Positions 1-30,284 of a DNA stretch of 30,284 bases are shown in pieces. The stretch comes from a virus: positions 1 through 30,284 of the IMG/VR virus record IMGVR_UViG_3300023180_004388, one strand, 5' to 3'. The position numbers and the translations under genes were made by a program. The notes below the pieces were generated by a model, which worked only from the letters and a program-made list of their open reading frames with translations, made no database searches and had not been told where the DNA came from. Positions within the stretch are counted from its first letter, which is position 1. Every line of letters begins with the position of its first letter.

Positions 1-83
1 GACAGCAATACCCTTTTTATGTGCCACCTTGTTCTTTGGAGCATATAAGGGTGAAACTCAATACTACGACTCAGACGACTACG

Positions 84-1424
84 ATGGAAATGGAACCGCT
101 CACTAAAGGAATTGTAATCTTCGGTGCCACTGGAGATTTATGTAAGAGGAAACTTATTCCAGCATTGCATCAACTTTGGTTGAAGGATCTTCTTCCAAAT
201 AATTTTTTGATCACTGGTTGTGCCAGAAGAGCACCAACTGCATCACAATGGAAAGAATCTCTTGGGGAATATCCAGAAGAGTTCCTTCATCATTTGGATT
301 ATGTTTCTGCTGATTTAGATAATGTGGAAAGTTTAAAGAACCTTCCAGATTATATTGACGATATGACTTACTTTCTTTCTGTTCCACCAGAAAGGTATGC
401 TAATGCAATCACTAATCTTAAAGAGGCAGGTAAGTTAGATGACCCAGAAAGGACCAGGGTGGTTATCGAAAAACCCTTTGGATACGATTATAAATCTGCT
501 GATTCTTTACAATCTGTGGTTTCTAGACATCTACGCGAGAAACAAGTCTATCGCATTGACCATTATCTCGGCAAAGATACTGTTAATAACATACTTGCTA
601 CTCGCTTCAGTAATATTCTTCTGGAACCACTTTGGAATCGCCAGTATGTAGAAGAGGTTCAAATCTTTGCGACTGAAACTATCAGTTGCGATGGTCGTTC
701 ACAGTATTATGATACTGCTGGTGCGGTTCGTGATATGCTTCAAAATCACATCTTACAGGTGCTTGCTCTGGTAGCAATGGAAGCACCTTGCCGTATGGAC
801 GCTAGGGAGGTTCGCCGTGAAAAAACAAAAGTCCTTGCCGCCACAAGAATGGGAACAGACGCCCTCTTTGGGCAGTACATTGGGTATCGTGATGAAGACG
901 GTGTTGATCCTCAGTCTAATACTCCTACCTTCGTCGCTGGTTCTTTATATGTTGATAACTGGCGTTGGGAGGGAGTTCCTTTTCGCGTACTAACTGGTAA
1001 GTGTATGCCTTATCAGTGCGTAGAAGTTGTTATTAAGTTCAAGGCACCACCGCAGCAGTTATTTGATGGTGAGGTGAATGATCGTATTGTGATGAGGTTG
1101 CAACCACACGCACACCTTGATATCATGATGGACATTAAAACACCAGGAATGAGTGATGGTGTAGAACCAGCAACACTGACTCATAGGTATCCTGATTGGT
1201 TGGGTGTTGACGGATATGAAAAACTTCTTTATGATGCGATTGAAGGAGATCAGTCTCACTTTGTTCATGCCGATGAAGTTATGGAATCGTGGAGGATTGT
1301 AGATAATCTTCTATGCACTGGTGACAAGTGTCCGATTAGAACAGTTCCTTTCATCTATCATAAAGGTCTTTGGGGGCCACAGCATAAAACAGATTGTATA
1401 ACTAAATGGGATTATCCAGCATGA
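84..1424 (+). CDS. zwf: Glucose-6-phosphate dehydrogenase
   Basis: Oxidises glucose 6-phosphate to 6-phosphogluconolactone and makes NADPH, the entry step of the oxidative pentose phosphate pathway in the host cytoplasm. From the ATG at 84 the protein has 446 residues, somewhat shorter than the roughly 490-510 of bacterial enzymes. The dinucleotide-binding GATGDL lies at residues 14-19, EKPFG at 129-133 and the catalytic signature RIDHYLGK at 157-164. The frame stays open upstream to a GTG at 21, but the extra residues are Thr-rich and unlike the family, so the ATG that places GATGDL close to the N terminus is preferred. Cyanophages are known to carry zwf to feed NADPH into deoxynucleotide synthesis. 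The stop overlaps the next small gene by ATGA. The identity is certain; the exact start is not. Confidence 0.95.
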   Translation: MEMEPLTKGIVIFGATGDLCKRKLIPALHQLWLKDLLPNNFLITGCARRAPTASQWKESLGEYPEEFLHHLDYVSADLDNVESLKNLPDYIDDMTYFLSVPPERYANAITNLKEAGKLDDPERTRVVIEKPFGYDYKSADSLQSVVSRHLREKQVYRIDHYLGKDTVNNILATRFSNILLEPLWNRQYVEEVQIFATETISCDGRSQYYDTAGAVRDMLQNHILQVLALVAMEAPCRMDAREVRREKTKVLAATRMGTDALFGQYIGYRDEDGVDPQSNTPTFVAGSLYVDNWRWEGVPFRVLTGKCMPYQCVEVVIKFKAPPQQLFDGEVNDRIVMRLQPHAHLDIMMDIKTPGMSDGVEPATLTHRYPDWLGVDGYEKLLYDAIEGDQSHFVHADEVMESWRIVDNLLCTGDKCPIRTVPFIYHKGLWGPQHKTDCITKWDYPA

Positions 1425-1582
1425 TGCACGAAGCAGGACATTTTGCCAGAATGGTAATGGAAACACCCTGGTGTCTGGGTGTTATGGGGTTCTCCCTGGT
1501 CTTCTTTCCTATCTTGGGTATGTGGGCAGTTCACAAATATCACTGGGAACACTGGGCACCATTTGACAAATCGCATAAGTAG
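1421..1582 (+). CDS. Small single-pass membrane protein, unknown function
   Basis: This open frame of 53 codons begins with ATGATG overlapping the zwf stop (ATGA), which suggests translational coupling. Around residues 15-35 is a hydrophobic segment rich in Gly, Phe, Leu and Val (it includes VMGFSLVFFPILGMW) that can span a membrane. It is followed by an aromatic and His-rich tail containing HKYHWEHW. There is no recognised domain. The downstream -35 box lies inside its last codons. I cannot assign a function; coupling to zwf and the clear membrane segment support it as a real gene. Confidence 0.6.
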   Translation: MMHEAGHFARMVMETPWCLGVMGFSLVFFPILGMWAVHKYHWEHWAPFDKSHK

Positions 1583-1591
1583 TAGTATAAT
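1563..1591 (+). promoter_or_regulatory. Sigma70-type promoter
   Basis: TTGACA at 1563-1568 and TATAAT at 1586-1591 are separated by 17 bases, a perfect consensus match. It lies 21 bases upstream of the small gene at 1613 and inside the 3' end of the preceding small gene. It would be read by host RNA polymerase early in infection. Confidence 0.85.
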
Positions 1592-1612
1592 TCATCAGTT
1601 CAAACATTTACG

Positions 1613-1795
1613 ATGAACGAGAAACAACAGAAACGCAGAGATGCAGTCAATCTCTTTATTGAAAGCGTTTATAAACCTGATTCTGAACTCAGGCAGTGTG
1701 CTCATGAGCAGAAGTGTTACCATGAACTCATGGAGTGGCGAGACGAGGTTCTCCAATACTTGTATGTACGAAGAAGCGAAGAATTTAATGTCTGA
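1613..1795 (+). CDS. Small conserved-type phage protein, unknown function
   Basis: A 60-residue soluble, charged protein with three Cys or His clusters in the middle (QCAHEQKCYHE) and a predicted mostly helical make-up. It sits directly behind a perfect consensus promoter, the usual place for early cyanophage genes that act on the host, and is followed at once by the tRNA promoter. I do not recognise the family. The Cys/His spacing could bind a metal, but this is only a suggestion. Confidence 0.65.
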   Translation: MNEKQQKRRDAVNLFIESVYKPDSELRQCAHEQKCYHELMEWRDEVLQYLYVRRSEEFNV

Positions 1796-1801
1796 TGCCT
1801 C

Positions 1802-1830
1802 TTGACTTAAACACTCAAATGACCTATAAT
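1802..1830 (+). promoter_or_regulatory. Sigma70-type promoter of the tRNA cluster
   Basis: TTGACT at 1802-1807 and TATAAT at 1825-1830 are separated by 17 bases. Transcription would begin near 1837, about ten bases before the tRNA-Pro, so it probably drives the tRNAs and the gene between them. Confidence 0.8.
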
Positions 1831-1847
1831 ACTTAGGTCAATCCATC

Positions 1848-1921
1848 CGAGGAGTAGCTCAGTTTGGTAGAGTCCCCGTTTTGGGTGCGGGTTGTCGCAG
1901 GTTCGAATCCTGTCTCCTCGA
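1848..1921 (+). tRNA. tRNA-Pro (anticodon TGG)
   Basis: All four arms can be drawn. The acceptor CGAGGAG at 1848-1854 pairs with CTCCTCG at 1914-1920, with discriminator A at 1921. The anticodon stem CCCGT (1875-1879) pairs with GCGGG (1887-1891) around a loop with TGG at 1882-1884. The T arm has GCAGG, loop TTCGAAT and CCTGT. A C1-G72 first pair is typical of bacterial tRNA-Pro. The 3' CCA is not encoded. Confidence 0.93.
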
Positions 1922-1924
1922 CTT

Positions 1925-1932
1925 TATAAATA
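1925..1932 (+). promoter_or_regulatory. T4-type late promoter octamer
   Basis: TATAAATA is an exact match to the T4 late consensus recognised by the phage sigma factor gp55. It starts four bases after the tRNA-Pro and ends eight bases before the ATG at 1941, so a late transcript would have almost no leader. It may be fortuitous. Confidence 0.45.
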
Positions 1933-1940
1933 TCACAACT

Positions 1941-2114
1941 ATGGAAATCTTTACAGTGGAAGAATTTCAAGAAAGATGGGACGAACTCATTGAAAGAGTG
2001 GAAAACGGAGAACATCTTGGAATCATAAATGAGAATGGAAACGCAGCAGTAATAATTCCTGCAGATGATGATCTTTACCGAATATACACGGAAACAAACA
2101 ACGAAGCACAGTAA
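1941..2114 (+). CDS. Phd/YefM-like antitoxin-family protein (57 aa)
   Basis: The protein resembles the prevent-host-death (Phd/YefM) antitoxin fold: an N-terminal strand and helix (EIFTVEEFQERWDELIERV), then NGEHLGIINENG and a strand AAVIIPADD, the same order as in YefM (helix, 'I..NG..AAV..', acidic end). Such antitoxins bind operator DNA and neutralise a partner toxin. It is short, with almost no toxin-binding C-terminal tail, and no toxin gene is adjacent; its neighbours on both sides are tRNAs. It may serve as a solo repressor or as an anti-toxin against a host system. The start at 1941 is chosen because an upstream extension would run through the tRNA. Confidence 0.7.
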   Translation: MEIFTVEEFQERWDELIERVENGEHLGIINENGNAAVIIPADDDLYRIYTETNNEAQ

Positions 2115-2124
2115 GTTCATCTGC

Positions 2125-2196
2125 GGGAATGTCGCCTAATGGTTAAGGCCCTCTGCTTATAACGGAGTGAACCGAGTTCAATTCTCGGCATTCCTA
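2125..2196 (+). tRNA. tRNA-Ile (anticodon TAT)
   Basis: The acceptor GGGAATG (2125-2131) pairs with CATTCCT (2189-2195) with a G-T first pair, discriminator A at 2196. The D stem is GCC/GGC. The anticodon stem CTCTG/CGGAG encloses CTTATAA, giving TAT at 2158-2160. The T arm is CCGAG, TTCAATT, CTCGG. UAU reads the AUA isoleucine codon, rare in GC-richer Synechococcus hosts but frequent in AT-rich phage genes, a plausible reason to carry it. Confidence 0.88.
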
Positions 2197-2199
2197 TTT

Positions 2200-2272
2200 G
2201 CTCCTTTAGCAATCTGGTGAATGCAGCGAACTCATAATTCGCCTGAGGCGTGTTCGATCCACGCAAGGAGCA
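2200..2272 (+). tRNA. tRNA with CAT anticodon (probably Met)
   Basis: The acceptor GCTCCTT (2200-2206) pairs with AAGGAGC (2265-2271), discriminator A at 2272. The anticodon stem GCGAA/TTCGC encloses CTCATAA with CAT at 2233-2235. The T arm is GCGTG, TTCGATC, CACGC. A CAT anticodon may mean elongator Met or, after lysidine modification, Ile for AUA. The neighbouring TAT tRNA already reads AUA, so Met is preferred but not proven. Confidence 0.88.
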
Positions 2273-2273
2273 C

Positions 2274-2302
2274 TTGACGGATTTCCGTCATTCCACTATA
2301 AT
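2274..2302 (+). promoter_or_regulatory. Sigma70-type promoter
   Basis: TTGACG at 2274-2279 and TATAAT at 2297-2302 are 17 bases apart. The -35 box begins one base after the tRNA discriminator. The block CACTTGACGGATT is shared with the psbA promoter at 28226, which suggests a common origin. Confidence 0.85.
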
Positions 2303-2324
2303 AGTCAGGTACACATTCAGAACA

Positions 2325-2540
2325 ATGTCACTCACCGAAAAATTCAAAAAAGACATTCACTCTCTTCGTTCTGCTGCCAATGGCGACATCTATCTTGATG
2401 TAAAGAATCCGAAACTTTACAAAAAGGTTCGCCGTTTTTATGAAAACAATGGAGTAATCTTTTCGGGAGATCCCCTTGATGATTATGAAATGTTGATGGA
2501 TTACATTGCTCAGGATCTGGAAACTCTAGAGGTTGCATGA
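2325..2540 (+). CDS. Small soluble protein, unknown function (71 aa)
   Basis: The start ATG at 2325 lies 22 bases after a strong -10 box; a longer frame would begin inside the tRNA. The product is a 71-residue, charged, mainly helical protein with no membrane segment and no motif that I recognise. It overlaps the following gene by ATGA, so the two are probably made together as an early two-gene operon. Confidence 0.65.
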   Translation: MSLTEKFKKDIHSLRSAANGDIYLDVKNPKLYKKVRRFYENNGVIFSGDPLDDYEMLMDYIAQDLETLEVA

Positions 2541-2821
2541 ACGATTTAGATCCTAAGTCTGTTGCTTCAACCAAGACTATTATTATTCATGAACGATTCC
2601 CTTATCGGTTCGTTCAGAAAGGTCACATTCAACTAAACGGAAATCCCGATTTCCGTATGCAAAAAGCACATGAGTATACTAAAAAATACTCTGATGCTTA
2701 TTTGTTTGACAATGGAGATCAAATGCTCCTTGCCATTGAAGACCACGAATATGCTAAATGGTTAGATCCAGAAGGTGTTCCTTGTTATGTTCGTGATGAT
2801 GAAGACATGGAGAGTCTTTAA
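2537..2821 (+). CDS. Hypothetical protein (94 aa)
   Basis: The gene is coupled to its upstream neighbour by an ATGA overlap. The protein is soluble and rich in Asp, Tyr and Lys, ending in an acidic stretch (RDDEDMESL). A middle segment alternates charged and aromatic residues. No family is recognised. It closes the early pair that starts at 2325; the sequence after it is a non-coding structured region. Confidence 0.6.
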   Translation: MNDLDPKSVASTKTIIIHERFPYRFVQKGHIQLNGNPDFRMQKAHEYTKKYSDAYLFDNGDQMLLAIEDHEYAKWLDPEGVPCYVRDDEDMESL

Positions 2822-3011
2822 AAACCCTGGTGGAGTCATCCCTAATAAATGCCCATGATGGAGACATGTAAAAAACCCTGGTCGGGATGGTCATATGACC
2901 CCTGGAGTTTCCAGTTTCTCTAAAGAACTGGTGGTGCGGATGGGATCTCTCTCCCGCCCAGTTTCTTGCTTCTGGTTAAAGAGCAAGTGGCGTGCATGAA
3001 AAGACCTAACG
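2822..3011 (+). other. Structured intergenic region, possible small RNA
   Basis: No convincing gene is present. The stretch contains dense local symmetry: AAAACCCTGG twice (2821 and near 2871), the perfect 12-base palindrome GGTCATATGACC at 2889-2900, the hairpin CTGGA/TCCAG at 2902-2914, CCAGTT/AACTGG at 2911-2931, a second CCAGTTTCT copy at 2958-2966 and CTTGCT/AGCAAG at 2965-2987. It ends in a strong terminator at 3012. A folded 3' untranslated region or a small RNA processed from the upstream transcript would explain this. A 24-codon frame at 2849-2923 also exists. Confidence 0.4.
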
Positions 3012-3035
3012 GGGAGGTTCGCACCTCCCTTTTTT
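3012..3035 (+). terminator. Rho-independent terminator
   Basis: GGGAGGT (3012-3018), loop TCGC and ACCTCCC (3023-3029) form a seven-pair GC-rich stem followed by six T. It ends the transcript from the promoter at 2274 and precedes the late promoter of the next gene. Confidence 0.9.
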
Positions 3036-3043
3036 CATAAATA
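3036..3043 (+). promoter_or_regulatory. Late promoter octamer CATAAATA
   Basis: CATAAATA fits the NATAAATA late motif of T4-like cyanophages. It lies directly behind the terminator T-run and 10 bases before the ATG at 3054, and no sigma70 -35/-10 pair is present, so the next gene is probably a late gene. Confidence 0.7.
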
Positions 3044-3053
3044 AAAATAAAAA

Positions 3054-3530
3054 ATGAAAACCTTTTCTCAGTTTGTTGGTCTATTACAGGAAAAAGAAAT
3101 TGCCTGGAATAGTGGCAAGTTGAGCGGCAGTGGGAAAAGTCCTTCAGATACAGCAAAGACAAAAATTGCACAACTATCTAGAGAAAGAGATCCACAAAAG
3201 ATAGTTGCAGCGGCACAAAGAATCAAGAGAATGAGAGGTATTGTTGCTGGAGCAGATGAAGTTGCAAAGGCAAAGGATCCTAAAACTTCTAGAACTTCTG
3301 GAATGCAGACCAGAGCAAACACAGGAAGAGCATCAAAACCAGCAGATACCCGAGGAAGATCTGGTAGTCTTCCTAACATTGCTTCTCCTGCAGGTGAGGG
3401 AAGTGGAAGCAGAGTTGCTGGTAAATATGGTGACCTGAGAAAAGGATCCTCAAATAATATTGGATCAACTCAGATCAATACTGGCAGAGGATATACTGGA
3501 AAGAAATTTGGAAAGGGCGGCAATAGATAG
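3054..3530 (+). CDS. MKTF-type basic phage protein, possibly virion-associated
   Basis: The 158-residue product starts with MKTFSQFVGLLQEKE, the N-terminal tag seen in many T4-like cyanophage late proteins. Residues 25-85 are helical and basic; the rest is Gly, Ser, Arg and Lys-rich low complexity (GRSGSLPN, GRGYTGKKFGKGGNR) and probably disordered. No enzyme motif is visible. The only promoter is a late octamer, which together with the tag suggests a structural or packaged protein. This is an inference from context; no family with known function was recognised. Confidence 0.7.
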   Translation: MKTFSQFVGLLQEKEIAWNSGKLSGSGKSPSDTAKTKIAQLSRERDPQKIVAAAQRIKRMRGIVAGADEVAKAKDPKTSRTSGMQTRANTGRASKPADTRGRSGSLPNIASPAGEGSGSRVAGKYGDLRKGSSNNIGSTQINTGRGYTGKKFGKGGNR

Positions 3531-3532
3531 CA

Positions 3533-3561
3533 TTTACAAAACACTCTTTTTTTAGTATAAT
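3533..3561 (+). promoter_or_regulatory. Sigma70-type promoter of the glycan island
   Basis: TTTACA at 3533-3538 and TATAAT at 3556-3561 are 17 bases apart. It is the only clear promoter before the 13-kb run of forward glycan genes, which have no internal terminators that I can see. Confidence 0.75.
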
Positions 3562-3586
3562 AGATACTATAGAGTTTTTATTTTTG

Positions 3587-4636
3587 ATGGGTCAGTATGT
3601 TAAAAAGGCACTCGTTCTGGGTGCTGGTGGTTTCATTGGAAGTCATATGGTTAAACGCCTTCGTTCTGAAGGTTACTGGGTGCGCGGTGTAGATCTCAAG
3701 CGTCCAGAGTATTCTCCCACTGAAGCAAACGAATTCGTTCAGGGAGATCTTCGTGATGAAGATTTCGTTCGCCGTGTTCTTGAATACAAGGGAGACCGAG
3801 GTAACTTCTACAACTCAGTTCCTTATCGTTACATTCATCCTTTTGATGAGATCTATCAGTTCGCTGCTGATATGGGTGGTGCAGGTTTTGTCTTCACTGG
3901 CGAGAACGATGCAGACATCATGCATAACTCTGTTACTATCAATCTGAACGTTCTTGAAATGCAACGTCAGATGAATGAAAGAGTTGGTAAGAATGTAACT
4001 AAGATTTTCTATTCTGGATCTGCTTGCATGTATCCAGAGCACAATCAACTGGATCCTGATAACCCTGACTGCCGTGAAGAATCAGCATACCCCGCTAACC
4101 CCGATTCCGAATATGGATGGGAGAAACTATTCTCTGAGCGACTTTATTTTGCATACCATCGCAATTATGGTATTCCTGTTCGTGTTACCAGGTATCATAA
4201 TATTTTTGGTCCAGAAGGGACCTGGGACGGTGGAAGAGAGAAGGCACCAGCTGCAATCTGCCGTAAAGTTGCTCTCCTCTCAGAGGACGGTGGATCCATT
4301 GAGGTGTGGGGAGACGGTTTACAAACTCGTTCCTTCCTGTACATTGACGAATGCATTGAAGCGTCTAGACGACTGATGGACTCTAACTTCATTGGACCTG
4401 TGAATATTGGTTCTGAGGAGATGGTCACCATCAACCAACTGGTAGATACTGCTGCTCGTGTTGCAGGTAAGAACGTAGAGAAGAATCATATTGACGGTCC
4501 TCTGGGTGTTCGTGGACGTAACTCCAACAACGATGTGATCCGTAGAGAACTTGGTTGGGACTATCAGCAGACGCTTGAAGAAGGTATTCGTAAAACTTAC
4601 ACTTGGATTCAAGAACAAATTCGTAAGAGTGCTTGA
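3587..4636 (+). CDS. GDP-mannose 3,5-epimerase (plant type)
   Basis: Converts GDP-D-mannose to GDP-L-galactose, using NAD within an extended short-chain dehydrogenase fold. The Rossmann motif GAGGFIG is at residues 12-18. The four catalytic positions known from Arabidopsis GME (Cys145, Tyr174, Lys178, Lys217) are all present with a constant shift of two: C147 in SACMYPE, Y176 and K180 in EYGWEK, K219 in GGREKAP. Other family blocks are WGDGLQTRSF, FIDE-like YIDEC, PVNIGSEEM and GVRGRNSNND. The ATG at 3587 follows an in-frame TTG at 3584; ATG is preferred. It is the first gene of the glycan island, so its sugar product probably feeds the glycosyltransferases downstream. The family assignment is strong. 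Confidence 0.92.
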   Translation: MGQYVKKALVLGAGGFIGSHMVKRLRSEGYWVRGVDLKRPEYSPTEANEFVQGDLRDEDFVRRVLEYKGDRGNFYNSVPYRYIHPFDEIYQFAADMGGAGFVFTGENDADIMHNSVTINLNVLEMQRQMNERVGKNVTKIFYSGSACMYPEHNQLDPDNPDCREESAYPANPDSEYGWEKLFSERLYFAYHRNYGIPVRVTRYHNIFGPEGTWDGGREKAPAAICRKVALLSEDGGSIEVWGDGLQTRSFLYIDECIEASRRLMDSNFIGPVNIGSEEMVTINQLVDTAARVAGKNVEKNHIDGPLGVRGRNSNNDVIRRELGWDYQQTLEEGIRKTYTWIQEQIRKSA

Positions 4637-4668
4637 CTTTATCTATCTGAATTATTTGAAAGACATTT

Positions 4669-5007
4669 ATGAGTAAAAAGTATATTTTTGATCTAGATCA
4701 TACTCTCTGTGACACTAAGAAGGGGAAAGATGGAAAATGGGATTACTACAATGCAGTCCCATTTCATGATAGAATAGAAGTTGTTAACTCATTATGGGAA
4801 GGTGGAAACACCATAGTTATAGAAACTGCAAGAGGTTGTGGATCTAAAATCAATCATTATGTTGAGACTTTTGATCAACTTCGTTCCTGGGGACTTAAGT
4901 TTCATACACTTAGAACTGGTGTAAAATTTTCTGCTGATTATTATATTGACGATAAAGCGATAAACTCTGAGGATTTCTTCAATGGCAAGTCTACAATCTC
5001 TGATTAA
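4669..5007 (+). CDS. HAD-family phosphatase, small polysaccharide-locus type
   Basis: A 112-residue haloacid dehalogenase core without cap domain. The nucleophile motif FDLDHTL gives D8 and D10; ETARG (52-56) is motif II; K86 may be motif III; IDDKA with D94 and D95 is motif IV. Small HAD proteins of this type are common beside capsule genes and remove phosphate from sugar or amino-alcohol phosphates. The last 26 bases overlap the start of the ligase-aminotransferase fusion, so the two are translated together and may act on the same phosphorylated intermediate. The substrate cannot be read from sequence. Confidence 0.85.
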   Translation: MSKKYIFDLDHTLCDTKKGKDGKWDYYNAVPFHDRIEVVNSLWEGGNTIVIETARGCGSKINHYVETFDQLRSWGLKFHTLRTGVKFSADYYIDDKAINSEDFFNGKSTISD

Positions 5008-7471
5008 AAAGTCTCCTTCTTTTATTCAAAAGATTTACTACGATCTAGTTCCATTCTCTAAGAGATATGGTAGTGTATTCAATGAGACTTATAACTTTCT
5101 TCTTGAGAGTGAGAAGTGGAGTAGAGAAAAACTAGAAGAGTATCAACTTCAGGAGTTTAAGAAGTTGATACTGCACTGCTATGAAAATGTACCATACTAC
5201 ACCAGAGTTTTTAATGATAGGGGATTGACTCCTGATGATTTTCAATCCTTGTCTGACGTTACTAAACTTCCTTTTCTCACCAAAGACATCATAAGAGAGA
5301 ATCTCAATGATTTGATTGCCACAAACATGAGAGATCAAAAGTCTTATGAGTTTAGGACTAGTGGGTCTACTGGTAAGAAGTTGGTTTTTTATGGCACTGA
5401 TGAGGCATATAAAAAAGAAGCAGCATTTGTCCTTAGGGCATATGAAAAGCACGGAGCAAAACTCTATGACGAACCAAGCGTTTGGTTGCGTAGATATGTG
5501 CCTGTAGATAGAGGTTCTGACCTTTGGTATTATGACTATGAGTTGAAGCGACTTTATATGTCTGCTTATCACTTAAATGATAATACTATCAAGGAGTATG
5601 TTGATACAATCAATAAGAAGAAGTATCATACTCTTGTTGCTTATCCTTCCAGCATCTATGTTCTTGCTTGTCTGTGTGAAGAGCACGGTTTGAAACTCAA
5701 GCACATCAAAAAGATTCATGTGTCTTCTGAGATGATGCTGCCTGAGTGGAAGCGAAAGGTTGAAGAAGTATTTGGTATTGTTCCAGTTGCACACTATGGT
5801 GCGATTGAAAAGGTATGCTTCATGAATCAACTTGAAGATAGTGGTAAGTATTATGAGAATCTTCAGTATGGTGTCACCGAATATCTTGATGATGGAAATG
5901 GCAATCACACAATCGTTGCCACTGGATTCCTAAACTACTACATGCCTTTCCTTAGATACAAGACTGAGGATAGTGTTGTATTGAATCCTGATGCTGGTGA
6001 CTTTGATAAGGTATTGTCTATCAATGGAAGGACCAGTGACATTCTGATTGCAGAGGATGGGTCTAGACTTCCTGGTGTTAATTTCTATAGTTGGATTGAT
6101 AAAAGAGTCCCTGGAGTTTCAATGTTCCAGATTGTCCAGAAGAATAGAAAGGATATCGTTTTTAGTTTTGTTGGAAGTCAAAGGTATAGTGAAGAGACTA
6201 TTCCTCAGATCCATGAAGGCCTGACCTCTAGACTTGGTAATCTTAACTTCACTATTAATAGGGTAAGGGAGATTAAGAGAAACGAATCTACAGGAAAGAT
6301 TAGGTGCATTGTCAATAACATTCTGAAGAAGACTTCTACTAAAGAATTGTACAATCAGTTGTATGACCTGAAGAAACAAAACGGCACACATTCTCCAAGT
6401 ATCAATACAATTATTGAAAACATTCCTGAGATTCAGTGTAACATTGATGCCTGCTTCTTGAGTAATCCGTATGCCACAGACTTGTTTCTCAAGAAATTCA
6501 ATGAGGATTTGATTATTCCTAATAACATTAGAAACTATCTGGAGTTGTATCCTCAACAAAACAAATTTGTTTCTAAGAAAATCTCTGATTATATTAGTGT
6601 TCCTTCTGAAAATATCTTGGTTGGTAATGGTGCCATTGAGATTATTGAGAAGGTCATGAATAACATGTCTGGTAAGATGTTGTTGGGTCTTCCTACATTC
6701 TCTTCTTACTATGAATTCAACAAAGATTGTGAGATTGTACAAAGTGAGATTCCATTGCTTACTTCTGACGATGTAATTGCAGAAGTTAATCGGACTCAAT
6801 CAAACAATCTTCTTCTGGTTAATCCTAACAATCCCACAGGACATTACATTTCTAAAGATCAACTTAGAGTGATTCTTGAGAATCTAAAGCATCTTGATAC
6901 AATCATTGTTGATGAGAGTTTTATTCACTTCTCAACAAAGGAAAATCCAAACTCAACATCCGTTGGTGATTTGGTCACCACTTATCCGAACCTTGTAGTC
7001 ATTAAGAGTATGTCAAAGGATTTTGGCATTGCTGGTATTCGCTGTGGATATGCTATAATGTCTAAGGATAAAGTTGCGTATTCTATTGATAAAGGATTCC
7101 TTTGGAATTCTAATGGTATCTCTGAATACTTCTTCAGTCTCCTCTCTGACAAGCAGTTCATTGAAGAATACGAGAAAACTCGCATTCAGTTTTTGAATGA
7201 GTTTGATGAATTCTATGATCAATTGAAGACCATTGATGGTATTGAAGTCTATCCTTCTAAAACTAATTTCTTCCTCATTGACCTGAAGACTAAAAAATCA
7301 TTTGACTTTGTGTGTTGGATGTTGATTGAAAAAGGAATCTATGTTAGGAGTATGGACGACAAGATTGGGATGGGAATTGACACTGATACGTTTGTTAGAA
7401 TTGCTGGAAAGACCCAAGAGGAAAACAACTACATAGTAAAGTCTATTAAAGAATTTGTTGGTGATTCTTAA
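4982..7471 (+). CDS. Fusion: CapK/PaaK-like adenylate-forming ligase plus HisC-like aminotransferase
   Basis: This 829-residue protein joins two enzymes. Residues 1 to about 450 resemble phenylacetate-CoA ligase and the capsule protein CapK, with the nucleotide-binding loop RTSGSTGKK at 125-133, HYGAIEK near 271 and GRTSD near 349. From about 470 on is a fold-type I PLP enzyme like histidinol-phosphate aminotransferase: NPNNPTG at 614-620, VDESF at 643-647 and the Schiff-base lysine K679 in SMSKDFGIAGIRCGY. Related PLP enzymes in Campylobacter capsule loci (Cj1436, Cj1437) make ethanolamine phosphate or serinol phosphate. Together with the overlapping HAD gene this suggests an amino-alcohol or amino-acid modification of the glycan. 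The fusion is intact with no frameshift; the reaction itself is inferred. Confidence 0.88.
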   Translation: MASLQSLIKKSPSFIQKIYYDLVPFSKRYGSVFNETYNFLLESEKWSREKLEEYQLQEFKKLILHCYENVPYYTRVFNDRGLTPDDFQSLSDVTKLPFLTKDIIRENLNDLIATNMRDQKSYEFRTSGSTGKKLVFYGTDEAYKKEAAFVLRAYEKHGAKLYDEPSVWLRRYVPVDRGSDLWYYDYELKRLYMSAYHLNDNTIKEYVDTINKKKYHTLVAYPSSIYVLACLCEEHGLKLKHIKKIHVSSEMMLPEWKRKVEEVFGIVPVAHYGAIEKVCFMNQLEDSGKYYENLQYGVTEYLDDGNGNHTIVATGFLNYYMPFLRYKTEDSVVLNPDAGDFDKVLSINGRTSDILIAEDGSRLPGVNFYSWIDKRVPGVSMFQIVQKNRKDIVFSFVGSQRYSEETIPQIHEGLTSRLGNLNFTINRVREIKRNESTGKIRCIVNNILKKTSTKELYNQLYDLKKQNGTHSPSINTIIENIPEIQCNIDACFLSNPYATDLFLKKFNEDLIIPNNIRNYLELYPQQNKFVSKKISDYISVPSENILVGNGAIEIIEKVMNNMSGKMLLGLPTFSSYYEFNKDCEIVQSEIPLLTSDDVIAEVNRTQSNNLLLVNPNNPTGHYISKDQLRVILENLKHLDTIIVDESFIHFSTKENPNSTSVGDLVTTYPNLVVIKSMSKDFGIAGIRCGYAIMSKDKVAYSIDKGFLWNSNGISEYFFSLLSDKQFIEEYEKTRIQFLNEFDEFYDQLKTIDGIEVYPSKTNFFLIDLKTKKSFDFVCWMLIEKGIYVRSMDDKIGMGIDTDTFVRIAGKTQEENNYIVKSIKEFVGDS

Positions 7472-7474
7472 GTT

Positions 7475-8701
7475 ATGAATATTAGTTTTATTGGATTGGG
7501 AAAACTTGGATTGCCTCTTGCATGTTGCTTAGCAGAATCAGGTAATAAAGTTCTCGGTATTGATAAGAATCAATACTTCATTAATAAACTGAATAACAAA
7601 GAACTTCCATTCTTTGAACCAGGGCTTGATGAGATTTTCCCTAGTTCAAATCTAATTGGATTTACTGATTCATACGAAAGTATTTTTTCAGATACTGACG
7701 CCACCATTATCTTGGTGAATACCCAAGACCAAAATGGTGGATATTCTTCTTTAATCGTAGAGAAAGTATTAGAAGAGTTCTCTCAGTATCTTAAGGAATC
7801 GGATAAAGATTATCATCTTGTAGTTCTTTCCTCTACTGTTCTTCCTGGAACTATCAATAAACTTATTAGTTTGATTGAGGAGATCTCTGGTAGAAAGTAT
7901 GGTGAAGGATTTGGATTCTCATATGTTCCCGACTTTGTTAAGTTGGGCAATGTAATTCAGGACTTTAAGAATCCTGAGTTCTTTATGATCGGATCTAATA
8001 ATGAAAGAGATTTCTCTTTGACTAAATCCATCTGGCACACTTTCCATACCAATAATCCACCAGAAAGAAGTCTGACTCTTGAGGAGTCCGAGGTTGCTAA
8101 GGTGGCACTGAATGGTTATCTTGTTCATAAGATCACCTATGCAAACTTCTTAGGTGAACTTTGTAATGGGATGGAAAATGTTGATGTTCACAATATCACA
8201 AAGACCATTGGACTTGACAAAAGAATCTCTCCATATTTCTTTGGGTATGGTACTCCATACGGTGGAACTTGTTTCCCCAGGGACACGACAGCATTCATTA
8301 AGTTCTCAGAAGATAGAGGAAAGACTGCCAAGCATCTTTTGTTTGCTGAAGAAGTAAACGAGATGGTTTATGAAAGCATTGTTGAGAAATTACAACAATA
8401 CAACAAGATTTCTATCCTTGGTATTTCATTTAAACCAAACTCTCCAGTTACTGTTGGATCTCCATCAGTTAAACTTTTGAGTATGCTAGAAGGAAAAGAA
8501 ATTCTATGTCATGATTTTATTGACGAGACCTTTGAGAACTTACAAATATTCCAAAACCTAACTGTTAATAGGTATGATGATTTTCAAAAATGTGTTGATG
8601 ATTCTGAAGTTGCGGTTATAATGCATCCAGATAAAAGGTATGCTAGTATAAACATACATAATTGTAAATTTATTGACTATTGGGGGATCATTAAAAAATG
8701 A
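7475..8701 (+). CDS. UDP-glucose/GDP-mannose dehydrogenase family protein
   Basis: Four-electron NAD-dependent oxidation of a nucleotide sugar to the uronic acid is the family reaction. The N-terminal NAD-binding GLGKLGLP is at residues 7-14, the catalytic Lys and Asn at K209 and N213 in EVAKVALNG, and the nucleophile C266 in GGTCFPRD. The C-terminal UDP-binding domain begins at ISILGISFKPN. The usual SPEF loop reads VPDF, so the Glu is replaced by Asp, which may slow the reaction or change substrate. At 408 residues it has near-normal length. It follows the fusion gene by three bases and overlaps the next by ATGA. The substrate sugar is unknown. Confidence 0.88.
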   Translation: MNISFIGLGKLGLPLACCLAESGNKVLGIDKNQYFINKLNNKELPFFEPGLDEIFPSSNLIGFTDSYESIFSDTDATIILVNTQDQNGGYSSLIVEKVLEEFSQYLKESDKDYHLVVLSSTVLPGTINKLISLIEEISGRKYGEGFGFSYVPDFVKLGNVIQDFKNPEFFMIGSNNERDFSLTKSIWHTFHTNNPPERSLTLEESEVAKVALNGYLVHKITYANFLGELCNGMENVDVHNITKTIGLDKRISPYFFGYGTPYGGTCFPRDTTAFIKFSEDRGKTAKHLLFAEEVNEMVYESIVEKLQQYNKISILGISFKPNSPVTVGSPSVKLLSMLEGKEILCHDFIDETFENLQIFQNLTVNRYDDFQKCVDDSEVAVIMHPDKRYASINIHNCKFIDYWGIIKK

Positions 8702-9375
8702 AATCACTTGAATATCTTAGTGAAATACTTAGTAAGAATGTTAGATATTCTTCTATAAAGCATATCTATGAATACATTAAAAATAATAAAGCAAAAAGAT
8801 TTATAGAGTTTGGAACATCTAGAGTAAATTTTGAAGGGAACTCTACAATTTTTTTGGCGTTGCTTGCTAAAGAAAATGGAGCAAAATTTACTTCAGTAGA
8901 TATATCGCAGCAATGTATTGATAATGCAATCAAAATTATTAAAGATTTTGATGAAGATCTACTTCAATACATTGAGTTTGTTTGTATGGATCAATATGAA
9001 TACATGAAAAATTATGATGGAGAATCTGCACAATATGTTTACTTAGATTGTGATGATAATCATAAGCACGATGCATTTAAATCTTTGTTAGAATCTGATA
9101 TTTTAGATTTTGATTCTTTGATATGTATTGATGACATGATTACTCAGGATCGCGGATGTATAGTTCAGGTAGATGGAGTTGTTGATATTGTAAATTGCAA
9201 TTCAGAACATCTAACACCTTTAGATAGAATTGATTATGGCGAAACTATTAACTCTGAACAAATAGAATGGAATAGAAAAAATAAACTTTTTCCACAAACA
9301 GAGGATAATTTTTTAGTTCATGAAAAAGGAGTAAGACAATTTGAGTATCAAATATTAGTAGAGTGTAAAAAATGA
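8698..9375 (+). CDS. Class I SAM-dependent methyltransferase-like protein
   Basis: A 225-residue Rossmann-type protein. Motif I is IEFGTSR near residue 36-42, with the acidic end of strand 2 in FTSVDIS and a later acidic strand in YVYLDCDD followed by LICIDDM. This order fits the O-methyltransferase-like Methyltransf_24 group often found in polysaccharide loci. The gene is strongly AT-rich compared with the photosynthesis genes. It overlaps both neighbours by ATGA. A sugar or side-chain hydroxyl is the probable target; this is inferred from context. Confidence 0.7.
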   Translation: MKSLEYLSEILSKNVRYSSIKHIYEYIKNNKAKRFIEFGTSRVNFEGNSTIFLALLAKENGAKFTSVDISQQCIDNAIKIIKDFDEDLLQYIEFVCMDQYEYMKNYDGESAQYVYLDCDDNHKHDAFKSLLESDILDFDSLICIDDMITQDRGCIVQVDGVVDIVNCNSEHLTPLDRIDYGETINSEQIEWNRKNKLFPQTEDNFLVHEKGVRQFEYQILVECKK

Positions 9376-10028
9376 TTGACGTACTGCAAAAGGATCTTCT
9401 TGAAAAAATAAACAAAAAGAAGATAGTAAGTATTGGTGATTCGCATTCTCTTTTCTTTAGTAATTTAAACTATATTAAAATCAATCATATAGGTCCTGTC
9501 ACTGCATATAATTTGATGAAAGAAAACTCTACCACAAGAGGGAGAGAAATATTTTATGATTTTTTGAAAACTGAAAATTCTAATGACACTGCATTATTAT
9601 TGTCTTTCGGTGAAATTGATTTACGAGTTCATGTTGTTAAGGCATCTTTACGTGATTCCATTTCTATAAAAGAATCCGCAATTAATACTGCAAAGAGATA
9701 TACTATGTTTATTGATGAAATACTTAATTTGGGGTGGACTATCTTAGTTCAAGGACCTTCTGCAAATGGAGAAGAAAGAGCTCTAAATCTAGATTATCCT
9801 TATTCTGGTAGTATTGTTGAAAGAAATCAAGCAACTATCATTTTTAATAATGAATTGGAAAACTATTGTAAGCAGAATTCTATTTTATTTGCATCCTTAT
9901 ATGACTTATCCATAGATCAAAATACATTTGATACTAGATCTGAATATTTGTCTGATGGGTGCCATTTACATAAAGATCCATATCTACAATCTATCATGAT
10001 ATCTAGATATATTAATTTTAATAATTAA
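9372..10028 (+). CDS. SGNH/GDSL-type esterase or acyltransferase
   Basis: The 218-residue protein carries the hydrolase signature in the right order: block I GDSHS with nucleophile S24, a block III-like FGEIDLR, and the C-terminal D195-G-C-H198 that completes the triad. SGNH enzymes in glycan loci add or remove O-acetyl groups. No signal peptide is present, so it would act in the cytoplasm on a precursor. It lies between two methyltransferase genes in the most AT-rich part of the island. The fold call is fairly strong; direction of reaction and substrate are open. Confidence 0.75.
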   Translation: MIDVLQKDLLEKINKKKIVSIGDSHSLFFSNLNYIKINHIGPVTAYNLMKENSTTRGREIFYDFLKTENSNDTALLLSFGEIDLRVHVVKASLRDSISIKESAINTAKRYTMFIDEILNLGWTILVQGPSANGEERALNLDYPYSGSIVERNQATIIFNNELENYCKQNSILFASLYDLSIDQNTFDTRSEYLSDGCHLHKDPYLQSIMISRYINFNN

Positions 10029-10033
10029 AAATT

Positions 10034-10747
10034 ATGAATAAAATAGTTAAAAATGTACTAGAAAAGTATTTGGTAGATGGGAATATTAATGTACCTTCCA
10101 AATATACTAGAGTTAAAATAGATGTAGGAACTTCCATCAATGCACCAAATTCCGAATATTGGTTGGATGGTGAAAATGATTTATGTGTATTTGGATTTGA
10201 ACCAAATCCATTTAATGTAGAATATTTAAAGACCTTTCCCAAAAAAATTTGGCCAATTCATCTGGATCCTAGTAGGATTGATAATGATTTTTTCCTATTA
10301 GAGACTGCTCTTTCGGACAAGGATCCGCAATACTTGAATTTCTATTGCACAGATGATGATTCGGGAACATCTAGTTTATACAAACCAAATTATTTTGGGG
10401 TGAAGGAAGAAGTCAAGGTTCCATCAATAAGATTAAAAGATTTTTTTGATGTTTTTCCTTGGGATCAAATTCCATACATAGAACATTTAAAAATTGATGC
10501 TCAGAATTCTGATTTTGATATTGTAAGAAGTGCTGGAGAATACTTGAAAAATAATGTTATGTTCTTAAGTGTAGAGGTAACAACAAATAATCAATATGAA
10601 AATACTCTTTCATCATCTGAAATGAAAGAGTATATTGAAAGTCAGGGATTTGTTTGCTTCAACTGGAAATCCAATGGAAATTTTTATAATAAGAATTTTG
10701 AAGATAAATTAGATGCAATTAATTTTGTTTTTTTGGAGACTGATTGA
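10034..10747 (+). CDS. FkbM-family methyltransferase
   Basis: A 237-residue protein with the FkbM layout: KIDVGTS as SAM-binding motif I, GFEPNPFN as the acidic strand 2 loop, a TALSDKD segment, SIRLKDFF and LKIDAQNSDFDIVRSA, all hallmark blocks. FkbM enzymes O-methylate sugars or polyketides. Here the target is probably a hydroxyl of the glycan built by this island. The stop overlaps a possible TTG start of the next gene. Confidence 0.85.
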   Translation: MNKIVKNVLEKYLVDGNINVPSKYTRVKIDVGTSINAPNSEYWLDGENDLCVFGFEPNPFNVEYLKTFPKKIWPIHLDPSRIDNDFFLLETALSDKDPQYLNFYCTDDDSGTSSLYKPNYFGVKEEVKVPSIRLKDFFDVFPWDQIPYIEHLKIDAQNSDFDIVRSAGEYLKNNVMFLSVEVTTNNQYENTLSSSEMKEYIESQGFVCFNWKSNGNFYNKNFEDKLDAINFVFLETD

Positions 10748-10749
10748 AC

Positions 10750-11607
10750 ATGATATATTTGACTACTAATACTGATGGATGGGATACGGAAGGGATTGGT
10801 TCTATATGCCAGTGGAATCTTTTACTTTTCTGTATTTCTAGAGATCTAGAAGTTAATCCCTCCATTCCTCCATATAAAAATATTGCACACTATGATTACA
10901 CTTCATACTCTTCTGAGGAATGGAGTGAATCTTTTACTAAGTTCTTCAATTTTCCATATGAAACTGAGTTTGATGTGGAATATGATTTCAATGGTTCTTA
11001 TGAAGATCTAAAAGTATTTGTTGAGGAAAATAAAAACAAAGAAGAGAAGATCTTGATTGATGTCCCTAAGATGTTCATTGTTGATCATGGGCAAAGTAAT
11101 ATCAATCGTTTCTTTGAAAAACAGTATTTAAAAGAGATCAGAGACGGACTTAAAGTTGATGATACTTATTTTGAAGATGGAGTAGTAAATATATCTCTTC
11201 ATATACGATCCAATAATGCAAATGATGTTGATTTTTCAAATTCTAGAGAAGCATTTGGACGGCACATTGATTCAACCAAATTCAAAACTTTGATTGGTGA
11301 ATTGATTGAAAAGCATAAAGATGAACAAGTTCATTTGCATATCCACTCACAGGGGCAGATTGAGAATTTTTATGATATAATGGAACTATCTACAGAAAGT
11401 TTCAAGATCACTTGCCATTTGAATGATCATCCAACAAAAGACATATACCATATGTCTCATGCAGATTATTTGATTATGGCAAACAGTTCTTATAGTTGGA
11501 TCTGTCACTTACTGAGTGGTAATCCAACTTATGTTAGAGATAACTTCTGGCATTCTGTATATCCAAATGCTGTGTTCTTAGACTCAAATTATCAAATAAA
11601 ATTATGA
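10750..11607 (+). CDS. Putative GT11-like glycosyltransferase
   Basis: The protein of 285 residues looks like a divergent GT-B fucosyltransferase-type enzyme. A strand ISLHIRSNN occupies the position of the HxRRGD donor-binding motif, and near the C terminus MSHADYLIMANSSYSW matches the pattern 'ADxxIxxNSSxSWW' of GT11 enzymes. Both key positions are degenerate: HIRSN in place of HVRRGD. The ATG at 10750 is preferred over an in-frame TTG at 10744. The next gene is a clear GT11 and overlaps by ATGA. An inactive or altered-specificity relative is possible. Confidence 0.6.
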   Translation: MIYLTTNTDGWDTEGIGSICQWNLLLFCISRDLEVNPSIPPYKNIAHYDYTSYSSEEWSESFTKFFNFPYETEFDVEYDFNGSYEDLKVFVEENKNKEEKILIDVPKMFIVDHGQSNINRFFEKQYLKEIRDGLKVDDTYFEDGVVNISLHIRSNNANDVDFSNSREAFGRHIDSTKFKTLIGELIEKHKDEQVHLHIHSQGQIENFYDIMELSTESFKITCHLNDHPTKDIYHMSHADYLIMANSSYSWICHLLSGNPTYVRDNFWHSVYPNAVFLDSNYQIKL

Positions 11608-12515
11608 TTGGTTACGATAGACTTGGTAGTAACGGAAGACTCGGCAATCAGATGTTTCAGTATGCAGCACTTCGTGGTATTGCTGCCAACCGAAACTTTG
11701 ATTGGTGCATTCCTCCAGAAGGGTTTCCTTCACTAACAAACTATGGATTGTATGATGCATTCAAACTGAAGAACCTCACTGAGAAAAATGTAGGAGTACT
11801 GAATCCTATTATCTCTAAGCAAGAGCAATTCAGTTTTTATAATCTTGCAAGTGCAAATAGGAATGTAAGAAATCGTATTGAGCGGTCTTATGAATTTGAT
11901 GAAGATCTTTTCAATAATGTAGAGGACAATACAAACATTGATGGATTCTTCCAGTCAGAAAAATATTTCAAGCACATTGAATCTGAGATTCGTGAAGACT
12001 TTGAGTTTGTAGATGGGATTCTAGAACCATGTAAAGAGTTCATGAAGCAGTTCTCTGAAGTTGTCTTTCTTCATGTCAGACGTGGTGATAATGTCGGTAG
12101 AGAAGATCTCTGTAGGATTCCTAAACTTGAAGGTTATTATGCTGATGCTCTGACTCGTTTCAGTGATACTGCTGCTGTATTGGTTTGTAGTGATGACATT
12201 GAGTGGTGTAAGGAGCAATCTTTCTTTAATGATGAACGGTTCTTCCTTTCGGAAAACAATGAGAGGTATAACTTCAAGTGTCTGGATGGCGATAATGTTC
12301 TTCGTAACTCTACCATTCCTTATGTTGATCTCTGTTTGATGAGTCTTTGTAATGGTGGAATCATTCCAACCAGCACCTTGAGTTGGTGGGGTGCGTATTT
12401 GCAAAAAGATAGAACTAATCCTATAATTGTTCAAGACCCTTGGTTCGGTCCCACTCTTGCATATAACAACACTAAGGATCTTATTCCTAGTGATTGGATT
12501 AAACTTTCCTGGTAA
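11604..12515 (+). CDS. GT11 family glycosyltransferase (alpha-1,2-fucosyltransferase-like)
   Basis: Transfers L-fucose, or a similar sugar such as L-galactose, from GDP to an acceptor. The N-terminal GRLGNQMFQYAALRG, the donor-binding HVRRGD at residues 157-162 and the C-terminal STLSWWGAYL are the three GT11 signatures, all intact in a normal length of 303 residues. It has a close paralogue at 15084 with the same signatures. No GDP-fucose synthesis genes are in the window, but GDP-L-galactose from the first gene of the island is a chemically close donor (6-hydroxy-fucose). Confidence 0.92.
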   Translation: MIGYDRLGSNGRLGNQMFQYAALRGIAANRNFDWCIPPEGFPSLTNYGLYDAFKLKNLTEKNVGVLNPIISKQEQFSFYNLASANRNVRNRIERSYEFDEDLFNNVEDNTNIDGFFQSEKYFKHIESEIREDFEFVDGILEPCKEFMKQFSEVVFLHVRRGDNVGREDLCRIPKLEGYYADALTRFSDTAAVLVCSDDIEWCKEQSFFNDERFFLSENNERYNFKCLDGDNVLRNSTIPYVDLCLMSLCNGGIIPTSTLSWWGAYLQKDRTNPIIVQDPWFGPTLAYNNTKDLIPSDWIKLSW

Positions 12516-12532
12516 ATTAATTTAGGTTTCTT

Positions 12533-13264
12533 ATGAAAATTTGTGTAATTACAATTGCAACTGGAAGGTATATCCAGTTTGTAGAAAAACTTCTTGAGTC
12601 TATTGAGAACAACTTTTTAGTTGGTCATGACATTAGTTGTCTTCTCTTCACTGATAATGATCTAGAGGAGACATCAGATAATATCAAAGTCAGTAAGATT
12701 GAGCACAAGACTTGGCCCGAACCAGCATTAAAAAAGTATAATTACATTTACTCTGAGCGAGAGTACCTTAAGCAGTTTGATTATGCTTATTTGTTTGATG
12801 CCGATGTCTACTTTGTAGATAAGGTTGCTGATGAGGTTCTTGAAGATCTGGTTGGTGTAATCCATCCATATAAGGTGCTTGAGGACAAGTCTGTGTACCC
12901 TTATGAAGCAAGGAAAGAGTCTACTGCTTATGTTCCTGATGCTGATAGAAGTAAGTACTATGCTGCAGCATTTGCTGGTGGTAAGTCTGAGAAGTTCTTG
13001 GAGATGGCAAAGACTATTTCTGAACGAGTATCTGAAGATGAGAAGAATGGTATCGTTGCAGTGTGGCATGATGAGAGTCATCTGAACAAATACTTCAATG
13101 AGAATCCCCCGAAGGATCTCTCTCCAAGTTACATGTTCCCTGAGGAACTGGTAAATCATCCAAACTATCCTTGGAAACCCAAACTGATTGCTGTCAACAA
13201 GGATGCTTTTGATACTTCATTCAATCAAGAGAAGCGGGAACTGAATCAATACGGCAATATTTGA
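12533..13264 (+). CDS. GT6 family glycosyltransferase (ABO/alpha-1,3-galactosyltransferase type)
   Basis: A 243-residue catalytic core of the family that includes the human ABO transferases, without stem or membrane anchor. The metal-binding motif is DAD at 89-91 in YLFDADVYF, the acceptor-binding block is YYAAAFAGG at 142-150 and the diagnostic block is WHDESHLNKYF at 178-188, almost identical to the vertebrate enzymes. GT6 proteins add alpha-1,3-linked Gal or GalNAc next to a fucose. Its position directly behind a fucosyltransferase-like GT11 matches that order of addition. Cyanophage GT6 genes have been noted before; bacterial members usually have NxN in place of DxD. Confidence 0.9.
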   Translation: MKICVITIATGRYIQFVEKLLESIENNFLVGHDISCLLFTDNDLEETSDNIKVSKIEHKTWPEPALKKYNYIYSEREYLKQFDYAYLFDADVYFVDKVADEVLEDLVGVIHPYKVLEDKSVYPYEARKESTAYVPDADRSKYYAAAFAGGKSEKFLEMAKTISERVSEDEKNGIVAVWHDESHLNKYFNENPPKDLSPSYMFPEELVNHPNYPWKPKLIAVNKDAFDTSFNQEKRELNQYGNI

Positions 13265-13265
13265 T

Positions 13266-13982
13266 ATGAAAATTAACCTGAGAAATTTAAATACCTACTA
13301 CATCAATCTTGATGAGAAGGAGGAAAGGAGAAGGTCTGTTGAGTACACTCTGAATAGACTTAACTTTTCTTCTGTCACCAGAATTTCTGGTGTTAAGTGT
13401 GATGATGGTAAAGTCGGATGTGCTAGATCTCAACACAAAGTATTATCTGATACTTCAATTCAGACTCCATTCTTGTTAATGGAAGATGATTGCTTGTTCA
13501 CTGGTAACTCTGATTTTGAAATTGAAGTTCCTGATGATGCTGATGCTCTGTTTATCGGTGTTTCTCAGTGGGCCAGGTATTTGAATTTCTCTGGACCATT
13601 TTTGCATTATAGGAAAGTTGATGATAAAATAGTCCAGGTATATAATATGTTATCTGGACATGCTGTAATTTATTTGACTGAAGAGTATAGACAAGTTTGT
13701 TCTCGCATTTCAAAGTACTGTGGTTATCAACTTATGGACCACATGGATAATGGATATGCAGAGATTCAAAAATACTATAATGTATACTCTTTGGACATGC
13801 CAATCTTCAAACAGAATGGACATAATGGTGGAGTAACATCAACTAGAATTACAGAAATGGGAATGGATATTTCTCAAGCAGACAAGTTTTTTGATAATGT
13901 TAAATACAATTTAGGTAGTCTTCAGGGAGTTCCTGATCTGAACAACTGCCCGAGCACTTATTATCCATCCAAGATTGTTTAG
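13266..13982 (+). CDS. GT25-like glycosyltransferase
   Basis: The 238-residue protein carries the LPS glycosyltransferase family 25 pattern: YYINLDEKEERR at the N terminus, GCARSQHKVL in the middle and the catalytic acidic motif LLMEDDC followed by a SGHAVIYL segment. GT25 enzymes usually add galactose or glucose to LPS cores. A second GT25-like gene lies at 15932. The gene follows the GT6 gene by one base. It is fairly divergent after residue 150. Confidence 0.75.
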   Translation: MKINLRNLNTYYINLDEKEERRRSVEYTLNRLNFSSVTRISGVKCDDGKVGCARSQHKVLSDTSIQTPFLLMEDDCLFTGNSDFEIEVPDDADALFIGVSQWARYLNFSGPFLHYRKVDDKIVQVYNMLSGHAVIYLTEEYRQVCSRISKYCGYQLMDHMDNGYAEIQKYYNVYSLDMPIFKQNGHNGGVTSTRITEMGMDISQADKFFDNVKYNLGSLQGVPDLNNCPSTYYPSKIV

Positions 13983-13984
13983 TT

Positions 13985-14236
13985 ATGATTAGAAGATTGA
14001 GAATAGCACTTTGGCATGTTGTTGCAGAGTTGGAGTATATTCTCTATCCATGGAAAGATGGAGACCGTCCATCTGCAGAAACGATATCCAAGTATAATCT
14101 TCCAGAAGAAAGTTATGATGATCGTCTTTACTATTATGATTGGATAAAAAGTCAAGATCAAAAAATACAAAAGATAGAAGAAGACATTATCTTTTTAATT
14201 GATAGGATTAATCAAATTGAGGAAATTCAAAAATGA
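13985..14236 (+). CDS. Small coiled-coil protein, unknown function (83 aa)
   Basis: The N terminus (MIRRLRIALWHVVAELEYIL) is an amphipathic, basic helix that could bind membrane. The middle is acidic and Tyr-rich (YDDRLYYYDW), and residues 55-83 form a probable coiled coil (KIEEDIIFLIDRINQIEEI). No enzyme motif exists. It sits between a glycosyltransferase and an epimerase and overlaps the latter by ATGA. It may anchor or scaffold the glycan enzymes, but that is a guess from shape alone. Confidence 0.6.
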   Translation: MIRRLRIALWHVVAELEYILYPWKDGDRPSAETISKYNLPEESYDDRLYYYDWIKSQDQKIQKIEEDIIFLIDRINQIEEIQK

Positions 14237-15087
14237 AAATTGCAGTATTGGGTTCTGGTGGTCAGATCGGTGCCTACCTAACAGAATATCTTCGTGGTAA
14301 GGACCACACAGTTCATGAGTTTGATGTTGTCAATGGTGAGCATCAAGACTTGACTACGATCCCAAATCCAGAACTCCATCGTGTGATTATGGATTCTGAC
14401 TTTGTATTCTTTCTCGCATTTGATGTGGGTGGTTCTAGGTATTTGAAGAAGTATCAGCATACCTTTGACTTTATCAATAATAATACTCGTATTATTGCGA
14501 ACGTATTTGGTCTTCTTGAGAAGTACAACAAGAGATTTGTATTCGCATCTTCTCAGATGAGTAACATGAGTTACTCTCCTTATGGTGTGATGAAGCGTGT
14601 TGGTGAACTTTATACCACTGCACTGAAGGGACTGACTGTTAAGTTCTGGAATGTCTATGGTATTGAGAAGGACCATGAGAAGGCTCATGTCATTACAGAT
14701 TTTATCCGTAAAGGATTTGAAGAGGGTGAGTTTGAGATGATGACTGATGGTACAGAAGAACGTCAGTTCCTGTATGCAGAAGATTGCTGTGAAGCACTTG
14801 AGACCATCATGGAGAACTATACAGACTTCAAACCAGAAGATCCTCTTCACATTACATCATTCCGTTCCACATCCATTAAAGATGTTGCTGGGATTATTCA
14901 GGGTCAATTCAATTTGATCGGTAGGCATGATGTTAAGATTAAACCTGGTCTTGCAAAGGACAGTGTACAACTTGATAAGAGAAACGAAGCAGATAATTAT
15001 ATCGTTAATTGGTGGATGCCAAAAACTACTATTGATGTTGGTATTGCAAAAGTGTTTAATGAAATGAAAAAGGAGTATGAAGAATGA
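14233..15087 (+). CDS. NAD-dependent sugar epimerase/dehydratase (extended SDR)
   Basis: A 284-residue extended short-chain dehydrogenase. GSGGQIG near residues 7-13 is the nucleotide-binding motif, FASSQMS gives the active-site Ser region and YGVMKR the Tyr-x-x-x-Lys pair. FWNVYG and RQFLYAEDC are typical of nucleotide-sugar epimerases. It differs clearly from the GDP-mannose 3,5-epimerase at 3587 and lacks its RNSDN-type block. The substrate is unknown. It overlaps both neighbours by ATGA. Confidence 0.85.
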   Translation: MKIAVLGSGGQIGAYLTEYLRGKDHTVHEFDVVNGEHQDLTTIPNPELHRVIMDSDFVFFLAFDVGGSRYLKKYQHTFDFINNNTRIIANVFGLLEKYNKRFVFASSQMSNMSYSPYGVMKRVGELYTTALKGLTVKFWNVYGIEKDHEKAHVITDFIRKGFEEGEFEMMTDGTEERQFLYAEDCCEALETIMENYTDFKPEDPLHITSFRSTSIKDVAGIIQGQFNLIGRHDVKIKPGLAKDSVQLDKRNEADNYIVNWWMPKTTIDVGIAKVFNEMKKEYEE

Positions 15088-15932
15088 TCGGTTTTAATCA
15101 TCTTGGTAATCTTGGTAGACTCGGCAATCAAATGTTTGAGTTTGCCGCTCTCCGTGGTATTGCAGAGAAGCATGGATATGATGTATGCATTCCCTCTAAA
15201 GATCATGATGGGATTGAAAACTATAGTTTACACAAGTGCTTCTATTTGGATCATATTCCAACTGGATTCGTAGAAGCGGAAGCATATGTTCAGGAAGAAT
15301 ATTTTCACTTCAATGAAAAGATTTTTGAACAGTGTCCTGACAACATAAGTCTTTATGGATTCTTCCAGTCTGAGAAATACTTTGCTCATGCTGCAGATAC
15401 TATCAGGAAGGATTTTACTTTCCATGATGATATTGTCGCACCCTGCCATGAGTTTATGAAGGGTTTTGCGAATGAAGAACCTATCATGCTTCATGTTCGT
15501 CGTGGGGATCCTAACCTGACTGATCCTCGTGGATTCAAATGGTCTTATACTCAGTGCAGCGATCAGCACCCCGTACAACCGCTTGCATACTACGATGAGG
15601 CACTTTCGCACTTTGATGACGAACAACCCGTAATCGTCTTCTCAGACTCTCCTGAGTGGGTTAAGGAGCAAGAGTTCTTTGCAGATGATAGGTTCATGAT
15701 CTCAGAACCACAAGAGAAGTATAAGGATGGATCATATACTCCTTATACTGACTTGTGCTTGATGTCTATGTGTTCTCATGCTATAATTGCGAATAGTTCT
15801 ATGAGTTGGTGGGGTGCTTGGTTGCAGTCTAATCCAAACAAAAAGGTGATTGCACCCAAGATGTGGTTTGGTCCTGCCTACGCTGACAAAGACACTAAAG
15901 ACTTGTATTGTAAAGACTGGATTGTTGTTTGA
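15084..15932 (+). CDS. GT11 family glycosyltransferase (second copy)
   Basis: This 282-residue paralogue of the gene at 11604 has GRLGNQMFEFAALRG, HVRRGD at residues 137-142 and SSMSWWGAWL. Between the two copies the first 27 codons are similar also at the DNA level, so they probably arose by duplication or by recombination within this phage group. Differences around residues 143-160, where this copy has an insertion (HVRRGDPNLTD onwards), suggest a different acceptor. Confidence 0.92.
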   Translation: MIGFNHLGNLGRLGNQMFEFAALRGIAEKHGYDVCIPSKDHDGIENYSLHKCFYLDHIPTGFVEAEAYVQEEYFHFNEKIFEQCPDNISLYGFFQSEKYFAHAADTIRKDFTFHDDIVAPCHEFMKGFANEEPIMLHVRRGDPNLTDPRGFKWSYTQCSDQHPVQPLAYYDEALSHFDDEQPVIVFSDSPEWVKEQEFFADDRFMISEPQEKYKDGSYTPYTDLCLMSMCSHAIIANSSMSWWGAWLQSNPNKKVIAPKMWFGPAYADKDTKDLYCKDWIVV

Positions 15933-16714
15933 TGGACAAGAATAAATCTGCTTATAAACTCAAAGGTATTCCACCCATCTACTACCTTAATCTAGATGGT
16001 CAGGAAGATCGTAAGATCTATATGGAATCCCAAATGAAATATTGGGAGATTGAAAATTACGAACGTATCTCCGCATATGATGGACGTAATGACGATCTGA
16101 GCGATATTATCAAGGGTAAGTATCCAGATAATATGACTTCTGGTGAGATTGGTTGTACCACTTCTCACTTGAAGGCCATCAAACATTGGATGGAAACATC
16201 AGATTCTCCATGTGCAATCTTCATGGAAGATGATGTTGATCTTCAGATAGTCAAGAATTGGGATTTTACCTGGAGAGATTTCTATGGTCTGGTTCCCTAT
16301 GACTACGATGTAATCCAACTAGCAATCATTTGTACTGGACCTCTTCATGTGGCCTTACATAAGAGATTTGTGAATGACTTCTCTACAGCAGCATACATGA
16401 TTACTCGTCATCATGCAGAGAAACTGTTGAAGTATCACGTTCGTGGTGATAAGTACAAACTGGATAATGGTGTAAAACCCAGAGCAGTAGCAGATGATCT
16501 CATCTATAACTCTGGCAATACATTCTCTATTCCCCTGTTCCTCTACAGAATTGCTTTGGGATCATCAATTCACCCAGAGCATGTAGATGTGTTTCATCGT
16601 AGTAGTCATGATGGACTTTTGGAGTTCTGGCAGCAGAATGGACCTAACCTCAAGATCAATGAATTGATGGAATACAATCCATATTTGGGAAGAATTACAG
16701 AAAACAATGAGTAA
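15932..16714 (+). CDS. GT25-like glycosyltransferase (second copy)
   Basis: A 260-residue protein with YYLNLDGQEDRK, the block GEIGCTTSHLKAI and the acidic FMEDDVD motif, then TAAYMITRHHAEKLL, the standard GT25 series. It is better conserved than the copy at 13266. The ATG at 15932 shares its A with the TGA of the GT11 gene; an in-frame TTG lies three bases upstream. It is the last gene of the island; 29 bases after its stop begins a terminator. Confidence 0.85.
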   Translation: MDKNKSAYKLKGIPPIYYLNLDGQEDRKIYMESQMKYWEIENYERISAYDGRNDDLSDIIKGKYPDNMTSGEIGCTTSHLKAIKHWMETSDSPCAIFMEDDVDLQIVKNWDFTWRDFYGLVPYDYDVIQLAIICTGPLHVALHKRFVNDFSTAAYMITRHHAEKLLKYHVRGDKYKLDNGVKPRAVADDLIYNSGNTFSIPLFLYRIALGSSIHPEHVDVFHRSSHDGLLEFWQQNGPNLKINELMEYNPYLGRITENNE

Positions 16715-16743
16715 TTATACTCATTATGTTATGATATCCGAAC

Positions 16744-16771
16744 AAAGAGGTGCTTGACACCTCTTTCTTTT
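16744..16771 (+). terminator. Rho-independent terminator ending the glycan island
   Basis: AAAGAGGTG (16744-16752), loop CTTGA and CACCTCTTT (16758-16766) make a nine-pair stem, followed by CTTTTT. The loop and the first bases of the right arm are at the same time the -35 box TTGACA of the hli promoter. Confidence 0.85.
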
Positions 16772-16782
16772 TGCTATATAAT
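16754..16782 (+). promoter_or_regulatory. Consensus promoter of the hli-petF-hli-peroxiredoxin operon
   Basis: TTGACA at 16754-16759 and TATAAT at 16777-16782 with exactly 17 bases between them, a perfect match. The first gene begins 28 bases downstream. The -35 box is embedded in the preceding terminator hairpin. Confidence 0.92.
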
Positions 16783-16809
16783 TCTGTAACAGTTCTTCAC
16801 AAAACTACA

Positions 16810-17013
16810 ATGACTGTAACAACTAATGAGTACGGGCAAATGAATATGTTTGCCAAAGAACCTCAAATGGTAATTGAGGACTATCACAGCAAGGGTCTGC
16901 TGACTCCTATGGAAGGAATTGAGCGTTACAATGGTCGCTGGGCAATGATGGGAATGATTGGGGGCTTGATTTCTTACGCGATTACTGGTAAACTCTTCTT
17001 TGGTATTTTCTAA
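16810..17013 (+). CDS. hli: High-light-inducible protein
   Basis: A 67-residue single-helix relative of plant light-harvesting proteins, inserted in the thylakoid membrane, where it binds chlorophyll and dissipates excess energy around photosystem II. The conserved helix reads ERYNGRWAMMGMIGG, with the chlorophyll-binding Glu and Asn and the paired Arg all present, followed by LISYAITGKLFFGIF. The N-terminal 35 residues are hydrophilic. The ATG at 16810 is the first after the promoter. Confidence 0.96.
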   Translation: MTVTTNEYGQMNMFAKEPQMVIEDYHSKGLLTPMEGIERYNGRWAMMGMIGGLISYAITGKLFFGIF

Positions 17014-17025
17014 GTATTTTTACCT

Positions 17026-17316
17026 ATGGCATACAGTGTTACTCTCCGCTCTCCCGACGGCTCCGAGACCGTTATTCAATGCGAAAGCGATCAGTATATC
17101 CTTGAAGCTGCTGAAGAAGCAGGTGTTGACCTTCCTTCGTCTTGCAAAGCAGGTGCTTGCTCCGCCTGTGCTGGTAAGTTGATTGAAGGTGAAGTTGATA
17201 ATGAAGAACAATCATTCCTTGATGATGACCAAATCGCTGATGGATGGGTGCTGACTTGTGTCGCATACCCTAAGTCTGATTGCACTATCCTCACGGAGCA
17301 AGAGGAAAACCTCTGA
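17026..17316 (+). CDS. petF: Plant-type 2Fe-2S ferredoxin
   Basis: A 96-residue soluble electron carrier accepting electrons from photosystem I. The four cluster ligands are C40, C45, C48 (CKAGACSAC) and C78 (TCVAYP), with the usual spacing. The chain is acidic, as needed for docking to ferredoxin-NADP reductase and other partners. Phage ferredoxins may redirect electrons, for example to bilin reductases or ribonucleotide reductase. It lies 12 bases after hli and overlaps the next small gene by TGATG. Confidence 0.95.
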
Positions 17317-17399
17317 TGGAACTGCTTGCCCTTGCAGGAATTTTATTTGCCTCCTTTGCAGGGGCAGCACTACTTACTAAATCTGGAGACGAAAAATGA
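17316..17399 (+). CDS. Tiny membrane peptide (27 aa) between petF and hli
   Basis: The frame starts with an ATG that shares a base with the petF stop (TGATG) and ends in an ATGA overlap with the second hli. Its product is almost entirely a hydrophobic helix (LLALAGILFASFAGAALL) with a short charged end (TKSGDEK). It has the shape of the small subunits of photosynthetic complexes, but it does not match any that I know (for example PetN or PsbX). The double overlap supports it as a real gene. Confidence 0.6.
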   Translation: MELLALAGILFASFAGAALLTKSGDEK

Positions 17400-17503
17400 A
17401 CGAAAAAGCAGAACGTATTAATGGTTGGGCAGCAATGATCGGTATCATTGCCGCATTTGGTGCTTATGCTACCACTGGACAAGTTATCCCTGGTGTATGG
17501 TGA
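17396..17503 (+). CDS. hli: Short high-light-inducible protein (35 aa)
   Basis: A minimal Hli consisting of just the membrane helix: EKAERINGWAAMIGIIAAFG followed by AYATTGQVIPGVW, the C-terminal signature of short cyanophage Hli proteins. The Glu and Asn that bind chlorophyll are present, but the position that is Arg in the usual NGR reads Trp (NGW). It overlaps the upstream peptide by ATGA and sits close to the peroxiredoxin start. Confidence 0.9.
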   Translation: MNEKAERINGWAAMIGIIAAFGAYATTGQVIPGVW

Positions 17504-17514
17504 TTGAGGTTAAA

Positions 17515-18042
17515 ATGCGTAAAGAACAGTATCAAGTACCCCAAGTAGAATTTGTATTCCGTGAAGATGGAGAGTTTGTCACTAAACCTTCCCTGGATCT
17601 CTTCACTGGTAAGCGTGTGGTTATTTTCAGTCTACCTGGTGCATTCACTCCTACTTGCAGTGCTTATCAGTTGCCTGGATTTGAGCAGCAGTATGAAGAG
17701 TTTGCTCAACTTGGTATTGATGATATTTACTGCATCTCTGTTAATGATGGTTTTGTGATGAATGCCTGGGGTAAAGACCAAGGTATTGAGAAAGTAAAAC
17801 TTATCCCTGACGGTAATGCCCACTTCACCCGTTCAATGGGTTACTTGGTTCGTAAGTCTAATCTTGGCTTCGGTGAGCGTAGTTGGCGTTATGCTGCTGT
17901 CGTTAATGATGGAATCATTGAGAAAATCTTCGTTGAAGAAGGTTTCCGTGACAATGCAGACACAGACCCCTACGAAGCATCAACCCCCGAAGCAGTCTTA
18001 GAGTACGTTAAGTCTACTGTCAAGGAACCAACACCTGTTTGA
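17515..18042 (+). CDS. Peroxiredoxin, Prx5 (type II) family
   Basis: Reduces hydrogen peroxide and organic peroxides through a cysteine sulfenic acid. The catalytic block is PGAFTPTCS with peroxidatic C48, and the later conserved Arg is in RSWRYA. The length of 175 residues fits Prx5 proteins. The start at 17515 is chosen because GAGGT stands at 17506-17510; an ATG at 17497 is in frame but has no such site. As the last gene of the hli-ferredoxin operon it probably protects photosystems against light-driven peroxide during infection. Confidence 0.92.
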   Translation: MRKEQYQVPQVEFVFREDGEFVTKPSLDLFTGKRVVIFSLPGAFTPTCSAYQLPGFEQQYEEFAQLGIDDIYCISVNDGFVMNAWGKDQGIEKVKLIPDGNAHFTRSMGYLVRKSNLGFGERSWRYAAVVNDGIIEKIFVEEGFRDNADTDPYEASTPEAVLEYVKSTVKEPTPV

Positions 18043-18064
18043 TACAATAAGTATTAATACTCTG

Positions 18065-18096
18065 ACTCTGCTCTATATAAAGGGCAGAGTTTTTTT
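18065..18096 (+). terminator. Rho-independent terminator after peroxiredoxin
   Basis: ACTCTGC (18065-18071) and GCAGAGT (18084-18090) form a seven-pair stem with a twelve-base loop, followed by seven T. Confidence 0.8.
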
Positions 18097-18101
18097 ATGC
18101 A

Positions 18102-18257
18102 ATGCCAAGAGGACAATTGAATAAGGATGAACTTAAGTGTTATGTTCTTAAGTTAAAGCACCAAGTAGATGGCGACTTTGGGTATCCTGGAGAAAAGGCA
18201 ATGGCACAGAAATATCTGAACAAAGTTTTGGATAAACTTGAAGAGTACAGGTATTGA
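18102..18257 (+). CDS. Small basic protein of a common cyanophage family (51 aa)
   Basis: Begins MPRGQLNKDELKCYVLKLK and continues with a helical, lysine-rich chain; I recognise this start as one seen repeatedly in cyanophage genomes, without a known function. The ATG is five bases after the terminator T-run. Its last codon and stop form part of the following -35 box. It has no clear promoter of its own, so it may be reached by read-through of the terminator. Confidence 0.65.
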   Translation: MPRGQLNKDELKCYVLKLKHQVDGDFGYPGEKAMAQKYLNKVLDKLEEYRY

Positions 18258-18282
18258 CAGGTTCGGTTCTTTGTACTATAAT
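18254..18282 (+). promoter_or_regulatory. Consensus promoter of the first porin-like gene
   Basis: TTGACA at 18254-18259 and TATAAT at 18277-18282 with 17 bases between them. The -35 box overlaps the stop codon of the preceding small gene. The transcript would carry a leader of about 170 bases. Confidence 0.9.
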
Positions 18283-18297
18283 ATAGTTTCTGAGTTG

Positions 18298-18305
18298 CAT
18301 AAATA
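18298..18305 (+). promoter_or_regulatory. Late promoter octamer CATAAATA
   Basis: CATAAATA fits the T4-type late motif. It is 15 bases after the sigma70 -10 box, so this gene could be transcribed early and late from neighbouring starts, as also seems the case for psbA. Confidence 0.55.
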
Positions 18306-18458
18306 CTCAGACGTAACTCATTGTTACGAATTATAACAGTCTTGATGCCTCAACTACTCGCTGAAAGATTGTGCTATAATGGATAAAGCGACAGGAGAGT
18401 CGGTCCTGTCCAACATCTGCGGGTAACCATTCCGCAAGTAAACTAACGAGGTATTCAA
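18306..18458 (+). other. Structured leader of the porin-like gene
   Basis: Three hairpins follow each other: CGTAAC/GTTACG (18312-18328), GACAGGA/TCCTGTC (18390-18410, seven pairs) and TGCGG/CCGCA (18418-18436). An extended -10-like TGCTATAAT lies at 18372-18380 without a -35 partner. Two very short frames (13 codons from 18345, 15 from 18379) overlap the structures. A regulatory leader is possible; I saw no match to the cyanobacterial glutamine riboswitch that I know. Confidence 0.45.
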
Positions 18459-18827
18459 ATGATCAAATCCGCATTCGCAGCACTCGCCGCTGCTCCCCTT
18501 TTCGCTGGTGCTGCAATGGCAGGACCCTACGTTAACGTTGAAGCCAACTCTGGTTTCACTGGTAGCGACTACAATGGCACGACCACTGACCTCCACGTAG
18601 GTTATGAAGGTGCTCTTGGTGAGTCCGCTTCCTACTACGTCCAAGGCGGTCCTTCGGTCGTAATGCCTGATGGTGGCGATACCGATACCGTTTTCTCTGG
18701 TAAGGCAGGTCTGGGTCTCGCCGCCACCGAGAACCTGGGTGTCTATGGTGAAGTTTCCTTCGCCACTGGTGCTAACGGTGCTGACAACGGTTACGGAACC
18801 AAAGTCGGTGTCAAGTACAGCTTCTGA
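18459..18827 (+). CDS. Exported porin-like outer-membrane protein (122 aa)
   Basis: A signal peptide of about 21 residues ends at AMA, followed by GPYVNVEANSG. The mature part alternates polar and aromatic residues, as in beta strands, with turns such as GADNGYG, and the protein ends in KVGVKYSF. The terminal Phe is the classic recognition signal for the outer-membrane BAM machinery. About 100 mature residues would make a small barrel or a plug domain. It is a paralogue of the gene at 19034. GAGGT-like ACGAGGT nine bases before the ATG serves as ribosome site. A role in phosphate or nutrient entry is inferred from the neighbouring pstS. Confidence 0.7.
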   Translation: MIKSAFAALAAAPLFAGAAMAGPYVNVEANSGFTGSDYNGTTTDLHVGYEGALGESASYYVQGGPSVVMPDGGDTDTVFSGKAGLGLAATENLGVYGEVSFATGANGADNGYGTKVGVKYSF

Positions 18828-18848
18828 TCTTCTGATTAGATAAAAATC

Positions 18849-18876
18849 AGGACTCCCTAACGGGGGTCCTTTTTTT
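18849..18876 (+). terminator. Rho-independent terminator
   Basis: AGGACTCCC (18849-18857), loop TAAC and GGGGGTCCT (18862-18870) form a nine-pair stem with one G-T pair, followed by seven T. It separates the first porin-like gene from the second porin-pstS unit. Confidence 0.9.
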
Positions 18877-18888
18877 ATGGTTTACCGT

Positions 18889-18961
18889 AAGTTAAAATTG
18901 AGTTAAGTTGCTCTATATACGAAGGTTTTGCCAAAAAATAAGGTTAACCAATCTTTAAAGA
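18889..18961 (+). promoter_or_regulatory. Candidate PHO box and promoter region for porin-pstS
   Basis: On the minus strand CTTAACTC and TTTAACTT (18900-18907 and 18889-18896) are two eight-base repeats with a three-base gap, the layout of cyanobacterial PHO boxes (PyTTAAPyPyW, 11-base period). A second pair of TTAA cores 11 bases apart lies in GTTAACCA (18943) and TTTAAAGA (18954). The only -10-like sequence is TAAAAT at 18981, with no TTGACA, unlike nearly all other promoters here. This fits a promoter dependent on the host regulator PhoB. A hairpin GAAGAC/GTCTTC (18970-18998) follows. Confidence 0.5.
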
Positions 18962-19033
18962 CAAAACCTGAAGACTCTGTTAAAATAAACGGGTCTTCAA
19001 CAGACAACAAACACTAGAAAAAGGAAATTACTA

Positions 19034-19390
19034 ATGAAAGCATTCGCACTTGCCGCACTGGCAATCCCCATGGTGACGGCACCTGCCCTTGCTGGTCCAT
19101 ACGTCATGACCAAATCGGAGTTCAAGTTCTCGGATGAGAACTATAAGGAAGCAGTAAACCAAGCACGTCTTGGATACGACTGGAAAGTCGGTGCTCTGAA
19201 ACCCTATGTTGAACTGGGTGGTGGTGCTAAGACCCCTGATGGTGGTGCTTCTAAAGGTTTCACTGCTGCTGAGATTGGTACTGGTATTAAAATGACTGAC
19301 CAACTCTCTGCTAAACTGAAAGCCGAAGCAACTCAAACTTCTGGTAAAACCAGTTGGAAAGCAGAACTCAGCACCAAGTATCGTTTCTGA
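19034..19390 (+). CDS. Exported porin-like outer-membrane protein (118 aa)
   Basis: A paralogue of the preceding gene: signal peptide ending ALA, then GPYVMTKSEFKF, amphipathic strand pattern and the end STKYRF with terminal Phe. About 98 mature residues would give roughly eight short strands. It is preceded by the possible PHO box and followed after 21 bases by pstS, so both are probably on one phosphate-responsive transcript. AAAGGAAAT before the ATG is a fair ribosome site. Function in phosphate passage through the outer membrane is an inference. Confidence 0.7.
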   Translation: MKAFALAALAIPMVTAPALAGPYVMTKSEFKFSDENYKEAVNQARLGYDWKVGALKPYVELGGGAKTPDGGASKGFTAAEIGTGIKMTDQLSAKLKAEATQTSGKTSWKAELSTKYRF

Positions 19391-19411
19391 TAAAGAAGAA
19401 AGGAGATAACA

Positions 19412-20398
19412 ATGAAAAAAGTTCTTGCTACTCTCGCTGCTGTCGCCGCTGGCGGCACTCTAGTTGCTTGTGGATCGGCACCTGAAAATGCATCTACTTT
19501 TACTCCCCAAACTCTGACTGCAGCAGGTGCTACTTTCCCAGCACCTCTGTATCAACGTTGGTTCCAAGATTATGCAGCAAAAGGTCACAAAGTCTCTTAT
19601 CAAGCAGTCGGTAGTGGTGCTGGTGTTCGCCAGTTTACTGCTGGGACTGTTGATTTCGGTGCTAGTGATAGTGCAGTAAAAGACTCCAAGATCCCTGCAT
19701 CTGGTCTGGTTCACATCCCTATGACTGGTGGTGCTATTGTGCCCGCATATAATAACCCTGGGTGTGATGCCAAGATGACTCAGACTCAACTTGCTGATGT
19801 CTTCCTGGGTAAGATCACCAACTGGTCTGCCTTCGGTTGTGCTGATAAACAGATTGCTACCGTCCATCGTTCTGATGGTTCTGGTACTACCAAAGGTTTC
19901 ACCAACTCTCTGTCTGCATTCTCTCCTGAATGGAAGGCAACGGTTGGCACTGGTAAAGCAGTGAAGTGGCCTGTTGGTGTAGGTGCCAAAGGAAACTCTG
20001 GTGTTGCCGCACAAATCAAACAGGTTGATGGTGCTATTGGTTACCTGAACTATGGTTATGTTTCTGGTGGTAAGTTTCAACAAGTTGCCCTAGAAAACAA
20101 GGATGGCAATTATGTCACCGCTTCTGCTGAAACATCTGCTGCAGGTCTTTCTAAGATCGTGCTTGATGATAAGTTGCGTGGTGCTGATGCTAACCCCGCA
20201 GGTGAGAATGCTTATCCTATCGTCTCCCTGACTTGGATTCTGGCATATCCTGAGTCACCTAAGAATGCTGCCGTTAAGGACACTTTGCGTTATATGTTGA
20301 GTGAAGAAGCACAAAGTAAGTCTGATAGTCTTGGTTATGTACCTCTTCCTGAGGACCTTCGTCAAAAAGCACTCGCTGCTGTTGACACGCTCAAATAA
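19412..20398 (+). CDS. pstS: Periplasmic phosphate-binding protein
   Basis: Binds phosphate in the periplasm and delivers it to the PstCAB importer of the host. The 328-residue protein has a lipoprotein signal ending in the lipobox LVAC (C20). LTAAGATFPAPLYQRW, AVGSGAGVRQF, DFGASDSAV and HRSDGSGTTKGFTN are the phosphate-contacting blocks of PstS. A strong AGGAG at 19401-19405 decides the start. Cyanophage pstS is known to be switched on through host PhoB during phosphate starvation, in line with the candidate PHO box upstream. Its last codons contain a promoter for the next operon. Confidence 0.97.
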   Translation: MKKVLATLAAVAAGGTLVACGSAPENASTFTPQTLTAAGATFPAPLYQRWFQDYAAKGHKVSYQAVGSGAGVRQFTAGTVDFGASDSAVKDSKIPASGLVHIPMTGGAIVPAYNNPGCDAKMTQTQLADVFLGKITNWSAFGCADKQIATVHRSDGSGTTKGFTNSLSAFSPEWKATVGTGKAVKWPVGVGAKGNSGVAAQIKQVDGAIGYLNYGYVSGGKFQQVALENKDGNYVTASAETSAAGLSKIVLDDKLRGADANPAGENAYPIVSLTWILAYPESPKNAAVKDTLRYMLSEEAQSKSDSLGYVPLPEDLRQKALAAVDTLK

Positions 20399-20410
20399 AT
20401 TTGGTATACT
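20382..20410 (+). promoter_or_regulatory. Sigma70-type promoter inside the end of pstS
   Basis: TTGACA at 20382-20387 and TATACT at 20405-20410 are 17 bases apart. The start point would fall near 20417, inside the left arm of the pstS terminator, so transcripts that begin here contain only half of the hairpin and are not terminated. Confidence 0.75.
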
Positions 20411-20437
20411 GGGGAAGATTTAGTTCTTCCCCTTTTT
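20411..20437 (+). terminator. Rho-independent terminator of pstS
   Basis: GGGGAAGA (20411-20418), loop TTTAGT and TCTTCCCC (20425-20432) form eight perfect pairs followed by five T. It starts at the base right after the -10 box of the next promoter. Confidence 0.9.
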
Positions 20438-20499
20438 GCTAAATACCCCGTGCCGAGAGAAGTGCGATTTCATTTCGGATGATGAATTCTGTTAATTAA

Positions 20500-21105
20500 A
20501 TGCTTAAACGACTATCCATTCTATCTTTTCTCGCAATTCCGATTGCTGCTTGTGCATATCCTACAATCAACGAAATTAAAAATCCACCTCCAGTGGATGT
20601 TTCGGTGAACAAAGAAAATGCAATTGAATTAGAAGTAGTAGAGAAAAAATGGACTTGTCCTGGTTGTAACAAGAATGAACAATACGTTCTTGAACAACTT
20701 CAAGAAAGAACCAAGATCTTTGATCGCAATGCCCTTGCAACGATCATGGGAAACATTAAAGCAGAATCTGGTTTCCGTCCTAATGTCTGTGAAGGTGGTG
20801 CCATTGTTCCTTATGAAAAGTGTCACCGTGGTGGTTATGGTTTAATTCAATGGACTTCTATTGGACGATATAGAGGACTTGGTAACTTCGCCAAACGTTA
20901 TGGTTGCAATCCAAGTGCTCTTGATTGTCAAGTTCGTTACATGATTAATGAACCTCAGTTCCAAAAAGTTCTACCTGAATTTGAAGGTGGTGGACAACCC
21001 GTTCACCAATATATGGTTGGTGCTTACTACTGGTTGGGATGGGGAGTCAAAGGTCACAGGGAACACTATTCTTACAATTACACTAAAAAATTAGTTTTGA
21101 CATGA
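20500..21105 (+). CDS. Putative exported lipoprotein with tail-lysozyme-like domain
   Basis: The 201-residue protein has a signal peptide ending in the lipobox IAAC (C18), a linker to about residue 50, a CPGC pair at 53-56 and a domain resembling phage tail lysozyme. In this domain IMGNIKAESGFRPN supplies a candidate catalytic Glu (E89) and GYGLIQW (112-118) is the typical second block. Such domains cut peptidoglycan glycan strands. A lipoprotein anchor is unusual for a virion lysozyme and points to action in the periplasm, perhaps at lysis. It overlaps the next gene by ATGA. Confidence 0.72.
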   Translation: MLKRLSILSFLAIPIAACAYPTINEIKNPPPVDVSVNKENAIELEVVEKKWTCPGCNKNEQYVLEQLQERTKIFDRNALATIMGNIKAESGFRPNVCEGGAIVPYEKCHRGGYGLIQWTSIGRYRGLGNFAKRYGCNPSALDCQVRYMINEPQFQKVLPEFEGGGQPVHQYMVGAYYWLGWGVKGHREHYSYNYTKKLVLT

Positions 21106-21326
21106 CTTCATTAGATTGGAGATATGATGACGGAAAGATGGAACTCCGTCAGCAAGCACTGAATGTTTTGATGGCTAGATTTGGATCAAGTGAATATACT
21201 AATCCAGATGGATCATCAAAATATTCACTTAAGACCATTTATGAATGTGCCCATGATTGGGTTTCTCAGGGAAATGTGTCTACCAGTGGGATAGTTAAAT
21301 ACTATCAAGCGTATTATTCACCATGA
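21102..21326 (+). CDS. Hypothetical protein (74 aa)
   Basis: A soluble 74-residue chain, aromatic-rich near the end (HDWVSQGNVSTSGIVKYYQAYY), with no recognised family. It is locked by ATGA overlaps between the lysozyme-like lipoprotein and the zincin-like protein, so it belongs to the same operon and may assist them. There is no signal peptide, so it stays in the cytoplasm. Confidence 0.6.
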   Translation: MTSLDWRYDDGKMELRQQALNVLMARFGSSEYTNPDGSSKYSLKTIYECAHDWVSQGNVSTSGIVKYYQAYYSP

Positions 21327-21994
21327 AAAAACTATTGCTTGGATTGATTGGATCTACTTTGCTTGCTGCTCCAGCACTAGCAAGTGAATCTAAAATCAAA
21401 AAAGGATTCTATACGATGGATTCTATGGGTTGCATGTTAGTCCGAGAATGCACCGAAGATGTCCGACGAGTCAGATCCATATCAGATATTCAGCGCAATT
21501 ATCCTGATTCTGATTACAGTAGTGTCGCTGCAGAGTTTGATGCGATGCTTCTATCCCTTGATAAAATCGGAGTTATGGTTTTTCTAGGGCATGAAAAGTA
21601 TTTCCCTGTAGGACACCGTGGTGTCTATCATACTGTCTCCAATAACTTTTATCTGAATGATGCTTTTATGCATCGTCCTTCCGTCCTTATGACTGTAATG
21701 CGTCACGAAGGATGGCACGCTGCACAGGACTGTATGGCAGGTTCTATCAAGAACTCTATGATTGCTATCATCAAACCAGAGGAAGAGGTTCCACAAATCT
21801 GGCGTGACATTGTAGAGAAAACTTATCCTAAGTCTGCTGTGCCTTGGGAATCAGAGGCAAAGTGGGCAGGTAAGACTGAAGGAATGACTGCTGCTGCGCT
21901 TAAGTCATGTGCTGCTGGCACTATGTGGACGGATTACAAACCAACACCTTTAACTGAAAAATGGTTGCGTGAAGAAGGATATCTGACTAAATAG
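21323..21994 (+). CDS. Exported zincin-like metallopeptidase
   Basis: A 223-residue protein with signal peptide MKKLLLGLIGSTLLAAPALA. Mature residues contain MRHEGWHAAQD, a zinc-binding HExxH motif (H128, E129, H132); a Glu in WESEAKWAG (around 176-178) could be the third ligand. Cys37, Cys43 and Cys137 allow disulfides outside the cytoplasm. No close peptidase family is recognised. Next to a lysozyme-like lipoprotein, a role in opening or remodelling the cell envelope is reasonable but unproven. Confidence 0.7.
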   Translation: MKKLLLGLIGSTLLAAPALASESKIKKGFYTMDSMGCMLVRECTEDVRRVRSISDIQRNYPDSDYSSVAAEFDAMLLSLDKIGVMVFLGHEKYFPVGHRGVYHTVSNNFYLNDAFMHRPSVLMTVMRHEGWHAAQDCMAGSIKNSMIAIIKPEEEVPQIWRDIVEKTYPKSAVPWESEAKWAGKTEGMTAAALKSCAAGTMWTDYKPTPLTEKWLREEGYLTK

Positions 21995-22015
21995 CAGTGC
22001 ATCGCTTCTGGTCAA

Positions 22016-22486
22016 ATGTCTGAACAGGTAAAGGAAACTCCCAAAGAGGAGGAAAAGAAAAAAGGTTTTATGGGTAAGTTGAAGGATGCTGCAACTGATC
22101 ATGAAAGTCAGTTGGAAGCAATCAGTACAATGGTCCGTCTTGGAATTCTTGTCTGGTCAGGCGGCATTCTTACTCTGGCATACATTAAACTCCCTGCTGC
22201 ATTGGGTATTCCTGAGCAGAAACTTGACCCCACTTTCATCGCATCGGTCTTCACTGGAGTTTTAGCTACCTTTGGTGTCCAGACAGCGAAGAAGTCTGGT
22301 GATGGGACAATGAAGATGAGTGGTGCTAACGGTGGTATTTCTAAGGCAGACTTAGAGAAACTGATTGCTGCTGCAGCACAGACAGCACCTGCTCAGACCA
22401 TTCGTATTGAACAAGCACCTCTTCAGATTGCTGGTGTAACACCAGATAAGAAGGGAGGAGAACCACCTATTATGCCAACGGTATGA
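22016..22486 (+). CDS. Two-helix membrane protein, holin-like
   Basis: The 156-residue protein has a highly charged N terminus (KETPKEEEKKK), two hydrophobic segments at about 38-58 (MVRLGILVWSGGILTLAY) and 73-90 (TFIASVFTGVLATFGVQ), and a long Ala, Gln and Pro-rich tail. Size and topology resemble phage holins, which would fit between the exported peptidoglycan and peptidase genes. No sequence family was recognised, so the holin role is a suggestion. Confidence 0.6.
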   Translation: MSEQVKETPKEEEKKKGFMGKLKDAATDHESQLEAISTMVRLGILVWSGGILTLAYIKLPAALGIPEQKLDPTFIASVFTGVLATFGVQTAKKSGDGTMKMSGANGGISKADLEKLIAAAAQTAPAQTIRIEQAPLQIAGVTPDKKGGEPPIMPTV

Positions 22487-22489
22487 TGT

Positions 22490-23086
22490 ATGTTCACCAA
22501 GAATTCTGGTTCTGAAGAACCACAACCAATTGTAAATAAACCTCAACGGTCTTCATTTAAGTGGGCACTGCTCACTGTGGGGACCGTTTTTGGTATCTCT
22601 CATTTGGGTGTTATTGGACACCTAATGAATAGAACTCAAGTTCCTATCATCAATTTACCTGTGGGTGATTACACTGCCTATGAGGTAGAAGCATATAAGG
22701 ATGGATATCGTATCCAATACAGATCTAATGCCCCCACTGTTATGGGTAAAGATAAGATTGTTGTGAAGAAGAATGGTTTCTTCGGTATTGGTGGGGACAC
22801 AAAAATTATCCAACAGGAACAGTACACCATGGACGGAGCGACACATCTCCAGGGTGGTGAGTTGGGAAAGTTGACTGCACAAAAACTAGAGTGCATCAAG
22901 GCGGAAGGTGGTGGCGAAAATGCAGGTAGATTGGTTGGAACTAGTATTGGTGCTTCTGCTGCCCCAATGTTTGCTAATATTCCTTATATTGGTTGGTTGG
23001 CAGCAGGATGGATAACAATGTTTGGTGGAAACACTGGTGCTGAGATTGGTGGAGAGATCGCCACCATGACTAAGGATTGTGACTAA
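22490..23086 (+). CDS. Membrane-anchored protein, unknown function (198 aa)
   Basis: A hydrophobic segment at about 24-46 (ALLTVGTVFGISHLGVIGHL) anchors a mainly extracytoplasmic domain with alternating strands (YRIQYRSN, DKIVVKKNGFFGIGGDT). Residues 145-190 form a Gly-rich hydrophobic region (GTSIGASAAPMFANIPYIGW), perhaps a hairpin in the membrane. No family is recognised. It sits three bases after the holin-like gene and overlaps the next gene by one base (TAATG). Confidence 0.62.
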   Translation: MFTKNSGSEEPQPIVNKPQRSSFKWALLTVGTVFGISHLGVIGHLMNRTQVPIINLPVGDYTAYEVEAYKDGYRIQYRSNAPTVMGKDKIVVKKNGFFGIGGDTKIIQQEQYTMDGATHLQGGELGKLTAQKLECIKAEGGGENAGRLVGTSIGASAAPMFANIPYIGWLAAGWITMFGGNTGAEIGGEIATMTKDCD

Positions 23087-23430
23087 TGGAATATAAATTT
23101 AAGTATTATTGGGGTGGAGAAGAAAATTGGTATACTAAGAGCAAGAGATGGGCAAACAAACAAAAGTTTCCCATCAATCACCTTGCTCTAGGTTTTATTG
23201 AGTGGTTATGGACTATGTGGGTTCAGGGTAAAGTTGATATGGAGATGACTGATGTTGATAAACAAGTCAATGAGATCATAAAAACTTGGGAAGAAGAAGA
23301 TAAACCAAAACCAATTGTTGAAACTAGACCATCAGAAGTAGAGGGCCTTGATGATATTCGCATCAGAGATCCTTGGTTTGATGATGGTGATTGGAATGAT
23401 ACTTCTATAAATTATAAAAAGTGGAGATGA
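23086..23430 (+). CDS. Hypothetical protein (114 aa)
   Basis: A soluble protein unusually rich in Trp (nine or so) and acidic residues, with Trp-containing blocks YYWGGEENWY, IEWLWTMWVQG and FDDGDWND. It could bind membranes or other proteins through aromatic faces. No known domain. It starts with TAATG overlap to the preceding membrane protein and is part of the same operon. Confidence 0.6.
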   Translation: MEYKFKYYWGGEENWYTKSKRWANKQKFPINHLALGFIEWLWTMWVQGKVDMEMTDVDKQVNEIIKTWEEEDKPKPIVETRPSEVEGLDDIRIRDPWFDDGDWNDTSINYKKWR

Positions 23431-23436
23431 TACATT

Positions 23437-23646
23437 ATGCTAACTATTATAAATTATGCTGTAGCATTTTGGTCTACTGTGATCATCCCTTGTGTAACTG
23501 TTCCTGCTAATTGGGATCATTGCTCTCGCATAGATGAGTGGTTAATACCAGACATAATTCATGCATGGGAATTGAAAACTAAAAAAATAGTTCCTTATCA
23601 GGCAGAAAAGGAGTACTTACATGGAATTACTTCTGAGATCCCATGA
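23437..23646 (+). CDS. Small hydrophobic-start protein (69 aa)
   Basis: Residues 3-22 (TIINYAVAFWSTVIIPCVTV) are a possible signal or membrane helix, followed by a soluble part with Cys29 and Trp residues. No family is recognised. Its last 26 bases overlap the next gene, whose ribosome site lies inside it. Confidence 0.55.
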   Translation: MLTIINYAVAFWSTVIIPCVTVPANWDHCSRIDEWLIPDIIHAWELKTKKIVPYQAEKEYLHGITSEIP

Positions 23647-23845
23647 AAATCTAAATGATCCAGTGTGGTCAGTTATTATTCTTTTATGCTGTGGACTTGC
23701 ATTTACGGCATATTGTGTCATATATATTTTGCGCCTATCATTTAAGGAATTAGAAGAAGATGTCCAAGAGTCCGAACAAGGGCAAGAAGGGGACTGCGAA
23801 CAACAAGAAGCAGAACCAGGGCAACGCAACAGCAAAGAAAGCTAA
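23621..23845 (+). CDS. Small membrane protein with acidic tail (74 aa)
   Basis: AAGGAG ten bases before the ATG gives a strong ribosome site. A membrane helix lies at about 16-39 (SVIILLCCGLAFTAYCVIYIL), then an acidic Glu/Gln tail (EEDVQESEQGQEGDCEQQ). The tail is encoded by the same bases as the lysine-rich peptide at 23760 in another frame, so its composition is probably shaped by that gene. Function unknown; a holin-partner or spanin-like role cannot be excluded. Confidence 0.6.
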   Translation: MELLLRSHENLNDPVWSVIILLCCGLAFTAYCVIYILRLSFKELEEDVQESEQGQEGDCEQQEAEPGQRNSKES

Positions 23846-23867
23846 GAACGGGGGTAAAAAGAAGTAA
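23760..23867 (+). CDS. Lysine-rich 35-residue peptide, overprinted
   Basis: The frame begins MSKSPNKGKKGTANNKK and ends AKNGGKKK, almost all Lys, Asn, Gly, Ala and Gln. It overlaps the acidic tail of the previous gene for 86 bases in a shifted frame and its stop forms TAATG with the next ATG, the linkage used by many genes in this operon, which is the main support. Such a basic peptide could bind DNA, RNA or an acidic surface. No homologue is recognised. Confidence 0.55.
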   Translation: MSKSPNKGKKGTANNKKQNQGNATAKKAKNGGKKK

Positions 23868-24133
23868 TGCAGAAACTAGTAAACGTGGTAGCAATTCTAT
23901 CAGGACTCGTATCACTTGGAGTTGTTAGTGGTGGAGCATATCTCTTCCTTAACAAAGATGCAATCATTGAAGATGTCCGTATCAAGGCAACAGAAGAAGT
24001 AACTAAAGCAGTTACAGGAGCACTCCCAGGGATGGTTAAGTCGGCAATGCCTTCAATGCCATCTGCTACTGGTGGTGTTATGTCAAAGACAAATGTCCCC
24101 TCAGTAACGGGTGGTATTATACCTGTTAAATAG
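23867..24133 (+). CDS. Membrane-anchored small protein (88 aa)
   Basis: An N-terminal hydrophobic helix (NVVAILSGLVSLGVVSGGAYLFL, residues 6-28) precedes a charged helix (EDVRIKATEEVTKAV) and a Pro, Met, Ser and Thr-rich tail with repeats of SMPS and TGG(V/I). The protein has the look of a conserved cyanophage membrane protein, but its function is unknown. It starts inside the stop of the preceding basic peptide. Confidence 0.65.
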   Translation: MQKLVNVVAILSGLVSLGVVSGGAYLFLNKDAIIEDVRIKATEEVTKAVTGALPGMVKSAMPSMPSATGGVMSKTNVPSVTGGIIPVK

Positions 24134-24153
24134 TTCTAATAGAAAGGTGATTC

Positions 24154-24264
24154 ATGACTACATCAAGAAGAAAGAATAGAGACACTGAAGGAAAGTTTTT
24201 TCTTTATGTCTTTTTCTACCATTTGTATTCTGGTATTTTGAAATTATTTCATCACGATGATTAA
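24154..24264 (+). CDS. Tiny protein with aromatic helix (36 aa)
   Basis: Thirty-six codons: a basic start (TTSRRKNRDTEGK), then an aromatic hydrophobic stretch (FFLYVFFYHLYSGILKLF) and an acidic end (HHDD). An AAAGGTG ribosome site lies a few bases before the ATG, and the stop overlaps the next start as TAATG. It may lie at the membrane surface. No family is recognised. Confidence 0.55.
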   Translation: MTTSRRKNRDTEGKFFLYVFFYHLYSGILKLFHHDD

Positions 24265-25040
24265 TGCCTGAAATAAGAGAAATCCAAATCAGGGACTTGG
24301 ATGTTCCTCCAGTTCCTGATTGGTTGATGCAATACACACAAGCAATACCACCAGTAGTTCCAGTAACACAAAATATTGGGTTACCTATTGTTGACATGCC
24401 TGGTTGTGTTGAGTCACATCCCGATAGTGGTAATAGTAATATATTGACACGGGATGATGAAAATGGTACAATGACTTATTGTGATGGTACTGTGCCAAGT
24501 TATAATCCTATTAATTTTGAACCTGAGCAGATAATTCCTACTGCTCCTGCTGGTGTTGATACTGGACAGAAAGAAACACCAAAACCACCAGGGCAGGTGG
24601 AGATCCCTAAAGCGGCACCACCTACCACAGTAAAGGTAGATTGTCCTACACTAGCACAGGAAGCAAAGGAACCTGTCGGAACATTCGTAGAGGGTTTCCG
24701 AAAGAAGGTTATTGAATATAAGTTGCTGGGAAATGAGTGCGTTCAGATAACAGAAGCAGTCCCCATTCCGCAGCAGATTGTTGCTGGACTTCCAAGTCCA
24801 GGTACAGTTATGACCACTGGTGGTGTTGCTGTTATTGCGACCAGTTCTGCACTCATGGCAAAACCACTTGCTGATGTTCTTTTGAAGGTCATCAAACCCA
24901 CAGTGAAGAAGGTCATGAAGAAGATCGCTGCCATTCGGGGAAAGACAGTTCCCGTACTGTCCACTGCTGAGCGTAGAAACGAACAACGGGCCCGCAACCA
25001 TGCTATAATGGAACTGAGACAAACACTCAAACCAAAATGA
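24264..25040 (+). CDS. Proline-rich membrane-associated phage protein (258 aa)
   Basis: The first 120 residues are Pro-rich and probably extended (PPVPDWLMQY, PPVVPVTQ, GQKETPKPPG), with two Cys near 48 and 73. A hydrophobic helix at about 190-215 (TTGGVAVIATSSALMAKPLADVLL) is followed by a very basic tail (KPTVKKVMKKIAAIRGK). A similar arrangement occurs in cyanophage proteins annotated as structural, but I cannot name a homologue. It overlaps both neighbours (TAATG, ATGA). Possible roles are a virion component or an envelope-spanning protein. Confidence 0.62.
   Translation: MPEIREIQIRDLDVPPVPDWLMQYTQAIPPVVPVTQNIGLPIVDMPGCVESHPDSGNSNILTRDDENGTMTYCDGTVPSYNPINFEPEQIIPTAPAGVDTGQKETPKPPGQVEIPKAAPPTTVKVDCPTLAQEAKEPVGTFVEGFRKKVIEYKLLGNECVQITEAVPIPQQIVAGLPSPGTVMTTGGVAVIATSSALMAKPLADVLLKVIKPTVKKVMKKIAAIRGKTVPVLSTAERRNEQRARNHAIMELRQTLKPK
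25001..25009 (+). promoter_or_regulatory. Possible extended -10 promoter before the nuclease gene
   Basis: TGCTATAAT is a perfect extended -10 element (TGnTATAAT) 28 bases before the ATG at 25037. No -35 box is present. The same nine bases occur inside genes elsewhere in the window (for example 15779), where they result from Ala-Ile codons, so chance is a real possibility. Confidence 0.3.
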
Positions 25041-25576
25041 TGTTCCAATCCATCTTTGAAGATTCTGATCTTTTGGGTTACATTGAGAGTAATCTGCAGG
25101 ATCCTTGGAAAGGTACTCCCTTTGAGGGATACGTTTTTATGTCTCCTAAACAGAAAGGAGAATTTGGAGAGCGATTTGTTAGCAAGTTGATGACTCTTGC
25201 TGGTCATGAAGTTAAACGTGCTAAGACTTCTACCGCTGGACATGACCGTGTGGTTTCTGGTATTCGTACTGAAATCAAGTTCTCTCTTGCCACTCGTGAT
25301 AAAAAAGGTGGCATCTATGGAGATAAGTTCATCATCAACCATGTTTCTGTGTGCAAGGATTGGGAACGTCTTATCTTCTGTGGCATCAATGAACAAGAGG
25401 GTGATGCTCGTATTGTGTGGTTTAGTAAGGAAGACTTTGCTAATCACATGAAGAGTGAAGATTGTATGTTCAATCCTCAACAGGCAGGTAAGAGTGGTGG
25501 GAATGATGATTACATTTGCACTAACATCAAAAAACTGCTAGAGTTTGACTTTGTAAAAGATATCAAAGAATGGTGA
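25037..25576 (+). CDS. Putative PD-(D/E)XK nuclease (restriction-enzyme-like)
   Basis: A 179-residue protein with the nuclease pattern: a conserved helix GEFGERFVSKLM (E42, E45), then GHDRVV with D70 and TEIKFSLA with E79 and K81. The D-x8-E-x-K arrangement is that of PD-(D/E)XK endonucleases. The rest contains Cys and Trp-rich strands (VCKDWERLIFCGIN). The next gene, one base away, is a DNA methyltransferase, so a two-gene restriction-modification system is the most natural reading. Another role, such as host DNA breakdown or repair, remains possible. Confidence 0.65.
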   Translation: MMFQSIFEDSDLLGYIESNLQDPWKGTPFEGYVFMSPKQKGEFGERFVSKLMTLAGHEVKRAKTSTAGHDRVVSGIRTEIKFSLATRDKKGGIYGDKFIINHVSVCKDWERLIFCGINEQEGDARIVWFSKEDFANHMKSEDCMFNPQQAGKSGGNDDYICTNIKKLLEFDFVKDIKEW

Positions 25577-25577
25577 T

Positions 25578-26558
25578 ATGATTGAAAAGTTCCTTAATAT
25601 CAAAGAATCAACTCGTAATCTGAGCGATGAAGAGTTTGATGAGATCCTCCCTATTCTTGCCAGGGAGTTATCTCATGTGGATATTTTGCCAAAGTATAAT
25701 TATTCTCAACTAGAAAGTGATTGGGGAAAGTTGTGCCATTGGTTACCTGAAGGAACAACAATCAATTCCACAAGTAGATTGGGAATGAAATTATGCGAAC
25801 ACTTCTTCCCAAACTTTTATGATATTAAGGATCACAAGAATGTATCTTTTGTTGATCTGTGGAAAGATGAAACTTTGCTGATGAAGATATTGAAGTGGAA
25901 TCGTAAGTCACATTCTACTCCATATCTTTCTGAACTGAAGAGAGGAATATATTTTTGCGGTGGCCTTGCCAAGTCAACTATGTATAGACCCCAAATGGCA
26001 AAACTAGTTACTAAAGGATGCAAATCAGTTCTTGATCCTTGCTGTGGTTGGGGTGGAAGAATGCTTGGTTCTGTCGCTAATGGTTGCGACTATTATGGAT
26101 TTGAACCTAATACAGAGACTTTCAATGGTCTTATGAAACTTGCAGAGTATCTCAACATCACTGACAAAGTAAATTTGTTTTGTGATGACGCACTGAATAT
26201 GAATAATTACGATATTCCAGATGTGGATTGTATACTGACTTCACCTCCTTATTTTAATTTGGAGGTTTATTGTGATGAAGAATCCCAGTCAATCACTAAC
26301 TGTGATACTTATGATGAATGGGTAAACAGATTTCTTTCTCCTCTTATTCGTCTATCTTTGGGAAAACTCAAGAAGGGAGGTAAATCTTGCTGGAATGTTG
26401 CTAAGATTAAGCAGGGTGATATGTGGGAAGATGTAATTAAAATCCACGAACAATCTGGATTTGTTCAGAGTGAAGAATATATTATGTGCTCATCCAAGAG
26501 ACAAGTTAACGGTAGTGGAAAGAGTTACGATAAAACTATTTCTTTTGCGTCTCTATAG
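25578..26558 (+). CDS. DNA methyltransferase (N4-cytosine/N6-adenine type)
   Basis: The 326-residue protein has SAM-binding motif I DPCCGWGGRMLG at 153-164 and catalytic motif IV TSPPYF at 221-226, in the order of amino-methyltransferases. GFEPN (174-178) is the acidic strand 2. The first 130 residues (with STPYLSELKRGIYFCGG) may be the target-recognition region. It directly follows the putative nuclease. Its last 23 bases overlap the end of the convergent minus-strand gene. It may protect phage DNA against its partner or against host enzymes. Confidence 0.85.
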   Translation: MIEKFLNIKESTRNLSDEEFDEILPILARELSHVDILPKYNYSQLESDWGKLCHWLPEGTTINSTSRLGMKLCEHFFPNFYDIKDHKNVSFVDLWKDETLLMKILKWNRKSHSTPYLSELKRGIYFCGGLAKSTMYRPQMAKLVTKGCKSVLDPCCGWGGRMLGSVANGCDYYGFEPNTETFNGLMKLAEYLNITDKVNLFCDDALNMNNYDIPDVDCILTSPPYFNLEVYCDEESQSITNCDTYDEWVNRFLSPLIRLSLGKLKKGGKSCWNVAKIKQGDMWEDVIKIHEQSGFVQSEEYIMCSSKRQVNGSGKSYDKTISFASL

Positions 26559-27231
26559 GACCACCTAGATCTTCTGCCTTATTTGATACTGGTGTTGGAA
26601 TAGAATGTCTGTGTGGAGGAATGACACCACCAGGGTTAGTAACAACCACATCTGCACAGACTTTATAATATGGAGACTTGGGGTGGAAATAAATTCCCTG
26701 CTTCTTCAACTCGCCACAATTCTTCAGTCTAGCGATCTCAAAGTCTAAACGCTTATTAGCAGTCAGTTGCTGCTGTAAGGCGATTTGAGTTGCTGCTGCT
26801 TCCTTACACTGTTCTTGGAGTTTCTTATCTAATGGTTTGCTCCAAGTGGCACTGACACCGATTGAGAGGTTGTAGTTATCTTTTTGACCCGTTCTGGTGG
26901 GTACATGGTAAAGAATGTTACCAGGGTTATCCAAAGAACCATCGCCATCAAGGTCACGCATATCATATACAGGATCCATATAGTACGGTTCATATGGTTT
27001 CTGCATTGATCCTGCAGCAGTAGCAAATGGTGTTACATTTAGAGTTGGTCCTTGACACTGGATTCCACCGCCATAGGTGTTGGTGATGTAAGGTCCTTGT
27101 AGGACTTGGATGGCTTGGTTTGTGACGCTACCAGAGGAATTAGCAACAGGAGAAGCAGTGGCGCTAACGCCGCCAACAGTCTCAGCAAGAACTCTTTGGT
27201 GGACCAGTGTCGGGAATGTAACACTTAGGAT
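26536..27231 (-). CDS. Exported cyanophage protein, start codon unclear
   Basis: The frame is open to 27396, but its first 55 codons lie over the upstream gene and look non-coding. A signal-like stretch (VILSVTFPTLVHQRVLA) is followed by ETVGGVSATASP and the block VLQGPYITNTYGGGIQCQGP, which I recognise as typical of a conserved cyanophage protein. Further on are DLDGDGSLDNPG (a calcium-loop-like sequence), a helix (LQEQCKEAAATQIALQQQL) and a Pro-rich end. No ATG, GTG or TTG stands near the signal sequence; the codon ATC at 27231-27229, overlapping the upstream stop as TAATC, is the best positioned start (231 residues). Function is unknown; secretion or virion surface is likely. Confidence 0.65.
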   Translation of the reverse strand: MLSVTFPTLVHQRVLAETVGGVSATASPVANSSGSVTNQAIQVLQGPYITNTYGGGIQCQGPTLNVTPFATAAGSMQKPYEPYYMDPVYDMRDLDGDGSLDNPGNILYHVPTRTGQKDNYNLSIGVSATWSKPLDKKLQEQCKEAAATQIALQQQLTANKRLDFEIARLKNCGELKKQGIYFHPKSPYYKVCADVVVTNPGGVIPPHRHSIPTPVSNKAEDLGGPIETQKK

Positions 27232-27671
27232 TACTGCGTAAAGATACTTGTAGTGTCGGTGACGCTTTGAATTTCTGTGGTTCTTTGAATTATTGTTTGG
27301 TTGCTTAAACCAGGACCTTGATACGTTTCTGTGAACTGAAACGCTTCTCCTGGTGTTGTCTGTGTGAATGATGGTCTGCTGTTGACGTTTGTCCATGATG
27401 AGGTCACTCCTTCTATAGTTACATTATTAGCACCCGTTCCTGGGGAAAGATCTCCCGATGCTGTAATACCACTACCTGTTACTGTATATTGATATCCCGT
27501 GTTATAGTCTATTGAATTTATAATCTCCGTAACCGTGCTTGTTGTTTCGGTATGGGAGGTCATTGAGCCCTGTGTAAAATTTGGTACTACAGGCACTGCC
27601 CGTGAAGTCAACGGGACAAATGCATAAAACAAACCCACACTCAGGGCACCGATGACAGTCTTCAGTTTCAT
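27231..27671 (-). CDS. Exported Thr/Ser-rich beta protein (146 aa)
   Basis: Signal peptide MKLKTVIGALSVGLFYAFVP with cleavage after SRA. The mature part is rich in Thr, Ser, Gly and Gln with alternating strands (YQYTVTGSGITASGD, NVTIEGVTSSW) and a TTEIQSVTDTTSIF end. ATGs at 27683, 27677 and 27671 are in frame; the last gives the most standard signal peptide. It is the middle gene of a three-gene minus-strand unit of exported proteins. A surface or fibre-like role is inferred from composition only. Confidence 0.68.
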   Translation of the reverse strand: MKLKTVIGALSVGLFYAFVPLTSRAVPVVPNFTQGSMTSHTETTSTVTEIINSIDYNTGYQYTVTGSGITASGDLSPGTGANNVTIEGVTSSWTNVNSRPSFTQTTPGEAFQFTETYQGPGLSNQTIIQRTTEIQSVTDTTSIFTQ

Positions 27672-27686
27672 GATCATCAACATCCA

Positions 27687-28187
27687 TTATTTGACAGTAA
27701 TCTCAGAAACGTATTGTCCTGTCGCAGATGTGCCTGCTCCACCAGCAGTCAAAGTTACTGCACCTGCAGACGTAATCGTACCAGCAAGAGTGCCAGCAGA
27801 ACCAGCAGCAGTAGAAGTTTGATTAGAAAGAGCACTTACCGCACCTACAGTTGGAGCAGTTGTTACTAAAGCGTCACCAGCAGTGAATGAGTTTGAGAAA
27901 CTGAATGTAGCACCATCAGTTGTTTGAGTTGCGGTAGGAATAGATCCACCAGCAACACCACTTGTTAGAGTGCCAAGACCACCAACTTCAAGGTTAGCAG
28001 TAGCATTACTACCAACATCAAGAGTTACTCCACTACCAGAAACGGAATAGGAGTTTCCAATTCTCTGGACATTGGTCGCCGCAGCATCTACAGTCAGTTG
28101 GACTGATGATGAGAGTTTATGAGTAAGATCGGCATGTGCAGGTGCCGCCAACACTAACATTCCAAAAGCAATTAATGCTTTTTTCAT
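27687..28187 (-). CDS. Exported Ala/Gly/Thr-rich protein (166 aa)
   Basis: Signal peptide MKKALIAFGMLVLAAPAHA, then DLTHKLSSSVQLTVDAAAT. The mature chain is very low in charge and rich in Ala, Gly, Ser, Thr and Val, with strand-like repeats (TLDVGSNATANLEVGGLGTLTSG, broken by NQTSTAAGSAGTLAG). It shares the phrase 'YSVSGSGVT' with YTVTGSGIT of the next gene, so the two may be distant paralogues. No known domain. It is the first gene of the minus-strand unit. Confidence 0.7.
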   Translation of the reverse strand: MKKALIAFGMLVLAAPAHADLTHKLSSSVQLTVDAAATNVQRIGNSYSVSGSGVTLDVGSNATANLEVGGLGTLTSGVAGGSIPTATQTTDGATFSFSNSFTAGDALVTTAPTVGAVSALSNQTSTAAGSAGTLAGTITSAGAVTLTAGGAGTSATGQYVSEITVK

Positions 28188-28209
28188 TTTTCATTTGAAT
28201 ATCTTGGAA

Positions 28210-28217
28210 TTATTTAG
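28210..28217 (-). promoter_or_regulatory. Late-like motif CTAAATAA before the minus-strand unit
   Basis: On the minus strand CTAAATAA stands 22 bases before the ATG at 28187. It resembles the late octamer NATAAATA imperfectly, and the same CTAAATAA is found before psbD (30081). No sigma70 pair is visible for this operon. Confidence 0.35.
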
Positions 28218-28227
28218 CAGGAAACAC

Positions 28228-28257
28228 TTGACGGATTCCCTGGGTTCGTACTATAAT
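28228..28257 (+). promoter_or_regulatory. Sigma70-type promoter of psbA
   Basis: TTGACG at 28228-28233 and TATAAT at 28252-28257 with 18 bases between them. The -10 box shares bases with a late octamer. The upstream block CACTTGACGGATT is the same as in the promoter at 2274. Confidence 0.85.
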
Positions 28258-28262
28258 AAATA
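28255..28262 (+). promoter_or_regulatory. Late promoter octamer AATAAATA overlapping the psbA -10 box
   Basis: AATAAATA (28255-28262) fits NATAAATA and shares three bases with the TATAAT of the early promoter. This could keep psbA expressed through the whole infection. Confidence 0.55.
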
Positions 28263-28272
28263 CATCAACACG

Positions 28273-28413
28273 TTAAGGAATGTAACGATTCCTTAAACAG
28301 TTGTAACACTTGCAGAAAAGGGTCTAACCACCTCACCGAGGCTATGCAAGTAAAAGATGCCTCTCATATCCTTACCTGAGGGTGGTAAGGAAATAAGTAC
28401 CTCCACCATTTCC
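28273..28413 (+). ncRNA. Structured psbA leader, possible PhotoRC-type RNA element
   Basis: A perfect nine-pair hairpin TTAAGGAAT/ATTCCTTAA (28273-28296) opens the transcript. ACTTGCA/TGCAAGT (28308-28351) encloses a loop of 30 bases. CCTTACC/GGTAAGG (28370-28390) is another seven-pair hairpin, whose last two bases also belong to a competing GGAAAT/ATTTCC pairing (28389-28413). Conserved PhotoRC RNA motifs are known upstream of psbA in marine cyanobacteria and cyanophages; I cannot confirm that this is one without a covariance search. Confidence 0.5.
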
Positions 28414-28442
28414 CTGATGGACTTACTTACTTTTTCAAAACA

Positions 28443-29522
28443 ATGACTGCTACACTTTCACGTCAACAACAATCAAATACTTGGGAACAGTTCTGCAATT
28501 GGGTCACCAGCACTGACAATCGTCTGTATGTTGGTTGGTTCGGAGTCCTGATGATTCCTTGCCTGCTCGCTGCTACTATCTGTTTCATCGTTGCCTTCAT
28601 CGCCGCACCTCCTGTGGACATTGATGGCATCCGTGAACCCGTCGCTGGTTCACTTCTCTATGGAAACAACATCATCTCTGGTGCTGTTATTCCTTCGTCC
28701 AACGCAATTGGACTGCACTTTTACCCCATTTGGGAAGCCGCATCTCTTGATGAATGGCTCTACAACGGTGGTCCTTTCCAACTGGTTGTCTTCCACTTCC
28801 TGATCGGCATCTATGCCTACATGGGACGTGAGTGGGAACTGTCCTATCGTCTGGGTATGCGTCCTTGGATCTGTGTTGCTTACAGCGCACCTGTCGCTGC
28901 TGCTTCTGCTGTATTCCTGGTTTATCCTTTCGGTCAAGGTTCTTTCTCTGACGCAATGCCTCTGGGTATCAGTGGCACCTTTAACTACATGCTTGTTTTC
29001 CAAGCAGAGCACAACATCCTGATGCACCCCTTCCACATGCTCGGCGTTGCTGGCGTGTTCGGTGGTTCTCTGTTCAGTGCAATGCACGGTTCTCTGGTTA
29101 CTTCCTCGCTGGTTCGTGAAACCACTGAGTCTGAGTCTCAGAACTATGGTTACAAGTTTGGTCAAGAAGAAGAGACCTACAACATCGTTGCTGCTCATGG
29201 TTACTTCGGTCGCCTGATCTTCCAATACGCTTCCTTCAACAACTCCCGTTCGCTGCACTTCTTCCTCGCAGCATGGCCTGTTGTCGGTATCTGGTTCACT
29301 GCTCTTGGTGTTAGCACCATGGCATTCAACCTGAACGGTTTCAACTTCAACCAGTCGGTCATTGACTCTCAGGGTCGTGTCCTCAACACCTGGGCTGATG
29401 TCCTCAACCGTGCCAACCTGGGGATGGAGGTGATGCATGAACGAAATGCTCATAATTTTCCTCTGGACCTGGCAGCTGCCGAGTCAACTCCTGTTGCTCT
29501 GACTGCTCCAACCATCGGTTGA
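28443..29522 (+). CDS. psbA: Photosystem II reaction-centre protein D1
   Basis: A full-length D1 of 359 residues with five membrane helices, binding the primary pigments, the secondary quinone and the manganese cluster. Visible key residues include Y161 (the redox-active tyrosine), D170, E189 in FQAEHN, and H332, E333, H337, D342 in [12 protein letters not shown], with processing after A344. Residue 130 is Glu (MGREWE), the high-light type of D1. The frame is uninterrupted: unlike phage S-PM2, no group I intron is present. The gene is clearly richer in GC than the glycan island (33 of 60 bases in the row at 28861). It restores the quickly damaged host D1 during infection. Confidence 0.99.
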
Positions 29523-29551
29523 TAAAATAAAAACTGAATAATATCAAAAGG

Positions 29552-29575
29552 GGGACTTGCAAAAGTCCCTTTTTT
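29552..29575 (+). terminator. Rho-independent terminator of psbA
   Basis: GGGACTT (29552-29558), a GNRA-type loop GCAA and AAGTCCC (29563-29569) form a seven-pair stem followed by six T. The loop overlaps the -35 box of the next promoter. Confidence 0.9.
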
Positions 29576-29585
29576 AATATATAAT
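29557..29585 (+). promoter_or_regulatory. Promoter of the HNH endonuclease gene, nested in the psbA terminator
   Basis: TTGCAA at 29557-29562 (in the terminator loop) and TATAAT at 29580-29585 are 17 bases apart. The -35 matches four of six positions, the -10 is perfect. Confidence 0.6.
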
Positions 29586-29607
29586 AATACACGAATATGA
29601 TACACGA

Positions 29608-30057
29608 ATGGCGAAACCAACTCAAACTACTGGAAGCAAGACCTGCACCAAGTGTGGTGTAACCAAAGACATCACAGAGTTTTATAAAAGGGGTGGAAAG
29701 CAGTCACCAAATACAAGACATAACCATTGTAAAGAATGCACTAAAAGTAGAGTTTCTAAAAACTATGCAAAAGACCCTATGGTGTGGAGAAATGCTGAAT
29801 TGCAAAGAAGGTATGGCATTACTCAAAACGATTATGAGGTAATGATTGCAGAGCAAAATAACCAGTGTGCCATTTGTAATACAACAGAACCTGGTGGAAG
29901 GCACAATAGTGGTTATTTTGTTGTAGATCATTGTCATACTACTGGTAAGGTTAGAAAACTACTCTGTCATAACTGCAACACAGCACTGGGTCTTGTAGGA
30001 GATAATGTAGATACTCTCCACAAGATGATTAACTACCTAAGCACAAACACTCATTGA
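29608..30057 (+). CDS. HNH endonuclease (endonuclease VII type), probable homing endonuclease
   Basis: The 149-residue protein has an N-terminal zinc ribbon (C13, C16, C41, C44) and a C-terminal endonuclease VII-type domain: CAIC at 87-90, the catalytic DHCH at 107-110, and CHNCNTALG at 120-128. Its place between psbA and psbD is that of F-CphI of cyanophage S-PM2, a free-standing homing endonuclease that cuts psbA at the intron insertion site. Here psbA has no intron. A ten-base direct repeat ATACACGAAT (29587 and 29600) lies just before and across the start codon. Identity as a homing enzyme is inferred from position and family. Confidence 0.85.
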   Translation: MAKPTQTTGSKTCTKCGVTKDITEFYKRGGKQSPNTRHNHCKECTKSRVSKNYAKDPMVWRNAELQRRYGITQNDYEVMIAEQNNQCAICNTTEPGGRHNSGYFVVDHCHTTGKVRKLLCHNCNTALGLVGDNVDTLHKMINYLSTNTH

Positions 30058-30082
30058 CATCTATTGTAAAGTATTGTAAACT
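30054..30082 (+). promoter_or_regulatory. Possible promoter of psbD
   Basis: TTGACA at 30054-30059 lies over the stop of the HNH gene; TAAACT at 30077-30082 is 17 bases downstream and a weak -10 box. The late-like CTAAATAA follows at 30081-30088. Confidence 0.5.
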
Positions 30083-30109
30083 AAATAAGAGAAATAAATT
30101 TGGAGATTA

Positions 30110-30284
30110 ATGACTGCTTCAACTCTTTCACCACCAATTTCACAGCGAGGATGGTTTGATGTCTTGGATGATTGGCTTAAACGAGATAGGTTTGTTTTTG
30201 TCGGTTGGTCTGGTCTTCTTCTATTCCCGACTGCTTATCTCGCTCTTGGCGGGTGGCTTACAGGGACCACCTTCGCAACTTCGT
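30110..30284 (+). CDS. psbD: Photosystem II reaction-centre protein D2 (5' part only)
   Basis: The window ends within this gene; 58 codons are visible. After a short variable start come [20 protein letters not shown] and [20 protein letters not shown], the almost invariant D2 N terminus and first membrane helix. D2 pairs with D1 to form the photosystem II core, and its presence beside psbA points to co-replacement of the reaction centre. GGAG five bases before the ATG is a good ribosome site. Confidence 0.98.

Follow-up and report, generated by a model that had tools for sequence, protein, structure and literature searches.

The window analysed here, a whole stretch of 30,284 nucleotides, is a fragment from the record of a cyanophage-like virus, that is, a virus of photosynthetic bacteria: it contains zwf, pstS and psbA genes, and the 217 phage records that match its DNA are in nearly all cases Synechococcus phages or cyanophages. 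Between approximately 3.5 and 16.7 kb lies a glycan island encoding epimerases, GT11, GT6 and GT25 proteins and methyltransferases. Inside it are a HAD gene, a gene for a CapK-PLP fusion protein and a nucleotide-sugar dehydrogenase (UGDH) gene, with the following features:

4669..5007, + strand: predicted HAD-superfamily phosphatase, capless, 112 aa (four HAD motifs; match to PDB 9iqw)
4982..5007, + strand: overlap of the HAD and fusion genes, 26 nt (identical length in L002-L006)
4982..7471, + strand: fusion of a CapK/PaaK-like ligase and a PLP enzyme, 829 aa (single ORF, no internal stop)
4982..6340, + strand: adenylate-forming domain (PaaK/CapK, ANL fold), residues 1-453 (domain model, fold matches, motifs)
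5354..5380, + strand: ATP-binding loop RTSGSTGKK, residues 125-133 (sequence, 33-sequence alignment)
6296..6298, + strand: predicted A10-type catalytic lysine K439 (TGKIR), invariant in 33 CapK sequences
6344..7468, + strand: PLP domain, residues 455-829, SMUL_1544-type decarboxylase fold (6oux, E 1.6e-87, 42% identity; model Z 44.7)
7016..7018, + strand: Schiff-base lysine K679 (SMSKDFG), nearly invariant in the 26-row alignment A4
7475..8701, + strand: UGDH of the UDP-glucose/GDP-mannose dehydrogenase family, 408 aa, Cys266 in GGTCFP (TIGR03026)

Elsewhere in the window, two further island proteins (9372-10028 and 10744-11607) matched nothing in Pfam or PHROG at E 0.001, and two short proteins with signal-peptide-like starts encoded just 5' of pstS (18459-18827 and 19034-19390) resemble small outer-membrane barrels. 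Immediately 3' of psbA is an endonuclease VII-type (HNH-like) gene (29608-30057); endonuclease VII-type genes in this position may be homing or mobile elements. A late-promoter scan with TATAAATA returned matches at chance level.

A preliminary description of this DNA had proposed that one uninterrupted protein of 829 residues is encoded here and that the HAD gene overlaps its start. Both points hold: the ORF, preceded by GAGG 5' of its ATG, runs without an internal stop, and the same single-ORF fusion was recovered, when other genomes were searched as that description had advised, in five other viral contigs of IMG/VR (L002-L006; 83-97% identity), where the HAD gene, the 26-nt overlap and the UGDH are arranged as in the window and the flanking genes differ. 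Estimates of dN/dS among the fusion ORFs of the viral contigs (Nei-Gojobori) are ~0.04-0.12 in both the ligase and the PLP halves, with synonymous sites near saturation in the distant pairs and the 97% pair alone giving 0.08 and 0.05; strong purifying selection therefore maintains the ligase half and the PLP half alike. That an assembly join or a frameshift merged two genes, an error the preliminary description had itself raised, would agree with CapK and PLP being separate genes in Flavobacteriales, but it is ruled out for practical purposes, because one ORF with the same junction occurs in six independent contigs and dN/dS lies well below 1 on both sides of it. The fusion was absent from samples of cellular genomes (395 from the phylum of G001 and 150 from the order of G007), and among 50,697 records of isolated phages the fusion and its ligase domain had only distant relatives, the best reaching ~25-34%. 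In one of the related contigs, a carbamoyltransferase gene (L002:6108-7691) lies directly 5' of the HAD-fusion-UGDH set, which hints at carbamoylated sugars in the same glycan.

The ligase half has no Pfam match and gives weak PaaK-family matches in NCBIfam. It was modelled poorly at first, from a shallow alignment, and a separate domain model (pLDDT 89.9, pTM 0.86) was used instead. The latter matches PDB 4r1l (Z 25.8) and the PaaK-type AMP ligases PaaK1/2 (Z ~25), with NatL2, AjiA1, ClxA and then the GH3 amido synthetases (Z ~16) as more distant folds. Residues G128/G131, Y272-G273..E276, R325-Y326..D330, G349-R350 and K439 are invariant in 33 phage and bacterial CapKs, and the ATP loop, YG..E, RY.T.D, GR and C-terminal lysine of the ANL fold are all present, confirming the adenylate-forming domain that had been recognised from RTSGSTGKK. 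As a phenylacetate-CoA ligase the domain fails, scoring 76 bits against the PaaK equivalog (TIGR02155) cut-off of 646.3. Adenylating enzymes activate a carboxylate, and for this reason the ligase would act on a sugar acid and not, as initially suggested, on the amino alcohol. We know of no CapK-family protein that has been proven to amidate a sugar acid, and a literature search for CapK with uronic amides found nothing. McbA, another ANL enzyme, forms an amide directly from the adenylate without a carrier (PMC6282839).

By sequence, tree and fold, the PLP domain groups with SMUL_1544 (PDB 6oux). This is its closest solved relative (297.8 bits, the next chain scoring 95.9), and the domain model superimposes on it with an rmsd of 2.1 over 371 residues (Z 44.7), the next folds being CobD (Z 36.8) and HisC (Z 35.2); identity is 42% to SMUL_1544 vs 23% to CobD. 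The N-terminal motifs GxHSPS and IDACxLSNPYA are common to both proteins, HSPS and IDAC.LSNPYA being invariant. K679 stands as previously assigned, and the label 'HisC-like' is correct at the level of the superfamily but not as HisC itself: the domain misses the NCBIfam cut-offs of the HisC equivalog TIGR01141 (156.7 bits vs 276.55) and of the CobD equivalog TIGR01140 (152 bits vs 290.55) by more than 100 bits each. Histidine biosynthesis is ruled out by these cut-offs, the tree and the genomic context. The 6oux entry bears the title 'Structure of SMUL_1544, a decarboxylase from Sulfurospirillum multivorans', and the activity of this enzyme was reportedly tested by Keller in 2016. SMUL_1544 has been proposed to produce ethanolamine phosphate for norcobamide, in the wording that it 'might be responsible' (PMC4585668). 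By homology, the phage domain would likewise decarboxylate O-phospho-L-serine.

The HAD protein matches PDB 9iqw, 'Capsule biosynthesis protein' (E 1e-7), and shows a weak match to the EcbF-BcbF capsule phosphatases, below the subfamily cut-off of TIGR01689 (23.4 vs 162 bits). Its motifs DxDxT (DLDxT), (T)xRG, K and DD are kept in 31 distinct HADs of the phage module described below, and, taken alone, it has relatives of ~40-46% in cultured cyanophages, beside sugar-phosphate genes. The next gene had been read as a nucleotide-sugar dehydrogenase, and the UGDH indeed passes the cut-off of that family (TIGR03026, 244.6 vs 189.8 bits) while staying below the UDP-glucose-specific equivalogs (e.g. 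AglM, 195.8 vs 670 bits); GGTCFP, with the catalytic Cys, is present in every module UGDH examined.

A search with the ligase-domain alignment yielded 43 viral loci, reduced to a set of 42 by leaving out the distant L157. Linkage is conserved throughout this set: a HAD gene lies just 5' of CapK in 41/41 testable loci (at ≤1.3 kb and usually overlapping), and a UGDH gene lies 3' of it in all 40 that could be tested, for CapKs down to 39% identity, while the neighbourhood beyond the module genes varies. A PLP gene, of the decarboxylase type in some loci and of the HisC/transaminase type in others, is found in 38 of 41 testable loci, in three arrangements: type A, a SMUL-type PLP domain fused to CapK (5 loci and the window); type B, a SMUL-type enzyme encoded by a separate gene (4 loci); and type C, a separate HisC-type gene (29 loci). 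The fusion thus represents one form of a broader phage module with four parts, HAD, CapK, PLP and UGDH. The three remaining loci (L120, L122 and L149) have HAD, CapK and UGDH without a PLP gene, and no aminotransferase of the PLP Pfam family occurs anywhere in their contigs, one of which is 184 kb long, so the amine may there come from the host or differ. Genes of the psbA type were found in 6, and a T4-type capsid gene in 9, of the 34 module contigs tested. A stand-alone SMUL-type PLP gene also occurs in a viral glycan island that has no CapK (L010:7965-9137), followed by a gene for a protein with a C-terminal HAD-like segment.

The alternation of SMUL-type and HisC-type enzymes was followed in trees of both halves (35 distinct ligases; some loci are near-duplicates, with identical values for L124-L127 and L156). 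The fused ligases are nested with type C and PLP-less loci in the ligase tree, where a joint clade with type B is firmly rejected (AU p 2.5e-8). The PLP tree places the fused enzymes among those of SMUL type; a joint clade with type B is not rejected (AU p 0.33), and one with type C is rejected less strongly (AU p 0.018). The trees differ, and the two halves of the fusion therefore have different histories: on these phylogenies, a SMUL-type PLP enzyme, acquired either from other phages or from bacteria, would have entered a lineage of ligases whose relatives are paired with HisC-type enzymes.

Comparable gene sets exist in bacteria. Two Flavobacteriales MAGs and one other Bacteroidota genome encode CapK, a PLP enzyme (~46% identical) and a HAD-IB-like phosphatase in adjacent separate genes, and in G001 a single query alignment spans CapK and PLP across one stop codon. 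These trios (L011, L012 and L112) resemble the phage genes in having the same three functions side by side with CapK directly 5' of PLP; they differ in that the genes are separate, CapK is ~30% identical, and the HAD protein is larger, of the HAD-IB type and encoded downstream. Genes for a four-motif HAD protein and a RimK-like ATP-grasp ligase come after that of the same PLP enzyme in Flavobacterium, Pedobacter and Tenacibaculum. LicC-like nucleotidyltransferases are the fusion partners of more distant PLP relatives in many bacteria (~603 aa; Lachnospiraceae, Sulfurimonas and others): the broad PLP group and its position behind an activating domain are the same as in the phage, but the N-terminal domain is a nucleotidyltransferase there and an adenylating ligase here. 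The recurring logic is a maker of an amino-alcohol phosphate together with a phosphatase and an activating or ligating enzyme. Two capsule-type loci of Bacteroidota (L111:7854-11058 and L113:52-2172) have CapK beside a PHP-type phosphoesterase, an unrelated phosphatase that seemingly replaces HAD; a HisC-like PLP gene follows the pair in L111, the one of the two loci where contig limits leave it visible.

In Campylobacter jejuni, Cj1436 makes ethanolamine phosphate from phosphoserine and Cj1437 makes serinol phosphate, and Cj1438C amidates glucuronate already in the chain, producing ADP, after which Cj1435 takes off the phosphate (PMC11800397). UDP-GlcA does not serve Cj1438C as a substrate. 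Given this order and the direct amide formation by McbA, adenylation would fall on the sugar carboxylate and dephosphorylation would come last. We consider it somewhat better than an even bet that the HAD gene, the fusion and the UGDH constitute a uronic-acid amidation cassette of the cyanophage glycan island, which uses an ethanolamine-type amine. The UGDH would convert a UDP-hexose, with UDP-glucose as the likeliest candidate, by oxidation into its UDP-uronic acid, and a glycosyltransferase would place the uronic acid into a glycan. The PLP domain would decarboxylate O-phospho-L-serine to ethanolamine phosphate; the CapK domain would adenylate the uronic acid carboxylate with ATP, and attack by the amine of ethanolamine phosphate, which the fusion could hand to the ligase, would give the amide, AMP and PPi. 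Removal of the phosphate by the HAD enzyme would finally leave a hydroxyethyl-amide. We infer each of these substrates, the order of the steps and the target glycan, which may be on the virion or on the host surface; the methyltransferases encoded near the fusion could imply an extra modification of the product.

Part of the preliminary proposal is consistent with this scheme. An amide-linked uronic acid decoration, and the comparison with the serinol/ethanolamine system of Campylobacter from which it was drawn, are supported by the C. jejuni pathway, which is proven, by the 42 phage loci with this cassette and by the CapK-PLP-HAD and PLP-HAD-ATP-grasp gene sets of bacteria. The product had been left as an amino alcohol or an amino acid; because the PLP domain is of the phosphoserine-decarboxylase (SMUL_1544) type, ethanolamine phosphate, as from Cj1436, is more likely than serinol phosphate, as from Cj1437, or an amino acid. 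Removal of the phosphate before attachment, in turn, is disfavoured by analogy with C. jejuni, where the phosphatase acts after ligation (PMC11800397).

The same cassette might employ another amine, with CapK joining to the uronic acid either 1-aminopropan-2-ol phosphate from threonine phosphate or serinol phosphate from a transamination. SMUL_1544, CobD and HisC belong to one superfamily, CobD is the second-best fold match and most phage modules have a HisC-type enzyme; the PLP domain is nevertheless much closer to SMUL_1544 than to CobD in both identity and Z score, and it scores 152 bits against the CobD cut-off of 290.55, so that we regard another amine as unlikely, if far from negligible. 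A little less probable still is that the acid activated by CapK is a small one (fatty, hydroxy or amino), with which it acylates a sugar amine or the amine made by the PLP domain, leaving the UGDH as a bystander in the island: the PaaK fold is known chiefly for adenylation of small acids, but the best PaaK model score falls far short of its cut-off, and the UGDH accompanies even the most divergent CapKs in every testable locus where other neighbours vary.

The fusions of related PLP domains to LicC-like nucleotidyltransferases would suit a nucleotide-activated ethanolamine route, in which ethanolamine phosphate is used as such for phosphoethanolamine transfer and the ligase acts elsewhere; we give this very little credence, as the fusion has no nucleotidyltransferase and the adjoining phosphatase would destroy ethanolamine phosphate. 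Cobamide (norcobamide) biosynthesis, the setting of SMUL_1544 in Sulfurospirillum and of a close homologue in the cobamide operon at L020 (PMC7755780), is rejected on genomic context and retains hardly any probability: the fusion is surrounded by glycan genes, no cobamide gene was seen among the window ORFs, the PLP domain is fused to CapK, and its bacterial relatives reside in capsule loci.

Amidation of a uronic acid with an ethanolamine-type amine, our preferred reading, may extend beyond the window. Somewhat more tentatively, and at just short of even chances, we propose that phages including cyanophages carry a modular glycan-amidation cassette with a new class of AMP-forming sugar-acid amide ligase, in which a swap of the PLP enzyme changes the amine (ethanolamine with the decarboxylase, another amino alcohol with the transaminase) and the decarboxylase became fused to the ligase in the lineage of the window. 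That the same ligase is paired with two PLP types in alternation suggests diversifying pressure on the identity of the amine, which would be expected of surface glycans with a part in adsorption, superinfection exclusion or virion masking. The kind of pathway is known from Campylobacter capsules; a virus-borne, amine-swappable version with another ligase class and a ligase-PLP fusion appears, as far as our searches reach, to be new, and our literature search found no report of a uronic-acid amide decoration in a virus. If the proposal is correct, viruses could neutralise and diversify acidic sugars by means known to us only from bacterial capsules, and a new ligase class for sugar-acid amidation could be named. 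Some 'phenylacetate-CoA ligase' or paaK labels in aquatic viromes would then denote glycan decoration genes and deserve re-checking: a freshwater virome survey takes viral PaaK as phenylacetate degradation (PMC9554406), and some of its PaaK genes may be CapK-type glycan ligases.

Among known systems, capsule amidation in C. jejuni unites the same four functions as those predicted for the phage, namely a HAD phosphatase, a PLP enzyme, an ATP-dependent ligase and a UDP-glucose dehydrogenase; in strain HS:19, HS19.09-12 are the phosphatase, PLP enzyme, ligase and UGDH (PMC13276843). The alternation of SMUL- and HisC-type enzymes in the phage modules parallels that of the phosphoserine decarboxylase Cj1436 and the DHAP transaminase Cj1437 (PMC11800397). 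ADP is released by the Campylobacter ligase, whose fusion partner is a glycosyltransferase; the phage ligase belongs to the PaaK/CapK adenylating class, has an ANL/PaaK (AMP-forming) fold, unlike the ADP-forming Cj1438C, and shares one polypeptide with the PLP enzyme. The HAD protein of the phage (112 aa), compared by size only, is about half of Cj1435 (25.8 kDa). SMUL_1544 is a stand-alone enzyme of a cobamide operon, whereas the phage PLP domain and its ligase form one protein encoded in a glycan operon. Finally, PaaK, McbA and the GH3 amide synthetases share the ANL fold of the phage ligase, and McbA also forms amides from an adenylate; from PaaK itself the phage ligase is set apart by a score far under the family cut-off and by its predicted substrate, a uronic acid.
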